NCBI RefSeq assembly: GCF_015169395.1
Contig: NZ_CP063458.1
Coordinates: 1,488,001-1,552,000, forward strand
DNA from: Humisphaera borealis
GTDB taxonomy: Bacteria; Planctomycetota; Phycisphaerae; Tepidisphaerales; Tepidisphaeraceae
Length of the DNA: 64,000 nt
Reading direction: 5' to 3'
A program made the translations under genes and the position numbers. Of this stretch, positions 1 through 64,000 are shown one piece after another; positions within the stretch are counted from its first letter, which is position 1, and each line of letters begins with the position of its first letter. The notes beneath the pieces are model-generated. The model had not been told where the DNA came from, did not search any database, and saw nothing but the letters and a program-made list of their open reading frames with translations.

Positions 1-459
1 ACAAACAGCCAACAGCTTGCGGCGAGTGTCGCGGCGAGCAGAACCAGAAAGCAAAGTACGAGCTTGCCTTGTAGCCCCGTATGACGGGTCAGCGGCGGGA
101 GCCGTTCGGAGAGCCTTCCGAGTGCCGATGATCGTGAATCTGTTGGACCGATGGTGGGCATGCCTGCGCGTCCCCTACTGGCGCAGTGTGAGCAGGAACG
201 CATCCTGTCATCGACCGAAGACGGAGGCTGCTTAACGACCCGAAATGTGTCACGCCCGGAAAGTAGTTCAGGGGCGGTGTATTCTGGTAATTTGGCGCTG
301 AAATCGACGGGGGTGAGCACCTCCGCCGCTCTCAGGGTTTACAAAAGACCAGCCCGCACAAGCCGGGTTTTCGGAAACACACGCATTGACCCTCGCGGCT
401 GAGGTCGCTGGCCTACCATTGCCCCACCGAACCGCGGCAGTCATTGAAAGTGTTCGACC
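1..459. other. Intergenic stretch with no supported gene
   Basis: Short open frames exist on both strands but none has a recognisable domain or a convincing ribosome binding site. No tRNA-like cloverleaf or clear terminator was seen. The stretch probably holds the promoter of the nitroreductase gene that begins at its right end. The left edge of the window may cut a gene that lies mostly outside it. Confidence 0.4.
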
Positions 460-1173
460 ATGATATCTCCCACCTCGCTCGATCAATTTGAAACGCTTGC
501 CAAGTCACGTCGGGCGACTCGACAGTTCCGGCCGGATCCGGTGGACTCGGCATTGCTGATGAGGGTCATCGAAATCGCGCATTGGGCACCCAGTGGCTAC
601 AACCTTCAGCCGACGCACTTCACACTGGTAACCGAAGGCGCACGAAGAAAGCAGTTAAGCGTCGCATGCATGGGCCAGCATTCCGTCGCCGATGCGCCCG
701 CAGTGGTGGTGATCAGTGGCGACCGCCGGGTGGTGGAGAATCACTTCGACGCCATGCTCGAGTCCGAGCGAAACGCCGGATCGCTCAAGCCGGCTTACGA
801 GGCGCTGCTGCGGAAGTACGTACCGTTGGGTTTTCGTCGCGGGCCGGTAGGACTAAACCTGCTCTGGAAGGCGACGCTGCTGCCGATCGTCCGGCTGTTC
901 CGCCCGATTCCGGAAATGCCCGCCGTGCACATGCGGTTCTGGCTGGCCAAGCAGACGTCGCTGGCGGCAATGAACCTCATGCTTGCCGCCGAGGCCGCTG
1001 GACTTGCCACGCTGCCGATGGAGGGATTCGATGAAGCCCGGGTTCGCCGAGTTCTGGGAATGCCCCGATCGCAGGTCGTCACGATGGTGATCGCCGTCGG
1101 CTATCCCACTGACGACCCCAGAAGTAAGACGCGGCTTCCGGTGCACACGGTGTTGCACCAGGAGCGCTGGTGA
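460..1173 (+). CDS. Nitroreductase family protein (FMN-dependent)
   Basis: A 237-residue protein of the nitroreductase fold. The N-terminus carries the family's Arg-rich FMN-phosphate-binding segment (SRRATRQF, about residues 17-24). It is followed by the APSGYNLQP segment near residue 48, as in many nitroreductases. The C-terminal half has the usual helix that packs on the flavin (AMNLMLAAEAAGL) and a short glycine-containing strand. Family members are homodimeric FMN enzymes that use NAD(P)H to reduce nitroaromatics, quinones or other acceptors. The substrate cannot be read from sequence. The insert around residues 95-150 is longer than in minimal nitroreductases. The gene stands alone and converges on the pseudopilin gene, with a hairpin terminator between them. 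Confidence 0.85.
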   Translation: MISPTSLDQFETLAKSRRATRQFRPDPVDSALLMRVIEIAHWAPSGYNLQPTHFTLVTEGARRKQLSVACMGQHSVADAPAVVVISGDRRVVENHFDAMLESERNAGSLKPAYEALLRKYVPLGFRRGPVGLNLLWKATLLPIVRLFRPIPEMPAVHMRFWLAKQTSLAAMNLMLAAEAAGLATLPMEGFDEARVRRVLGMPRSQVVTMVIAVGYPTDDPRSKTRLPVHTVLHQERW

Positions 1174-1213
1174 GGAAGTAATTAAGGGGCAAAAGAAATG
1201 CTGGGCGGAAAGA

Positions 1214-1250
1214 AGAAGAGCCCGTCCGAAAACTCGGACGGGCATCTTCT
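1214..1250. terminator. Bidirectional intrinsic terminator between convergent genes
   Basis: A perfect 10-bp stem, GCCCGTCCGA (1220-1229) and TCGGACGGGC (1234-1243), closes a 4-base loop. It is extended by an AAGA/TCTT pairing with one bulge. A purine-rich tract lies left of the stem and a TCTTCT tract right of it, so pyrimidine-rich tails exist in both directions. It sits between the 3' ends of the nitroreductase and pseudopilin genes. Confidence 0.75.
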
Positions 1251-1282
1251 CGATACAATGAGCTAGGCGAGGTGAGCGCGAC

Positions 1283-2221
1283 TTACGGGGCGGTCGCGTC
1301 ATCGTTGGGAAGCAGAATCGAGTCATCGCGACGATTCGGCAGGCCTGTCGCGCTGCTGCCGGAGCCGGTGGCAGTCGCGGTCGCCGGGCCGCTGGTGTAG
1401 ATGTTATCACGGTAAGGCTGGTTCGTGACCGGGATACCGCAGAATGGCGAGGTCTGCCATTCGACGTGACCGTCGACGTACACCACCTGCTGGCCGTCGT
1501 TGGAGTGGTTGTTGCTGTTGCCGCGGGCCATTTCAAGGCGAGAGGAGGTGTAGAGAACCGCCGTCACGCTGCTGCTGTTAGGATTTGCATAGCCACCCGA
1601 TGGGGTACCGGAGGTGCCAGGGCTGATATCGGCAGCGAATGGATAATCCGGGCTAAGGGTAGTATCAAACTTCCAGCCGTTCTGAACAGCGGTCGTGCTT
1701 CCGAACGGGGAGTTGTAGCTGTAAGAGTTGTAATCGCGGTAAGGGCCGGGCCAGTTCGAGAAATCTTGGATGCCCTGACCCGAGCCACCGCTGGAGTAAG
1801 CGCGGGTGGCGTTGCTGCTCGGGCACAGGAATGCCTCGGCTGTGAGATCCGTGCTCTTGAGCAGGTGATAGAAGGATCCACTGACGCTGTTCGCGCCAAC
1901 AGGGCCGGGACCATTAGTCAGGCTGAACGCGTTGTTAACTGGCGTCTTGTCCTTACCACCCTTGGTATCGACGCTGTGGCCCGCCGCAGGGTTGTAGTAC
2001 GTCCGCGCGAACTTGCCGTTATCGCGGGTGCTCTGGTTGGCGTAGATGACGGCGGCCAAAGCGATCTGACGCAGATTGCTGGCGCACTTAATCCGGTTGG
2101 CCTGTTCGCGAGCGCGGTTCAAGCTCGGGAGCAGGATCGAAATCAGCAGTGCGATGATGCCGATGACGACCAACAGTTCGACGAGGGTAAAACCCTTCGC
2201 CTTACGAGACACAAGCTTCAT
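1283..2221 (-). CDS. Type II secretion/pseudopilin-like protein, DUF1559 type
   Basis: A 312-residue protein with a class III (prepilin) signal. A basic leader ends at Gly10, mature Phe11 follows, Glu15 is at position +5, and the hydrophobic helix runs over about residues 11-31 ([20 protein letters not shown]). The C-terminal part contains a VDGHVE segment, typical of the planctomycete 'H-X9-DG' pseudopilin family. A prepilin peptidase should cleave after Gly10, and the protein should be anchored by its N-terminal helix with a globular periplasmic domain. Planctomycetes carry many paralogues whose individual roles are unknown. The start is supported by AAGGAG six bases upstream. No secretion-apparatus genes lie nearby. 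Confidence 0.9.
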
Positions 2222-2562
2222 ATGAAGCTCCTTTCGGGGTGGCCGCGTTTTGTCGCGACTCGGTCGGGAAATAGGGTATGGATGATTACCGGTCCAGCGA
2301 ATCGCTGGGAAATCGACCGAGGGGTAACAAAATCGGCGGCGAGGAAAGAGGGCCGGCGAACGTCGCCAGCACCGCTACATTCGACATAAACATTCGGAAC
2401 AAACTCTCCGCAACCTTGATTATACAGCTTCTCTGAAAAATGGGTGAGAAAAACGTGAATTGTTTCAACGAAAACTGACATGGGGTTTTCCCACCCGATT
2501 CCTCTGACAAGTGCTGTACGCTTGCCATCGAGCCGGGGTTTGCCGCTCCACGCACAGGGTCA
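2222..2562 (-). promoter_or_regulatory. Promoter and leader region of the pseudopilin gene
   Basis: The minus strand carries a perfect -10 hexamer TATAAT (2419-2424). No clear -35 hexamer lies 17 bases upstream, only a T-rich tract. Transcription from here would leave a leader of about 190 bases before the start at 2221. The leader ends in the Shine-Dalgarno sequence AAGGAG. The right part of this stretch should also hold the promoter of the divergent membrane TPR gene, but no clear hexamers were found for it. Confidence 0.4.
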
Positions 2563-2586
2563 TTGTCCGCCGCCACGTCAGCAACT

Positions 2587-4452
2587 ATGCTCCGTTGTGT
2601 GTCGACGCGGCGCATACCCAGAAAAAGTCCCGGAGCCGCAGCCGCTGCCGGCGATCATCCCTTTGTTCGCAAAGAAGTTACAGCCGCAGTGGTGCTCGCA
2701 GTCTTGGCCTGCGTGGTGTTCGGGCGTGGGATCGGGAACGACTTTGTCGATTGGGACGACACGACCGCGATTGTCTACAATCCCGACTACAACCCGCCGT
2801 CACTAGACAAGCTCGGCCACTACTGGACCCAGCCGTTTCGTAACTTCTATGCGCCAGTGCTCTACAGCGTGTGGGGGATCGCCGCGTACGCCGCCTACGA
2901 CGAATATGTCCCGCCCGATATCACCTCGGTAGCGGCTGCCTGGCGCCTCGCGGCAGAGCCGTTCCATGTGCTGAGCCTGCTCGCCCACATCGGATCAACC
3001 GTATTTGCGTTTCTCATCCTGTCGAGATTGTTCGAACGCCGAATGGTCCCGGCGTTCGTGGGCGCGGTCGTGTTTTGCGTCCATCCGCTTCAGGTCGAGG
3101 CCGTCGGCTGGGCGTCGACGCTCTACACGCCCTTAAGTGTCGCTCTCGGGCTCGCCGCCTGGTGGACGCTTCTGGCAGCGCTCGACCGTCGAGACAAGGC
3201 GGACGGCTCGCGGTGGAAATGGCGCTACGTGTTGGCCACCCTGTTGTTCGCAACATCGTTGCTCACCAAGCCATCGATGGTGCTCATGCCGTTGATCGCC
3301 CTGTTCGCAGAAGCGATCGTAAGGCGCCGGTCTCGGGTGCAGATCAAGCGGTCGGCGTGGTTGATCGCCCCGTGGATCGCTCTGAGCGGCGCTGCGTCGT
3401 GGATCATCAGCTCGTATGCCCAACCCGCACTGGATGTCGTCCGACCGCCAACGTTGCAGCGACTGCTGATCGCCGGCGACGCACTGTCTTTCTACATGGG
3501 GAAGGTTGTCTGGCCGGTCGGGCTGGCACCGGACTACGGGCGCACGCCCACCATGGTGCTCGAAGGTGCAATGCCTTGGCTGGGCGTCTCGATCTGTCTG
3601 GTCGTGGCGGTAATGAGTGTGGTGATCTTCCGTGCCAATCGAGCCGCCGCCTGCGGACTGTGGATCTTCCTGATCGGCGGACTGCCGACGCTCGGCTTGG
3701 TGCCCTTCGACTTCCAGCTCTACTCAACCGTGGCGGATCGATACGCCTATTTCTCGCTCTTCGGCATTGCCATGGTGGTGAGTGCGATCGCCGCCCGGCT
3801 CTCGTACCAGCGTAGCGACAATCTCTGGCGATGGGGGATCGTGACGGGTGGCATCCTTCTGACGCTATGTGTCCTCACGATACGGCAGCTCGGATTCTGG
3901 CGAGATTCGCCCACGTTATTTGCCCGATGTCTGGACATCAATCCCACGAGCCGGGTGGGACTTGCGGGAATGCTTGCATGGAAAAGCGATCACAAGCAAC
4001 CTGACGAGGCCATCGTGTATGGCAGGTTGGCGGTGGCTCATCATCACGGGGACTATCGGCTCTGTCACCGCGTCGCCGGCGTGCTGATGCAACTGAAGCA
4101 GTGGGACGAAGCGATCGCAATGCTCGAACGGGCGGCGCAACTCGCGCGAGAACCGGACGCGAAGGCCGATGCAGTTAACACCCAAGGCGTCGCATTCGCC
4201 CTCTCCAACCGCCCTCCTCAGGCGGAACAACGCTTTCGCGCCGCCTTGGCGCTGCAAAGTGATCTGCACTCGGCGCATCGAAATCTCGCGGCACTGTACC
4301 TGTCGCAAAACCGGCTTGCCGATGCGCTGGGTGAGTTCGAACAGGCGTTGCGGCTCGATCCGGCGAATCCGCAGTATCGCGGAGCCGTCGCCCAGCTTTC
4401 GGCAGACCTTCGTCGAATGACCGCGACTCCGGCGACCAAGCCGGCGCCCTGA
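2587..4452 (+). CDS. Polytopic membrane protein with C-terminal TPR repeats (TMTC-like)
   Basis: About 621 residues. The N-terminal two thirds hold some ten hydrophobic segments (for example around AVVLAVLACVVFG and LATLLFATSLLT). An acidic pair in the first loop (DFVDWDDT) resembles the catalytic loop of GT-C glycosyltransferases and eukaryotic TMTC O-mannosyltransferases. The last 170 residues form TPR-like helical pairs (LKQWDEAIAMLERAAQLA; DALGEFEQALRLDP). Bacterial homologues are usually annotated only as tetratricopeptide repeat proteins, so a lipid-linked-sugar transferase role is an inference. An alternative TTG start lies 24 bases upstream, preceded by a weak AGGG. The gene converges on coaD. 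Confidence 0.75.
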   Translation: MLRCVSTRRIPRKSPGAAAAAGDHPFVRKEVTAAVVLAVLACVVFGRGIGNDFVDWDDTTAIVYNPDYNPPSLDKLGHYWTQPFRNFYAPVLYSVWGIAAYAAYDEYVPPDITSVAAAWRLAAEPFHVLSLLAHIGSTVFAFLILSRLFERRMVPAFVGAVVFCVHPLQVEAVGWASTLYTPLSVALGLAAWWTLLAALDRRDKADGSRWKWRYVLATLLFATSLLTKPSMVLMPLIALFAEAIVRRRSRVQIKRSAWLIAPWIALSGAASWIISSYAQPALDVVRPPTLQRLLIAGDALSFYMGKVVWPVGLAPDYGRTPTMVLEGAMPWLGVSICLVVAVMSVVIFRANRAAACGLWIFLIGGLPTLGLVPFDFQLYSTVADRYAYFSLFGIAMVVSAIAARLSYQRSDNLWRWGIVTGGILLTLCVLTIRQLGFWRDSPTLFARCLDINPTSRVGLAGMLAWKSDHKQPDEAIVYGRLAVAHHHGDYRLCHRVAGVLMQLKQWDEAIAMLERAAQLAREPDAKADAVNTQGVAFALSNRPPQAEQRFRAALALQSDLHSAHRNLAALYLSQNRLADALGEFEQALRLDPANPQYRGAVAQLSADLRRMTATPATKPAP

Positions 4453-4506
4453 ACTGTCGCATCCGGATGACGTCGATCGACGCTGCCCAAAGGTGGACAG
4501 TGTTCC

Positions 4507-5070
4507 TCAGCCGGTGGGAAGCTCTGCGGCAGGCGGAGCGAAGCCCGGGCTGCTTTGTTTCTCGATCAGCTTCTGGACCACGATCTCGGGCAGCACCGCA
4601 TTCAGTTGACGGATGTCACCGCCGAGGGCGACGACCTGCCGGATCAAACTGCTGCTGGTCAGTGCGTATTGCTCGCCGGCCATGATGAAGACCGTTTCAA
4701 CGCCTCCGACCGCCCGGTTGGCCAAAGCCAGTTGAAACTCGTACCGCAGGTCGGACACGTCGCGAATGCCCCTCAGGATTGCAGTCGCCCTGGCGTGCTT
4801 GACGAAATCAACCGTCAGACCGGCGTAACGCTCGACGCGCACTTGAGGGATGTCCTTCACCAGCGACTTGATCAGCTTGACGCGCTCGTCGCGCGTGAAC
4901 AACTCGCGTTTTTCAGGGTTGGTGCCGACGGCGACGATCAACTCGTCAAACAGCGCCTTGCCGCGGCGAATGACGTCCAGGTGACCGTTGGTGATCGGAT
5001 CGAACTGGCCAGGGAATACGCCGACGCGGCGAACGGTCCCGGATGCGGGATGGGTGTGCGTGTTGGGCAA
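4507..5070 (-). CDS. coaD: Phosphopantetheine adenylyltransferase
   Basis: A 187-residue nucleotidyltransferase that transfers AMP from ATP to 4'-phosphopantetheine, the penultimate step of coenzyme A synthesis in the cytosol. The nucleotidyltransferase signature GVFPGQFDPITNGHLD is near residues 17-32, with the xTNGH form of the T/HxGH motif. RGIRDVSDLRYE and the C-terminal TSSSLIRQVV segment match CoaD proteins. The start codon is TTG at 5070, supported by GGAGG six bases upstream, and no better internal start precedes the signature. A short extension at each end makes it longer than the usual 160 residues. It is divergent from the PgeF-like gene. Confidence 0.95.
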   Translation of the reverse strand: MPNTHTHPASGTVRRVGVFPGQFDPITNGHLDVIRRGKALFDELIVAVGTNPEKRELFTRDERVKLIKSLVKDIPQVRVERYAGLTVDFVKHARATAILRGIRDVSDLRYEFQLALANRAVGGVETVFIMAGEQYALTSSSLIRQVVALGGDIRQLNAVLPEIVVQKLIEKQSSPGFAPPAAELPTG

Positions 5071-5154
5071 TCGATTCCTCCGGTTCTCGCCGACCGATTA
5101 TTGGCCGGCGGACGGGCATGTCCACTGATGAATCGTCGCGTATCATCGTCGTTC

Positions 5155-5970
5155 ATGCTCGAACGCATCACCGCCACGGACGGCGTCGTGTTCTATCGGT
5201 CCGAACGGTTATTCCGGATTGGCACGCCCCATGGGTTCAGTACCCGCATCGGCGGCCAGAGTTCGGGGCCGTTCGCGTCGCTGAATCTCGGTAATCCCAA
5301 CGGCTGTCCCGTCCAGGACGACGTCGCCAACATCGCCGAAAACTACCGCCGTCTGCAGAGCGCGATCGGCGCGGCCGATCGCCGGCGCGTATACGTTCAT
5401 CAAGTTCATGGCGACCATGTCGAGACGGCCGACGATGCCCTGGCATTTGATTGCAACCTGAAGGCCGACGCGATCGTTACGTCGGACTCCGCCGCTGTCG
5501 CGGCGGTTAGGGTGGCTGATTGCGTGCCTGTCCTGCTCGCGTCCGTGGATGGTCGGACAGTGGCAGCGGTGCATGCAGGTTGGCGTGGGGTCGTGGCAGG
5601 AATTGTGCTGCGTGCCGTTGAGAAACTCCGCAACTCGGAGTCGCTAGCCTCCGCCTCGACCCCCATAGCGGCGGCAATCGGTCCCTCCATCTCGTTCGAC
5701 AACTTCGAGGTGGGCCCAGAGGTAGTTCGCGCGTTCGAGGACACCTTCGCCGGCGACGCGGCGAGGATCGTCAGGCCTGTCGGGGGCCAGGGAAAAGCGC
5801 TGATAGACCTTCGCACGGCACTGAAGATACAGTTGAAATCAGCCGGGATCGACGAATCGTCAATCGATGTCAGCGATCGCTGCACATACCGGGATGTAGC
5901 CGAGTTCTTCTCGCACAGGCGCGATAATGGTGTCACCGGCCGCATGGCGGCACTCATCGGGGCGGCCTGA
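5155..5970 (+). CDS. pgeF: Laccase-domain protein PgeF/YfiH (peptidoglycan-editing, purine nucleoside phosphorylase-like)
   Basis: A 271-residue Cu-oxidase_4 (DUF152) protein. Conserved family motifs are visible in order: HGFSTR near the N-terminus, LNLG, VHQVHGD, ADCVPVLL and AVHAGWRGV, with CTYRD near the end. The Cys and His residues of ADCVP and HAGWRG form the metal/active site in characterised members. Reported activities include polyphenol oxidation, adenosine deamination/phosphorolysis and removal of misincorporated L-Ser from cell-wall precursors. Which one applies here is not known. ATG 5155 is chosen because it directly precedes the conserved part. ATG 5128 in the same frame would add nine residues. 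Confidence 0.85.
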   Translation: MLERITATDGVVFYRSERLFRIGTPHGFSTRIGGQSSGPFASLNLGNPNGCPVQDDVANIAENYRRLQSAIGAADRRRVYVHQVHGDHVETADDALAFDCNLKADAIVTSDSAAVAAVRVADCVPVLLASVDGRTVAAVHAGWRGVVAGIVLRAVEKLRNSESLASASTPIAAAIGPSISFDNFEVGPEVVRAFEDTFAGDAARIVRPVGGQGKALIDLRTALKIQLKSAGIDESSIDVSDRCTYRDVAEFFSHRRDNGVTGRMAALIGAA

Positions 5971-6003
5971 AACCGCATGCGAAGGTGCCGGGCTCCGATA
6001 GCG

Positions 6004-6023
6004 ACCCTTGATGATTCAAGGGT
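6004..6023. terminator. Hairpin between the convergent pgeF-like gene and hisG
   Basis: A perfect 8-bp stem, ACCCTTGA (6004-6011) and TCAAGGGT (6016-6023), closes a TGAT loop. It lies just past the plus-strand gene, and its right arm touches the hisG stop codon. There is no strong T-tract, so termination is likely but not proven. Confidence 0.45.
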
Positions 6024-6916
6024 TAAGCGATGACTTTGTTCAGCGGATAGGTGATCAGCCCGGTCGCCCCGGCGCGCTTGAGTGGCGGAATCAGTTCGCG
6101 TTCCTGCTTTTCTTCCAGGATAACCTCGACCGCGACCCAAGCCTGGTCGGCGAGTCGACTGACCGTGGGGCTTTTTTCGGCCGGCAGCAGTCGAAGCACT
6201 TCCGCGAGAGACGCCTCGGGAACATTCATCTTCAGCCCGACCTTTGCTCGCGCGTCGATCGCGCCGCGCAGGAGCATGGCGATGTTCTCCATCTTCTCGC
6301 GCTTCCAGGGCGTTTCCCAAGCCTTCTTGTTCGCGACAAACCGCGTCGTGCTGGTCAGCAGGGTGTCTACGATCCGGAGATTGTTGGCCCGGAGTGATGA
6401 ACCGGTTTCCGTGCAGTCGACGATCGCATCGAGCAGGCGTGCCTTGATCTCGGTGGTGCCCCACGAGAACTCGACCGTAACCTTGATGCCCTTCTGTTCG
6501 AAGTACTTCCGGGTGACATTCACCAGTTCGGTTGCGATGATCGCCCCGTTGAGTTCCTCGGGCGTGCGCACCACGCTTTCGTCCGGCACGGCCAGCACCC
6601 ACTTGACCGGGTTCACGCTCGCCCGGCTGTACTCGAGTTCGCAGATCTCGACGACGTCTTTCTCGTTGCCGTTCTCCACGATCCAGTCGTACCCGGTCAG
6701 ACCGCAATCGACGATGTTGTCGCAGACGTAACGGCTGATCTCCTGTGCGCGGAACAGCACCGCCGACATCTTCGGATCGTCTATACGCGGGAAGACACTG
6801 CGGTCGGCAATCGATACGCGGTAGCCCGCGCGGCCGAACAGATCGACGGTGGCGTTCTGGAGGGATCCGCTGGGCAGACCGAGTCGGAGTGTTGATTCAG
6901 GGAGGCGGTCAGTCAT
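6023..6916 (-). CDS. hisG: ATP phosphoribosyltransferase, long form
   Basis: A 297-residue enzyme that condenses ATP with PRPP, the first and feedback-inhibited step of histidine synthesis. The opening LRLGLPSGSLQNAT matches the conserved start of HisG. CGLTGYDW and the PRPP-binding region around DCTETGSSLRANNL (about residues 155-170) are characteristic. Its length and the C-terminal block (VSRLADQAWVAVEVILEEK, about 245-265) mark the long form with its own regulatory domain, so no HisZ partner is needed. ATG 6916 is preferred over an upstream in-frame start, because the upstream 22 residues derive from an inverted repeat. No other his genes are in the window. Confidence 0.93.
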   Translation of the reverse strand: MTDRLPESTLRLGLPSGSLQNATVDLFGRAGYRVSIADRSVFPRIDDPKMSAVLFRAQEISRYVCDNIVDCGLTGYDWIVENGNEKDVVEICELEYSRASVNPVKWVLAVPDESVVRTPEELNGAIIATELVNVTRKYFEQKGIKVTVEFSWGTTEIKARLLDAIVDCTETGSSLRANNLRIVDTLLTSTTRFVANKKAWETPWKREKMENIAMLLRGAIDARAKVGLKMNVPEASLAEVLRLLPAEKSPTVSRLADQAWVAVEVILEEKQERELIPPLKRAGATGLITYPLNKVIA

Positions 6917-6924
6917 GGCAATGA

Positions 6925-7003
6925 GTGCTGAGATAAAAGTGCTGAGTGCTGAGCGGGGCCGATTGCCGTCTTCACTCAGCACTCAGCACTTTCACCTCAG
7001 CAC
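6925..7003. repeat. Long inverted repeat of GTGCTGAG units upstream of hisG
   Basis: Two 29-base arms (6925-6953 and 6975-7003) pair at 27 of 29 positions around a 21-base spacer. Each arm is built from repeated GTGCTGAG/CTCAGCAC units. It lies between the HhH-GPD-like gene and hisG in the same transcriptional direction, so the mRNA would carry a strong hairpin just 5' of hisG. Confidence 0.85.
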
Positions 7004-7012
7004 TCTCGAGGG

Positions 7013-7630
7013 TCATTTCTTCTTCTTGCCGTCGGTCATCGCGACGCGGCGAAGCGCGGAGTAAAGGTCGTAGTGCTCTTCGCTCTTCACGGCGTGCTCG
7101 AGGAACTTCTGTGCCTCTTCCAGGGTGGCAGTCGATTCCAGCACTTCCTGGTCCTTGAGATAGGCCAGGATCGAGTCGTCGACCGGAACCGCATGCGCGT
7201 CAAAGCCGAACAGCATCGTGTATGCCTCGACGAACGGATGCATGTCGGGCATGTCCTTCACAAACTGCCGGGCATCACGCTTGGAAAGCGTCTTGAGCCG
7301 ATCGAGGCTGAGCGTGTGCTCTTTCTCGAAGATCATGTTGAGACAGGTCGTGATCAGGCTGACCCGCTTGGCCACGCCGGGGAACTTCTGGCCGAGCATG
7401 TCTTCGACTTCGAGCTCGGTCGCGACGCGAAGTTCGTTCAGGTCAACGAATTCGTGGCCGATCACGACCATCGCTTCTTCGGCTCGGGCGTCGGAGACGT
7501 CGTAGCTCATCGCACCGCGAACCATCGCCTGCAGCGGTTCGTAGGTGGGCTTGGGCTCGGGCTTGTGCTCCTTGAGAAGTTTCTTCAGGAGTGAGCGGAG
7601 CTCTTCGGCATGTTTGGTTGCGTTCTTCAT
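7013..7630 (-). CDS. HhH-GPD-fold-like protein without the expected catalytic motif
   Basis: A 205-residue, mostly helical protein. Its spacing of helices resembles the endonuclease III/HhH-GPD DNA glycosylase fold: an N-terminal helical block (LQAMVRGAM), a middle block ending in DARQFVKDMPDMHPFVEA, then GFDAHAVPVDDSILAYL, which lines up with the VDTHV segment of endonuclease III. The hairpin LPGVG is replaced by MPDMH, no catalytic Lys is seen at the usual place, and there are no C-terminal iron-sulfur cysteines. A glycosylase activity is therefore unlikely. A structural or lost-function relative is my inference. The gene follows rbfA on the same strand and ends in a KKKK tail. Confidence 0.55.
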   Translation of the reverse strand: MKNATKHAEELRSLLKKLLKEHKPEPKPTYEPLQAMVRGAMSYDVSDARAEEAMVVIGHEFVDLNELRVATELEVEDMLGQKFPGVAKRVSLITTCLNMIFEKEHTLSLDRLKTLSKRDARQFVKDMPDMHPFVEAYTMLFGFDAHAVPVDDSILAYLKDQEVLESTATLEEAQKFLEHAVKSEEHYDLYSALRRVAMTDGKKKK

Positions 7631-7683
7631 TCGGTCCGGAATTAGATCTTCTCCAGCGGGTCGGGCGTCCCGGTAGGTCGTAG

Positions 7684-7702
7684 CACGGGCTTCCATCCCG
7701 TG
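7684..7702. repeat. Short hairpin of the CACGGGCTTCCA..CCCGTG family
   Basis: CACGGG (7684-7689) and CCCGTG (7697-7702) enclose CTTCCAT. The sequence closely matches the core of the much longer inverted repeats at 36405-36512 and 61716-61822, so it looks like a solo half-element. It lies between rbfA and the HhH-GPD-like gene. Confidence 0.55.
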
Positions 7703-7774
7703 GTCGCGGAACTCCGCGGACAATTACAGTCAACTGGCCTTCACGACGGGCGACCAAGTCGCGTCCCAGGCGGA

Positions 7775-8224
7775 TCAGGGTTTCGCGTCGGGCGTGGCCG
7801 CGTCGGTGGTGGCTTGCGTTTCAGCCGGAGCATCAACCGCGTCGTCGGCAGGCGGTGCGTTCGACGCCTCGGTCGCCTCGCGTTCCCGGCGCAGATTCTC
7901 GAGCACATCCAGGATGCTCAGTTCCTTCTGCAACTGCTCATCATGATGAAACCGGATGAACGGCGCCTGTCGCAGCGACAGCGACTTAGTCAGCCTCGTC
8001 CGCATCAGGCCCGCTGAATGTTTCAGGGCATTGAGCCCGGCAACCTTCTGGCCTTCGGTCGCCATCATCGTCACGTAGACGTCGGCATACTCAAGGTCAT
8101 CCGTCACCTTGACCCGCGTGATGCTGACGATCGTCGGCAGGCGCGGGTCGCTGAGCTCACGCATGATAAAGTCGGCCAGCTCGCGCTGGATGGTGCTGCC
8201 GAGCATTTCTGATCTTCGGGACAT
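7775..8224 (-). CDS. rbfA: 30S ribosome-binding factor A
   Basis: A 149-residue protein with the KH-like RbfA fold. The start SRRSEMLGSTIQRELADFI and the segment DPRLPTIVSITRVKVTDDLEYADVYV are typical, followed by a helix ending in the LRQAPFIRFHHDE strand. RbfA binds immature 30S subunits near the 16S rRNA 5' helix and acts in late maturation and cold adaptation. The final 35 residues are an Ala/Asp/Pro-rich low-complexity tail, probably disordered. The gene follows infB and two small genes on the same strand. An AAAGG lies upstream of the start at a slightly long distance. Confidence 0.92.
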   Translation of the reverse strand: MSRRSEMLGSTIQRELADFIMRELSDPRLPTIVSITRVKVTDDLEYADVYVTMMATEGQKVAGLNALKHSAGLMRTRLTKSLSLRQAPFIRFHHDEQLQKELSILDVLENLRREREATEASNAPPADDAVDAPAETQATTDAATPDAKP

Positions 8225-8244
8225 CTTCTTCTACTTACCTTTAA

Positions 8245-8394
8245 CTATCGCCGCTTCCACCAGAAGGCGACGACAAAACCTGCGCCGCCGGCAATCAAGA
8301 GCACTAGCAAAATCTGAGAGGCGTGCTCAAACCACCAGTAAACATCACCGAGGTACCCGATGCTGGATTCAAAGGAAATCCATCTGGTAGTCAT
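8245..8394 (-). CDS. 49-residue single-pass membrane protein between DUF503 gene and rbfA
   Basis: A short ORF that begins with ATG inside the last codons of the DUF503 gene, overlaps it by 26 bases in another frame, and stops 20 bases before rbfA. The product opens with MTTRWISFES. A hydrophilic and aromatic stretch (YLGDVYWWFEH) is followed by about 20 hydrophobic residues (ILLVLLIAGGAGFVVAFWW), and it ends KRR. The basic C-terminal end predicts a tail in the cytoplasm. The overlap suggests translational coupling. The membrane-like composition and snug fit in the operon argue for a real gene. I do not recognise a family. Confidence 0.55.
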   Translation of the reverse strand: MTTRWISFESSIGYLGDVYWWFEHASQILLVLLIAGGAGFVVAFWWKRR

Positions 8395-8650
8395 CAAGCC
8401 CCACTGCCGGTGTCGCCCGGATCAGGTTCACCAGCTGGTCGAGGGCGCTTTGCACATACGCCTGATCGTTGCTCACCATCGCCACTGCAAGGATCGCCCG
8501 GCGGTGCTGGTCGAGCGCGCCGACTTCGGCGATGGACACATTATGGCCGCGGCGGATTCGGTCCTTCAGGCTCCGAACCGCCTGCCGCTTATCCTTCAGC
8601 GAAAAGCTGTCCGGAATGGCAAGCTCGAGCTGAAGGATACCGACGATCAT
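8369..8650 (-). CDS. DUF503 (YlxP-like) protein
   Basis: A 93-residue protein. MIVGILQLELAIPDSFSLKDKRQAVRSLKDRIRR followed by NVSIAEVGALDQHRRAILAVAMVSND is the typical DUF503 pattern. The family, named YlxP in Bacillus, is nearly always found between infB and rbfA, as here, which suggests a role in ribosome biogenesis or translation initiation. The molecular function is not established. The fold is a small ferredoxin-like alpha/beta domain. ATG 8650 is chosen over an upstream in-frame start because the added residues are repeat-derived. It follows infB, with a small hairpin between them. Confidence 0.9.
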   Translation of the reverse strand: MIVGILQLELAIPDSFSLKDKRQAVRSLKDRIRRGHNVSIAEVGALDQHRRAILAVAMVSNDQAYVQSALDQLVNLIRATPAVGLDDYQMDFL

Positions 8651-8678
8651 TGAATCAAAGGATGAAGTATCAAGGCAG

Positions 8679-8700
8679 AAGGATGAACTCATTCATCCTT
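8679..8700. repeat. Hairpin of the AAGGATGAA family between infB and DUF503
   Basis: AAGGATGAA (8679-8687) and TTCATCCTT (8692-8700) form a perfect 9-bp stem with a CTCA loop. A further AAGGATGAA copy lies at about 8658-8666. The same motif recurs inside imuB at about 40335-40357 and 41300-41330. Confidence 0.7.
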
Positions 8701-8717
8701 CCACCTTCACCCTTACT

Positions 8718-11700
8718 CTATAGCGTCCTCTGGAACGTCTCGCGGATGTACGCCTCAAAGACGTCGCCGATCTTGATATCGTCGTAGCCGTTGAGCTTGA
8801 TACCGCACTCCAGGCCGCTCTTGACCTCGCGGACGTCGTCCTTGACGCGTTTGAGCGACTCGATCGTGAGGTCTTCCGTGATGACGTTGCCACCGCGGAT
8901 AAGGCGGATCTTGCTGCCGCGCTGGATGTGCCCATCCGTGACGAAGCAACCGGCGATGTTGCCGAGCCGCGACACCTTGAACACCGCCCGCACTTCCACA
9001 TGGCCGTGCAACTTCTCGCGGGTTTCGGGCTCGAGCATGCCCGACAACGCCTTCTTCAGGTCGTCGAAGATCTCGTAAATCACCTGGTAGGTGCGAATCT
9101 CGACATGCAACTGCTCGGCCAACTGCCGGGCCTTTTCGTCGGGAATGACGTGGAAGCCGACGATGACCGTGCTCTCGTTGACGTCCTTGGTTGCCGCCGC
9201 CAACTCGACGTCGGATTCGGTGATGCTGCCGACCGCCGAGTGAATGACCTGAACCTTGACCTCTTCGGTGTTCTGGTCGCCGACCGTCTTGACCAGCGTT
9301 TCCACCGAGCCTTGTACGTCGGCCTTGATGATGAGGTTGATGGTCTTGGTCTGACCGGCCTTCATCTGGGCATACAGTGCGTCGGCCGTGCTGACCGTCT
9401 GGTTCTTGGCCGCCAGGTCCTTCTGCCGCTGGAGTGTTTCGCGCTCCTCGGCGATCTGGCGGGCACGGTCCACATCGTCAACGACATAGAACTTGTCGCC
9501 GGCATTGGGGACGTTGTTCAAACCGCTGACGATGACCGGCGTGCTCGGGCCGGCTTCCTTGATCGACTCGCCACGATCGTTGAGCAGGGTACGGATACGG
9601 CCGTAACCCTGACCCGAGATCATGACATCGCCAACCTTCAGCGTACCGTCCTGCACAAGCATCGTACCGACCGAGCCGAGGCCCTGATCGATCCGCGCTT
9701 CGATGACGGTACCGCGGGCCGGGGCGTGCGGATCGGCCTTGAGGTCCAGCAACTGGGCCTGGTAGTCCAGGATTTCGATCAGTTCCTGAATGCCCTGGCC
9801 GGTCTGGGCGCTGGTGCGAATGACTTCGGTATCGCCACCCCACTCGACGGGATTAAGTCCCTGGGCAGCAAGCTGGCCGAGGACCATGTCGGGGTTGGCG
9901 TCGGCGCGGTCGATCTTGTTCATCGCGACCACGATCGGCACCTTGGCGGCGCGGGCGTGGTTGATGGACTCGATCGTCTGCGGCATGACGCCTTCGACAG
10001 CCGCTACCACCAGCACGACCACGTCGGTCATGTTGGCGCCACGGGCACGCATGCTCGTGAACGCCTGGTGACCCGGCGTATCGATGAAGGTGACGCGCTT
10101 CGACTGTCCGTCGGAACCCTTGATTTCGACGGTCCACGCCGCCGTGTGCTGCGTGATGCCGCCAGATTCGCCGGCGGCGACGTTGGCAGAGCGAATCTTG
10201 TCGAGCAGGCTGGTTTTGCCGTGGTCGACGTGGCCGAGGATCGTGACAACCGGGGGACGGGTCACAAGGTTCTCCTCGACTGGAGCTCGACTGCCGAATT
10301 CTTCGACCAGCAGTTCTTCCAGCGTCTGCGCCTGGGCGATCGTCAGATCGACGCCGTAATCCAGCGCGACCAGTCCGGCCAGTTCCGGCGAAAGCGACTG
10401 GTTGATCGTCGCAAGTGTGCGGTGCTGACGCATCAGCTTGCCGATGACGTCGTTGACCTTCACACCCAACGCCGCAGCGAGCGTGCGCGGGGTGATCGGT
10501 TCTTCGATCGAGATCGGGGCGCCGGTCTGGGCCGCCGTGCGGGCGATGAGCTGCTTGCCCTGTCGGCTGGCGCGATCCATCTGCTGGCCGACGCCATGCA
10601 CATATTTCGCCGCATGCGACAGACGCAAGTTTCGCTCGGCGAGATCGGCATCGCTGAACTCTTTGAGGCGTTCGTCGGCCTCGCCGCGACGACCGTCAAT
10701 GCCACGCCGGCGACCAGAGAGGCTGGTCTTCTTGGCTGCCGCCTTCTTCTTTGCTGCTTCGTCTTCGTCCTCGACGGTAACCTTCACACCCCGGCCGGTG
10801 CTCGGGCGGGCTGTGGTGTAACCGGTCGTGGGGCCGCCTTCTTCGCGGCCTCGGGGGCCGCGCGGGCGCGGCGCCGCAACGACATCGGGCTTCTCCTCGC
10901 GGATCACGCGAGGGCCCTGGATCGTTGCCGGCTTCAGCATCGTTGCGTTGAGCTGAGGGGCGACGGTAACCGGGCGACGTTCCACCGTACCGGCGAGTTT
11001 CGTCGAGCCGATTGTGACCGTCGGACGCTGTGCCGGGGGCTGAAGTCCGCTGGGAGCGCGGCCGGGGCCGTGGGGAGCATTGCTGCCGGGCCCGGCTGCG
11101 GGACGCTGAGCAGGGGCAACGAACGGCGTCACCGGGGCCGCGGGTGCAGAGGCCGGCGATGATTGAGCAGGCGGTGCGACGGGGATGGTCCCCGCTGCCG
11201 GGAGCGCCGGCGCTGCCGCGGACGTGCTGACCGTTGGCTTGACGGGAGCAGGAGTCTCATTCTTGGGCTGCTGCGGGCGGACTGCCGGTGCAACCGGCTT
11301 TTCAACCGGTGCCGGTGAGGCATCTGGCTGGTCGCCGGCGGCTTCTTCTTCGCCGCTCGCCGTGCCTTCGGAAGTTGCCGGAGAACCACCCTCGGGGTCG
11401 GATTCCTCGCCGGCCTTGCGCTTGCGCGGCGGCGGAGGACGCTTGCCCTTGGGTTTGGCGGGCGGTTCCTCGACGGCAGTTGCCGTCGCGGTCGAGCCAC
11501 TGCCCCCCGAAAGCGCACCGTCGGCGTGCCACTCACGGATGGTTGTCGCCAATCCGATGGAGATGGAGCTTTGGTGGTTGGGCGCTTGATCGCCAAGTCC
11601 CTCGTCGCGGAGCTTGGTGAGAATCGCCTTGCTTTCAACGCCCAGCTCTTTAGCCAGCTCGTTGACGCGGATACCTTTCTTCGTCGCAGCCAAACCGGCC

Positions 11701-11786
11701 TCCAGGAGTACACCAATCTGCGGTCCGGGCATGATGGTTGATATAGACCAACCAGCCGACCGCGCCCGGCGCGGGCTCTGATCCAT
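8718..11786 (-). CDS. infB: Translation initiation factor IF-2
   Basis: About 1022 residues. The GTPase escorts initiator tRNA to the 30S subunit and promotes subunit joining. The N-terminus has the IF2_N helix-turn-helix ([20 protein letters not shown]). A long, probably disordered Pro/Ala/Lys-rich region follows, then a second IF2_N domain. The G domain begins near residue 515, with G1 GHVDHGKT, G3 DTPGHQAF, G4 NKID and G5 near TSAQTGQG, and is followed by domains II-IV. The frame is open above the proposed start. ATG 11786 has AGGGGCGG just upstream. ATG 11732, 18 codons further in, lacks such a site but is nearer the conserved part. The gene follows nusA and precedes DUF503 and rbfA, the classical order. 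Confidence 0.95.
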
Positions 11787-11936
11787 CGTCCGCCCCTGAC
11801 GCCCAGACACGGCAAGCAAGCCGGTGTCGGTGCATTTCAAGGCGGAGCAAAGGCGCCGATCTTGGTATTACGTTCGCCAACGCCGGAGGCTCGCATGAAC
11901 CGACGGAACGATGGCATTCTTTTCGTGTCGCCGCTG

Positions 11937-13487
11937 TCACTCGGCCGACGGGGGCTCTCGCCCCTGGGCCAGCGCGGCTCTGTCTTCATTTTCGTCGGTC
12001 AGCACCGGGCCGGCCGGGGAATGCTTTGGCATGCCCTGCATCGCCGCCTCTTCCGGCGACGGCGCATCCTCTGGCGTCGTCGAACTCATGTCGTGCACGA
12101 CCACTTCCGGCGAAGCACCCTCGGTTGCTTCATTGGCACCCGGCATCCGGTCGCTCTCGCCGGCGGGCTCTTCGGTGGCGGCTTCGACAGATTCGGCCGG
12201 CGATGTAGCGGCCGTCGCCAAACCGTCAATCCCACGTTCGCCTGCGGCAGCTTCCACCGCCGGCGCGTTCCCGAAGAACGATGCACCGGATGCACGGGCC
12301 CGGGCATCGGCAGCCTTCTTGGCTTCCTGTTCGATCGTGACCAGCTTGGCTTCTTCGCCACAGCGTTCGACGACCATAACAGCCAGTTCCTCTTCCAGCT
12401 GAAGTTCTTCCTTCAGTGGTTCTGCACCGACCTCTTCCACGTCGCGGACATCAATCAGGCCCATCGCAATGATCTTGTCGACCATGTCCTGCGTGACGCC
12501 TTCAATCGTCTTGAGCGTCGCATGAAGCCGAGCGGTACCTTCCTGGAACTCCTTGGGCGTCAGGATGTCCACGTCCCAGCCCGTCAGCCGGGCCGCAAGG
12601 CGAACGTTCTGCCCGCGTTTGCCGATCGCCAGGCTCAACTGGTCGTCGTTCACCACCACCGTGGCGCGGCCCAGTTCGAAGCAGAGGGAGACTTCTGTTA
12701 CCTCGGCCGGCTTCAACGCGTTGGAGATCAGAATCTGTGACGATTCGTTCCAACGGACGATATCGATCTTCTCGCCGCCGAGTTCTTCGACGATGTTCTT
12801 GATGCGGCTGCCGCGGACACCAACGCATGCCCCGACGGCGTCCACCTTGGTATCGATCGAGCTGACCGCAATCTTCGTCCGGTGGCCCGGCTCACGAGCC
12901 AGAGCCTTGATTTCGATCGTTCGCTCGCCGACTTCCGGTACTTCCCGTTCGAACAACCGGCGGATGAGTTCCGGATGGCTGCGGCTCAGGATGATCTTGA
13001 TCGCACTGGGCGTATCCCGAACCTCCATGATCAGCGCCTGGATGCGCTCGCCAACCTGATGCTGCTCGCCGGGGATCTGCTCGCTGCGCGGCATGATCCC
13101 TTCGGGGCGACCGAGGTTGACGATCATCGTCGGGCCTTCGAAACGGGCGACCGTGCCCGTGACGATCTGGCCGACCTTGCTCTGGTACTCGTCGTAGATC
13201 GCGCCGCGCTCGTCCTGCCGGATGAGCTGGATCATGACCTGCTTGACAGTCTGCGCACCGATTCGCCCCATGACCGAAAGCGGGAGAACCTGTCCCTGGC
13301 GGGCGACAGAGATGTCGCCGGTCGTACGATCGAGGGTGACGCCGAACTCGGTGGTGTCTTCTGTGTTAAAGTGCTTACGAAGGCCCGACGCGACGGCCTG
13401 TTCGATGTCCGTGTAGACCTGTTCGCGCTCGATCGCCTTGTCGCGTGCGATTCCGTCGACGATACGAATCAATTCCGGGTTCGGCAT
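11937..13487 (-). CDS. nusA: Transcription termination/antitermination factor NusA
   Basis: A 516-residue protein that binds RNA polymerase and RNA and controls pausing, termination and antitermination. In order: the N-terminal polymerase-binding domain (residues 1-130), an S1 domain (about 133-200, GQIVTGTVARFEGPTMIVNLG), then two KH domains with the conserved GVRGSRIKNIVEELGGEKIDIV and AIGKRGQNVRLAARLTGW motifs. Downstream are a helical region with a HhH-like repeat (LKTIEGVTQDMVDKIIAMG) and an acidic Ala/Glu-rich tail of about 120 residues. rimP, which usually precedes nusA, is not present upstream. Confidence 0.95.
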   Translation of the reverse strand: MPNPELIRIVDGIARDKAIEREQVYTDIEQAVASGLRKHFNTEDTTEFGVTLDRTTGDISVARQGQVLPLSVMGRIGAQTVKQVMIQLIRQDERGAIYDEYQSKVGQIVTGTVARFEGPTMIVNLGRPEGIMPRSEQIPGEQHQVGERIQALIMEVRDTPSAIKIILSRSHPELIRRLFEREVPEVGERTIEIKALAREPGHRTKIAVSSIDTKVDAVGACVGVRGSRIKNIVEELGGEKIDIVRWNESSQILISNALKPAEVTEVSLCFELGRATVVVNDDQLSLAIGKRGQNVRLAARLTGWDVDILTPKEFQEGTARLHATLKTIEGVTQDMVDKIIAMGLIDVRDVEEVGAEPLKEELQLEEELAVMVVERCGEEAKLVTIEQEAKKAADARARASGASFFGNAPAVEAAAGERGIDGLATAATSPAESVEAATEEPAGESDRMPGANEATEGASPEVVVHDMSSTTPEDAPSPEEAAMQGMPKHSPAGPVLTDENEDRAALAQGREPPSAE

Positions 13488-13592
13488 AGCTCCTCGTTCT
13501 CTCCGCGCTATTCAGTTTTGCAGCGCTATTCAATTATCTGCTGACGTCGCAAACCGGTCCGTCATCCGGACCCTGCCCTCGGCAACCACAAA

Positions 13593-13617
13593 CAAAAAAC
13601 CGCTCTGTTCGAGCGGC
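13593..13617 (-). terminator. Intrinsic terminator upstream of nusA
   Basis: Read on the minus strand, CCGCTC-GAACA-GAGCGG is followed directly by TTTTTTG. The stem arms are at 13600-13605 and 13611-13616 and the T-tract at 13594-13599. It would end transcripts coming from the ABC ATPase gene or from the structured region next to it, and so isolate the nusA operon. Confidence 0.85.
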
Positions 13618-13789
13618 ACACATTCGGCAGAACCTGTAGCGTCGGCATGTCCGCATCCCGGAATATCCGGGACAGGGATTTGCCGGCAGCGGTCGTCGTT
13701 ATCCGACCGCCCCGACCTCCCTTTTCAGGGGTCTCGGTGCGGCCGTCGTTCGACGACTCGCTTCCGCCACTCGATGTTGTCCATGCGCT
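13618..13789 (-). other. Structured noncoding region between ABC ATPase and terminator
   Basis: About 170 bases on the minus strand with several consecutive potential stem-loops and no convincing ORF. The clearest is TCCCGGA (13656-13662) with TCCGGGA (13666-13672) around a 3-base loop. Others pair GCGGTC with GACCGC, and GACC with GGTC around a GAAAA-containing loop. It ends in the strong terminator at 13593-13617. It could be a long structured 3' UTR or an independent small RNA. It does not match the conserved SRP, tmRNA or RNase P cores that I know. Confidence 0.3.
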
Positions 13790-15127
13790 TTATGCCATAG
13801 CATGGGCCAACTCGGTGGTGGGCTGTCCGGAAGGGGTTGTTTCCAGACTCAGGTTCATCCCGGTGTCTTCGGGCTCGAATAAATGGATCCGGCGAACATC
13901 CACATGGACGGTCACCAGCGATCCTAGCTGCGGCGTCAAACCGGAGGTCTCGCCGGGACTTGACGGTCCCGATGATACCAGCCCGTTCGCCGCATCCACC
14001 CGCGCAACGATCTGATCATTGCCGGCAGATTGCAGGTAGAGATCAATACTGCTGCCGATGGGCTCGATCAGCGTCAACCGCATTTGCAGCGGCTGAGACA
14101 CGACCGACCCGTCGTCAGCCCGAAAGGGTCGAAGAGAGAGGTGCTCAGGGCGTATACCCATGATCACCTTCCTGCCGACCCAACTCGACGGCACTCCGCC
14201 TGACGGCGCAGCGTCGCGAGAAAGTATAAGAGTAAAGCCTTTTGTCGGGTAGGTCAACCCGTCACCGGTGCCGCCAACGGATTTACGCCCGGATGGCGCA
14301 GACTCCACGAAGCTCAGTTTCGGGCTATTCTCGGTCGCTTCGAGATGACCTTCAATGAAGTTCATTGGCGGCATGCCGATGAAACCGGCGACGAAGCGGT
14401 TGCGGGGTCGGTGATACAGTTCAAGTGGCGGGCCGTCCTGCTGTACCTTTCCATTGAGCATCACGATGATCCGATCGCCGAGGGTCATCGCCTCTTCCTG
14501 GTCGTGGGTCACATAAACCGTCGTCGTGCGGAGTTTCTGGTGGAGTCGTTTGAGTTCGGCCCGCGTCGTCAGTCGAAGCCGGGCGTCGAGGTTGGAGAGC
14601 GGCTCGTCAAAGAGAAACGCCGCCGGCTCGCGCACGATCGCCCGCCCCACCGCCACGCGCTGGCGTTGCCCGCCTGAAAGTTCCCGCGGCTTGCGGTTTA
14701 ACAGCGATCGGATGTCGAGCAGGTCGGCAACACGCTTGACCCGCTCGTCGATGTCCCGCCCGATCTGCCGGGCTTGGGACGGATGCCGCAATCGCTTCAA
14801 CAGCGACGGCATCTTGCGGAGCCTAAGACCGAACGAGAGATTCCCATAGACAGTCATATGGGGGTAGAGCGCATAGTTCTGAAAAACCATCGCGATGTCA
14901 CGATCTTTCGGAGCAATGTCCGTAACGTCGCGGCCGCCGATGGAGATTCTCCCAGTATCAGCCTCTTCGAGACCGGCGATGAGTCTTAAGGTCGTACTCT
15001 TCCCGCAACCGCTCGGGCCGACCAATACGACGAACTGGTGATCCTCGATCGACAGCGATAGGTCGTCCACCGCAGTAACCCCGCCGGAATAGGTCTTGGT
15101 GATGTGCGATAGTTCGACGGCGGCCAT
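13790..15127 (-). CDS. ABC transporter ATP-binding protein, sugar/glycerol-phosphate (UgpC/MalK) type
   Basis: A 445-residue ATPase of the CUT1 sugar-importer group. Walker [10 protein letters not shown] is near residues 37-45. The Q-loop (VFQNYALYPHMTVYGNL), signature LSGGQRQR, Walker B (AAFLFDEPLSNLD) and H-loop (YVTHDQEEAM) follow in order. The C-terminal 200 residues form the MalK-type OB-fold regulatory domain (IMGIRPEHLSL). A loop after the Q-loop is enlarged (about residues 106-122), as is the stretch before the IMGIRPEHL motif. No permease or binding protein lies nearby, so it probably serves transporters encoded elsewhere, as MsmK-like shared ATPases do. Confidence 0.9.
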   Translation of the reverse strand: MAAVELSHITKTYSGGVTAVDDLSLSIEDHQFVVLVGPSGCGKSTTLRLIAGLEEADTGRISIGGRDVTDIAPKDRDIAMVFQNYALYPHMTVYGNLSFGLRLRKMPSLLKRLRHPSQARQIGRDIDERVKRVADLLDIRSLLNRKPRELSGGQRQRVAVGRAIVREPAAFLFDEPLSNLDARLRLTTRAELKRLHQKLRTTTVYVTHDQEEAMTLGDRIIVMLNGKVQQDGPPLELYHRPRNRFVAGFIGMPPMNFIEGHLEATENSPKLSFVESAPSGRKSVGGTGDGLTYPTKGFTLILSRDAAPSGGVPSSWVGRKVIMGIRPEHLSLRPFRADDGSVVSQPLQMRLTLIEPIGSSIDLYLQSAGNDQIVARVDAANGLVSSGPSSPGETSGLTPQLGSLVTVHVDVRRIHLFEPEDTGMNLSLETTPSGQPTTELAHAMA

Positions 15128-15208
15128 GAGGTCGCGATTCTATGGTGCCAGGCATCTGTTCACCATGGCGACAAATGTCCGTAGCGATTGGACGAGAAGA
15201 GATCCTGG

Positions 15209-16153
15209 TCAGATGCCGGTGACGGCGACTTGGCTACTTCGTCGCATCCAATCGAAGATTCGCTCAAAAGAGGCTTCCCGGTTTACCTCGCGCAGGATTT
15301 CGTGCTTCTGACCGGCAAGCAAGACGAAGGACCTGTCGGGATTTGACGTGCCTTCGACGAATGCTTTTGCGGCGGAAGCGTCGGCGACGCGGTCGGCGTC
15401 GCCATGCAAGCAGAGGAGCGGCAGTTTAAACCGGGCCGCATTCGCGCTCGTTTGCTGCTGCCTTCGCAGCGTCGTTGCATACCATCGCGGCGTCGCTGCC
15501 CGCAAAAGCAGCGTGTCATTGCGCGAGTCTTCAATCATTCCGGCATCGCTGGTCATCATGTCGGCCGACAGGCCACTGCCCACCCTCAACGATGGAGCAA
15601 GGATGTTTGTGACGGCCGCGATTGCCGTCCAGAGAGGTCCGAGCGAAGTGGCCGGTCGTAGATACGGCGCGGTGAGGATGACACCGGCAATCTCCGGGGG
15701 GTTCAAAACACCGTCCGTCCCGGCAGTGGCCGCCACGAGCCCGCCATGGCTGTGCCCGAGCACGAACATCGGGCGGCCGAGGTAGCCGTCTCGGCCGGCG
15801 TTCTGGTGCGACGCCGACAGCATCGACTTCAGGTCGTCGAGGAACTCCTGCCATCGCGACACATAACCCCGCCTGCCACTGGATCGGCCATGGCCTCGAA
15901 AGTCGAACGCCTCGCATGCGACGCCGCGTTCCGCGAACCACTGCATGACATGCGCGAATCGGCCCGAGTGATCGCCGTAGCCGTGGAGGATCAGAAGTCG
16001 TGAGTGCACGTCGCCAGCGGGCCTCCAATGGCGATGAAAGAGTCGTTGATTTCCCGTGGCGACCCAGTCCGACCTGAACAGGGAACCGCCGAGTAGAGAT
16101 CCCTGCAACGCTGAACGGCGTGGGTCAACGACATGGCTAGCGAGGTTAGACAT
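15209..16153 (-). CDS. Alpha/beta hydrolase, monoacylglycerol lipase-like
   Basis: A 314-residue serine hydrolase of the Hydrolase_4 (lysophospholipase/monoacylglycerol lipase) group. LILHGYGDHSGRF near the N-terminus is the oxyanion-hole HG motif. The nucleophile elbow is GHSHGG (about residue 135), with His in place of the more usual Met after Ser. The acid is in GDADRVAD and the catalytic His in KHEILRE near the C-terminus. Typical members hydrolyse monoacylglycerols or similar lipid esters in the cytosol or at the membrane face. The physiological substrate is not evident. No signal peptide is seen. Confidence 0.85.
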   Translation of the reverse strand: MSNLASHVVDPRRSALQGSLLGGSLFRSDWVATGNQRLFHRHWRPAGDVHSRLLILHGYGDHSGRFAHVMQWFAERGVACEAFDFRGHGRSSGRRGYVSRWQEFLDDLKSMLSASHQNAGRDGYLGRPMFVLGHSHGGLVAATAGTDGVLNPPEIAGVILTAPYLRPATSLGPLWTAIAAVTNILAPSLRVGSGLSADMMTSDAGMIEDSRNDTLLLRAATPRWYATTLRRQQQTSANAARFKLPLLCLHGDADRVADASAAKAFVEGTSNPDRSFVLLAGQKHEILREVNREASFERIFDWMRRSSQVAVTGI

Positions 16154-16575
16154 AAAGGGAGTGCAGTCGCGGCGGGCGTCCTTACGTGATCTTTACAAGA
16201 CGCACACTTCGAGCATTCGAACGGCGACTAACCTTAAGGGTCGCGGACGGATGCTGCCACTATCGGTCGTTTAATTCCTCCAGCCACACACCATCTGTTG
16301 CGCCATTGTTGCAATATTAACAACATATCCACCGATTGCTCACCATCGTAAGTCATAACAGCGTGGAAGAGATGCAGCCATGGACGGCGTTGTGGCCTTG
16401 CCCGGAACGGTTTTGGCGAGGTTCCCTGAAAGACTGCATCCCCAATAGCCAACGACTTGAGCCTCTGGGGACGGATCCCCAAAGCTGTCGTTCCACGGAA
16501 CATCGGTGTCCTCCGGCCAGAGAGGCGGGCGGATGTCGAGGCGGCGAGAGATCGTCGCTCGCATAGGAGCAGGCC
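16154..16575. other. Intergenic region between divergent genes
   Basis: No gene with coding support was found here. The stretch should hold both promoters for the flanking divergent genes. An AT-richer patch at about 16300-16330 is the only obvious candidate area, but no clear -35/-10 pair could be chosen. Confidence 0.35.
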
Positions 16576-19209
16576 ATGTCCCACGCGTCCCCTTCCGTCA
16601 CCGTCAACGGCCAAGCCGTCGGCGGTCAATCGTCCGGCCGCGATTGCGATGCGCCGCCACGCTGGCGTCGCGCCGATCTCCATTGCCACAGCGTAGCCAG
16701 CACCGAGGCCGATGAGGCCGTGCTCAACGCACTGGCCTGCCCCGAATGCTATAGCGAACCGGCGGACGTTCTGGCGCAGGCACGCAGCCGCGACATGGAC
16801 TTTTACACGATTACCGACCATGACTGTATCGACGGCGTCCTCTCGCTCGGCCGCCGTGACGACCTGATTGTTGGCGAAGAACTCACCTGCTACTTCCCCG
16901 AAGACCACTGCAAGATGCACGTCCTGGTGTGGGGCATTACCCCGCTTGATCATGCAAATCTGCAGGCACGGGCTGCTGACATCTACGAAGTCGCGGATTA
17001 CATCGAGCGTCATCGCATCGCGCACGCGGTCGCCCACCCGCTTTACCGGCAGAACGACACCATCGGTCGCTGGCACCTCGAACGTCTGCTGCTGATGTTC
17101 AAAGGGTTCGAGTGCATCAATGGCGCGCACTCGGTACTGCACAAAAATGCGTTCGAGCCGGTGTTGGATCATCTGACCGAGAAGAAGCTGGTCGAACTGA
17201 CGGCCCGGCATGGGATGCGGCCGCGCTGGCCCGAACCCTGGGTCAAGGCCCGCACCGGCGGCAGCGACGACCACGGGCTGCTGAACGTCGGTCGTACTTG
17301 GACCGAGTTCCCGCCGGAAGTCACCACCTGTGAGCAGGCCCTTGAATCGATCCGCAATGCCACCTGCCGCCCGGGCGGCGAAGCGGGTTCAAGCCTTAAG
17401 CTTGCACACAACTTTCTCGGCGTCGGTATCCGCTACTGGACGCGGAACATGGCCCCGACGGCGAACAATGGTCGCGATACCCTTGTCACGCAGGCCCTCC
17501 AGACGCTCGTCGGTGAACGACGCCGACCGAGCAAACGCGACTTGGTCAAGGCGGCAGTGCGTCACGGGTTTGCCGCCGCCGGCCGGCGGATTGCGTCGCC
17601 CTTCCGTCGTAAGAAATCTCCCGCCGCCGGAACGGCACTGCTGGGCGAACTTGCGTTTTCGTCGCTGCTCAAGCGCCCGCGCGAACGCGCCGCGATCTTC
17701 GACGCCATGCGGCGCGGCGTTGCGCCTCTCGGCGAGCACGAGCAGATTTTCAAGCTCGTGTCGGTCCTCAACCGCGATATCACCTCCGGCGTTTTCGCGC
17801 ACGTCGCCAAGGAACTGGCCCGCGGTGAGATGGCTGCCATCTTCGACGCCCTCTCGACACTTGCCGCTCAGCAGTTCGGCCTGCTCCCCTATTACTTCGC
17901 GCTGTTCCATCAGAACAAGGAACGCCACCTCTGCGGCGGGATCACCGGCTTCGGCCGGGAGGTCAACGGGGAGAACATCAAGATCGGCCTCTTCACCGAT
18001 ACGTTCGACGAAGTGAACGGCGTGGCGCGGTTCCTGAAGCGTCTCGGCGGCGAGGCCGATCGCCGTGGCCGCCATCTGACGATTGCCACCTGCAGCGACG
18101 CTCCGAAGGACGAGCAGACACCGTTCAGAAAGAACTTCGAGCCCGCCGCCTCGCTCCCGATGCCTCACTACCCGGAGCTCAAGCTTTCGCTGCCTCCGGT
18201 CCTCGAGATTCTTGAATGGGCAGACCGCCAGCAGTTCGATGTCATCCACATCAGCACGCCGGGTCCGATGGGCCTGGTCGGCTGGCTGGTAGCAAAGATG
18301 CTGAAGGTACCCGTGCTGGCGACCTATCACACGGACTTCCCGGCGTTCGTCCGGGAGATGACCGGCGACTACCGCCTTACCGCTGCGGCGACCAGCTACA
18401 TGGGCTGGTTCTACAACAACGCTGCGACCGTCTTCGCTCGCAGTCGCAGTTACGAGTCGGCGCTCGCCGAACTCGGAATTTCCAAGGGTGTGGTACGCGT
18501 TCTGCCGCCGTGCACCGATCCCGAGAACTTCACGCCACGCCATCGTGATGCGGGTCTCTTCGAACGCTCAGGGATTCAGCAGCCTCTTCGACTTCTCTAC
18601 GTTGGACGGGTCAGTGCGGAGAAGAATCTGAAGTTGCTCGCCGACGCTTTCAGCAAGCTCTGCGTTGAGCGTCACGACGTCGCATTGATCGTGGTGGGTG
18701 AGGGGCCCTACTTGCCGGAGTTAAAAAAGCAGTTGAATGGCCTGCCGGCCCACTTTCCAGGCTACAAGAAGGGTGCCGAACTTGCCGCGTACTACGCATC
18801 GGCAGACCTGTTCGTTTTTCCGAGCCGAACCGACACACTCGGCCAAGCCGTGATCGAAGCTCAGGCATCAGGATTGCCAGTCCTGGTCAGCGAAGCCGGT
18901 GGCCCGAAGGAAGTCATGGACGACGATGTCACCGGTCGTATCGTCGCGAGCACGGAGGCAGAAGTCTGGTGCTCGGCGATCGACGAGTTGCTCGACGACG
19001 TCGCCGCCCGCTCGCGTATGAGCCGAAACGCCGTCAATCGCGCAACCCGCTACACGCGCAGTGACGTGTTCGACACCTACTGGGAGCAGCACGTCAAGAC
19101 AGTCCGCGAAGCGACTATTGGCGATGTCTGGTGTGAACCAAAGCGGCCTGCCTCGTCTGCCGCCGCAACTGAACCGACCGCCGCCGATCTGGAGGTCGCC
19201 GCATCATGA
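16576..19209 (+). CDS. PHP-domain / GT4 glycosyltransferase fusion protein
   Basis: An 877-residue two-part protein. Residues 33-270 form a PHP metallophosphoesterase-like domain with metal ligands in DLHCHS, TDHDC, AVAHPLY and GGSDDHG. A helical linker follows (about 280-455). Residues 460-840 form a GT-B glycosyltransferase of family GT4. It opens with IGLFTDTFDEVNGVARFLK, has the PVLATYHTDFP segment, and carries the sugar-nucleotide site with two conserved Glu (LGQAVIEAQASGLPVLVSE). It most resembles MgtA/PimB-like alpha-mannosyl or glucosyltransferases acting on lipids. The PHP part may be a phosphoesterase on a related intermediate, which is my inference. AGGAG precedes the start. The stop overlaps the next gene by four bases. 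Confidence 0.85.
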   Translation: MSHASPSVTVNGQAVGGQSSGRDCDAPPRWRRADLHCHSVASTEADEAVLNALACPECYSEPADVLAQARSRDMDFYTITDHDCIDGVLSLGRRDDLIVGEELTCYFPEDHCKMHVLVWGITPLDHANLQARAADIYEVADYIERHRIAHAVAHPLYRQNDTIGRWHLERLLLMFKGFECINGAHSVLHKNAFEPVLDHLTEKKLVELTARHGMRPRWPEPWVKARTGGSDDHGLLNVGRTWTEFPPEVTTCEQALESIRNATCRPGGEAGSSLKLAHNFLGVGIRYWTRNMAPTANNGRDTLVTQALQTLVGERRRPSKRDLVKAAVRHGFAAAGRRIASPFRRKKSPAAGTALLGELAFSSLLKRPRERAAIFDAMRRGVAPLGEHEQIFKLVSVLNRDITSGVFAHVAKELARGEMAAIFDALSTLAAQQFGLLPYYFALFHQNKERHLCGGITGFGREVNGENIKIGLFTDTFDEVNGVARFLKRLGGEADRRGRHLTIATCSDAPKDEQTPFRKNFEPAASLPMPHYPELKLSLPPVLEILEWADRQQFDVIHISTPGPMGLVGWLVAKMLKVPVLATYHTDFPAFVREMTGDYRLTAAATSYMGWFYNNAATVFARSRSYESALAELGISKGVVRVLPPCTDPENFTPRHRDAGLFERSGIQQPLRLLYVGRVSAEKNLKLLADAFSKLCVERHDVALIVVGEGPYLPELKKQLNGLPAHFPGYKKGAELAAYYASADLFVFPSRTDTLGQAVIEAQASGLPVLVSEAGGPKEVMDDDVTGRIVASTEAEVWCSAIDELLDDVAARSRMSRNAVNRATRYTRSDVFDTYWEQHVKTVREATIGDVWCEPKRPASSAAATEPTAADLEVAAS

Positions 19210-20531
19210 GAATGACGACCCGACACGTTGCCACCATGCTCAAGACTCGTACTCGACGGAAAGGGGCTGCATTGCCGCTTTCCGGCGGACACGCCGATGC
19301 GGGTTCCAGGACAGCGAAACATGATCCAGCCTTGGTGTCTCCCGCATCGTTGGGGTCACCGAGCGTTGCCTCTGGCGTGTGGATTGCCGCGCGCTTCGCA
19401 CCGCCGCGTATCCTGGTTCTGTCAGCGTCAGCCGGTGTGGGGCACCTGCGCGCCGCGGAGGCGATTGAGCTGGCGTTGCGCCAGACGCATCCCGAGGCGC
19501 ATGTCGTTAACGTGGATGTTCTGCAGTACACGAACGCCGCGTTCCGACACTTCTTCGCACAAACCTACTTCGACGTCATCAAGCACGCCCCGCATTTTGT
19601 CGGGTTTATGTACGACCGCCTAGACAAGCCGGGCTGGCCTCCAATGGAGCGGCTTCGTACAAAGTTTCAGCGTGTGCAGTTCGGCAAGTTCACCGATCTG
19701 CTGCTGTCGCAGCCGTGGGACCTGGCGATTAACACGCATTTTCTGCCTGCCGAATTCATTTCCTCGCTACGCCTTGAGGGCCGATTGAAACTACCCCAGG
19801 TGATGGTGACGACCGACTTCTACATTCACTGCATGTGGGTCAAGCAGCCGGTCGAACGCTATTACATGGCCAGCCGCGAGTCGGCGATCAACCTGTCGAA
19901 TGTGGTACCGCTGTCCGAAATGGAGGTCACCGGCATCCCGATTCACCCGGCATTCGGGGAGGCAATGGACCCGACCGGGTGTCGTCGCAAGCATGGTATC
20001 AGCGTCGATCGCAACGTCGTACTGCAACTGGCCGGTGGGTTCGGCGTGGGGCCGATCGAACAGATTCACCGTCGGCTGCTCGAATGCCAAACACCGCTTC
20101 ACGTTGTCGTCGCCACCGGCCGCAACGCCAGGGTGCGTACCAGGCTTGAGGCGATTCCTCTTCCGTCGCACCACCGGCGAACGGTGTTGGGCTTCACCAG
20201 TGACATGCCGGAACTGATGACCGCCGCCGACGTGGTCGTCTCCAAGCCCGGCGGGCTGACAACGAGCGAGGCAATGGCGACCGGCACGCCGATGGTCGTT
20301 GTCGATCCCATCCCCGGCCAGGAAAGCCGCAACAGCGACTACCTGCTGGAGAACGGCGCTGCGATCAAGGCCAATACGCTCCAGAGCCTGCCACACAAGC
20401 TGGATGTTATATTGTCCGATGGCGCTCGGCTCAAACAGATGCAGGCTAACGCGCGACGGATCGGCCATCCCCGGGCGGCATTTGACGTGGTGGAACGGGC
20501 GATGAAGTTGATCAGCACGGTCAAGGCGTGA
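19206..20531 (+). CDS. GT28 glycosyltransferase, MGDG synthase / UgtP-like
   Basis: A 441-residue GT-B enzyme. The N-terminal MGDG_synth domain begins after a variable 60-residue extension (ILVLSASAGVGHLRAAEAIE). The C-terminal nucleotide-sugar domain carries GFTSDMPELMTAADVVVSKPG and TTSEAMATGTPMVVVDPIPGQE, hallmarks of diacylglycerol glucosyl/galactosyltransferases. The probable role is addition of hexose to diacylglycerol at the inner membrane. The start overlaps the stop of the PHP-GT4 gene (ATGA type), implying translational coupling and a shared glycolipid pathway. The 60-residue leader is Arg-rich and could aid membrane binding. Confidence 0.87.
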   Translation: MRMTTRHVATMLKTRTRRKGAALPLSGGHADAGSRTAKHDPALVSPASLGSPSVASGVWIAARFAPPRILVLSASAGVGHLRAAEAIELALRQTHPEAHVVNVDVLQYTNAAFRHFFAQTYFDVIKHAPHFVGFMYDRLDKPGWPPMERLRTKFQRVQFGKFTDLLLSQPWDLAINTHFLPAEFISSLRLEGRLKLPQVMVTTDFYIHCMWVKQPVERYYMASRESAINLSNVVPLSEMEVTGIPIHPAFGEAMDPTGCRRKHGISVDRNVVLQLAGGFGVGPIEQIHRRLLECQTPLHVVVATGRNARVRTRLEAIPLPSHHRRTVLGFTSDMPELMTAADVVVSKPGGLTTSEAMATGTPMVVVDPIPGQESRNSDYLLENGAAIKANTLQSLPHKLDVILSDGARLKQMQANARRIGHPRAAFDVVERAMKLISTVKA

Positions 20532-20577
20532 TGGCTAGCGCGAAACAACGATCGATTGTACCTGCAACCGTCATGGT

Positions 20578-22383
20578 CTACTCCGCGTCCTCCCGCACGC
20601 CAAATTCGAGCTTCCACCGTTGATCCGTTGCACCCTCGACGCCGCTGCGGACACACCACAACTCCAGTACGCCAAGTTCAGTGATTCGGCTCTGGAACTT
20701 CACGGGGACATAGTCTTCTTCAACGTTGTCAGGCCGCGGAAGGTTCGCCTCCAGCGAATCGCTTTCTTCAAGTTCGCCTTCGGCCCAGCGATCGACGAGG
20801 TCGCCGGGCATGTCGGTCTTTCGCGAGCCGGCTGAAAAGAAGCGGAACGTCGCCGGTTCGCCGACCACTAGGCCGATGTCGTCGCTCGGCACATCGGCCT
20901 GCGATCCTTCTTCCATGCCGAACGGGACGACGCACAAAGCGCGAAGAGGCCTCGGCGCTCCGGGGATTGCGAGCCCGGCGGTTTCAATTCCGACGTAGTA
21001 GCTCCGAGCCGTGCCGCCCCGAATGCGGACACCCTTTCCGCGTTTGGCCGCGCCGTAGTACGCGGCACCGCGGGCGACGGCAAAGTCGAGATCGTTGTTG
21101 CCGGACAGTACCTCGGGCGTACGTCCTCCGAACCAGCTACCGATGGTTCCGGTCAGGCGTTCCCGAAACGCGGCCGCCTTGAAGACGCCGCCGTTGAACA
21201 GCAGGTGCGTCGGCCGGACCGCCTGGCCGTCCTGTCCCTGCTGGCTGAGAAAGGCGGCAAGATGTCGCGTGACGGCGGTGTCTGTTTCGAATGGAAGACC
21301 GATCTGCCGAAAGCCACTGGCGCGCTGCTTGTGCGGCTTGTCGGCGAGCGTGCAGGCCGGAAAGAAGCCGTCCACCAGAAGCGATCGAACCGCCTCCCGC
21401 TCGAGGTCAACCGATACCGTCCCACCAATAACCTTCTTCCCGCGCCCGAGGACAGAGACCTGCTGCTTCGCTGGACCTTGTGCGGCGAGCAGTACCTCCT
21501 TGGCCGCTCGGCACGAGTGCCATAAGGCAACCGATTGCCAAGGGTCGAGGGTGACATTCTTGGATGCGAACGCGGTCGTTGCGTGGTAGGCAAGCGCCAG
21601 GTCCATGTTGTCGCCGCCGACCAGCGTGTGATTGCCCACTGCGACGCGATTGAGCGCGAGTTCTCCATTCTCCTCGGTGACCCCGATCAGCGTGAAGTCT
21701 GTGGTGCCGCCGCCAACATCGGCGACCAGCAACGTGTCCCCCACCTTCAGTATTCGGCGCCAACGATCGGCATGATCGGCCAGCCAGGCATAGAGGGCGG
21801 CCTGTGGCTCTTCGAGGAGGGTGGTGTCCTCAGGAAGACCGGCGGAGATCGCGGCCTCACGCGTCAGGTCTCGAGCGGCAGCGTCGAATGATGCCGGAAC
21901 CGTCAGCACCACCTGCTGATCCTTCAGTGGCGATTCTGGGTGAGCGGCGTTCCATGCGGCGGCGATGTGCTCGAGGTACCGCTTGCTCGCCTCGACTGGC
22001 GACACCTTGGCGACATCGGCGGGTGCATTCCATGGCAATATGGGCTGCCGCCGATCAACCTTGCTGTACGCCAGCCAACTCTTGGCGCCGACGACCGTCC
22101 GCGTCGGCACATCGGCCGATTGCTTGCGCGCCAGTTCGCCGACAGCGAAATCTCGCTGCATTCCCCAGGGAAGATCGAGAGACCGGGCGTCGCGGTCTGC
22201 GTCGGTACCAAGGTACAGAAAGGACGGAAGAAGCTTGCGGTCTTCAATCGTCGCGGTCGCCACGACCTGCGGGAGGTTGAGCAGTTCGATGCGCGGCGCT
22301 TCTTCCCCAAGTTTGGTGTAGGCAATCACACTGTTGGTGGTGCCAAGATCGATGCCAACGGAATATGCGGGCGAACCAGACAT
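20578..22383 (-). CDS. Hsp70-family protein (DnaK relative) with reduced C-terminus
   Basis: A 601-residue protein with a full actin-like ATPase domain. The phosphate-1 motif is VGIDLGTTNSVIAY at residues 9-22. VVLTVPASFD, EEPQAALYAW and phosphate-2 (VADVGGGTTDFT) follow. The adenosine motif region LLFNGGVFKAAAFRERL is near residue 400. After about residue 460 only some 140 residues remain, without a recognisable peptide-binding beta sandwich plus lid. It therefore belongs to the divergent bacterial Hsp70-like group rather than to housekeeping DnaK. Such proteins often sit beside a second large Hsp70-like gene, which is absent here. It converges on the GT28 gene. Confidence 0.85.
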   Translation of the reverse strand: MSGSPAYSVGIDLGTTNSVIAYTKLGEEAPRIELLNLPQVVATATIEDRKLLPSFLYLGTDADRDARSLDLPWGMQRDFAVGELARKQSADVPTRTVVGAKSWLAYSKVDRRQPILPWNAPADVAKVSPVEASKRYLEHIAAAWNAAHPESPLKDQQVVLTVPASFDAAARDLTREAAISAGLPEDTTLLEEPQAALYAWLADHADRWRRILKVGDTLLVADVGGGTTDFTLIGVTEENGELALNRVAVGNHTLVGGDNMDLALAYHATTAFASKNVTLDPWQSVALWHSCRAAKEVLLAAQGPAKQQVSVLGRGKKVIGGTVSVDLEREAVRSLLVDGFFPACTLADKPHKQRASGFRQIGLPFETDTAVTRHLAAFLSQQGQDGQAVRPTHLLFNGGVFKAAAFRERLTGTIGSWFGGRTPEVLSGNNDLDFAVARGAAYYGAAKRGKGVRIRGGTARSYYVGIETAGLAIPGAPRPLRALCVVPFGMEEGSQADVPSDDIGLVVGEPATFRFFSAGSRKTDMPGDLVDRWAEGELEESDSLEANLPRPDNVEEDYVPVKFQSRITELGVLELWCVRSGVEGATDQRWKLEFGVREDAE

Positions 22384-22486
22384 GCCGGGATTTTATCATG
22401 TTCCACCCCTTCATTCTTCAGGTCGCGCCTCAGCGGGTTGGCTTTCCTGGTCGAACGCGATCCGCAATTTCCAACGATGAGCCGTC

Positions 22487-23821
22487 TCACGGGCGGGTTG
22501 CCTGGAAGCAGGCGGGTAGATCCTTCTTGGTTTCCAGAAGGATTTCCAGAATCGCCCTGCGATCGTCCGCGGAGAGATGTGCAAAAGCCTTGTCCTGATC
22601 TTTGCCGGTCAGCACTTCGAAAAGCCTCGCGTACAAACGGCTCCTGGTCTGTTCCGGCAGGCCGTCAAAACCCCTGGAGTAGATCAAATAGCTCAGCGGA
22701 TACTTGAACGTCCTGCGTGTCAGATCGAAATCCCGGAGTGAACGCCCTCGGCTGTCTCGCGGTCCGCGAGCGGTGAAATCGCGGGCGAACGTGGAGGTAC
22801 CTTCGATCGGTGCAGCCAGTGGTGCCTCGTCGCAGAAAAGCAGGTACCTCAGCAGAGTCTCCGCCGAGCTGTTGATTCGCCGGTGCGTGCTGTCGGACAT
22901 CTCGTCCAGAGGTTGTCCCAACGCCTCGTTCATGATGCGCGCATCCCGCAGTGCGAACTTGCACGCGTAGTTCGCCTTGGTCATCAGGTTGTGGGCCTCG
23001 GCCTGATGGGCAAGTACCGTCATCGCGACGATGTCACTGTGCGGCGTCAGGTATGCCGACGTATCGAAAAACTTGCTCAGATCGGTGACATTCGTTCCGG
23101 CTTTTGGATCGACGGGCTCTGCATCGTCGCGGCTTTTGCCGACGAGGTTGCCCATATGCTTCTGCACGTCGAACGCGCCGTGCCGCCCGCTAATGTACCA
23201 GCCGCCGTACCGCTCCGAGAATGGACTTTCGTGCGTGGTCACCTTGGTCCCCTCGCTGAGGATCGGCTGTCCGCGAGGGTCGGGGTAGACCGACCGAATC
23301 ATCAACCCCGGGACGTCGTGGGTCATCGTGCTGGCGTGACACTGGAGGCAGTTCTCTGTCTGCCGTACGAACCTGGGCTTTCCCCTTGCAAACTGATCCA
23401 GTGTATAGAACACAGTCCCGATGGCGGGATCGGTCGTGGCTACTTCCAGGACATCCCCGCCCTGCACATAGCCGATGTAGGTGTCGTCATCGAAGTAGAG
23501 CGCGCGAGGCGTGGAGGGGTGAATCCCTTCCCGCTGAAAACTCGTCTTTGAAAAGACCAGGGTCTGCGACGATTCCAGAATTCCCAGTTCCGCCAGCACG
23601 GACCGGAGATATCCCTGGTCGCCGCGCGGTCGAAGCTCGACCGACCCTGCGAGTATGCGCTTCTGGAGCTGAGCGACGGGGTCGGATACGGCAGCGTTGG
23701 AGTAGTTGATCGGTTTCTGGTTGTACTCGTACTGAGATCGAGCAGTCGCTGCGAACGACAAGCAGATCAAGACAGAAAGACCGATGATGGGTCTGCGGCG
23801 ATACATCGTCGTCGTTCGCAT
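22487..23821 (-). CDS. Exported planctomycete protein with single CxxCH haem-binding motif
   Basis: About 444 residues. A signal peptide (MYRRRPIIGLSVLICLSFAATARS) ends near residue 29. One c-type haem motif, CLQCH, lies at about residues 158-162. It is preceded by a segment with alternating charged and aromatic residues and followed by MIRSVYPDPRG, which may supply a distal ligand. The rest is helical, without a domain I can name. Similar exported proteins are found in planctomycetes and some other bacteria and are annotated only as cytochrome-domain proteins. An electron-transfer or redox-sensing role in the periplasm is an inference. ATG 23821 or 23806 gives a good signal peptide. The open frame continues upstream. 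It lies downstream of the Rrf2 regulator. Confidence 0.7.
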   Translation of the reverse strand: MRTTTMYRRRPIIGLSVLICLSFAATARSQYEYNQKPINYSNAAVSDPVAQLQKRILAGSVELRPRGDQGYLRSVLAELGILESSQTLVFSKTSFQREGIHPSTPRALYFDDDTYIGYVQGGDVLEVATTDPAIGTVFYTLDQFARGKPRFVRQTENCLQCHASTMTHDVPGLMIRSVYPDPRGQPILSEGTKVTTHESPFSERYGGWYISGRHGAFDVQKHMGNLVGKSRDDAEPVDPKAGTNVTDLSKFFDTSAYLTPHSDIVAMTVLAHQAEAHNLMTKANYACKFALRDARIMNEALGQPLDEMSDSTHRRINSSAETLLRYLLFCDEAPLAAPIEGTSTFARDFTARGPRDSRGRSLRDFDLTRRTFKYPLSYLIYSRGFDGLPEQTRSRLYARLFEVLTGKDQDKAFAHLSADDRRAILEILLETKKDLPACFQATRP

Positions 23822-23942
23822 GAGTGCAGGACGAGCCATGCGCGGCTTCAGTTCAATAAATGTACCTAAGTGTCCAGAATTGCGTTGATGACCGTCCAGG
23901 CAAATCTGGTGTGCGCCATGCAGGCGCAAACGCCAGCGCCGT

Positions 23943-24419
23943 CTACTTCTTGGCTACTTCGGTCAGTTTCGCGGTGAACGATGGCGTCGCTTCGGCGAAC
24001 TCGATGTCGCACAGCGGGCGGCTGCGGGTGGGTTCGGCGAGGAGCTCGGCGAGGGTGGAATCCTTGAACGCCTGTTCGACCATGTCGAGGGCGGCGTCCA
24101 TGCGTTTGTGAAGCGGACAAAGGTTCACACCGTGCGACTTAAGACCCAGCGGACACGTATGAATCCGCTGAACCGGGTCGATCGCATTGACAATATCGAA
24201 GATGGTGATGTCCGCGGCCGCCCGCCCCAGAACCGAACCGCCGTGCAGACCGCGCTGCGAATGTACCAACCCTGCGCGTCCGAGTGTCTGGATCACCTTG
24301 GCAAGGTAGCCTTCCGGCACCTTGGTGGCGACGGCGATCTGGCGCGTGGTCACCGGCCCTTCCTGAACAGCCAGGTGAGTCATGACCCGAAGCGCGTACT
24401 CGACAGTCTGCGAAAACAT
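23943..24419 (-). CDS. Rrf2-family transcriptional regulator
   Basis: A 158-residue winged-helix regulator. The N-terminus MFSQTVEYALRVMTHLA and the recognition segment TTRQIAVATKVPEGYLAKVIQTLGRAGLV are typical of Rrf2/IscR/NsrR proteins. The cysteines are at HTCPLGLKSHGVNLCPLHKR (two Cys, 12 residues apart), with a third in RPLCDIEF. This spacing differs from IscR. An iron-sulfur cluster sensing nitric oxide or redox state is possible but not established. It lies between the carboxylase operon and the CxxCH protein on the same strand, so it could regulate either. Confidence 0.88.
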   Translation of the reverse strand: MFSQTVEYALRVMTHLAVQEGPVTTRQIAVATKVPEGYLAKVIQTLGRAGLVHSQRGLHGGSVLGRAAADITIFDIVNAIDPVQRIHTCPLGLKSHGVNLCPLHKRMDAALDMVEQAFKDSTLAELLAEPTRSRPLCDIEFAEATPSFTAKLTEVAKK

Positions 24420-24498
24420 CGGCCTCCGTTGAGCGGTGCGTCAACTGTAGCCGAAGCGATGATGCGCAGAAAGCGGCCCGCCGGGCCCCATCGCGCGT

Positions 24499-28194
<3,696 letters not shown>

Positions 28195-28199
28195 GGTTA

Positions 28200-28304
28200 T
28201 AGGGTCCGCCTTGGCGGACGCGAACGTTCAAGTGGAAGCAAAACTCTTCGAATACCAATCGGCTCGCGACGCCGGGACCTCGCGTCCGCCAGGACGGGAC
28301 CCTA
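28200..28304. repeat. Inverted repeat between DUF1989 gene 2 and the carboxylase gene
   Basis: Arms at about 28200-28223 and 28280-28304 share TAGGGTCC and GGCGGACGCGA, paired with a short gap. The right arm contains the stop codon of the upstream DUF1989 gene (28302-28304). The transcript between the two genes would fold into a stem with a loop of about 56 bases. Confidence 0.7.
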
Positions 28305-28901
28305 CGAGATCGTCACTCGCACCGGGGTCGGGTTGAAACCGTTGCACGGGTTATTGATCTGCGGGCAGTTGCTGATCACCACCAGCGTGTCCATCTCGGC
28401 ACGAAGCTCGAGAAACTTTCCGGGCGCGCTGATGCCATCAACGATGCCAAGGGCACCGTCGGCCTCGACCGGCACATTCATGAACCAGTTGATGTTGCTG
28501 ACCATGTCCCGCTTACCGAGGCCATGCTGGCCCAGCTCGTAGATGAAGTTCTCTACACAAGCGTGCTGATGCTTGGTGTGGTGGCCATAGCGGAGGGTGT
28601 TGCTCTCGCAGGAACAGGCACCGCCGGAGGTATCGTGCCGGCCGCAGTTGTCGGCGACGATCGTCATCATGGGATTGCCCTCGTTGCTCATCAGCACCGT
28701 CCCGACATTGAGAAAGATGTTCTTCTGCGCGACGACCGTCTCACAAGAACTGTAACGCTCGGCAGGATCGGCCGCGCTGTAAAGTATGCAGTCGACTGCC
28801 TGGTTGCCTTCAAGGTCAACGATGCGAAGGGTTTGGCCCTTCTTCAGAACGTGTGACCAGGGTGCTCGGGCGGGGATGGTGAAATCGTAATCGGTAGCCA
28901 T
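28302..28901 (-). CDS. DUF1989 protein, UAAP2 / carboxyguanidine deiminase subunit
   Basis: A 199-residue protein of the urea amidolyase-associated protein 2 type. Conserved features are EGNQAVDCILYSAADPAERYS, the segment DNCGRHDTSGGACSCESN rich in Cys and His, and NINWFMNVPVEADGAL. Related pairs have been shown to form a carboxyguanidine deiminase that turns carboxyguanidine into allophanate and ammonia. The Cys/His cluster is the likely metal or active site. It is co-transcribed with UAAP1 (85 bases upstream) and the carboxylase. Confidence 0.88.
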   Translation of the reverse strand: MATDYDFTIPARAPWSHVLKKGQTLRIVDLEGNQAVDCILYSAADPAERYSSCETVVAQKNIFLNVGTVLMSNEGNPMMTIVADNCGRHDTSGGACSCESNTLRYGHHTKHQHACVENFIYELGQHGLGKRDMVSNINWFMNVPVEADGALGIVDGISAPGKFLELRAEMDTLVVISNCPQINNPCNGFNPTPVRVTIS

Positions 28902-28985
28902 GGGGACTGCGGTTGACGGTTTCTGCGCTTGGCAGGACGGGTGTTGCCCTGCGGGGAATCCTTCATCCGGCAGGCATTGCCCGCC

Positions 28986-29813
28986 CTACATGAGGAAATA
29001 GTCTTCGACGTTCTCAAATGCCCGAAGATTCTCCGGGGAAGCATTTCGGATGGGGTCATCTGCTGGCGTCTGCTCGCCACGCCATGCAGTCAGGCGAACG
29101 GCGGTGCAGGTGTATTGGGGCCTCGGGTCGAGCGCGTGTGGCGTATTGGCGATTGCTACCAACACGTTCATCTCGGCGCGAAGCTCGACATAGTCTCCCG
29201 GTTTGCTGCTGCGAGGGTTGAAGGTCAGCGCGCCGTCCGTCTCCACTTTCACGCCTTTGAAGAAATTGATGTTGGCCGGGATGTCCTTCTTCCCGAGACC
29301 GTACTTCAGCAGAGCGAGCAGGAAGCGATCGCGGGCGTTGGGGAAAGGGCCGAAGTTGTCGCCAGTTCCGTACTTCTTCGCGTTGCTCCTGACGTTTGAG
29401 CAACCGCAGAATGTATCGTGCTGCCCGCAGGTGTCTTCGACGATGCTCAGCAGCACCCGTCCCATGTCTGAAAGGACCAGGCCGCCTTTTCCGACATACG
29501 CGTTCCACTGCACTTTGACCGTGTCGGCGACATTGATGCGCTCGATCGGACGATCGGCGTTGAAAACGAGCAGGTTGATGCAGCCGTCGCCATCGAGATT
29601 GGTGAGCCGGAGACGGGAACCACGCTTGAGAATACGGGCGGCGTATTCGCCGCCGGCGAGCGTCTCATCCCAGACCACGTCGCCGGCCGATACGCCAGCC
29701 GGGAGATCGGTCGCCGCCGATGCCGGAATCGTCGGCATCGCCCGCACCTTCGTGCCGGCCTGTGCGCGGGCGTGTTCGCGCGCCTTGTAGGGATCGGAGA
29801 GTTGGCTTTGCAT
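28986..29813 (-). CDS. DUF1989 protein, UAAP1 / carboxyguanidine deiminase subunit
   Basis: About 275 residues, the larger partner (urea amidolyase-associated protein 1). It has the same conserved blocks as the neighbouring DUF1989 protein: NLDGDGCINLLVFNADRP, EDTCGQHDTFCGCSN and NINFFKGVKVETDGAL. The two probably form a heteromeric deiminase. ATG 29813 is preferred over a start 12 codons upstream because the extra residues lie in a repeat-like region. It directly follows the transporter ATPase gene. Confidence 0.88.
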   Translation of the reverse strand: MQSQLSDPYKAREHARAQAGTKVRAMPTIPASAATDLPAGVSAGDVVWDETLAGGEYAARILKRGSRLRLTNLDGDGCINLLVFNADRPIERINVADTVKVQWNAYVGKGGLVLSDMGRVLLSIVEDTCGQHDTFCGCSNVRSNAKKYGTGDNFGPFPNARDRFLLALLKYGLGKKDIPANINFFKGVKVETDGALTFNPRSSKPGDYVELRAEMNVLVAIANTPHALDPRPQYTCTAVRLTAWRGEQTPADDPIRNASPENLRAFENVEDYFLM

Positions 29814-29897
29814 GGTTCTGCGTTGAAGTGAAGGCTTTGCGGCCTGCACTAATTACCGGAGCAAGGTGGCGATGCAGGCCGGGAGGCCGGCCCACAA

Positions 29898-30797
29898 TCA
29901 TAAGACATCGTCGGTCGCCAGCGTCATTCGAATGAGCGGCAGTTTCTCTTCTCTGTGTTCTCCCGGCGGGTGAATGAGCTCGCTGATTCTTGCCCGGGTC
30001 GCGAGGAATCGAGGATCCATAAACTGCTGCGGCGACCGGGGCCGGGGGACAGGGACCTCAATGATCTCATTCACTCGCCCGGGATGCGCCGCCAGCACAA
30101 TGATGCGGTCCGCCAGGTATACCGCTTCATCCAGGTCATGGGTGATGAACAGGATCGTGACGTCGACATTCTGCCAGATCTGCTGCAGATATCCCTGCAT
30201 CTGGCTTCGGGTCTGGGCGTCGAGCGCGCCGAACGGTTCGTCCATCAGCAGGATTCGTGGCTGATTCGCCAGCGATCGCGCAATCGCGACACGTTGCCGC
30301 ATCCCGCCGGAAAGCTGATGCGGATAATGGTCGGCGAACTTCTCGAGGCCCACCATCTGAATCCACTGCATCGCATCCTGCTCGGCACGCGTGGGCCCGA
30401 GCCCTTTACTGATGGGGCCGAACATGACGTTCTTCTTCACGGTCAGCCACGGGAACAGGGTGTAACCCTGAAAGACCATTCCGCGGTCGGGTCCGGGGCC
30501 GCTCACCGGCTTACCGTCGAGCAGGATCTGCCCGCTGGTCGGATGGTCGAGTCCCGCGAGGATTCGGATGAGCGTCGACTTCCCGCAGCCGCTGGGTCCG
30601 ATGACGGTGATGAACTCCCGTCGATGAACGTTAAAGTTGATGTCGCGGAGGGCGTCCACTGGGCCGCGCGCCGATTCAAATTGTCGCGACACCGATCGTG
30701 CTTCCAGGACCACCGGCCGGGCGTAGATGCGTTCAAATCGTTCGGCAACCGCAGGCTCTTTCTCCTTGTAGCTGGGCAGGTCAAGCTGTTGCAGCAT
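29898..30797 (-). CDS. ABC transporter ATP-binding protein, nitrate/taurine/urea-derivative type
   Basis: A 299-residue ATPase of the SsuB/TauB/NrtD group. Walker A is GPSGCGKST (about residues 72-80), signature LSGGMRQR, Walker [12 protein letters not shown], and H-loop [10 protein letters not shown]. It overlaps the 3' end of the permease gene by 17 bases. Together with the adjacent permease and lipoprotein it forms an importer for a small nitrogen compound. The cluster suggests guanidine or urea. Confidence 0.93.
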
Positions 30798-31947
30798 CGG
30801 CCCTCCGTGTCGGCTTTTCCGGGTCTTCAGGCTTCGGGTCGGCCGCTGACTCTAGAGATGCCGCGAGATCGGCTATCGTCGGTACGGTCATCGCTTCGGG
30901 AATCGACGCACCGGCTCCTGCCGGAACGGAGCCTTCAAATCCCCGGCGGTGCGGCACAAATCCTCTCAGCAGCAGCCAAATTTCGCTCCACATCCCGACC
31001 GCCGGCTTCGCCTGCCAGGGGAACAATTTGGCACCGATCATCGTGAGCAGTTTGTCGGTGATCAGACCAAGCATGCCGATCATCACGATACCGGCAAAGA
31101 CATTGTCGTACTTGAAGTATTTGCCCTGGCGATCAATGAAGTAGCTAATGCCCGACAGTGCGCCGATCAGTTCGGCAATGGTGAGCAGCGTCCATGCGGC
31201 ACCAAGCAGGATACGCAGGTCGTTGTAAAGGTTCGGCAGAATGCCTGGCACAATCACGCCGGTCAGCAACCTCTTTCTGCTTGCGCCGAGCGTCATCGCG
31301 GCTTCCAGCAATGCCGTATCGAGTTGCCGCGTGGTGTTGGCAATCACGCGGATCATGCAGAAGACCGTGCCGATGAAGATGATCGCGAGTTTCGCCGGGT
31401 CGTATAGACCTAGCACCGCCACGGCGAGCGCCCCGAAGACCGGCGGCGGCATGTAGCGGACAAAATCGACGACGGGCTCGACCAGCCTCGATACGCTGCC
31501 GAACGTACCACAGAGAATCCCGATGGGGACGCCGACGATCGCCGACAGACCGAACCCGATCATGATGATCCGCAGACTGTGCAGCAGGCTCTCGTGGAGC
31601 CAAGGGTCCTCCTTTCGCAGCGGCGGCGTTGTAAACGCCGAGTAGAACGCCTGTGCCACCTTGTGCGGCGGTGGCAGGTAGACTGGGTTCTCGCCAACGC
31701 CGGTCATCTGTTGCCTGCCCTCGGCCTTCAACCTGGCGTTCGCGGCTTCAAAGTCCGTTCGGGGTACGGGTACGCCGGACTGAAAAAAACTCTCGCCCGG
31801 GTCGGCGACGCGAACGATCGGCTGCCAGACACCGGGTACGTAGCTCACCAAGCACCAGAGCCCCAGCGGCAACAGGAACGACAGCGCCTTAAGGAGCAGG
31901 CTGTGCCCCGGCGAAGGATCATGGCGAATGGCGAAGAATGAGGGCAT
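30781..31947 (-). CDS. ABC transporter permease, SsuC/NrtB type
   Basis: About 388 residues with an N-terminal membrane helix ([20 protein letters not shown]). A periplasmic stretch follows, then the six-helix BPD_transp_1 domain with the EAA loop ([22 protein letters not shown]). A Pro-rich tail of 60 residues extends beyond the usual end. ATG 31947 is used here. A GTG 11 codons upstream keeps the same frame. It lies 75 bases after the binding protein gene. Confidence 0.9.
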
Positions 31948-32022
31948 CAGGATGTCTGCAGGCGCGAGATACGAAGGCACGCAGGTGTTGCGAACGACCT
32001 GCGTGCCTCCGCGCTCCTCCGC

Positions 32023-33030
32023 TTACTTCTTCAAAGCCTTCACGAAGCGAGGCTCGATGTACGAGCCGACGTCGGCGGCCGTCTTGTAGACGCCCTTCTC
32101 GACGTTGAACTTGTTGACCAACTCGCCTGAGCCGTAGATCGAGGTCAACGCGTCGCTCTTCTCGAACGCCTTGAGATTGCCCTCAAGATCCAGGAAGAAC
32201 GTGCCTTCCATCAGGGGCGCATATTCCGCGGTCGAAAGGCCTACACGGGCGGCCATGATCTTGATCGCTTCGTCCTTCGTGACCGGGTTCTTGATGAACT
32301 CGACAACCTTCATCCAGACCTTGGCGACCTTCTGCCAGTCTTCGGCGCGGGCACCGACGCTCTCCTTGCTCGCGTACAGGCCGTCGTAGATCAGGCCCGG
32401 CACGTCCTTGCTGGAGAAGATCGACTTGGACCCGGCGACCTGCTTCAACGCCGCGCCGCTGTTGGGCTGCCACGCGGCGATCGCTTCGACGTCGCCGGAG
32501 GCGAGCGCCTTGGGCGTGTCGTTGGTCGGGACATTGACCAGCACGACGTCCTTCTCGCTCATGCCCGCCTTTTCGAGGCCCTTAAGCAGCAGGAGGTGAT
32601 CGACGAAGTTGAGCTCAACGGCAATCTTCTTGCCCTTCAGCGACTTCAGATCAGCGTAGCCCGACTTGGCGACGATCATGTCGTTGCCGTTGGAGTAGTC
32701 GTTGAGCACGACCAGCGTCGACGGCTTGCCGGTGGAGCCGGTCACCATGGCATCGCCATTGGTCATGCAGACCGCGTCAACCTGGCCGCCGCCAAACGCT
32801 TCCATCGACTTTACGTAGTCGAGCCAGACGAATTCGACGGGAACACCCTCTTCCTTGAACCATCCTTTCTGGATGGCGATTTCCCAGGCGACCCAGCCGG
32901 GCCAATCGGAATAGGCGATCTTGAGGGGCGAGGACGGCTTGGAAGCCGGGCCGGCGGCGGGCTGTCCCTTGTCGCAGGCGGCCACGGAAACGAGACAGAC
33001 CGCGAGCAAAGCGCAGAGCATGCGTCGCAT
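32023..33030 (-). CDS. ABC transporter substrate-binding lipoprotein, NMT1/SsuA type
   Basis: A 335-residue binding protein. It has a short lipoprotein signal with lipobox SVAAC (Cys about residue 19). The mature part starts after a Pro/Ser linker with [20 protein letters not shown], the usual opening of NMT1/THI5-like proteins that bind nitrate, sulfonates or pyrimidine-like ligands. Its ligand here is probably guanidine or a urea derivative, judging from the operon. AAGGAG sits eight bases before ATG 33030. An upstream in-frame extension lacks support. It is the first gene of the transporter-carboxylase operon. Confidence 0.9.
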
Positions 33031-33312
33031 GTGTGAGACTCCTTCGGAATGAGGTCGAGAGAAAAGCGGCGAAGGGAAAGCGAACTGTGGCGGGCGTACG
33101 CGCTTTTTACGAACGATCAACGCCCACTGGGCCCACAGGGCAACGAGAACCTGCCCGGGTGGCAGCACACGATCCGCTTACCTTGCCGAAAGCGTTTGTG
33201 CTTTTGTTGATCGGACGGCCGAAGCCGAAACTCGGGGCACCTGGGCTGCTTGATACGCCCGGAAGGCACCTCTACGCCGTGCGGCGGGACCAACCTGTCG
33301 TCGAACATGCTC

Positions 33313-33326
33313 GCAAAGCGAGTGCC
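33313..33326 (-). promoter_or_regulatory. Candidate sigma-54 promoter for the nitrogen-scavenging operon
   Basis: The minus strand reads GGCAC-TCGCT-TTGC, with GG and GC 12 bases apart, as in the -24/-12 consensus (TGGCAC-N5-TTGC). The first consensus T is C here. It would start transcription near 33301, about 270 bases upstream of the binding-protein gene. Sigma-54 control is common for nitrogen-scavenging genes. The regulator cannot be named from the sequence. Confidence 0.35.
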
Positions 33327-33452
33327 GCGAATGAAAATGGGGTTGTGTTCGTTTACGGGGCGCTTGCTGACTTTAATGTGCCTTATAAATGCGCGGCGAG
33401 GTGATGGACGCGCGAGTGACGTTCATTCGCGCGGCACCTTGTACTGCTGAGT

Positions 33453-33511
33453 GGTCGCACCGAAGGTGCACCTATGGGGATCGCAATGAAGAGTGCACCT
33501 GCGGTGCGACC
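33453..33511. repeat. Inverted repeat downstream of atzF
   Basis: Arms 33453-33471 and 33493-33511 pair at 18 of 19 positions (GGTCGCACCGAAGGTGCAC and its partner). Each arm itself contains a GCACC-N3-GGTGC dyad. It lies 31 bases past the atzF stop, where it could terminate or stabilise that transcript, and 130-200 bases upstream of the sigma-54-like element. Confidence 0.75.
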
Positions 33512-33541
33512 GCTAACCGGCGACGGGTGCCTCTGTGAGCA

Positions 33542-35362
33542 TCACTTTTGCGCCGCCAGGTACGCTCGCCAGCCGCCCATGTGAGTGATCTCACGTGCCC
33601 CCATGAGCGCGTAGGACTCGCACAGGAAACCCTTTACGGCCGAACCATCCTCAAGTTCCACGGAGCCGATGCCCAAAGGCGGCGGGATCTCCGCGACGAA
33701 CTCCCCGAACGCCGCCGCCGACAGTTCCCAAACTTCGACCGCAAGCCCCACCGACTGCTTGTCCGGCGAACGGAGCATGCCCGGCTTGGGCGGCGTGGTA
33801 CCCGGCAGTGCGTAAAGGCGGTAGTAAGGTGCGGTTTGCGTGGCGCGGACGAGCTGCCCGCCCCGGTTCTTCAACTGGTAGTTGAGCGGCAATCCGCTCA
33901 AGTGGGCCCCCACGACGGCAACGTGCACAATCGCCTTTTCGTCGCTCGCGGATGCGACGCCATCGCGGGTCGCCTTGCTTCCCGTGGCACCGATCGGAAG
34001 GTCCAGAGATTTCTCCAGCCGAGCGCCGAGGGCACACAACATCGAGTCCCCGCCGGCCGGCGACATCAGCGTGATGCCGAACGGCAGCTTCGAGGGGAGC
34101 ATGCTCGCTGGCACGGCGATCGCCGCCAGGTCCAGCAGATTGACGAAGTTCGTGTAGTAGCCGAGGTTGGTGTTGGTGGCGACGGGGTCGGCATTCACCT
34201 GGTCGATCGTGTACGTCGTTCCGGTCGTGGGAAGCAGCAGCACATCCATGTTCTGCCATTGCGCCAGCGACGCCCGACGCAGTTCCGCGAGCTTGTACAT
34301 TGCCTCGAACGTGCCGACGGCGTCGAACTTCGATGCGTTGGCATAAATGCTGCGCGTGACTGGGTGCAGCGCATCCTGCTTTGTCGTCCAGAACTCGCGG
34401 ATCGCGGCGACACGTTCGGCAACCCACGGCCCTTCGTACAGCAGCCGGGCAGCCGCCTCGAATGGACCGTAGTCGATTGTGACTTCTTCGCCGCCGATCT
34501 GCTTCATCGCTTCGATCGAGGCCTTGAACGCGCGCTCGTATTCGGCGTTGCCGAAAAACTTGAGATACGCGTCCGCCGGCCGGCCGAACCGGAACTTCGC
34601 AGAAAGCTTGGCGATCGGCGGCGGAACCGGGCGGGAGAAGGGGTCCTGCGGGTCGAACTCGCCGAGGATCTTCACCACCGTCCGCGCGTCGTCACACGAC
34701 AGGGCGAACACCGATACGCAATCAAGGGTCCGGCAGGCGGGCACCACCCCGCGCGTGCTGACCAATCCTCGCGTGGGCTTGATGCCGACGATGTTGTTGA
34801 ATCCCGCCGGTACCCGTCCCGAGCCGGCAGTGTCGGTGCCGAGCGAGATGGGCACCAGTCCCAGCGCCACCGCAACGGCCGATCCGGAACTCGAACCGCC
34901 GGAGATGTACTTGGGATCCAGCGCGTTTCGCACCGCACCATAGGGCGAGCGCGTGCCGACCAGGCCGGTGGCGAACTGGTCGAGGTTGGTCTTGCCGATC
35001 ACGATCGCGCCGGCATCCTGCAACTTCTGCACCGCCGTCGCAGACTTCGCGGGCACATAGGAATACTCGCGGCAGGCGGCGGTCGTCGGCATCCCGGCGA
35101 CATCAATGTTGTCCTTCACCGCGACCGGCACGCCGAACAGCGGCAGCGACTGGCCGGCGGCTTTGCGTGCTTCGATCTGCTCGACCGCCTCTGCAAGCTG
35201 CGCCTCGGACGCCCGGCTGATCCAGATCTCCGGCCGATCGGCCTTGGCGATGCGGCGCAGGGTGGCTTCGATCACCGAGGCCGCCGACCAGGTCCCATCG
35301 TCCAGGTGAGCGCGCAGGTTGCCCAGGGTCAGTACTTCGGCGTCAGAGGGAGTTGCGGGCAC
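33542..35362 (-). CDS. atzF: Allophanate hydrolase
   Basis: A 606-residue amidase-signature enzyme that hydrolyses allophanate to two ammonia and two carbon dioxide. The Ser-cisSer-Lys triad is visible: Lys83 (VAVKDNID), cis-Ser157 (SGGSSSGSAVAVALG) and nucleophile Ser181 (DTAGSGRVPAG). Residues from about 470 form the separate C-terminal domain found in AtzF/DUR1 allophanate hydrolases (VAVVGAHLSGLPLNYQL). The start is GTG 35362 behind GGAAGGA. It runs in the same direction as the transporter and carboxylase genes and completes the pathway from urea or guanidine to ammonia. Confidence 0.95.
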   Translation of the reverse strand: MPATPSDAEVLTLGNLRAHLDDGTWSAASVIEATLRRIAKADRPEIWISRASEAQLAEAVEQIEARKAAGQSLPLFGVPVAVKDNIDVAGMPTTAACREYSYVPAKSATAVQKLQDAGAIVIGKTNLDQFATGLVGTRSPYGAVRNALDPKYISGGSSSGSAVAVALGLVPISLGTDTAGSGRVPAGFNNIVGIKPTRGLVSTRGVVPACRTLDCVSVFALSCDDARTVVKILGEFDPQDPFSRPVPPPIAKLSAKFRFGRPADAYLKFFGNAEYERAFKASIEAMKQIGGEEVTIDYGPFEAAARLLYEGPWVAERVAAIREFWTTKQDALHPVTRSIYANASKFDAVGTFEAMYKLAELRRASLAQWQNMDVLLLPTTGTTYTIDQVNADPVATNTNLGYYTNFVNLLDLAAIAVPASMLPSKLPFGITLMSPAGGDSMLCALGARLEKSLDLPIGATGSKATRDGVASASDEKAIVHVAVVGAHLSGLPLNYQLKNRGGQLVRATQTAPYYRLYALPGTTPPKPGMLRSPDKQSVGLAVEVWELSAAAFGEFVAEIPPPLGIGSVELEDGSAVKGFLCESYALMGAREITHMGGWRAYLAAQK

Positions 35363-35507
35363 GAGTCCTTCCGGGTCAGTTCTCCAGCGGTTGGTTGAAC
35401 GGCGATCTTAGGGAACCTCGTTGTGCGGGCAAGTCGGGAAGAAAAGGAGGTAGTGGGGTTGTAGTGCTGCGCCCCCGGCTTGGGGTATGAATTTCGGACG
35501 TCGTGAA

Positions 35508-38500
35508 CTAATGGAAATCTCGCGACTTCGTCCGCAACCCGTCGACCAGGTGCGTCAGGTCTTCCATCTTCTTGACCATCACGTGAATGACCTCCCCCTG
35601 CCGTTCGACGATGCCCTGTGCTTCGACCATCACCGCGTAACGGGCGGCCTGCTTGTACTGGTCGTAGACCTTCGGCCGGACGATCAGGTTGACGATGCCG
35701 GTTTCGTCTTCCAGGGTTTCAAAGACGATGCCCGACGCCGTCCCCGGCCGCTGGCGGACCAGCACCAGCCCGGCGACGCGCACCCACTTGCCGTGCCGCT
35801 GCTGTTTCATCTCGGCCGCGGTGATGATCTTGCGGGCGGTCAGCTCCGGGCGAACAAGTGCCATTGGATGGCTCTTGAGCGACAAGCCGAAGGTGGTGTA
35901 GTCGGTCATGACTTCCTGGCCGAGAGGCATGGGAGGAAGGCACGAAGGAGCGGGCAGAGATGGAGGCACAGAGACACGTGGGCTCGAAGGAGAAGAAGGC
36001 CATTTCAACCCTTCGTGCCTCAGTGCCTCCGTGCCTTCGTGCCTCTCGTTCAATACGAGCTCTCTTTCCCACTGCTCAAACAGCGGCGCTTCTTCCGCTT
36101 CCAATCCCAGCACCTGCCAGAGCGCTTCGCGGCGCGGTAACCCCATTGATCCGAAAGCGTCGGCCTCGGCCAATCGTTGGAGCGCGGGCTTGGGGATGGC
36201 AGTGCGCAGCCGCAGTTCACGAATGGAGCGGAACGGGCCGTTTTGCTTGCGCTCCTTGACCAGCCGCATGACGTAGTCGGCGCGCAGCCCCTTGACCATT
36301 CGCATGCCCAGCCGAATAGCGGGACCGCCAAGGCCCCACGTGTGGGGTGGGGTTGGAGGTACGGGAGGACGAAGGCATGAAGGATCGGTGTCCTGTGAGA
36401 CTTTGTCAGTGACACGGGCTTCCAGCCCGTGCGTGGTGCGTGGTGCTTCGGCAACTGTTGATTTCTCTACCTCGAGCGCATCACGCACGGGCTGGAAGCC
36501 CGTGTCACTGACGGAGCCGTTCGGACTTGAAAAGCCCACCCTCCGTGCCTCTGTGCCTTCGTGCCTTCCTACCAACACACAATCCCACTCACTGAAGTTC
36601 ACATCGATCGCCAGCACCGTGACCCCATGTTCCTGCGCATCACGGAGAATCTGGGCGGGCGCATAGAACCCCATCGGCTGACTGTTGATCAATGCCGCGG
36701 CGAACGCCGCCGGGTGGTATCGCTTGAGCCAGCAGGACACGTAAACCAGCAGTGCGAACGACGCGGCGTGGCTTTCGGGGAAGCCGTATTCGCCGAAGCC
36801 GCGGATCTGATCAAAGGTCTGCTCGGCGAACTGCTGCGTGTAATTGCGGGCGAGCATGCCGTTGATGATCTTGTCGCGGAACTCTTCGAGCTTGGCCGTC
36901 TTCCGCCAGGCCGCCATCGCCTTGCGAAGCTGGTCGGCTTCGTCGGCGCTGAATCCTGCGGCGACCATTGCCACCTTCATCGCCTGTTCCTGAAACAGCG
37001 GCACGCCCAGCGTTTTGTGCAATACGCTTCGAAGCGCCTCACTGGGGTAAGTGACTTCCTCCTCCCCGCTCCGCCGGCGCAGATACGGATGCACCATGTT
37101 CCCCTGGATCGGCCCGGGCCGGACAATCGCAACTTCGATCACCAGATCATAAAAGCACTGCGGCCGAAGACGCGGAAGCATCGACATCTGCGCGCGGCTT
37201 TCGATCTGAAAAACACCAATCGTATCGGCCCGGCAGATCATGTCGTAGACGACGGGGTCGATAGGCTTGAAATGGTGGAGCTCTAGAGGAGAGGCACGAA
37301 GGCACGAAGGCACGGAGGCACGAAGTGGAATTATCGCTTCGACCTCGAAGCTCTGACGGCACGGATCAGGCCTTGGAGGATCCGATCTTCCTCTTCGAGC
37401 AACGCCAAAATCGCGCGATCGAATGGAATCAACTCCAGTTCGACCGTCACCAGTTCCCACTGTGTCTGCAGTTCTGCCAGTGAACCCCGGGAGATTCGCA
37501 GGTGTTTCAGGTAGGCCTTCTTGCTCTCCAGCGCATATCCCTCGGCAATGTTCGATGGTATTGATACTGCCGCGCGGCGCATTTGACTCGTCAGTCCAAA
37601 CTGCTCCTCCCGCGGCATGCTCTGAGTAGCGATGTAGATCGCTTTCGACAGCTTCATTCCCTTCTGCCAAGCGATCAGATCCCGGTAAGTCCGTATCACA
37701 GCCATTTGCCACCTTCCCTTTACACCCTTGGTATACAGCGTCCGCGCAAACAGAATGTATCAAATCTCCTTCGTGCCTTCGTGCCTCCGTGCCTCCGTGC
37801 CTTCCTTCTATCATCGCGAACGCCTTCGAAATACACGTCAGCATCCCCAGCGCCAGCACATCCACCTTCAGCATTCCCACCGTGTCGATGTCGTCCTTGT
37901 CCCACTCGATGACCGTGCGGTCAATCATGCTGGCGTTCTCGATGGGGACCATTTCGCACAGGGGCGTTTGCGTCATGATCAGGCCGCCAACGTGCTGGCC
38001 CAGGTGCCGGGGGAAGCCGAGCAACTGGCTGGTGATGTTGACGACCTGGCGGATGGTGCGGTCGGTGGGGTCGAGGTTGATCGCGCGGAGCTGATCGTCG
38101 GTCATCGCGCCGGCGCTCCAGCCGTCGAGCCGCTTAGCCATCTGGTCCACGAGGTCGAGGCTCAGGCCCAGCGCCTTGCCCACGTCGCGGACGGCGGAGC
38201 GGCCGCGATAGGTGATGACCTCCGCCGTCATGCCGACGCGCTGCCGGCCGTACTTCTGGTAGACGTACTGGATGACCTCCTCCCGCCGTTCGTGCTCGAA
38301 ATCGACATCGATATCCGGCGGCTCTTTCCGCGCGGCTGATACGAACCGCTCGAACAGCAGGTCGATCTCGGTCGGGTCGACGGATGTCACGCCGAGGCAA
38401 TAGCAGACCGCGGAATTGGCCGCCGAGCCTCGGCCCTGGCACAGGATGCCGCGCGAGCGGGCGAAGACGACGATGTCATGTACAGTGAGAAAATAGGCCT

Positions 38501-39521
38501 CGTACTTGAGCTGCGCGATCAGCTTCAGCTCGTGCTCGACCAGGGCCCGCACCTTGGGCGATGTGCCCTGCGGGTAGCGTTTCAGCAGGCCGGCTTCGGT
38601 CAGGTTGCGCAGGTGCTGCGTGATGCTGACGCCGGCGGGCACCAGTTCCTGTGGATACTCGTAACGCAGCTCGTCGAGCGTGAAGGTGCAGCGGTTGGCG
38701 ATCTGTACGCCGCGATCGATCGCCCCGGGAATGGCGGCGAAGACGTGATGCATCTGCGCCGGCGACTTCAGGTATCGCTCGCCGTTGGGGAACAGGCGAT
38801 AGCCGGCGTCGTGCAAGGTGCAGAGATGGCGGACACAGGTCAGGACATCCTGCAGCGCCCGACGGCCGGGCTCGTGGTAGTGGACGTCGTTCGTCGCCAG
38901 CAGCGGAACGCCCGTCGCAGCCGACAACTCCGTCAGTTCGCGCAGGCGGAATCGTTCGGTGCCCTGGTAGAGACAACTGGTGGCGATGGAAAGCCGATCG
39001 GCCTGTGGGCCGCCGGCGGCATCGCGCAGGCGGGCGATGATGGGTTCGATCATGTCGTCCAGCGGTTCTGGCGGGACGATCGCCGCGAGCAGGCCGGGTG
39101 CTTCGGCGAGCGCAACCAACAGGTCGGCCAGCCAGAGGGCGCAGTGGCCTTTTTCGGCCCGGCGCTTACCGGTGGTCAGCAGCCGGCAGAGCCGGGCATA
39201 CGCCGGGCGGTCGGCAGTCCAAAGCAGGACGTCGGGGCAGTCGTTGAAGACCAGGCGAACGCCGATGACCAGTTTTAAGCCGCACTTGGTCGCCGCCTCG
39301 TGCATGCGAACGATGCCGGCGAGGGTGTTGCGGTCGGTGACGGCGATCGCACGGTAGCCCAGCGCGGCGGCCTGGAAGACCAGCTCGTCCGCGTGCGACG
39401 CCCCGCGCAACAGCGAGAAGTTAGTCGTTACCTGCAGTTCGGCGTACGCCTGCGCCGCCGGCACAAGCTGCGCCGGCGGATCGGGGGCGATGCGGGATTT
39501 GGGGTTGGTGGGATCGGGCAT
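35508..39521 (-). CDS. dnaE2: Error-prone DNA polymerase DnaE2 (ImuC) with three in-frame inserts
   Basis: A 1337-residue C-family polymerase. PHP domain (residues 25-240), polymerase core with RGSAANS, PPDIDVDFEHERR, TVGMLKVDVLALGML and FPESHAASFALLVYVSCWL, and a C-terminal OB domain (WVRVAGLVLVRQRPGTA). Usual DnaE2 length is 1030-1080 residues. The excess lies in three repeat-derived inserts at about residues 574-743, 985-1053 and 1159-1197, which translate as Arg/Glu/His- or Ser/Pro-rich sequence (RHGGTEARRHEG, LRASVPSCLRA) and interrupt otherwise conserved sequence. All keep the frame open, so a full product is possible. With ImuA and ImuB it forms the damage-induced translesion mutasome. 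Confidence 0.93.
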   Translation of the reverse strand: MPDPTNPKSRIAPDPPAQLVPAAQAYAELQVTTNFSLLRGASHADELVFQAAALGYRAIAVTDRNTLAGIVRMHEAATKCGLKLVIGVRLVFNDCPDVLLWTADRPAYARLCRLLTTGKRRAEKGHCALWLADLLVALAEAPGLLAAIVPPEPLDDMIEPIIARLRDAAGGPQADRLSIATSCLYQGTERFRLRELTELSAATGVPLLATNDVHYHEPGRRALQDVLTCVRHLCTLHDAGYRLFPNGERYLKSPAQMHHVFAAIPGAIDRGVQIANRCTFTLDELRYEYPQELVPAGVSITQHLRNLTEAGLLKRYPQGTSPKVRALVEHELKLIAQLKYEAYFLTVHDIVVFARSRGILCQGRGSAANSAVCYCLGVTSVDPTEIDLLFERFVSAARKEPPDIDVDFEHERREEVIQYVYQKYGRQRVGMTAEVITYRGRSAVRDVGKALGLSLDLVDQMAKRLDGWSAGAMTDDQLRAINLDPTDRTIRQVVNITSQLLGFPRHLGQHVGGLIMTQTPLCEMVPIENASMIDRTVIEWDKDDIDTVGMLKVDVLALGMLTCISKAFAMIEGRHGGTEARRHEGDLIHSVCADAVYQGCKGKVANGCDTDLPGSDRLAEGNEAVESDLHRYSEHAAGGAVWTDESNAPRGSINTIEHCRGICAGEQEGLPETPANLPGFTGRTADTVGTGDGRTGVDSIRSRDFGVARRGRSDPPRPDPCRQSFEVEAIIPLRASVPSCLRASPLELHHFKPIDPVVYDMICRADTIGVFQIESRAQMSMLPRLRPQCFYDLVIEVAIVRPGPIQGNMVHPYLRRRSGEEEVTYPSEALRSVLHKTLGVPLFQEQAMKVAMVAAGFSADEADQLRKAMAAWRKTAKLEEFRDKIINGMLARNYTQQFAEQTFDQIRGFGEYGFPESHAASFALLVYVSCWLKRYHPAAFAAALINSQPMGFYAPAQILRDAQEHGVTVLAIDVNFSEWDCVLVGRHEGTEARRVGFSSPNGSVSDTGFQPVRDALEVEKSTVAEAPRTTHGLEARVTDKVSQDTDPSCLRPPVPPTPPHTWGLGGPAIRLGMRMVKGLRADYVMRLVKERKQNGPFRSIRELRLRTAIPKPALQRLAEADAFGSMGLPRREALWQVLGLEAEEAPLFEQWERELVLNERHEGTEALRHEGLKWPSSPSSPRVSVPPSLPAPSCLPPMPLGQEVMTDYTTFGLSLKSHPMALVRPELTARKIITAAEMKQQRHGKWVRVAGLVLVRQRPGTASGIVFETLEDETGIVNLIVRPKVYDQYKQAARYAVMVEAQGIVERQGEVIHVMVKKMEDLTHLVDGLRTKSRDFH
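35931..36047. repeat. CACGAAG-type inverted repeat inserted in dnaE2 (insert 3)
   Basis: The left arm begins GGAGGAAGGCACGAAGG and the right arm ends in the complementary units GTGCCTTCGTGCCTCTC. The spacer is about 60 bases. It is read through in the dnaE2 frame as a Pro/Ser-rich segment between the VLNER and LGQEVMTDYTTFGLSLKSHP parts of the polymerase. Confidence 0.75.
36363..36569. repeat. Nested inverted repeats inserted in dnaE2 (insert 2)
   Basis: The outer arms are degenerate GGCACGAA/TTCGTGCC units (about 36363-36383 and 36540-36569). The inner arms, 36405-36435 and 36482-36512, are perfect 31-base complements around a 46-base loop. Each contains GACACGGGCTTCCAGCCCGT, itself a near-palindrome. 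In the dnaE2 frame they read as SDTGFQPV and LEARVTD. Confidence 0.9.
37293..37801 (-). mobile_element. Inverted-repeat element carrying an S23-type gene, inserted in dnaE2 (insert 1)
   Basis: Terminal arms 37293-37325 and 37769-37801 pair at 30 of 33 positions. They are built from tandem 8-base units GGCACGAA/GGCACGGA. The interior holds the four-helix-bundle gene (37331-37705), with its own Shine-Dalgarno sequence, in a frame different from dnaE2. The insert falls exactly between the conserved DnaE2 segments CISKAFAMIE and LHHFKPIDPVVYDM. The design, inverted repeats with an S23 ORF in the loop, matches 23S rRNA intervening sequences. I see no target duplication and no transposase. Confidence 0.75.
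37331..37705 (-). CDS. Four helix bundle protein, S23/IVP family, nested in dnaE2
   Basis: A 124-residue protein of the 23S rRNA intervening-sequence family (TIGR02436/PF05635). YRDLIAWQKGMKLSKAIY opens helix 1. FGLTSQMRRAAVSIPSNIAEGYA is the family hallmark (split here as FGLTSQMRRAAVSI and PSNIAEGYA), followed by LKHLRISRGSLAELQT. It is on the same strand as dnaE2 but shifted by one frame. AAAGGGAAGG stands just upstream of the ATG. The family's role is unknown. Relatives are encoded in rRNA intervening sequences, and the Avd protein of diversity-generating retroelements is structurally similar. No reverse transcriptase is nearby. Confidence 0.88.
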   Translation of the reverse strand: MAVIRTYRDLIAWQKGMKLSKAIYIATQSMPREEQFGLTSQMRRAAVSIPSNIAEGYALESKKAYLKHLRISRGSLAELQTQWELVTVELELIPFDRAILALLEEEDRILQGLIRAVRASRSKR

Positions 39522-39547
39522 GGGTGTCGTAAAGGGACACTTCCTGC

Positions 39548-39857
39548 CAGACCGGATTCACCACGAAGACACGAAGGGCACGAAGGAACACAAGAGGAGC
39601 GAATCTGTCAGAAGCAGGCCAATTCTCTCGTTGTCATCCTGGGGTACTCCGAAGGACCTTGTAAACTGCAGTCCATGCGACGATGTCGAATCGCTATCGC
39701 ACCGGATCGGTATCGAAAGTCTTCTCGCCTCAGATACAAGGTCCTTCGGAGTACCTCAGGATGACAAATGTGCGTGGAGATTATCTCCCCTCATATCTCT
39801 TCTTCGTGTTCTTCGTGTTCTTCGTGCCTTTCGTGCCTTCGTGGTGAATCCGGTCTG
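39548..39857. repeat. Two nested inverted repeats between imuB and dnaE2
   Basis: The outer arms begin CAGACCGGATTCACCACGAAG at 39548 and end with the complement at 39857, continuing as CACGAAG-type units. The inner arms 39633-39662 and 39736-39765 pair at 29 of 30 positions (core GGTACTCCGAAGGACCTTGT). This 310-base structure fills nearly the whole gap between the two genes, which otherwise holds nothing recognisable. Confidence 0.9.
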
Positions 39858-39882
39858 ACAAAGGTGTGACCATCGCTGTGTG

Positions 39883-42108
39883 TCAATCCCAGTCTCCGTG
39901 CAAAAACCACCGTCCCGTCTGCGGGACGCGGAAGACCCAGAAGCGTTTGCCCTCGGCGGTTTCGATGTCGTAATAGTCGCGTGTTTTGTCTCGCCCTTCC
40001 CACCACATCGGGGCGACGCGCTCGGGGCCGATCGTGTGCAGGACGCGATAGGTCTCCCGTCCGTCGGCGAATGTCATCGGCCATTGCTCTTCACCCGGCT
40101 CGCCGGAGGCGGACATCACCCGTAGTTCCCGCGGCGTGGGCAACAGACGCACCGGCCGGGCCGCCAGCGGGATGTGCGACGATGACTCATCGGGCGCGGC
40201 AATCTGCGGCGTGTCGGTGCGATCGGGATCGTCGGCGCCTTCCGGCAGGTCGGGGATGACCGGTCGCCAGTCAGCGAAGGGATCGGCCAGGCGCAGGGGC
40301 GAATCCGAGGATGGAGGAGGAGAAGCCAAGACTGAAGGATGAGGGATGAAGGATGAAACGCCGGAGGGCTCGGGTGCCATGGGCTGGCGTACTCGCCTGT
40401 CCGTGGCGGGTTTGCGTAACGCGGCGGCTACGGGCAGCGGAGTACCGCAGCCCATGGCACCCGGATTTTCTGCGTTCCTTTCATTCGCCGCCTGCATACG
40501 TCTTGGTGCCCGTCCGTACGTCCGTGACTTGCCCCGCCGCTTCGTCTTTTTCTGTAACGGCGTGACCTCGACCGGCGTCAAATCCGCCCGCACGCCATCG
40601 ATCGTTTTATACGCCCGCTCGGGCAGGTGGCATTCGTGAAGCATCATCCTGACGACCGACTGCGGACCGAGACGAACACTTAAGACTTCCACCAGCCTCG
40701 CGACTTCCCCCGCCGACGCCTGCTCGCATTGGCCGTCCATCGCCCACTGTTCGTCGGCGATCCGCTCCCACGCGGGTGCCGCCAGCGAAATCGCGATGAA
40801 GCCGTCGCAGTGAAAGCCATCGGCGGCGTGGTTGATGTCTTTGCCGTCGCGGACATCCAGGTTCTCCGTCGCGCAGCGGAGTAAGCCGAAGAGATTCTTC
40901 GCCTCCCGCGATGCCTTCGACAGCAGGATCGTTCGCGTGACCGGCGGCGAGTAAGCCCGGCGGAACTCGGCTTCCACCCGTCTGGCCCCCCCGCCGACGC
41001 GGGCTAACTGCTGCGTCAGTTCGTCGACCAGCCGGCGGAGCACTTCCCAGATCGCTTCGATCGCCGTCACCGCGCCGTCGAACTCCATCACGGCGCGGAG
41101 GGGCGTGCGGAACTCCAGCGGGCGGAGCATTTCCGGGGCTCGTCCGAGCAACTGATCGATCCGCAGCAGAACTTCCGGCCCGAAGCGGTCCAGCAGCGAC
41201 GGCCGATCGAGCGCCAGCAGTTGGCCGATGGTTTCTACGCCGAGATGGTGCAGGGTGAGGAGGGTGGATGAAGCAAGGCGAAGGGAGGTTGTGGGAAGAA
41301 GGCTGAGGGATGAAGGCCGAAGGATGAAGGGGGAAGCAGGCGGCGTTGTGGGGGCGCTCGATTCGAGTGCCATGGGCTGCGGTACGCCGCTGCCCGTGGC
41401 GGGCGTGGCTGCCGTGACGCCGCCACGGGCAGGCGAGTACGCCAGCCCATGGCACCCGAGGCTTGCCGATTCGGATGCGGGCGCAAGGCCCGTGTCGCGG
41501 ACGATGCCATGGGTCATCGCCCAGGCTGCGCCGATCGTCGGGGCGACGGCGACCCTTGCCGTGATGCGCATCCGCTGCAGAACATCGACCACGCGCCGTC
41601 GAATCGGCTCGATCCCGCCGAACAGCCGTTCGCAGCCGGTCAGATCGATCAGCAGGCGGTCGGGGGATTCGACGGCGACGACGGGGCTGAAGCGGGTCAT
41701 CCAGCGGCCGAGGGCCTCGAGCGCCCGGCGGTCGAGATCCGGATCGGCCGGGGCGTGCGTCAGACCCGGACACATCGTCCGCGCCTCGGCGAGTGTCATG
41801 CCAATGCGGATGCCCGCCGCCCGGGATTGCTCGCAGGCGGTCGTGACGAGTTGCCGGGAGGCGACATCTTGGAAGAGAACGAGGGGATGATTGACAGTCG
41901 ATCGTCGAGGATCGATCGGGGGAGATTGGCGGCTGGGTGGCATGGGCAAGCGTACTCGCTTGCCCATGCCACCCATCGCTTCACGCCGTTCGCGCTGCCG
42001 CGCCCTGCGCAGCCGGTCGATCGGCCATTGGATCAATCGCACGCACAGGATGTGGCGCGGGGAAAGGGGATGGACTTCCGTCGGGTTCGGTTGTTCGTAC
42101 GACTTCAC
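39883..42108 (-). CDS. imuB: DNA polymerase Y-family protein ImuB, with palindromic inserts
   Basis: A 741-residue catalytically inactive Y-family polymerase that links the sliding clamp, ImuA and DnaE2. The N-terminus HILCVRLIQWPIDRLRRARQ is typical. PLVLFQDVASRQLVTTACEQSRAAGIRIGM follows in two conserved pieces separated by a repeat insert. The fingers/thumb segments include LGVETIGQLLALDRPSLLDRFG, and the tail contains RPVRLLPTPRELRVM and YRVLHTIGPERVAPMWWEG. Homologues are about 480-530 residues long. The excess corresponds to inserts at about residues 46-58, 200-250 and 530-600. The start is GTG 42108 with GGAGG seven bases upstream, inside imuA. Confidence 0.92.
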   Translation of the reverse strand: MKSYEQPNPTEVHPLSPRHILCVRLIQWPIDRLRRARQRERREAMGGMGKRVRLPMPPSRQSPPIDPRRSTVNHPLVLFQDVASRQLVTTACEQSRAAGIRIGMTLAEARTMCPGLTHAPADPDLDRRALEALGRWMTRFSPVVAVESPDRLLIDLTGCERLFGGIEPIRRRVVDVLQRMRITARVAVAPTIGAAWAMTHGIVRDTGLAPASESASLGCHGLAYSPARGGVTAATPATGSGVPQPMALESSAPTTPPASPFILRPSSLSLLPTTSLRLASSTLLTLHHLGVETIGQLLALDRPSLLDRFGPEVLLRIDQLLGRAPEMLRPLEFRTPLRAVMEFDGAVTAIEAIWEVLRRLVDELTQQLARVGGGARRVEAEFRRAYSPPVTRTILLSKASREAKNLFGLLRCATENLDVRDGKDINHAADGFHCDGFIAISLAAPAWERIADEQWAMDGQCEQASAGEVARLVEVLSVRLGPQSVVRMMLHECHLPERAYKTIDGVRADLTPVEVTPLQKKTKRRGKSRTYGRAPRRMQAANERNAENPGAMGCGTPLPVAAALRKPATDRRVRQPMAPEPSGVSSFIPHPSVLASPPPSSDSPLRLADPFADWRPVIPDLPEGADDPDRTDTPQIAAPDESSSHIPLAARPVRLLPTPRELRVMSASGEPGEEQWPMTFADGRETYRVLHTIGPERVAPMWWEGRDKTRDYYDIETAEGKRFWVFRVPQTGRWFLHGDWD
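40372..40462. repeat. Palindromic insert in imuB, GGGTGCCATGGGC family (copy 1)
   Basis: The arms begin GGGTGCCATGGGCTGGCG at 40372 and end with the complement of GGGTGCCATGGGCTGCGG at 40462. It is related to the copies at 41367-41455 and 41935-41974. AAGGATGAA-type repeats flank it on the left at about 40330-40357. It is read through by imuB in a Pro/Ser/Arg-rich segment between two conserved parts of the C-terminal region. Confidence 0.85.
41367..41455. repeat. Palindromic insert in imuB, GTGCCATGGGC family (copy 2)
   Basis: Two 36-base arms (41367-41402 and 41420-41455) pair at 31 of 36 positions. Four of the mismatches are CG/GC swaps that look like compensating changes. AAGGATGAA-like units lie beside it at about 41266-41335. 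It is located between the palm part ending AWAMTHGIVRD and LPTTSLRLASSTLLTLHHLG of ImuB. Confidence 0.88.
41935..41974. repeat. Perfect 18-bp palindrome in imuB near its N-terminus (copy 3)
   Basis: The arms GGGTGGCATGGGCAAGCG (41935-41952) and their exact complement (41957-41974) flank a TACT loop. In the imuB frame the palindrome reads GGMGKRVRLPMPP, between RLRRARQRERREA and the conserved PLVLFQD. It shares CATGGGC and GTACTCGC with the two larger copies. Confidence 0.92.
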
Positions 42109-42871
42109 GGCTCACCTCCAGGATGATGGCCTGGCGTAGTCGCCCTCCGTGGCCGTGAACGAGTTCCACTCTCCAACGCTGACTTGCTGCGTAGGGGCAC
42201 ACGACCGTGTGCCCGTGACGAATCACCGGCGAATCGGGCACACGGCCGTGTGTCCCTACAGAGGGTTCGGGCCGCACGAGCCATCTTGTGGCGGCGGCGT
42301 AGTCGGCGGCGTTGTGGTCGGACCGCAGCAGCAATCCGGTGCCGCCGCCCTTCTCGACCGCCAGTTGCAGCCGTCGGGCCTGCACGCGATTGAGCCGCCC
42401 CGGCTCGACGATCGTGACGGCGACGCCCTGGCAGCGCATGCACTGCGTCGCCGCCCAGAGCTCGTCCGCCGGCGACCTGGGCCGCAGGATCAGCAGCCGA
42501 TCCAAAGGCAGCCCGGCCCGTGCGATCGCCGGCGGGTAGAGCGTGGCCTGCGGGTCGCTCCAGATGACCGGTCCGGCCCGTGCTCGCGCCGCCGCGATCG
42601 CCAGCAGCAACGCGAACGTTCGCGGCGGCGAACCCCGGGGCGGGTAGAGCAGTTCGTGCACCACGCCCAGTTCGAACGCGCCGCCGGGCGCTGCCGCATC
42701 GAGCAGTGCCAGCCCGGTCTGGAACGTTCCCGGCCTGGCAGGTGAAGCTGCCACGCCGTCGGCCCAATCCGGCTCGGCAAGGGTCAGGTCGGCGGGTTCT
42801 GCCGATCTTCCCCGCAATCCGTCCACGCGAACGGTGCGAAGGATGCCTTGATGGGCAGTTACAATCTTCAT
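41981..42871 (-). CDS. imuA: ImuA (RecA-like mutasome protein) with palindromic insert
   Basis: A 296-residue RecA-superfamily protein of the translesion cassette. LLDAAAPGGAFELGVVHELL marks the region where RecA has Walker A, here without the GKT/S core as in most ImuA proteins. VIWSDPQATLYPPAIARAG, RLLILRPRSPADELWAATQCMR and the C-terminal QRWRVELVHGHGG are family segments. The last 50 residues extend beyond the usual end and overlap imuB by 128 bases. A hairpin insert lies at about residues 205-227. ATG 42871 is supported by GGAG eight bases upstream, and GTG 42877 is an alternative. Confidence 0.87.
   Translation of the reverse strand: MKIVTAHQGILRTVRVDGLRGRSAEPADLTLAEPDWADGVAASPARPGTFQTGLALLDAAAPGGAFELGVVHELLYPPRGSPPRTFALLLAIAAARARAGPVIWSDPQATLYPPAIARAGLPLDRLLILRPRSPADELWAATQCMRCQGVAVTIVEPGRLNRVQARRLQLAVEKGGGTGLLLRSDHNAADYAAATRWLVRPEPSVGTHGRVPDSPVIRHGHTVVCPYAASQRWRVELVHGHGGRLRQAIILEVSREVVRTTEPDGSPSPFPAPHPVRAIDPMADRPAAQGAAARTA
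42191..42259. repeat. Inverted repeat inserted in imuA
   Basis: Two 25-base arms (42191-42215 and 42235-42259) pair at 23 of 25 positions around 19 bases. Each arm holds an internal palindrome built on GGGCACACG and CGTGTGCCC. In the ImuA frame it encodes the segment from GTHGRVPDSP to RHGHTVVCPY, between WLVRPEP and QRWRVEL. Confidence 0.88.
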
Positions 42872-43043
42872 GGCCACGACTCCATTGTTAGGTTAATGGA
42901 CGGATCGCGGCAACGTCAAATATTGGCCGAAATGTGAGTTCAACAGCCGTCAAACACGCCGAGATCATTCGTGGCGAAGCCAACGAGGTACCCACGACGG
43001 GAAAAGCAATGCTACTGCCCGATGTTTGGATGACTGTCCGGGG

Positions 43044-43169
43044 ATGAGCGCAATGCCAGCAGGCACTACGGCGGATTGGCAGCCGAGTGCAGAGGTCAGT
43101 ACCAGCGTGTGCTCAGAATGCCCCTTCAACAATCGGTCGTCCTGTCACATGAAGCCCTGTTTCAAGTGA
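43044..43169 (+). CDS. Possible 41-residue Cys-rich small protein
   Basis: ATG 43044 (or 43053) opens a frame to TGA 43169. The C-terminal half reads VCSECPFNNRSSCHMKPCFK, with four Cys in a CxxC...C....C arrangement that could bind a metal. GGGG stands directly upstream of the first ATG. The 3' end overlaps the last bases of the convergent alr gene. No homologue is recognised. The evidence is only the Cys pattern and the position in an otherwise empty 290-base gap. Confidence 0.2.
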   Translation: MSAMPAGTTADWQPSAEVSTSVCSECPFNNRSSCHMKPCFK

Positions 43170-44406
43170 AGTCCTGATCCGACGTCTCTGCTTCGCTTTC
43201 CTCAAACGGCGCGTCTTCCGGATCGGTCGGTACGCGCTTAATCCGCGCGCCGATGCGGCTCAGAATCTCATAGGGGATCGTGTTCGACCACCGCGCCAGT
43301 TCGTACACGCTCACCGGCGACAGCGGGTTGTCGTCGAGCAATGTCACCTCCTCGCCCACGTGCGCATCGGGATGATCGGTCAGGTCGACCGTGGTCATGT
43401 CCATGCTTACCCGCCCGATGACCGCCGCCGCCCGGCCGTGCAGCAACACCTTCGCGCCGTTCGAGAAGCTGCGCGGGTAGCCGTCGGCATAGCCGATCGG
43501 CAGCAGGCCGACGCGCGTCGGTCGGCGGGCGCACCAGGTCTGGCCGTAGCCGACGGTCGATCCCGCCGACACCTCCTGGATGCCGACGATCGGCGCCAGC
43601 CACTTGAGCACCGGCTTGAGCGGACGATCCATCGTCGGGCGGCCGGAGGGATCGATGCCATACAGCGCGAGCCCCGGGCGGACCATGTCGGCATGCGTGG
43701 TGCGATGGAAAAACAACGCGCCGGAGTTGGCCGCATGCCGCGTCAATCGCCCGCCATACGCCGCCCCGACAGGATCGGTCGCCAAATGAAATCGTCGCGA
43801 CTGTTCCAGTGTGAACGCACTCTCGGGATTCTCCGCCGAAGCGAAGTGCGTGCAGATGCCCCACAGTTTGATCGACGGCCGAGCCTCGATGTGCTGAAGC
43901 ATTCCGGGCAGCGCGGCCACATCGACGCCCGATCGCACCATGCCCGTGTCGACCATCACCTGCACGTTGGCCCTTCGGCCCACCTGCAGGGCAATCCGGG
44001 CGATGTCTTCCACGCCCGACAACGAACACACCGTGAGCACCCAGCCGTGACGAATCGCCTCTTCGATCTTCAGCCGCTGCCGGCCGATGAAGGCATTTTC
44101 GAGCGGGCGGAAAACCAGCACTGGCACGCGCAGGTCGGGAAGCGCCATCGCCTCGTCGATGCTCGCGACAGCGATCGTATCCGCCGGGGGCTTGCCGCTG
44201 CCGTCGTTGCAGAAGTTGCAGAGCGTGTCGGCGGCGATCAGCGCCCCGTGACCGTAAGCATCTGCCTTGAGCATCGCGCACAGCCGGACACCCGGCGACA
44301 AGGCTCGCCGAATCACGCCGGCGTTGTGCAGCAGCGACCGTCGCGAGATCAGTACGCGCGGTTCGCCCAGGGTATGACGGATATCGATGGTGGGGGTCGC
44401 GTCCAT
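43162..44406 (-). CDS. alr: Alanine racemase
   Basis: A 414-residue PLP enzyme that interconverts L- and D-alanine for peptidoglycan. PLP-Lys47 lies in MLKADAYGHG near the N-terminus. The catalytic Tyr of the second half is in TVGYGQTW, with conserved LLPIGYADGYPR downstream and the GRVSMDMTTVDLTD segment of the C-terminal beta domain. It has a 20-residue acidic tail (EDAPFEESEAETSDQD). It is divergent from the prenyltransferase gene. Confidence 0.95.
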   Translation of the reverse strand: MDATPTIDIRHTLGEPRVLISRRSLLHNAGVIRRALSPGVRLCAMLKADAYGHGALIAADTLCNFCNDGSGKPPADTIAVASIDEAMALPDLRVPVLVFRPLENAFIGRQRLKIEEAIRHGWVLTVCSLSGVEDIARIALQVGRRANVQVMVDTGMVRSGVDVAALPGMLQHIEARPSIKLWGICTHFASAENPESAFTLEQSRRFHLATDPVGAAYGGRLTRHAANSGALFFHRTTHADMVRPGLALYGIDPSGRPTMDRPLKPVLKWLAPIVGIQEVSAGSTVGYGQTWCARRPTRVGLLPIGYADGYPRSFSNGAKVLLHGRAAAVIGRVSMDMTTVDLTDHPDAHVGEEVTLLDDNPLSPVSVYELARWSNTIPYEILSRIGARIKRVPTDPEDAPFEESEAETSDQDFT

Positions 44407-44549
44407 GCGATGAGGGGTTCGACAACGAGCCGGTCACGGCGTCCATGCCATGGCCTTTCGGGGCCGCAGTATATCGCCACGACATCCGATTCACTATATC
44501 CCCAGGATGATTCCTATCGTCGGCTACACCGCGTAAACTGCTGCCACCC

Positions 44550-45569
44550 ATGCCGCCTCCCTGGTCACAACGACTGCTCACGCTGCTCCAGCTCACCCGC
44601 ATGGCGCTGGTGTTCACCGCGATCGCCGATGCCTGGTGCGGCCTGCTCCTCTGGGAGGCGCACGGCCGGCCTGATGCAGGCCTGCTGCAGTGGCTCGATC
44701 CCTGGCGTCTGGGAACGATCGCACTGGTCTCGATCGGCCTGTACGGCTTCGGGATGACGCTCAACGACATCATCGATCGCAGGCGCGACGCCCGAATCTC
44801 GCCCGGCCGGCCGCTGCCGAGCGGGAAGGTCTCCGTCGCGGCGGCCGTTACCGTCTGCACCCTGCTGCTGCTGTTGTCCCTCGGTTCCGCCGCGCTCTTT
44901 CGCACGAGCGGCGGGCCCAATCCAAGTCTCGCACTGGCAGCCGCGACCCTGGCACTCATCTGGTTCTACGATGCCGCCGGCAAGTACCTCGTGGGCCCGG
45001 GGCTGGTCACACTCGGCCTGGTACGGTTCTGCCAGGCGCTGATTCCGTCGGCCGAGGCGCAGGCACCGTTTCATCCCCTGCTCTGGCAGCCCCTCTGGCT
45101 GCTGAACCACGTCGCGATTCTTTCCACTGTCTGCTACGCGTGGGAGGAGAAACGCCCGGCTCTCAACATCAAGCACTGGGCCGGCGTCTTCTTCACCCTC
45201 GCCACCATCGACGCGGCGGCGATCTGGTTCATCGGCACCAACGGCCCTGGCAGCTTTCTCGACAACCTCCGACTCGACTGGCGACTGATCGGCCCGGTCC
45301 TCGGCTCGGTCGCGTTCATCGCAATGGCCACTCGCGTTCATCGCCAGGCCGGCTCCAGCCGCGAGGCCGGACAGGCGACGATGCTCTACGGCCTGCTCTG
45401 GCTCATCGTCTACGACGCCCTCTTCGCCGGTCTCTACGTTCACTGGGCGGCGGGCGTGGCGCTTCTGCTTCTGCTGCCATTGGCGTACGGCTCGGTCAAG
45501 GTCATGCGGGCGTGGAGCAAGCTCGTCGCCGCCTCGCACCGGCCGGATTTCAAGCGTGCCGGGGCGTGA
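44550..45569 (+). CDS. UbiA-family prenyltransferase
   Basis: A 339-residue integral membrane protein with about eight helices. The first Asp-rich motif NDIIDRRRDA (residues 72-81) followed by SPGRPLPSGKVS is typical of UbiA enzymes. The second motif is less clear: the segment around WFYDAAGKYLVGPG carries only a single Asp. UbiA proteins attach prenyl or polyprenyl chains to aromatic or sugar acceptors in quinone, haem, menaquinone or archaeal-type lipid synthesis. The acceptor cannot be deduced. Planctomycete relatives are often annotated only as UbiA family. Confidence 0.85.
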   Translation: MPPPWSQRLLTLLQLTRMALVFTAIADAWCGLLLWEAHGRPDAGLLQWLDPWRLGTIALVSIGLYGFGMTLNDIIDRRRDARISPGRPLPSGKVSVAAAVTVCTLLLLLSLGSAALFRTSGGPNPSLALAAATLALIWFYDAAGKYLVGPGLVTLGLVRFCQALIPSAEAQAPFHPLLWQPLWLLNHVAILSTVCYAWEEKRPALNIKHWAGVFFTLATIDAAAIWFIGTNGPGSFLDNLRLDWRLIGPVLGSVAFIAMATRVHRQAGSSREAGQATMLYGLLWLIVYDALFAGLYVHWAAGVALLLLLPLAYGSVKVMRAWSKLVAASHRPDFKRAGA

Positions 45570-45579
45570 TTCGGAGTCA

Positions 45580-45996
45580 TCAATCCTTCGTTCTTAGGAC
45601 AAAGGTGATTGGCGCCTTGATTTCCACGTCCTTGTGAAGCTTGTAGTGCCGATCTAGACCTTCAAAGCCATGCTTCTGGAGTCCCACGGTTAGGCCGTAC
45701 CCTCTACCTCCGATCTCGAACTGGCCCGATGCATCGGTCACCGCCTTTACGGGTTCGCTCGCAATTGATCCACCCCAGGGAACCTTCACTGGGCTATTGT
45801 GCGTATCGACAAGAACAATCGCGCTTACAGCAACACCCGAAACGGGTTGTCCGCCGTCATCGACAACCTTCCCCCTTAATAGGAAGTCTTCATTGCCCGT
45901 AAAGTCCATCAGACCAACGACAAAAAGCGCAACCATCAAGGCAAGCGCAGAAAACCCAATCGAGACACCGATCACCTTGCTCGTGAAAGGTTTCAC
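45580..45996 (-). CDS. Membrane-anchored protein with carboxypeptidase-regulatory-like (CarboxypepD_reg/transthyretin-like) fold
   Basis: A 138-residue protein. The N-terminal helix (VIGVSIGFSALALMVALFVVGL) anchors it. The outer domain begins LRGKVVDDGGQPVSGVAVSA and continues TDASGQFEIGGRG, a pattern of carboxypeptidase regulatory-like Ig-fold domains. The starting codon is GTG 45996 behind AAGGAG. The function is unknown. The fold usually serves as a binding or structural module on secreted proteins. Its gene lies between the convergent prenyltransferase gene and the M16 pair. Confidence 0.7.
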   Translation of the reverse strand: MKPFTSKVIGVSIGFSALALMVALFVVGLMDFTGNEDFLLRGKVVDDGGQPVSGVAVSAIVLVDTHNSPVKVPWGGSIASEPVKAVTDASGQFEIGGRGYGLTVGLQKHGFEGLDRHYKLHKDVEIKAPITFVLRTKD

Positions 45997-46049
45997 TCAT
46001 TCTCCTTGGCTCTTCCCACTTACCGAATTGGCAAGCGTGCTGATCGCAT

Positions 46050-47270
46050 TCACCCAGGTCCAAGCGTCACAATCGTCATCGGCTCAAACGGGAACTGCCG
46101 CATCAGGTCGTGCATCGTCTCCCGATTGACGGCTTCCAGCGTCGCCATGTCCTTTTCCAGCGAACGGTACTCTTCGTTGTAGAGCCACTGGCTGCCGATG
46201 GACCGCATGCGGCCCATGGGGATCTCGCCGCCGAGCACCAGGCTGCTGGCGATCTTGTTCTTGGCGCGCTCGATCTCGTCGTCGCTCAGATCGGTTTTCA
46301 CCCGCTCCAGTTCCTTCTTCGCGATCCCCAGCGCCTCGTCCGAACGGTCGGGCGAAGTCGTTAGTGAGATGTAGAAACTGCCGCAGCCGTCGTGCGGGTA
46401 GAACCCGAAGTCGGCGTCTTCCGCGATCGCGTTGTCCACCAGCGCCCAATAGAACCGCGAGCCTTCGGCGTCGCCGATGACATCTGACAGCACGCGGGCC
46501 GCGAACCGGCGATCATCCTGCGAACTGGGGCCGGGCGTCATGCCCATCGTGTATTGCCGGTTGAGCTTTGGATCCGTCAGCTTTTCCGACAGACCCGCCA
46601 CCGTCGGCTGGCTGTGGTCGCGCTTTGCGTTGACCGGCTCCCACGAGCCCATGTACTTCTTCGCCCAATCGACAACCTGCTCAAAATCGAGCAGTCCCGT
46701 CACCGACAGCACCATGTTCTTCGGCCCGTACCGCGCCTTGAAGTAGTCGGCCATCTGGTCGCGCTTCAGCGCGGTGATCGCCTCGGCGGAGCCCAGGATA
46801 CTCGCGCCCAGCGGGTGCTTGCCGAAGTGCACTTCCATCAGCTTTTCGTAAACCCGATGACCGGGATCGTCGAGATACATCGCGATCTCTTCCAGGATCA
46901 CCTTCTTTTCGGTGTCGAAGTCGGCGGTTCGAATCGCCGGCCGCAACAGGTGCGACAGGTGCTCGACCGCGCGCTCCGAAAACTCCGGCAGAACGTTGGC
47001 GTAGTACGCCGTCATTTCCTGCGTGGTGAACGCGTTATACCGTGCGCCGATCTCGTCGAAGATACGATTGACGTCTTCCCAGCCGTACTTGTCCGATCCC
47101 TTGAACATCATGTGTTCAAGGAAGTGGGAGACGCCGTTGACGTCATGCGCTTCATCGCGCGAGCCGGTCTTAACGAACAGCCCCGCCGCGAACGAGTGCG
47201 CGTCGGGGTTGATCTCGGCGACGATGTCGAGGCCGTTGGAAAGGCGATGGTGTTGGAAAGTGAGAGGCAT
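46050..47270 (-). CDS. M16 family zinc metallopeptidase, catalytic subunit
   Basis: A 406-residue insulinase-fold peptidase. The inverted zinc motif HFLEH (His49, Glu52, His53) is intact. The distal ligand Glu lies in KKVILEEIAMYLDDP. The C-terminal half lacks a clear Arg/Tyr pair (GSRFYWALVDN). This matches the active partner of two-subunit M16 peptidases. It follows its partner gene by 84 bases on the same strand. No signal peptide is evident, so it probably acts in the cytosol. An upstream in-frame TTG is a less likely start. Confidence 0.92.
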   Translation of the reverse strand: MPLTFQHHRLSNGLDIVAEINPDAHSFAAGLFVKTGSRDEAHDVNGVSHFLEHMMFKGSDKYGWEDVNRIFDEIGARYNAFTTQEMTAYYANVLPEFSERAVEHLSHLLRPAIRTADFDTEKKVILEEIAMYLDDPGHRVYEKLMEVHFGKHPLGASILGSAEAITALKRDQMADYFKARYGPKNMVLSVTGLLDFEQVVDWAKKYMGSWEPVNAKRDHSQPTVAGLSEKLTDPKLNRQYTMGMTPGPSSQDDRRFAARVLSDVIGDAEGSRFYWALVDNAIAEDADFGFYPHDGCGSFYISLTTSPDRSDEALGIAKKELERVKTDLSDDEIERAKNKIASSLVLGGEIPMGRMRSIGSQWLYNEEYRSLEKDMATLEAVNRETMHDLMRQFPFEPMTIVTLGPG

Positions 47271-47354
47271 GCTGGTTACTGGTTTCTTGTTACTGCTTAC
47301 TTGTCGGGCGCGGCGTTCGCAGGCTTCTTCGCATGTCGAAAAATCAAGCAACCG

Positions 47355-48590
47355 TTAACGACCCACTTCCAACGGCTTCGGCCCCACCGTCACGATCGTA
47401 TACGGCCCCGGCGGGTTGGCCTTCAGGTACGCGTTCACCTTCTCCACCGTCACGCTGTCGATCGCGTCCTTGATCTCGTCCAGTGTGCGAATGCGGCCAC
47501 GGATGAACCAGTCGTGTGCGATCGCCCCGGCACGGGCGCCACTGCTCTCGCCTTGCATGATCGTCGCGGCTTTCAGACCCGTTTTGGCCCGCTGTAGCTC
47601 GGCGGGCGTTACGCCTTCGGTCAGCCGTTGGAACTCGGCGAGCATGGTGTCAAGTGTCTTCTGGGCGCGGTCGTTGCTCGTGCCGGCGTACGCCAAGATC
47701 GAACCGACCTCCTTCAGGCTGCTGTAGCCGGCCCAGACGCTGTACACCAGCCCGCGCTTCTCGCGGACCTCGGTGAACAGCCGACCGCTCATCCCACCGC
47801 TGAGAACCTCGACCGCCAACCGAACGGTGTAATAGTCGGGGTCGGTCTCGAGGATGCTCGGCCAGGCGATGCCGATGTGGGTCTGCTCACTCTGCTGGTC
47901 CTGATGATGCACGCCGCGGACAGCCGGCTTGCCCGGCAGCGTGATGATCGGCGACCCATCCCAGTCACCGAACAGTCGTTCGACCTCCGACTTGAGCGTG
48001 ATGAAGTCCACGTCGCCGGCGAACGACAGGATCGCTCCGCGGGCATGGAACCGCTTGGCATAATCCTGACGGATGCGGTCGACGGTCAACGCCTTCAGCT
48101 CCGACTCCACACCCAGCGAGTTTCGGCCGAACGGGAACGGGAAGTGCCGCTCGCGCAGCGCGATCAGCATCTTCTGCTTCGGGTCGTCGTCGATGCCGGC
48201 AATCGCCTGCAACGACAGGTCGCGGGCGGCCTCAAACCCGTCCTCGGGCAAATGGGCCCGGCGGACGATGTCGGCGTAGGTGGGTAACCCCGCCATCACC
48301 CGCGACGACAACGCCGCGCAGCCCAGCCGGGTGTGATACAAGCCCGACGAACTGGACCGCTGAAGGCCGAGCCGATCAAGGTGGTCGGTCAACTCTCTGC
48401 TGTCGAGCTTCCCGGCACCTCGCAAAATAAGGTCTGACAGGACGTTAGCCGATCCACCGGCGTCGGCAGGGTCATTGCTGGTCCCGGCGGGCACCAGGAA
48501 CGACATCGCCGCCGACTGCACCGCCGGCATACGCTCGGCGAGCAGGGTCAGACCGTTCGGAAACACATGCTGGAAAAAGCGTTCGGCCAA
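47355..48590 (-). CDS. M16 family peptidase, non-catalytic partner
   Basis: About 411 residues with the M16 fold but without HxxEH. At the equivalent place it reads SANVLSDLILRGAG. The C-terminal domain keeps the Arg/Tyr motif (SGRLFTEVREKRGLVYSVW) that the neighbour lacks, as expected for a heterodimeric M16 pair. The TTG start at 48590 is favoured because AAAGGAG lies eight bases upstream and the conserved FPNGLTLLAERMP follows at once. The longer open frame above it contains tandem repeats and no conserved sequence. It is upstream of the catalytic subunit gene. Confidence 0.88.
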   Translation of the reverse strand: MAERFFQHVFPNGLTLLAERMPAVQSAAMSFLVPAGTSNDPADAGGSANVLSDLILRGAGKLDSRELTDHLDRLGLQRSSSSGLYHTRLGCAALSSRVMAGLPTYADIVRRAHLPEDGFEAARDLSLQAIAGIDDDPKQKMLIALRERHFPFPFGRNSLGVESELKALTVDRIRQDYAKRFHARGAILSFAGDVDFITLKSEVERLFGDWDGSPIITLPGKPAVRGVHHQDQQSEQTHIGIAWPSILETDPDYYTVRLAVEVLSGGMSGRLFTEVREKRGLVYSVWAGYSSLKEVGSILAYAGTSNDRAQKTLDTMLAEFQRLTEGVTPAELQRAKTGLKAATIMQGESSGARAGAIAHDWFIRGRIRTLDEIKDAIDSVTVEKVNAYLKANPPGPYTIVTVGPKPLEVGR

Positions 48591-48777
48591 TTCGGCGGCT
48601 CCTTTCGCCCGGCGAGTCGCGACCCGCGGCGAAATCAGTTTCACTCCAAAGCAGCGGCTCCACCAGCCGTCCTTCACCCAAACCTGCGACCATGACAATC
48701 TGACATGATCCGGTTGAAGTCGATTATAGGCGGCGACGCCCCGGGCGAAAGTGGACCGAGCCCATGATCGCCCGAAC

Positions 48778-48834
48778 GCCAAACGAACCCAAGATCGCCG
48801 AACGAACCCGACATCGCCAAACGAACCCGAGGAA
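48778..48834. repeat. Three tandem 19-base repeats
   Basis: Three units, GCCAAACGAACCCAAGATC, GCCGAACGAACCCGACATC and a third that diverges at its end, run at 48778-48796, 48797-48815 and 48816-48834. Partial copies continue to about 48950. On the minus strand they lie upstream of the M16 partner gene, where they might bind a regulator, but no role is known. Confidence 0.8.
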
Positions 48835-49257
48835 GCAAGTGTGCGATATCCAGTCGGATACGACGCGGAAGACGGCTCACTTCGTAGCGATCTATTCAGC
48901 CGAACGAACCCAAGACGCGATCGACTCCCTCGCCGAACGAACTCGACAATGTTGTCTGAATAACATTGGATGAGCCTTCTTAGGCGATAGGCCCGGACCA
49001 ATGGGCCATATCACTTAATTGCCTTATGTGCAGCGTCTTCAAGTTCCGCTGAACCGCCGCGCGGTTACCATCACCGCGGAAAAGCATCCGACCGCGTTGC
49101 GTCGTCAACCCAATCCTGTCATTATATGTTAGCATCTTGTACGGTCAACAGATTGGTCGGCGTACACTCGCAATTTGAAACGCCGAGCACAAACTGTGCA
49201 GACGATGGCTGATCCCGCAGACCGGTTGGTGGGCGAATCGGTTCTCCGGAAGACCGG

Positions 49258-49387
49258 TTTCACCACGAAGTGCATGAAGAGCACGAAGGCCACGAAGAAG
49301 CATCGGGAGATGAACGCACCCTTTGAAACGGCTGCATTTCTCGCGGTACCTGGTGTCCTTCGCGCCCTTCGTGATTTCGTGGTGAAA
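49258..49387. repeat. CACGAAG-type inverted repeat upstream of the MJ0042 gene
   Basis: The outer arms TTTCACCACGAAG (49258) and the complement of TTTCACCACGAAA (ending 49387) match, then diverge within tandem GCACGAAGG-like units. It belongs to the same family as the element at 39548-39857. Confidence 0.8.
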
Positions 49388-49588
49388 TCGAACCTCCATC
49401 CGGCAACCCCTTAGATCGGCGGACATCGTTACCCGCGTTCGAACCCCTAGGCTGGCGCCCATAGCCTGTCCGTGGCGGTGCCGAATCCCGGCGACACTTT
49501 CCCCTTTGACGAGCCGCATGTCCTTCGGCAAAATCACCAAGCCGCACGTCGAATCGGGTGTCTCGTACAGGTCGAAGAAGGGGTCCGA

Positions 49589-52345
49589 ATGCCACTGCTC
49601 GTCCAATGTGTCAACTGTCAGCGCCGGTACAGCCTGGACGAGAAGTCCGCCGGCAAGAAGGTGAAATGTAAGGAGTGCGGGACGGTTTTTGTGGCTCAGG
49701 CCGCCGGGCAGTCGGCCGGGCTGACCAGTGCCCCGCCGGCCAGCCCGCCTCCTGCCGCACCCCGGGTCGCTCCACGCACGGCTGCACCAACCATCCAAAC
49801 GCCGCCCCCGCGCCCGCGCATGGAGGAAAACGACGACCCGTTCGCGGCGATGTCGCTCCTTGAGGCCGGCACCGCGCCGCCGCCCGAAACCAGCGGGCCG
49901 ATGTATTCGGGCGCGGCAATGTCGGTCCGTCAGGCACCCGCGGCACCGGCGACGCCGTACACCTTTGCGCCGCCGCCGCGCAAGCGCACCAACACGACCA
50001 AGTCCCTGGGGCTCGACTCGTTGACCCCCATTCTGCTCCTGTGCTTCTTCGTCGGTCTGGCGGTTGTGCTGTACATGGGGCTGACCCATGTCACCGACAA
50101 AGCCGAACCCGGCACTCACCCCCTGGAGATCAAAGCCGCCAAGAACGCGGTTTGGATCATGGTGATCACGTTCGCCGTCTCGCACTTTGTGATCGTCGCC
50201 CCGCTGGTACTGCTGGCCGTCTTCATCGCGTCGAAGATCATGAAGTTCGAGCTGCCCGGTGCCGGCTACATGCGGGCCGCCGGGGTCGGCGCGCTTCCGC
50301 TGGTCGTACTACTGGGGAGCGACATCCTGCTTCCGGCCAATATGGCGCTGCGGCTGATCCTGCTCGTATCGATCCTTGCGCTCGCGTTCTATGCCCTCAA
50401 GAACATCTTCGAGCTGATGATCGGCGAGGCGCTCGTCGCGTACGGGTTCACGTGCGTGTTCTTTGTCGTCGGAATCGTTGTTTCGATCACGATGTCCGGC
50501 ATTGTCGCGGCGGCGGGTATTGTGCAATCGACAGCCGATGCACAGAGGGCGATCAACGCCGAACAGGAACAGAAGCGCGACCAGGAACTGGCCGACCTGC
50601 GCGGCTCTAGGCCGCCCGGCTATCGGCCGTCCGGAACACCGAGTTCTGGCGGCGGTGCGACCGAACCCCCGCCGCCACCCGTCGACCCGATGGAGACCCG
50701 CGCCCAGTCGCTGCAGCGGCGGCTGGAGGCATTCGACGCGCGGAACCTGGACAACGCCGGCCGCGAGTCCGTCGAGCGCGACTTTGCCACCCTCCGGGCC
50801 GAGGTCGCTAGTGCGACCGGCCCGCTGCGGGCGCGGCCGGAGTGGGGCAGCATCGACCAACTACACAAGTCGATCCTCCAGAAGATCAACGCCCTGCCGA
50901 CCGAGCAGCCCGACCCGCAGATCTTTAAGCCCGTTGTCGCCGATACCGAGTTCGCGCCGCCGGCCAACGGCGTTGCGGCGCTGGGCGAGGAAGTCAGCTT
51001 CGGCAAGTACTTCATCCGGCCTGCCGCCGATGCCCGCATGGACCTTCGCACCAGCAACCCTTCCCGGTACCAGTGGACGGCCGGCCAGTCCCGCGGCGAA
51101 AGCTTCAGCCTCTCGTCCGTGCCCCGCAAGAACGACAGGCAGCTTCGCCCCTGGCTGCTGACCCGCCCCTTCCAGCGGACCGCGGCCGAGCGCGACGGAC
51201 TCTATTACGTCGAGGCAAACGCCAACGCGAAATCGACTTACGGAACGCTCGGCGGACTGCCCGCGACGAAGCTCGAAGGCGAATCAGCGCTCGGTCAGCG
51301 ATTCGTCGAGTACATCCTGCTCGACGGATCGAACTGGATCGTCATGCGATCGCAGTCGCGCGGCGACGACTTGCAGGCGTACGATCTGTTTGACCTCTCC
51401 GCCCGTACGCTTCGGCCGCAGCGCGCCGGCGAGCCACCGGTCGATCCCTTCGCCCCGGAACGCGTCGCCGATCGTATTGGTGAAGACGCCGAAGCGGTGT
51501 CGGCGATCCTGCGGAAGAACCCGGTCGTCGCCGAGCCGATCGTCATTCGCCTGCTGTCGAGTGCCGACATGCGGACCCGCCGGGCCGCCGCCGACCTGCT
51601 TCCGTTCGTGATCAGTGATAAGGGCCTGCCGCAGGTCGAGTCGATGGCGTCGCACGCCGACGATCATGTCGCCGGTGCGGTGCGGGCGCTGCTTAAGAAG
51701 ATGAAGCCCGGTGCATTCGACGAGGTCGCCGAGGTTCTGCTGGACATGAAGGGCACCGATACCTTCAAGCGGAAGGCCGCTTTCGAGCGGCTCGCGAAAA
51801 TGTCGCCGCCCAACGACAAGCGCAGGAACGAAGTCGCCACGATCCTGGAAGACACGATCATCCAGGAGAAGGGATTCGGCTTTGAGGCCGAGGCCGCGGC
51901 CAATGCGCTGGCCGCCTGGCCCGGCGACAAGACATCAGCCCGGCTCGCGCCGCTGCTGAACGATCCGAAGTTGTTTCCAAGCCGGCGGGATAACCTGCTG
52001 ACCGCGATCAGCGGCAGCAAGGACAAGCTGACGGTCAACATCGTCATGAAATGGATGCCGCTGGCCCCGGAAAAAGTCACGCCCATTCTGATCCGGATGG
52101 GCCCGATCGCCGAGGACGAGGCGATCCGCCAATTGAACATCTATTTCACGAACAATACCGAAGACGGCCCGAAGGTGCGGGCGGGATGTGTCGCAATCCT
52201 GACGGAAGTCGGGTCGATGAAAAGCATGGAAGTCCTCGGCCGCGCCAGCCGCGACAAGCGCGACGTCGTCACCCAGGAAGCGGCGAAGCAGGCGATTGAC
52301 AACATCAAGGCACGGACAGCCAAGCCGGCGACGAAGCCGGGCTGA
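49589..52345 (+). CDS. MJ0042 zinc-finger, multi-pass membrane protein with HEAT-like C-terminus
   Basis: About 918 residues. An N-terminal MJ0042 zinc ribbon has Cys7, Cys10, Cys27 and Cys30 (CVNC..KCKEC). A Pro/Ala-rich linker follows, then some five or six membrane helices at about residues 140-310 (ILLLCFFVGLAVVLYM; MVITFAVSHFVIVAPLVLLAVF). The long C-terminal part ends in alpha-helical repeats with HEAT character (residues about 640-900). MJ0042 proteins are abundant in planctomycetes and myxobacteria. Their roles are mostly unknown. ATG 49589 directly precedes the zinc ribbon and has AAGGGG upstream. Confidence 0.75.
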   Translation: MPLLVQCVNCQRRYSLDEKSAGKKVKCKECGTVFVAQAAGQSAGLTSAPPASPPPAAPRVAPRTAAPTIQTPPPRPRMEENDDPFAAMSLLEAGTAPPPETSGPMYSGAAMSVRQAPAAPATPYTFAPPPRKRTNTTKSLGLDSLTPILLLCFFVGLAVVLYMGLTHVTDKAEPGTHPLEIKAAKNAVWIMVITFAVSHFVIVAPLVLLAVFIASKIMKFELPGAGYMRAAGVGALPLVVLLGSDILLPANMALRLILLVSILALAFYALKNIFELMIGEALVAYGFTCVFFVVGIVVSITMSGIVAAAGIVQSTADAQRAINAEQEQKRDQELADLRGSRPPGYRPSGTPSSGGGATEPPPPPVDPMETRAQSLQRRLEAFDARNLDNAGRESVERDFATLRAEVASATGPLRARPEWGSIDQLHKSILQKINALPTEQPDPQIFKPVVADTEFAPPANGVAALGEEVSFGKYFIRPAADARMDLRTSNPSRYQWTAGQSRGESFSLSSVPRKNDRQLRPWLLTRPFQRTAAERDGLYYVEANANAKSTYGTLGGLPATKLEGESALGQRFVEYILLDGSNWIVMRSQSRGDDLQAYDLFDLSARTLRPQRAGEPPVDPFAPERVADRIGEDAEAVSAILRKNPVVAEPIVIRLLSSADMRTRRAAADLLPFVISDKGLPQVESMASHADDHVAGAVRALLKKMKPGAFDEVAEVLLDMKGTDTFKRKAAFERLAKMSPPNDKRRNEVATILEDTIIQEKGFGFEAEAAANALAAWPGDKTSARLAPLLNDPKLFPSRRDNLLTAISGSKDKLTVNIVMKWMPLAPEKVTPILIRMGPIAEDEAIRQLNIYFTNNTEDGPKVRAGCVAILTEVGSMKSMEVLGRASRDKRDVVTQEAAKQAIDNIKARTAKPATKPG

Positions 52346-52441
52346 GCAGGTGCAAGCCCCACCGGAACGAAAGGGCTACGGAAGTGCCGGGATGGAGCTA
52401 CCGGAGCGTCGAAGGCATCCACGCGCAGTCGCAGCGTGCGC

Positions 52442-53818
52442 TCAACCGGCAATCCCTGCGAGCCGGCCGGTGCTGTCGGAGAAGTGCTCCTCCTTCACGC
52501 CGACGCCGTCGAGCATCGTCAGGAACAGGTTGGCCATGGGCGTTTCGACCGGCCACTTGATGCAACGGCCGGGCTTGACCAGGCCGCCGCCACCGCCGGC
52601 CAGCAGGACCGGCAGGTCGTGGCGGTCGTGCTTGTTCCCGTCGCGCAGGGGTGAACCGTAGAGCAGCAGGCAACGATCAAGGAGGGTGCCGCCCGCCTCG
52701 GGGATGGCTTTGAGCCGCCGCACCAGGTAGCCGAACTGCTCGGCGTAGAACGTATCGATCTTCTGCAACGCATCGAGGTTCTCGGGCCGGCCCTCGTGGT
52801 GCGAGTAATGGTGATGCGCCGACTGCACGCCGATGAACGGAAAGTTCCGGCTGCTGCCGCCGTTGGCGAGCATCAGGCTGATGATTCGCGTGCTGTCGGT
52901 CTGGTAGGCGAGCACCATCAGGTCGAGCATCACCTTGATGTGATCGGGGACGGCCGGCGGCGTGCCGGCGGGCATGCGGGTGCCCTCGGGCAGCGGCTTG
53001 GCCGGAATACGCTCGGCTGCCTGGATTTGCCGTTCGACCGCACGCACCGACTCGAGATACTCATCGACCTTCTGACGGTCGGCGCCGCCGACCGTGCGGT
53101 TCAGCGCGGCGGCGTCTTCACGGACGAGATCGAGGATGCTCGACCGCAGCATCCGCTCGCGGGCGGCGCGGCCGGCGTCGGTCGACTGCCGCGGGTCGCC
53201 GAACAAGCGTGCGAACGCCTGTCGCGAATTGGTTTCGGTCGGCACGGGAGACGTTGGCGTCCGCCAGGAGATGCAATTGCGATAGACGCCGGAGTAGCCG
53301 GCATCGCACATGCCCGGCGGGTTGGGCGGCTCGCACGCCAGTTCCAGCGACGGCAGCCGGGTCAGGTGTCCGACGCGCTGGGCAGCAAGCTGGTCGATGC
53401 TGACCCCGGCCCGCAGATCCTTGCCGAAACTCTTGCGGGCGTGGGCGGCGGTCAGGAAACTCGCGGTGGCGCGCGGGTGGTCGCCGCCGCCGTCGCCGTG
53501 GTCGCGGCCCTGGTCCAGCGTCAGCCCGCGGGTAAACAAGATCTGGTCCTTCACATCCTTCAGCACCGAGAGCGTCGGCGAGAGCGCGAAGTCGGCCCCG
53601 TCTCCTTCGATGTGCCATTTCCCGTGGTTCACGCCGTTCGGAACGTAGACGAAACCCAGCCGAACGGGCGGGCCGGCGGTCGGTGACGGCAGGTTTGCTG
53701 CAGCCCCGCTGGCGGCGGCGGCGATTGCCTGCAGCGGGGCCATCGACTCCAGCCACGGCAGCGAGACGGCGACACCAAGGCCGCGGAGCAGCGTGCGTCG
53801 GGAAAGGTGAGTGGGCAT
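52442..53818 (-). CDS. DUF1552 protein, Tat-exported
   Basis: A 458-residue protein with a twin-arginine signal (SRRTLLRGLGVAVSLPWLE) at residues 6-24. Conserved blocks LGFVYVPNGVNHGKWH, HPRATASFLTA, SIDQLAAQRVG, LELACEPPN and CISWRTPTSPV define DUF1552. In planctomycetes it nearly always follows a DUF1592-type cytochrome-domain gene, as here five bases downstream. The two are presumed partners in extracytoplasmic polymer or small-molecule turnover. No enzymatic activity is proven. Confidence 0.92.
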   Translation of the reverse strand: MPTHLSRRTLLRGLGVAVSLPWLESMAPLQAIAAAASGAAANLPSPTAGPPVRLGFVYVPNGVNHGKWHIEGDGADFALSPTLSVLKDVKDQILFTRGLTLDQGRDHGDGGGDHPRATASFLTAAHARKSFGKDLRAGVSIDQLAAQRVGHLTRLPSLELACEPPNPPGMCDAGYSGVYRNCISWRTPTSPVPTETNSRQAFARLFGDPRQSTDAGRAARERMLRSSILDLVREDAAALNRTVGGADRQKVDEYLESVRAVERQIQAAERIPAKPLPEGTRMPAGTPPAVPDHIKVMLDLMVLAYQTDSTRIISLMLANGGSSRNFPFIGVQSAHHHYSHHEGRPENLDALQKIDTFYAEQFGYLVRRLKAIPEAGGTLLDRCLLLYGSPLRDGNKHDRHDLPVLLAGGGGGLVKPGRCIKWPVETPMANLFLTMLDGVGVKEEHFSDSTGRLAGIAG

Positions 53819-53823
53819 CTGGC

Positions 53824-56265
53824 TTACCTCGTGGGTTGGGTGGTGGCCGCGGCAGGCGGCGGGGTCTGGCGGTACCGGAACGGGCGGCTTTTGACGATCT
53901 CCACGACCAGGCGGTCCAGCCGATAACCGTCGCCGGCGGTCGCCTTGGCGGCCTCTTCGATGACTGATCGGTCCGATTCCTCGACGCCGCGCCCGAGGGC
54001 GAAGGTCAACAGCTTTTCGGCGGCGCACGCCGTGAACGCGTCGCGATCGGCCAGCATCATCTTCTTGAGCTCCAGTGGGCCGTTCAGGGGGCGGCCGTCG
54101 GGCAGAAGGCCCGCCGCGTCGACGAGAAGCTTGCCGTCCTTGTCGCGCCATCGGCCGACCGCGTCGTAGTTCTCCAGCGCGAAACCGAGTGGGTCCATCC
54201 GCTTGTGGCACGCCGCACACGACGCGGCCGAACGATGCTGATCCAGGCGTTGCTTGAGCGACACCTGCTGGGGTTTGCCGTCCTTCGAGACTTCCCCCGG
54301 CGGCAGCTCGCCGACATCGGGTGGCGGTGGAGGAGGCGGTGCCCCCAGGATGGCATCGAGCACCCATTTGCCCCGGCGGACCGGGCTGGTGCGGTCCGGG
54401 TGACTGGTGACGGCAAGCACGCCGGCCATTGTCAGCACGCCACCCCGCCGGGCGTCGGAAAGCTTCACCAGGCGCATCTCCTTCCCCTTCACGCCATCCA
54501 GCTTGTAGTGCTTCGCCAATTCCTCGTTCAGAAAGGTGTAGTCGGGGTCGAGCAGATCCGTCAGCGGCCGGCCGGTACGCAGGATGTGCTGAAAGAGCAT
54601 CACGGGCTCGGCCCGCATCGCATCCTTCAGCACGGTGCCGAGCTTGCCGAACTGTTTCGGGTCGGGCTGCGGGAGCGTTTCAACGCCGCGAACCTGTAGC
54701 CACTGCGTGGCGAACGCCTCCCCGAGCACGTCGGCCCGGGGGTCGGCGATCATCCGCCGTGCCTGCTGCTCCAGGACGGCCGGGTCGGTCATCCGCCCTT
54801 CCGCGGCGACGCGGAGCAGTTCGGCATCGGGCATGCTCGACCAGATAAAGTAGCTCAGCCGGCTGGCCAGTTCGTATCCGTTCAGAGCGTAGTCGCCGCC
54901 GGGCGTCTGGGGCGGGCGGTCGGGCTCGATCCGATAGAGGAAATGCGGCGAGACGAGGATGGCAGTCAGCGGCACGCGGACGGCGGCCTCGAACGTCTCG
55001 CCATCAATATCGGCGGCATCGAACAGTTTCACATACCGCTCGACTTCCGCCGGCGTGACCGGGCGACGGAAGGCGCGGGTGGCAAACGCGGCGACCACCT
55101 CGCCCGCCGCCTGCCGCCGAGACTTTCCGCCCTCAGCCGGTTGGGCGACGAACACGGCTTTGTGGGTGGCCGGTGCGGTATCGCGGGCGATGCCGACCGG
55201 GCCGACCAATTCGAGGTAGCCAACGGTGAATCCGCCGTTCGCGCCGTCGGCCGGCTCGAAGTTCGGCTTGTTCTGCTCATGGAGGTAGGCAACGGCAACC
55301 TGCTGCGGCCCCTTGCCGAGCTTTACCCGCCGCTCGGTGCGGCTCGCCTTGCCCTCGCGCGTAAGCGTGAACTTTTCGAGCTTGCCGCCGTCGAGCATGT
55401 ACGCCATCTGCGCCTGCTTACGGTTGGCCTGTTCGCTGACGATTTCGGCGCGGAGGAGGTAATCGCCGGGCTGGCGGATGTCGACGTCTGCCGACCACCC
55501 GCGCGGCGTCCAGAGACCGCCGGCGGCAGGATCGGCCCCGGCAAACGTGCCGATGCCGGTGACTCGCAGATCCTTGGCGTCAAACCGCCGGGTGCGCGGA
55601 CCGTCAAACCCTTCGATCACGATCGCCCGATCGAGGATCTGCTCGGCGGCGAACAAGTATTGCTCCAGGTGAAGCGGCGAGACCGACAGCACGTCGCCGA
55701 TGTTGTCGAAGCCGTAGCCGGCTCCGTCGGCGGGGAAATCGCGAGTGGGGTCGAACGTGAGCGGGTCGAACGTGACGCCGAGCAGATCGCGGATGGTGTT
55801 TCGGTATTCCAGCCGATTCAACCGCCGGGCGGTCACTCGACCGGCCGACGGCGTTGCCGTCGCGGCGATCCGGTCGAGGTTCCACTGCATCCATGCCAGA
55901 AGCGCCTCACGCTCGGCGGGCGTCGGCTGGGGGGCGTCCTCGGGCGGCATCTCCAACTGCCGAACCCGCCCGACGCCCTGCCGCCAGGCATGGGCGAACT
56001 CCGGCCGTGCCGGATCGTGCCCGACGGCGGCCAGGTTCAACTTTCCCTTGGTCTTCTTTTCGTTGTGACAGTCAGTGCAGTATTGCGTGAGCAGCGCACG
56101 TCCGCGGGTGACGTCCGGCCCGGCCGGCTCTTCGGCAATGTTCGGAGGCGGTGTCGCCGCGGGTGTCGACGTCGGTGTGTCGCCAGCGGCAGCGATCGCA
56201 ATCAGGCTGATGCCGATCGTCAACGCGACGAAAGAGAGAAACGTTGAACGAGTTGAAATCTTCAT
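53824..56265 (-). CDS. DUF1592/DUF1588/DUF1587/DUF1595/DUF1585 protein with c-type haem domain
   Basis: An 813-residue exported protein. A signal peptide covers about residues 1-27. A cytochrome c-like motif CTDCH lies at residues 63-67. Then come the DUF1587 block (RRLNRLEYRNTIRDLLG), DUF1595, DUF1592 (AFATRAFRRPVTPAEVERYV, ELASRLSYFIWSSMPDAELL), DUF1588 (GVLTMAGVLAVTSHPDRTSPVRRG, CAACHKRMDPLGFALENYD) and DUF1585 at the end. This architecture is a planctomycete/verrucomicrobial hallmark. The haem and CAACH suggest an oxidoreductase, substrate unknown. It follows the FecR-like gene across a terminator. Confidence 0.93.
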   Translation of the reverse strand: MKISTRSTFLSFVALTIGISLIAIAAAGDTPTSTPAATPPPNIAEEPAGPDVTRGRALLTQYCTDCHNEKKTKGKLNLAAVGHDPARPEFAHAWRQGVGRVRQLEMPPEDAPQPTPAEREALLAWMQWNLDRIAATATPSAGRVTARRLNRLEYRNTIRDLLGVTFDPLTFDPTRDFPADGAGYGFDNIGDVLSVSPLHLEQYLFAAEQILDRAIVIEGFDGPRTRRFDAKDLRVTGIGTFAGADPAAGGLWTPRGWSADVDIRQPGDYLLRAEIVSEQANRKQAQMAYMLDGGKLEKFTLTREGKASRTERRVKLGKGPQQVAVAYLHEQNKPNFEPADGANGGFTVGYLELVGPVGIARDTAPATHKAVFVAQPAEGGKSRRQAAGEVVAAFATRAFRRPVTPAEVERYVKLFDAADIDGETFEAAVRVPLTAILVSPHFLYRIEPDRPPQTPGGDYALNGYELASRLSYFIWSSMPDAELLRVAAEGRMTDPAVLEQQARRMIADPRADVLGEAFATQWLQVRGVETLPQPDPKQFGKLGTVLKDAMRAEPVMLFQHILRTGRPLTDLLDPDYTFLNEELAKHYKLDGVKGKEMRLVKLSDARRGGVLTMAGVLAVTSHPDRTSPVRRGKWVLDAILGAPPPPPPPDVGELPPGEVSKDGKPQQVSLKQRLDQHRSAASCAACHKRMDPLGFALENYDAVGRWRDKDGKLLVDAAGLLPDGRPLNGPLELKKMMLADRDAFTACAAEKLLTFALGRGVEESDRSVIEEAAKATAGDGYRLDRLVVEIVKSRPFRYRQTPPPAAATTQPTR

Positions 56266-56355
56266 CGCATCTCAATCCTCTTCGCGGGCCGGACCGGCCA
56301 GAAGTCAGCATTGCTGGCCCCCACCGGGATTTAGCCGCCAGCATCGAAGTATGAC

Positions 56356-56396
56356 GAAAAAAGAGCCGCCCCGTTGCCGGCAACCGGCAGGCGGCG
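56356..56396 (-). terminator. Intrinsic terminator after the FecR-like gene
   Basis: Read on the minus strand, GCCGCC and its complement GGGCGGC enclose a GC-rich inner hairpin (TTGCCGGCAA palindrome). TCTTTTTTCG follows directly. It lies just past the stop at 56399 and before the DUF1592 gene, which therefore needs its own promoter or read-through. Confidence 0.8.
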
Positions 56397-56398
56397 AG

Positions 56399-57898
56399 TC
56401 ACGGAAGCGGTACGGCCACGATTCCGTACATCGAGTTGTGGAGCGGCGAGTTCGGGCCGAGCTTGACCTCCCCTGCAGCTAGCACCTCGCACCTCCAGAC
56501 ACTGAAGAGCAGGTCCACACTCTCTCCCGCACCTACGCCGAACCGCAGGTCGCGCATGTCCGGCGGCCCTTCGTCCAGGCCGACGTTCACCCCGGCGTTG
56601 ATGAAGTCGCGGATCAGCCAGCCGGGGTTTGGCACCGGGGTCTGCTTATACAAGACGTACAAGGTTGCCGGTCGGGCCAGCGTGACGGTCAGTTCCAGGT
56701 CGGCTGCGTGCTTGTCGTCGTTGAATGTCATGACCAGGTCGCCGCCCCGAAGCGCCTCAGGCAGACCGCGGCGGTCGACGCCGTTCCATTGGTAGGGCCG
56801 ATCGACATACGCCCGAGCGTCCTCGATAAACCCGCGACGTACGATCTGGTAGAACCGCGCATCGGCCGGGTCGCGGCGGTTGTCACGAACCGCAGCGATG
56901 ACGGCACCGCTGTCGCCGCCGGTCGACAGGGACCAGTCCGCGGCGCCGGGCTGTCGCGCAACCGATGCGATACGATCCATCGTTCCGGCGGGCGTCACCC
57001 GAACGGCTTCGCCCCTGACAAGCCGGGTGGCGGTGCCGCCAGTTTGCGCGGTTGCTGAAGGGTGAGTCGCGACTTCGGGCGTAACTGCCGACTTCGGTGT
57101 CAGGTCAACCGCCCCGTCGAAGACGACCACCGCCGTCTCCCCGGCCGGGCCGACCTGCACGCCGAACTCGGTCCCCAGGTCGACGACCTGTGCACCCGGA
57201 GCGTCGACGACAAAGCCCTTGCCGGCAGGGCCGACCCGGGCGGTGATCTGGCCGAGAACGGCCTGCAGCCGCGCTGCCGAGACGAGCCGCAACCGCGCCG
57301 GCCCGGCAACCGTAACGACCGTGTCGCCGCGGGCGCTGAGTCGAAGTGTTCCGGACGCGATCGCGATGTCGCCTGGCACCAGCGCCGCCCCGACGGCAAG
57401 CGGAACCTGGCCATCGGCCCAGACCACGTCCCGAAGATCGACGACGTCGGCTACGGGTTCGGCGGCCGCGACTGATTGCGGAGGCGTCAGGCCGGACGGC
57501 CCGGGCCGTGTTGCGACGACGATCGCAACGGCCGCCGCCAGCAGGATGGCAGCCGCCGCCGCCCAGGCACGCGGCCGCCAGCCCGCCCGAAGCCCGGCGC
57601 TGACAGGAAAAATCTGCAACCGGTTCTCATCGGTACCAGTGCTGCTATCGCCCCCCATCACGCCCGCAGATACTCGCCCACTTCGCCACTCCAACAGTGC
57701 GTGGGCGCGAAGCTGGTCCAGGTACGAATCGAGCATGCTGGGGTCGGCTCGCAACCCCGCTCGGAGTCGGGCGACCGACTCCGGCGTCGCATCGCCCGAC
57801 AGTGCGGCTTCCATCAGACTCCTGAGATCGACATCTGCTGGCGCGGCATCGGGAGTGTGTTCAGATCGGTCGGTTGGATCGGCTGGATCGGTGCTCAT
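56399..57898 (-). CDS. FecR-like membrane protein, putative anti-sigma regulator
   Basis: A 499-residue protein. A short cytoplasmic N-terminal domain resembles the helical anti-sigma region of planctomycete FecR proteins (SLMEAALSGDATPESVARLRAGL). A membrane helix covers about residues 111-129. The periplasmic FecR domain carries VVTVAGPARLRL and FVVDAPGAQVVDLGTEFGVQV, and a C-terminal jelly-roll-like region follows. Its start overlaps the sigma factor stop by four bases (ATGA), so the two are coupled. It probably holds the sigma factor inactive at the membrane. The stimulus is not evident. Confidence 0.85.
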   Translation of the reverse strand: MSTDPADPTDRSEHTPDAAPADVDLRSLMEAALSGDATPESVARLRAGLRADPSMLDSYLDQLRAHALLEWRSGRVSAGVMGGDSSTGTDENRLQIFPVSAGLRAGWRPRAWAAAAAILLAAAVAIVVATRPGPSGLTPPQSVAAAEPVADVVDLRDVVWADGQVPLAVGAALVPGDIAIASGTLRLSARGDTVVTVAGPARLRLVSAARLQAVLGQITARVGPAGKGFVVDAPGAQVVDLGTEFGVQVGPAGETAVVVFDGAVDLTPKSAVTPEVATHPSATAQTGGTATRLVRGEAVRVTPAGTMDRIASVARQPGAADWSLSTGGDSGAVIAAVRDNRRDPADARFYQIVRRGFIEDARAYVDRPYQWNGVDRRGLPEALRGGDLVMTFNDDKHAADLELTVTLARPATLYVLYKQTPVPNPGWLIRDFINAGVNVGLDEGPPDMRDLRFGVGAGESVDLLFSVWRCEVLAAGEVKLGPNSPLHNSMYGIVAVPLP

Positions 57899-58461
57899 GC
57901 CGCACCTCCGGCCGACATCGTGCGTCGAATGCAGTCCATCAGAAGCTTCCGCACGCGGTAAAGCTCCGCCGCCGTCGCGTTCGCGGCTTTGCCGGCCCTG
58001 CGGGCGATCGACTCGACCGCCTGCCCGTCTCGATAGCGGGCGTCGAGCACTTGGCGCTGGTGCGGCGCAAGCTTGCTGACGCATCCGTCGAGTGCCTCCA
58101 GTTCTCGGTCGGCCGTCTCGTCCCGGCGACGGAGAACGTCGCTGACAGCATTCAGCAGTTCGTCGTCAAACACCAGCTTGTCGCGAGAGAGCCGCTTACG
58201 ATGGGCCAGTACCTGGAAATACGCGATGCCGAACGCCCAGGGCAGAAACGGCCGCGACGGGTCGTACTCGGACGCCTTCTCCCAAAGGACGATGTTCGCC
58301 TCCTGAAGGACGTCCGCGGCTCCGGAACTGGTACCCAGCAACGTGCAGACATACGCATACAGCGCACTCTGGCACGCGGTGATCTCGCGTACGACGTGCG
58401 CCATCGATCGGCGTGTCTCGCCGGAGGTATCGTCGGTTACTGGTTTTGGCCGTTGAGTCAT
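57895..58461 (-). CDS. RNA polymerase sigma factor, ECF type (planctomycete/verrucomicrobial group)
   Basis: About 188 residues. Region 2 carries LYAYVCTLLGTSSGAADVLQEANIVLWEKASEYD and RPFLPWAFGIAYFQVLAHRKRL, typical of the planctomycete ECF group. Region 4 carries LDGCVSKLAPHQRQVLDARYRDGQAVESIARRAG, the promoter -35-binding helix-turn-helix. ATG 58461 is chosen, and an in-frame ATG at 58515 would add 18 residues. It is co-transcribed with the FecR-like gene and probably drives the DUF1592/DUF1552 genes or itself, which is an inference. Confidence 0.87.
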   Translation of the reverse strand: MTQRPKPVTDDTSGETRRSMAHVVREITACQSALYAYVCTLLGTSSGAADVLQEANIVLWEKASEYDPSRPFLPWAFGIAYFQVLAHRKRLSRDKLVFDDELLNAVSDVLRRRDETADRELEALDGCVSKLAPHQRQVLDARYRDGQAVESIARRAGKAANATAAELYRVRKLLMDCIRRTMSAGGAA

Positions 58462-58627
58462 GTGCCTCAAATCGAGTAAGCCCTCCGGCACCGGATATGA
58501 CGCGAAAAATTCCATCCAGCTGCACGATTTGGCTGTCAGGTCTTACCAGACATCGTGTCAACCAGCCGCAGGCTCGGCCGACGGGCAAGCTTCGCCGTTT
58601 GCCGGTATTTCTGCTACAACGCCGAGC

Positions 58628-59335
58628 ATGGAAGAAGTGATCACGTTGCAGTTCGATGGCGGCAGCCGGGGGAACCCGGGGCCCGCGGGAATCGGGGTGG
58701 TGCTGCGGGCCGAAGACGGTACGCCAGTGGTCACGCTCGGCAGGTTTATTGGCCGGGCAACCAACAATGTCGCCGAGTACAAGGCGCTGATCACGGCACT
58801 GGAGCAGGCGAAGAAACTCGGCGCGAAGAAGATCATCGTTCGCGGCGACAGCGAATTGATCATCAAGCAGATGCGCGGCGAATACCGCGTGAAGAACCCC
58901 GACCTCAAGCAGCTTTATGACGAAGCGCAGCACCTGCTGGCGCATTTCGACAAGAGCAAGATCGAGCACAATTACCGCGAAGACAACACGCTCGCCGACA
59001 AGCTGGCCAACTTGGCGATGGACCGCAAGGCTGAGGTGACAGATGTCGACGACCCCGGCCCGGCTCCGAGCGTCTCGGCGTCGCGCCCCGGCGCTTCGCG
59101 ACCGGCCCCAGCGCTGACAGGCAGCAGGTCGCCCGGCGTGGCGAACGCTGGTGGATCGCACGCGACCGCCAGCGCAGGAACTGCGGGTAGTGCCGCGACC
59201 AAGACCGAGGTCGGCTCGGTTCACACCTGCCCGCGCTGCGGCTGTTCGGTCAAAATCCTCCGCCCGTCCGGAAGTCCGCCGGAAAACCTGGGTCCCTTTA
59301 ACTGTATTTGCGGCGTACGGATGAAAGCCGAGTGA
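58628..59335 (+). CDS. Ribonuclease HI family protein with C-terminal zinc-ribbon-like tail
   Basis: A 235-residue protein. The first 150 residues are an RNase HI domain with the acidic residues Asp10 (LQFDGGSRG), Glu50 (NNVAEYKA), Asp74 (VRGDSEL) and Asp124 (NTLADKLAN). It lacks the basic protrusion of E. coli RNase HI, as in short RnhA-like proteins. A 55-residue Pro/Ala/Ser linker follows. The C-terminus has CPRCGCSVKI and CICG, a likely zinc ribbon. It removes RNA from RNA-DNA hybrids. The zinc-ribbon tail is unusual. Confidence 0.9.
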   Translation: MEEVITLQFDGGSRGNPGPAGIGVVLRAEDGTPVVTLGRFIGRATNNVAEYKALITALEQAKKLGAKKIIVRGDSELIIKQMRGEYRVKNPDLKQLYDEAQHLLAHFDKSKIEHNYREDNTLADKLANLAMDRKAEVTDVDDPGPAPSVSASRPGASRPAPALTGSRSPGVANAGGSHATASAGTAGSAATKTEVGSVHTCPRCGCSVKILRPSGSPPENLGPFNCICGVRMKAE

Positions 59336-59368
59336 AAAGTTGCCGATCTAGCACCGGCGGAAGATTGA

Positions 59369-59454
59369 AACCGCAGATTTCGCAGATTCCGCAGATTGCC
59401 GTTCGGTCCAACACGCTTCGATTCCTATCTGCGTAGTCTGCGAAATCTGCGGTT
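59369..59454. repeat. Inverted repeat of CGCAGATT units upstream of the GT2 gene
   Basis: Arms 59369-59396 and 59427-59454 pair over 28 bases with few mismatches (AACCGCAGATTTCGCAGA and its complement). The arms are built from tandem CGCAGATT-like units. A half-copy of a CACGGAGG-type repeat follows at about 59482-59512, before the glycosyltransferase start. Confidence 0.85.
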
Positions 59455-59542
59455 CCTACGATTGCTTTGCAGTCGAGTTGACCTCCGTGTTTCCGTGCCT
59501 CCGTGGTGCGCATTCGCCTTTCGCTCACGCCGAGAACGCCTC

Positions 59543-60496
59543 ATGCCCGTTCGCTTCTGCATCGTCACGCCGTCGTACAACACGCGCAGGTACCTAGGTG
59601 CGTGCATCGACAGCGTGCTGGTGCAGAAGTACCCGCATCTCGACTACCTGATCATGGACGGCGGATCGACGGACGGCTCGGTCGAGCTGCTCAAGTCGTA
59701 CGGCGATGGGGTCAACGTAATGCCCGGCAGCCCGCGCTGGATTTCCGCGCGCGACAAGGGGCAGAGCGATGCCATCAACCGTGGCTTCGCCCAGACATCG
59801 CCACGGACGGGCGATGAAATCCTCGGGTGGCTCAACTCCGATGACACACTGGCCCCCGGCACGCTCAAACACGTTGCCGGCGTGTTTGAAGCCAACCCCG
59901 ATGTTGACGTCGTCTACGGTCAGGCAACCTACATCGACGCCCGCGGCAAGCACATCTCCAGGTGCACGCACATCGAGCCGTTCGATCGATATCGGCTGCT
60001 GCACATTTCCGATTTCATCGTGCAGCCGGCCACGTTCTTCCGCAGGCGTGCGTTCGATGCCGTCGGCGGTGTAGACGTGTCGCTCAACTGGATGATGGAC
60101 TGGGACCTTTGGATCAAGTTCGCCAAGCGTGGCCTGAAGTTCGTCCATACGCCGAGGGTACTGGCGCACTTCCGCTGGCTCAGCGAGAACAAGACCGCCA
60201 GCGGCGGCACAAGACGGCTCGACGAGATCGACGCCTGCCTGGCCCGCCACGGCCTGCCCCGGCCGGCATTCGTGCAACTGGAGCGGTGCCACACCTACGC
60301 GGTCGATGCCGTGAAAGCCGCGACGCGCGGAAAACTGATCGCCAGCGGCAAATCGCTCGGCCAGATCGCAACGACGCTGATCAAGTGCCCGAACGCCGCG
60401 TTCAGTTTGCTGCATCCGCACACCTGGAGCGTCATCTGGACCGGACAGGTGCTGAGAGCCCGCGCCGCGGCGGCGGATCGACGAAGGGAAGCGTAA
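59543..60496 (+). CDS. Family 2 glycosyltransferase
   Basis: A 317-residue GT-A fold enzyme. The nucleotide-sugar domain opens FCIVTPSYNTRRYLGACIDSVLVQ, continues DYLIMDGGSTDGSVELL, and has the metal-binding motif LNSDDTLAPGTL near residues 95-106. The catalytic region includes VDVSLNWMMDWDLWIKFAKRG. The soluble enzyme lacks clear membrane helices. It likely adds a sugar in a cell-surface polysaccharide or lipid pathway, donor and acceptor unknown. ATG 59543 is chosen. The longer open frame above it is repeat-derived. Confidence 0.9.
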   Translation: MPVRFCIVTPSYNTRRYLGACIDSVLVQKYPHLDYLIMDGGSTDGSVELLKSYGDGVNVMPGSPRWISARDKGQSDAINRGFAQTSPRTGDEILGWLNSDDTLAPGTLKHVAGVFEANPDVDVVYGQATYIDARGKHISRCTHIEPFDRYRLLHISDFIVQPATFFRRRAFDAVGGVDVSLNWMMDWDLWIKFAKRGLKFVHTPRVLAHFRWLSENKTASGGTRRLDEIDACLARHGLPRPAFVQLERCHTYAVDAVKAATRGKLIASGKSLGQIATTLIKCPNAAFSLLHPHTWSVIWTGQVLRARAAAADRRREA

Positions 60497-60504
60497 GAAG
60501 GGGA

Positions 60505-60664
60505 ATCATCACGGAGACACGCAGGGCAACCTGCCGAATCGCGCGATGCGAGCAGTTGGTCAGTAGGGGCGGCCGCGGATACAGAAAAAGCCCGCTAGTG
60601 TCAGATCACGCGTGCGGCATGATGAGTCCAGCTGCCCTCCGTGTCTCCGTGCCTGCGTGGTGAT
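60505..60664. repeat. CACGGAGACACG-type inverted repeat between GT2 and oxidoreductase genes
   Basis: The left arm begins ATCATCACGGAGACACG at 60505. The right arm ends CGTGGTGAT at 60664 and carries one extra 8-base unit. The middle has no gene. It belongs to the CACGAAG family in a diverged form. Confidence 0.7.
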
Positions 60665-60712
60665 CCATCGCCCTCCCTTGCCGGTTTGCCACATCCTCGC
60701 CAGAATCCATCC

Positions 60713-61723
60713 ATGACCTTCAAGCTCGATCGCGACACCATCCGCTGGGGCATCATCGGCTGCGGCGACGTAACCGAAGTCAAAAGCGGGCCGGGGTTCC
60801 AGAAGGCGACGAACTCGGCGTTGGTCGCCGTCATGCGACGTTCGGGCGACAAAGCCGCCGACTACGCCAAACGGCACAACATCCCGCGCTGGTACGACGA
60901 CGCGGCGAAGTTGATCGCCGACCCCGAGGTCGATGCCGTCTATATCGCGACTCCGCCGGGCTCGCACATGCAGTACACGCTTGAAGTGGCGGCCGCGGGG
61001 AAGCCGGTCTACGTCGAGAAACCCATGGCCCGCACGCACGATGAGTGCACGAAGATGGTCGAGGCCTGCAAGCGCGCAGGCGTGCCACTGTTCGTCGCGT
61101 ACTACCGCCGGCGGCTGCCGCGCATTCTACGGGTCAAACAACTGATCGATTCCGGAGCGATCGGCGAGGTTCGGTTCGTGCAGCACACCCTCTTCCAACG
61201 CCCCAACGCCCAGGAGAAAACGCGCGACGCACTGCCCTGGCGCGTCATCCCCGAATTGGCCGGCGGCGGGCGGTTTCTCGACCTGGCGTCGCATGCGCTA
61301 GACGTGTTCGACTACCTGTTCGGCCCCGTCGCCGAGGCGACCGGCTGTGCCGCCAACCAGGCGAAACTGTACGACGCCGAGGACATCGTCACCGGCAACT
61401 GGGTGCATCAATCCGGCGTGATCGGCAGTTGCACGCTCTGCTTCACCACGTTCGATCGCATCGACCGCTGCGAGATCGTCGGCTCTAAAGGGGTGATCAC
61501 GTTTCAGGTCATCGAAGGCGGCCCGATCGAAGTCTGGACGGCGGGCGGCAAGCAGCACTACGACGACCCCAATCCGCTGCACGTGCAGCAGCCGCTGATT
61601 CAGTCGGTGGTGGATGATTTGCGGGGCGTAGGAACGTGCCCCAGCACAGGCGAATCGGCCGCCCGGACGAGTTGGGTGATGGATCGGATGCTGGAGGAAT
61701 ACCGCGCTGGACGTCATCAGTGA
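60713..61723 (+). CDS. Gfo/Idh/MocA family oxidoreductase
   Basis: A 336-residue NAD(P)-dependent oxidoreductase. The Rossmann opening is IRWGIIGCGDVTEVKSG (residues 10-26). EKPMARTHDEC contains the conserved Lys of the family (EKP). The C-terminal alpha/beta domain starts near residue 130. Such enzymes act on sugars, inositols or sugar derivatives, and planctomycetes carry many paralogues. The substrate is unknown. The stop codon lies in the arm of an inverted repeat shared with the convergent nrnA gene. Confidence 0.9.
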   Translation: MTFKLDRDTIRWGIIGCGDVTEVKSGPGFQKATNSALVAVMRRSGDKAADYAKRHNIPRWYDDAAKLIADPEVDAVYIATPPGSHMQYTLEVAAAGKPVYVEKPMARTHDECTKMVEACKRAGVPLFVAYYRRRLPRILRVKQLIDSGAIGEVRFVQHTLFQRPNAQEKTRDALPWRVIPELAGGGRFLDLASHALDVFDYLFGPVAEATGCAANQAKLYDAEDIVTGNWVHQSGVIGSCTLCFTTFDRIDRCEIVGSKGVITFQVIEGGPIEVWTAGGKQHYDDPNPLHVQQPLIQSVVDDLRGVGTCPSTGESAARTSWVMDRMLEEYRAGRHQ

Positions 61724-61822
61724 CACGGCCTTCCAGGCCGTGCGAGCGACGTTGAAGTCGGCAAATTGGTGAGGTTCCTACTACGGTACTTCGTGCACGG
61801 GCTGGAAGCCCGTGTCACTGAT
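61716..61822. repeat. Inverted repeat spanning the stops of two convergent genes
   Basis: Thirty-base arms 61716-61745 and 61793-61822 (core ATCAGTGACACGG) pair with few mismatches. The TGA of the oxidoreductase gene (61721-61723) and that of nrnA (61815-61817 on the minus strand) occupy the same place in opposite arms. The core matches the dnaE2 insert at 36405-36512. It probably serves as a bidirectional terminator. Confidence 0.9.
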
Positions 61823-62837
61823 TGCCCAGCGCTTCCACCATCGCCGTGACTACCTTGTCGCGGGCCGACTTCAGTGTTCCCTCAATCCGAAGCCCCGACG
61901 CCCGCGCGTGACCGCCGCCGCCGAACTTTTCGGCGAAGCGGGCGACATCGACCTGGCCTTTGCTCCGCAAACTGACGCGGATCGCGCCGCCGTCTTTGGG
62001 TTCGGTCAGCAGGATCGATGCTTGGACCGTCTGGATCTGCAGCGGGATGTTGATCAGGTTCTCGGTGTCGGGGACGTCGGCGCGGGTTTCTTCGAAGTCG
62101 GATTTCCGCACCTGCATGACTGCCAGTCGGCCGTCGGCGAGCAGTTCCAGGGACTGCTGGGCGCGGGTTTGCAGCGCCACCCGTTCCGCCCGTTCGTTCT
62201 GGAACAGAAGCTGATACATCTTGTCGGTATCGACCCCCACTTCCATCAGCCGGGCCGCAAGCCGCAGGGTGTAGGGCCGGGTGTTGGCGAACTGGAACCA
62301 CCCGGTGTCGCTGGCGATCGCCAGGAAGATCGCCGAGCCGATGTTGGTATCGATCGGAATGTCCCACTGGTCGAGCAGTTCCGCGACGATCTCCCCCGCG
62401 GCCGAGGCTTCGGTGATGACCAGTTTCGTCGTCGCCCAGTCCTCCTGTGTCAGGTGATGGTCGATGACGAGCTTGGGCACCTTCCAGTTGAGAATACGGT
62501 CTTTCAGTCCCGGCAACTGCGACCAGGTGCCGGTGTCGCAGGAGACGAATGCGTCAAAGCGGGAGAGGTCATTGAGCTTCTCGGGCCACCCCTTGTCCGC
62601 GTCGTGACAGATGATCTTGTTGGTCTCGACGACGAACGCGTATTTGCGCGGCAGCTTCGACAGGACGAGCAACTCGGCATCGATCCCCACCTTGCGAAGT
62701 CCCAGAATCAGCGCGACGCAAGTGCCCAGGGCATCTCCATCGGGGCGCACATGTGTGGTGACCAGAATCCGCTTGCAGCGCGACGCCACTTCGATGATCG
62801 CGCGGTAGGGGTCGAGGGTGGAGGGGGTTGCTGTCAT
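61815..62837 (-). CDS. DHH-family phosphoesterase, NrnA-like
   Basis: A 340-residue protein with the DHH/DHHA1 architecture. VTTHVRPDGDALGTCVAL (about residue 27) is motif I, FVSCDTGTW contains motif II, VIDHHLT the DHH motif, and SDTGWFQFANT motif IV. The DHHA1 tail carries GGGGHARASG. NrnA-type enzymes degrade short RNAs (nanoRNA) and dephosphorylate pAp. ATG 62837 opens the conserved part. The upstream extension of the open frame lacks support. Confidence 0.9.
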   Translation of the reverse strand: MTATPSTLDPYRAIIEVASRCKRILVTTHVRPDGDALGTCVALILGLRKVGIDAELLVLSKLPRKYAFVVETNKIICHDADKGWPEKLNDLSRFDAFVSCDTGTWSQLPGLKDRILNWKVPKLVIDHHLTQEDWATTKLVITEASAAGEIVAELLDQWDIPIDTNIGSAIFLAIASDTGWFQFANTRPYTLRLAARLMEVGVDTDKMYQLLFQNERAERVALQTRAQQSLELLADGRLAVMQVRKSDFEETRADVPDTENLINIPLQIQTVQASILLTEPKDGGAIRVSLRSKGQVDVARFAEKFGGGGHARASGLRIEGTLKSARDKVVTAMVEALGNQ

Positions 62838-62955
62838 GACGTCGTGATGAGTTTCGATTCGCAATCGCGCTCTCGAAGTCGTCTGCGGTCTCGCTAAACA
62901 CCGAGGCAGACTGCGTGAAGTATCGTCAACGCTTGCATTTGTGGAAGGGCTACAA

Positions 62956-63909
62956 TCATTGTTCGCGCCGCGTTGGGCCTGCAATGCGCCGGATGACCCC
63001 AATGTCCTTCGCAATCTGTGCCTTCAGCGCGTCGATCCCCGGAAGTTTCCACTGCTCGCGGACCCAGTCGATCACCTCGACCGACAGGTGCTGACCGTAG
63101 ATATCCCCGTCGAAGTCGAGAATGTGGGCTTCGACCTGTCTCTTGTTCTCCCCGAACGTGGGCATCGTACCGATGCTTAAAGCGACGGGATGCGATTGCC
63201 CCCCGATCGTGCAACTTGCCGCGTAGACGCCGTCCGTGGGAACCATGAGATCGGCGCAGTCGAGGTTCGCGGTGGGGATGCCGATGGTTCGGCCGCGCTG
63301 GTGACCTTTCACCACCGGCCCTTCCAGGACGTAGGGACGACCGAGGCAGGTCGTGGCGTCCCGCATTCGGCCTGCATCGACCAGAAACCGCACGAGCGAG
63401 CTACTGAGCGGCGCAATCTGTTTATCGACCATCGCCGTCTCGATAGGTTCAACGACATGAAGCGTGACGCTTGTTCCCTGGGACCATTCGCGCAACTTCG
63501 GCACCGTTCCGCCACGGGCCTTGCCGAAGGTGAACGATTCCCCTTCGACCAGGTGCGCCACGCGCGATTCGTCTTTCAGGATCGCCCAGAACGCTTCGGC
63601 ACTGAGCCCCAGCACATCGGGCGTCGGGGCGAGGACGACGTAGTCATCAACCCCCAGGTCGGCAATCAGCCGCTGCTTCGTCGCGGGCATGGTCAGGCGG
63701 GGAGGGGCGAGTTCGGGCCTCAGGACAGTGAGTGGGTGCGGTTCAAACGTAACGATCGCAACCTTGCCCGACGGCGAACGAGGCCGCAGCGCGTTACAGG
63801 TCGCGATGATGTGCTGGTGCCCGAGGTGGACGCCGTCAAAGTTCCCGATGGTCACCGCCGAGCCTGGCGGCAGCGATCGCAGCCCGTCTAAACCTTCCCT
63901 TACGTTCAC
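62956..63909 (-). CDS. ribF: Bifunctional riboflavin kinase / FAD synthetase
   Basis: A 317-residue enzyme that phosphorylates riboflavin to FMN and adenylates it to FAD. The N-terminal nucleotidyltransferase domain starts AVTIGNFDGVHLGHQHII (GxFDGVHxGH) and has EGESFTFGKARGGTV. The C-terminal kinase domain carries GPVVKGHQRGRTIGIPTANLD and DGVYAASC. The start is GTG 63909 behind AAAGGAG. It and nrnA run in the same direction; truB, which often lies between them, is not in the interval, so it may lie upstream of the window edge. Confidence 0.94.
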   Translation of the reverse strand: MNVREGLDGLRSLPPGSAVTIGNFDGVHLGHQHIIATCNALRPRSPSGKVAIVTFEPHPLTVLRPELAPPRLTMPATKQRLIADLGVDDYVVLAPTPDVLGLSAEAFWAILKDESRVAHLVEGESFTFGKARGGTVPKLREWSQGTSVTLHVVEPIETAMVDKQIAPLSSSLVRFLVDAGRMRDATTCLGRPYVLEGPVVKGHQRGRTIGIPTANLDCADLMVPTDGVYAASCTIGGQSHPVALSIGTMPTFGENKRQVEAHILDFDGDIYGQHLSVEVIDWVREQWKLPGIDALKAQIAKDIGVIRRIAGPTRREQ

Positions 63910-64000
63910 CTGCGTTTGCTCCTTTGATCTTTCGCGTTTCCTGACCGGCGCAATCTACTATAATGCGAGCGTGGGGACACCTACCCGACAGTCTTGAAGC

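Follow-up and report, generated by a model that had tools for sequence, protein, structure and literature searches.

The imuB gene of the planctomycete Humisphaera borealis encodes a protein of 741 aa, as against 499-529 aa in its shortest same-family relatives, and its reading frame runs through three DNA palindromes. The question is whether these palindromes serve the protein, serve the gene as a regulatory structure, or are mobile DNA that came to lie within a coding sequence. REP and REPIN elements are usually located between genes. In the REPINs described by Bertels and Rainey (2011, PMC3116915), two inverted REPs are separated by a short spacer and the cognate RAYT (REP-associated tyrosine transposase) is bracketed by REPs. 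The sections of Di Nocera et al. (2013, PMC3733652) used here, to which every mention of that paper below refers, take a RAYT bracketed by inverted REPs as the arrangement that defines a REP/RAYT pair, report REPs in Planctomycetes, and place GTAG/CGTC REPs and their dimers within ORFs, many of these REPs in genes for DNA synthesis and repair, with a REP-tagged DnaE2 included and some genes hit twice. Because of that work, the class of element and its intragenic life are already known.

Sequences and comparisons

The window, that is, the whole stretch of DNA analysed, comprises 64,000 nt of H. borealis (NZ_CP063458.1, positions 1,488,001-1,552,000, forward strand), and was compared with the 7.19-Mb genome from which it comes and with 25 relatives from the same family, the Tepidisphaeraceae. 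Genes were ranked by repeat content across 2.464 Mb (34% of the genome), in which a home-made hexamer caller found 1,872 genes. The k-mers used were those repeated in noncoding DNA; the ranking was redone in this way because the lower-ranked genes in a first k-mer ranking were mostly GC-rich codon repeats. Some weak rows of the ranking may still reflect chance or simple repetition, for instance the HrpB-like L088 and the repeats of L168. ImuB proteins from GTDB were scanned with a narrower alignment; the broad ImuB alignment held no stretch conserved enough to scan.

Results

The imuB ORF (39883-42108, minus strand; Pfam IMS, E=3.4e-18) lies between imuA and dnaE2. Its product is 30-46% identical to the ImuB of relatives, and the IMS domain, the ImuB C-terminal domain and the imuA-imuB-dnaE2 neighbourhood are all present. 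The original prediction placed at least three in-frame palindromes of one sequence family in this gene, and the three that it located were found at their stated positions, with the ORF open through each. Two are imperfect inverted repeats, at 40371-40463 (37-nt arms, 84% complementary) and 41363-41459 (40-nt arms, 85% complementary). The third had been described as a perfect 18-bp hairpin with a TACT loop; the hairpin is perfect and the 4-nt loop reads TACT on the plus strand, but the stem measures 19 bp. Codon-shuffled versions of imuB contain on average 0.04 inverted repeats of such strength, against three in the real gene, and the single-strand DNA folding z-scores of the palindromes are -4.7, -6.3 and -11.6.

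The three copies form one superfamily but not a single family, since two are REPINs of a family that we call F1 and one is a REP of a second family, F2. The first REPIN (40372-40462, plus strand, 91 bp, GGGTGCC...GGCACCC) has arm a followed by arm b and encodes ImuB residues ~549-579, in an interdomain linker. The second (41365-41457, minus strand, 93 bp) has the opposite orientation, with b before a on the plus strand, and encodes residues ~217-248. The single F2 REP (41934-41975), with its 19-bp stem, encodes residues ~45-58.

The excess length of ImuB, put at about 220 residues and attributed to the inserts, agrees with the ~219 aa of non-core segments in the alignment with relatives, but the palindromes encode only ~77 of these, the remainder being heptamer-derived or unidentified filler. 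As predicted, AAGGATGAA-type repeats accompany the first two palindromes: a repeat search found AAGGATG heptamer arrays to the left of both, a degenerate one at 40328-40357 and another at 41299-41328 (both plus strand). The AAGGATG motif occurs elsewhere too, for example within a MiaB-like and an RluD-like gene.

The palindromes are copies of two related families dispersed across the genome. The 22-nt F1 core GTGCCATGGGCTGGCGTACTCG has ~112 matches in the 7.19-Mb genome at up to 3 mismatches, and its reversed control has none. Arms listed in the sampled sequence fall into the two sister families. F1 carries the tag GTGC and forms a head-to-head dimer, usually of 91 or 94 bp; throughout the genome almost every F1 REPIN combines one arm a (GGCG-TACT-CGCC) with one arm b (GCGG-TACT-CCGC). 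F2 carries the tag GTGG, its arms are AAGCG-TACT-CGCTT and AACGG-TACT-CCGTT, and its dimer is usually 90 bp; single perfect F2 hairpins like the imuB copy are rarer than dimers. The sample holds 35 head-to-head REPINs with conserved spacing (89-95 bp), and since every arm is a hairpin by itself, the elements fit the REPIN definition of Bertels and Rainey (PMC3116915). The tag before the hairpin reads GTGC in F1, GTGG in F2, GTGA in F3 and GTAG in F5; that the F1 and F2 tags differ from the canonical GTAG is a point against reading these two families as REPs.

Most F1 and F2 copies are intergenic. The F1 arm-b sequence has 51 copies in H. borealis and one in the 25 relatives, and F1 being virtually absent from these, the insertions in imuB are taken to be recent. 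REPINs are open in 4.6 of six frames, as compared with 3.1 for shuffled sequences. Since most F1 elements measure 91 or 94 bp (1 mod 3), a clean insertion would shift the frame, and the copies in imuB require the assumption that later changes restored the frame or that the elements entered older filler.

The H. borealis genome contains 11 Y1-transposase genes. One of these, L040 (G000:C1:1060493-1060708), scores 88.6 against REP_Tyr_transpos, where the curated cut-off is 80, and lies between two F1 arm-b REPs that form a perfect inverted pair of 37 nt, head-to-head, an arrangement that marks it as the likely cognate transposase of F1. No RAYT bracketed by F2 REPs was found in this genome. A second RAYT, L034 (G000:C1:3414568-3417792), is bracketed by REPs of F3, a family also present in dnaE2, and this complete gene, F3 REPs included, lies in frame within an ORF for a YoaA/DinG-like repair helicase of 935 aa. 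In L041 (G000:C1:928940-932101) a ThiD2-ThiE thiamine synthesis protein of 594 aa has a RAYT-like domain fused in frame at its C-terminus. Further RAYT genes (L035-L039) are each bracketed by a perfect inverted pair (20-27 nt) of different sequence, and the sequences flanking L035 and L039 are repeated families in the genome sample.

Alignment of ImuB with relatives defines four insert sites, A to D, at residues 37, 202, 420 and 508 of the H. borealis protein, of which A holds the F2 REP, and B and D hold the second and the first F1 REPIN. The sites are empty in most relatives and are filled by other palindromes in four; within the species itself no allele with an empty site was encountered. 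In one relative, G006, all four sites hold GGCACGAAGG-type arm segments, of which two were detected as inverted pairs. In G020 a GTAG-tagged pair occupies A and a different palindrome C, in G021 a GTAG-tagged pair occupies D, and in G004 a palindrome lies near A. The original prediction had held that homologues carrying the same segments, conserved as protein, would count against it; the homologues either lack the segments or carry unrelated palindromes, which makes a protein or RNA function of the inserts unlikely. In the GTDB scan 3 of 18 planctomycete ImuBs contained such palindromes, G020 and G021 being two of the three. Among 62 non-planctomycete ImuBs, two had weak inverted repeats, against one after shuffling, and these look like chance. 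A distant planctomycete ImuB (L274) has at residues 371-403 a perfect inverted repeat of 49 nt whose loop is a single nucleotide.

Structure prediction gave a core of pLDDT ~90 with confident Y-family and C-terminal domains, and modelled residues 203-261 and 506-649 as disordered at pLDDT 31-39, values that are expected there regardless, few homologues aligning in these regions and unaligned segments always scoring low. In the model, both long insert regions would be disordered loops between intact domains. The idea that the inserts form a protein-level domain was rejected on the alignment with relatives and on the predicted disorder.

Elements that the original prediction did not mention lie in both neighbours of imuB. 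The imuA ORF (41981-42877, minus strand; NCBIfam ImuA_translesion, 3.5e-24, below the curated cut-off) contains in frame a GTAG-tagged F5 REP pair at 42191-42259 (25-nt arms, 92% complementary), which encodes residues ~207-229. The dnaE2 ORF (35508-39521, minus strand, 1337 aa) contains at least four in-frame elements. Among them are paired GGCACGAAGG-type arms at 35931-36043, an F3 REPIN (GTGACACGGGCTTCCAGCCCGTG) at 36405-36512 that is apparently nested in a GGCACGAAGG-arm element, and an element with 49-nt inverted GGCACGAAGG-type arms at 37284-37810 (minus strand). The gap between imuB and dnaE2 holds an F4 palindrome pair (39631-39767) nested between ACCACGAAG arms (39545-39860).

The last of the dnaE2 elements listed encloses a gene for a 23S-rRNA-intervening-sequence protein (IVP, PF05635; 37331-37705, minus strand) in the +1 frame of dnaE2, and the dnaE2 frame is open across it. 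Three more genomes of the family (G006, G025 and G020; genes L248, L253 and L261) have the same arrangement at the same offset, and the four dnaE2-nested IVPs form one clade (support 0.98); the IVP within dnaE2 is a conserved nested overlapping gene. In this family, IVP genes (L082-L085, L236-L264) often lie inside inverted arms of degenerate 7-8-nt tandem repeats, the repeat differing for most genes; an arm score of at least 16 was reached by 18 of 33 IVP genes, against 2.2% of 580 control genes. Short pairs of IVP-like arms without a gene occur in priA, in dnaE1 and in the imuB of relatives, which suggests that IVP-type arms are mobile elements with IVP as their coding form. The AAGGATG arrays of imuB resemble the heptamer arms around IVP genes, but none of the IVP genes proved to have arms of AAGGATG, and a link between the two is only a suggestion.

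In the 2.464 Mb, repeat k-mers account for 8.2% of the noncoding DNA as against 0.16% of the coding DNA, and are thus ~50-fold rarer in genes. By in-gene repeat content imuB ranks first and the adjacent dnaE2 second among the 1,872 called genes; the stretch was picked by an earlier reader, yet the ranking spans all sampled genes. Five of 24 in-gene clusters fall in this adjacent pair, which was never reached in 20,000 length-proportional simulations, and a single gene with three in-gene clusters has p ~0.005. Taken as a region, with intergenic repeats included, the cassette reaches no higher than roughly the top 2.5% of regions of equal size, so that its unusual part is the repeats lying inside genes. 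Other genes with in-frame elements encode PriA, DnaE1 and PheS-like, MiaB-like and CapD-like proteins and glycosyltransferases.

Discussion

The imuB palindromes are very probably RAYT-type REP/REPINs, two F1 REPINs and one F2 REP, which entered the gene as separate and recent insertions and were retained. They would be miniature non-autonomous DNA hairpins of the sort that RAYT enzymes mobilise. F1 is probably mobilised by the L040 RAYT, its lineage specificity being an indirect sign of this, and F2 may be cross-mobilised or may have lost its RAYT. Once in place the elements would be kept neutrally in an ImuB that presumably still functions, surviving because they are poor in stop codons and because the final insertions are in frame and in surface loops between domains.

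The simplest reason for a hotspot in this operon would be tolerance, by damage-induced proteins, of insertion into large, little-constrained loops. It is also conceivable, though we think it improbable, that insertion is targeted, that is, that elements using single-stranded DNA prefer damage-induced repair genes because their transposition coincides with the SOS transcription of these genes. Elements in imuA, imuB, dnaE2, the L034 helicase gene, PriA and DnaE1 fit such a preference, as does a clustering in one adjacent gene pair that none of the simulations matched. Tolerance, however, yields an identical pattern, and CapD-like, PheS-like, MiaB-like and glycosyltransferase genes are hit too. 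An equally tentative proposal is that, in this planctomycete family, several unrelated mobile elements with hairpin ends use the SOS mutasome operon (imuA-imuB-dnaE2) as a preferred landing zone, and that they would have entered the same loops separately in different genera, since their single-strand transposition coincides with the damage-induced expression of these genes.

That selection keeps the hairpins as a DNA or RNA structure regulating imuB, through mRNA stability, translation attenuation or phase variation, is very unlikely. Predicted folding is strong and the arm hairpins carry compensatory changes, and in the 41363-41459 copy four of the arm mismatches, which had been taken as a hint of selection or gene conversion on structure, are indeed visible by eye as C/G swaps. 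These swaps, however, are the difference between arms a and b and are common genome-wide. Across 64 distinct arms, stem pairs 2 and 11-13 covary (inner pairs, permutation p<=0.0005, a test that ignores relatedness among arms and so overstates their independence), pairs 11-13 varying as A-T/G-C and G-C/C-G, and the compensation lies inside each arm's own small hairpin. It belongs to the whole, mostly intergenic family rather than to imuB. Moreover, the sites are without hairpins in most relatives and have unrelated ones in others, and three elements across three different loops would be an odd regulatory design.

A function of the encoded peptides in ImuB, which the maintained open frames and the use of the same loops by several relatives might favour, is less credible still, as the reading frame differs between the two F1 copies, their peptides are unlike, and the insert regions are modelled as disordered and lack conservation. 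The least plausible source of the two F1 copies is a duplication or gene conversion local to imuB, for which their 41-nt arms, 98% complementary between the copies, could be cited; it is largely refuted, since at 84.9% identity the copies are no more alike than F1 copies in general (mean 84.2%), each is nearer to copies elsewhere (89-90%), and their opposite orientation and unrelated spacers point instead to separate insertions.

As separately inserted REPINs, the imuB elements resemble those of Bertels and Rainey (PMC3116915) in their dimer layout, in a copy number of tens to more than 100 and in a REP-bracketed RAYT. They differ in their planctomycete host, in the tags GTGC and GTGG, in the constant pairing of two compensatory hairpin variants as the arms of a heterodimer, and in having three in-frame insertions in one gene. 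With the intragenic REPs of Di Nocera et al. (PMC3733652) they share REPs and dimers in ORFs and an affected DnaE2; different from what is described there are the presence in a single operon of at least five elements, drawn from several unrelated families, and the fact that in relatives other families occupy the same protein loops. The same paper describes Rickettsia palindromic elements as palindromic repeats translated in frame within conserved genes, and by that description alone the present elements are alike, although the phylum differs and F1 has a cognate RAYT. No prior report of an imuB with REPs was found in the literature searched, those sections of PMC3733652 included, which is weak evidence of absence; in that literature we likewise found no description of insertions in imuB at such density, or of unrelated families that reuse one set of loops.

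An odd long gene thus becomes a readable record of transposition, in one lineage and with the likely transposase at hand, several genera having acquired elements in the loops of ImuB independently. An extra segment in a repair protein of a planctomycete can stem from mobile DNA and need not be a domain. The concentration in a mutagenesis operon allows one to ask whether DNA-damage genes are targeted by single-strand transposition or merely tolerant of it, and, if the landing-zone reading were true, mobile elements would time and again reshape the very machinery by which the mutation rate is set.
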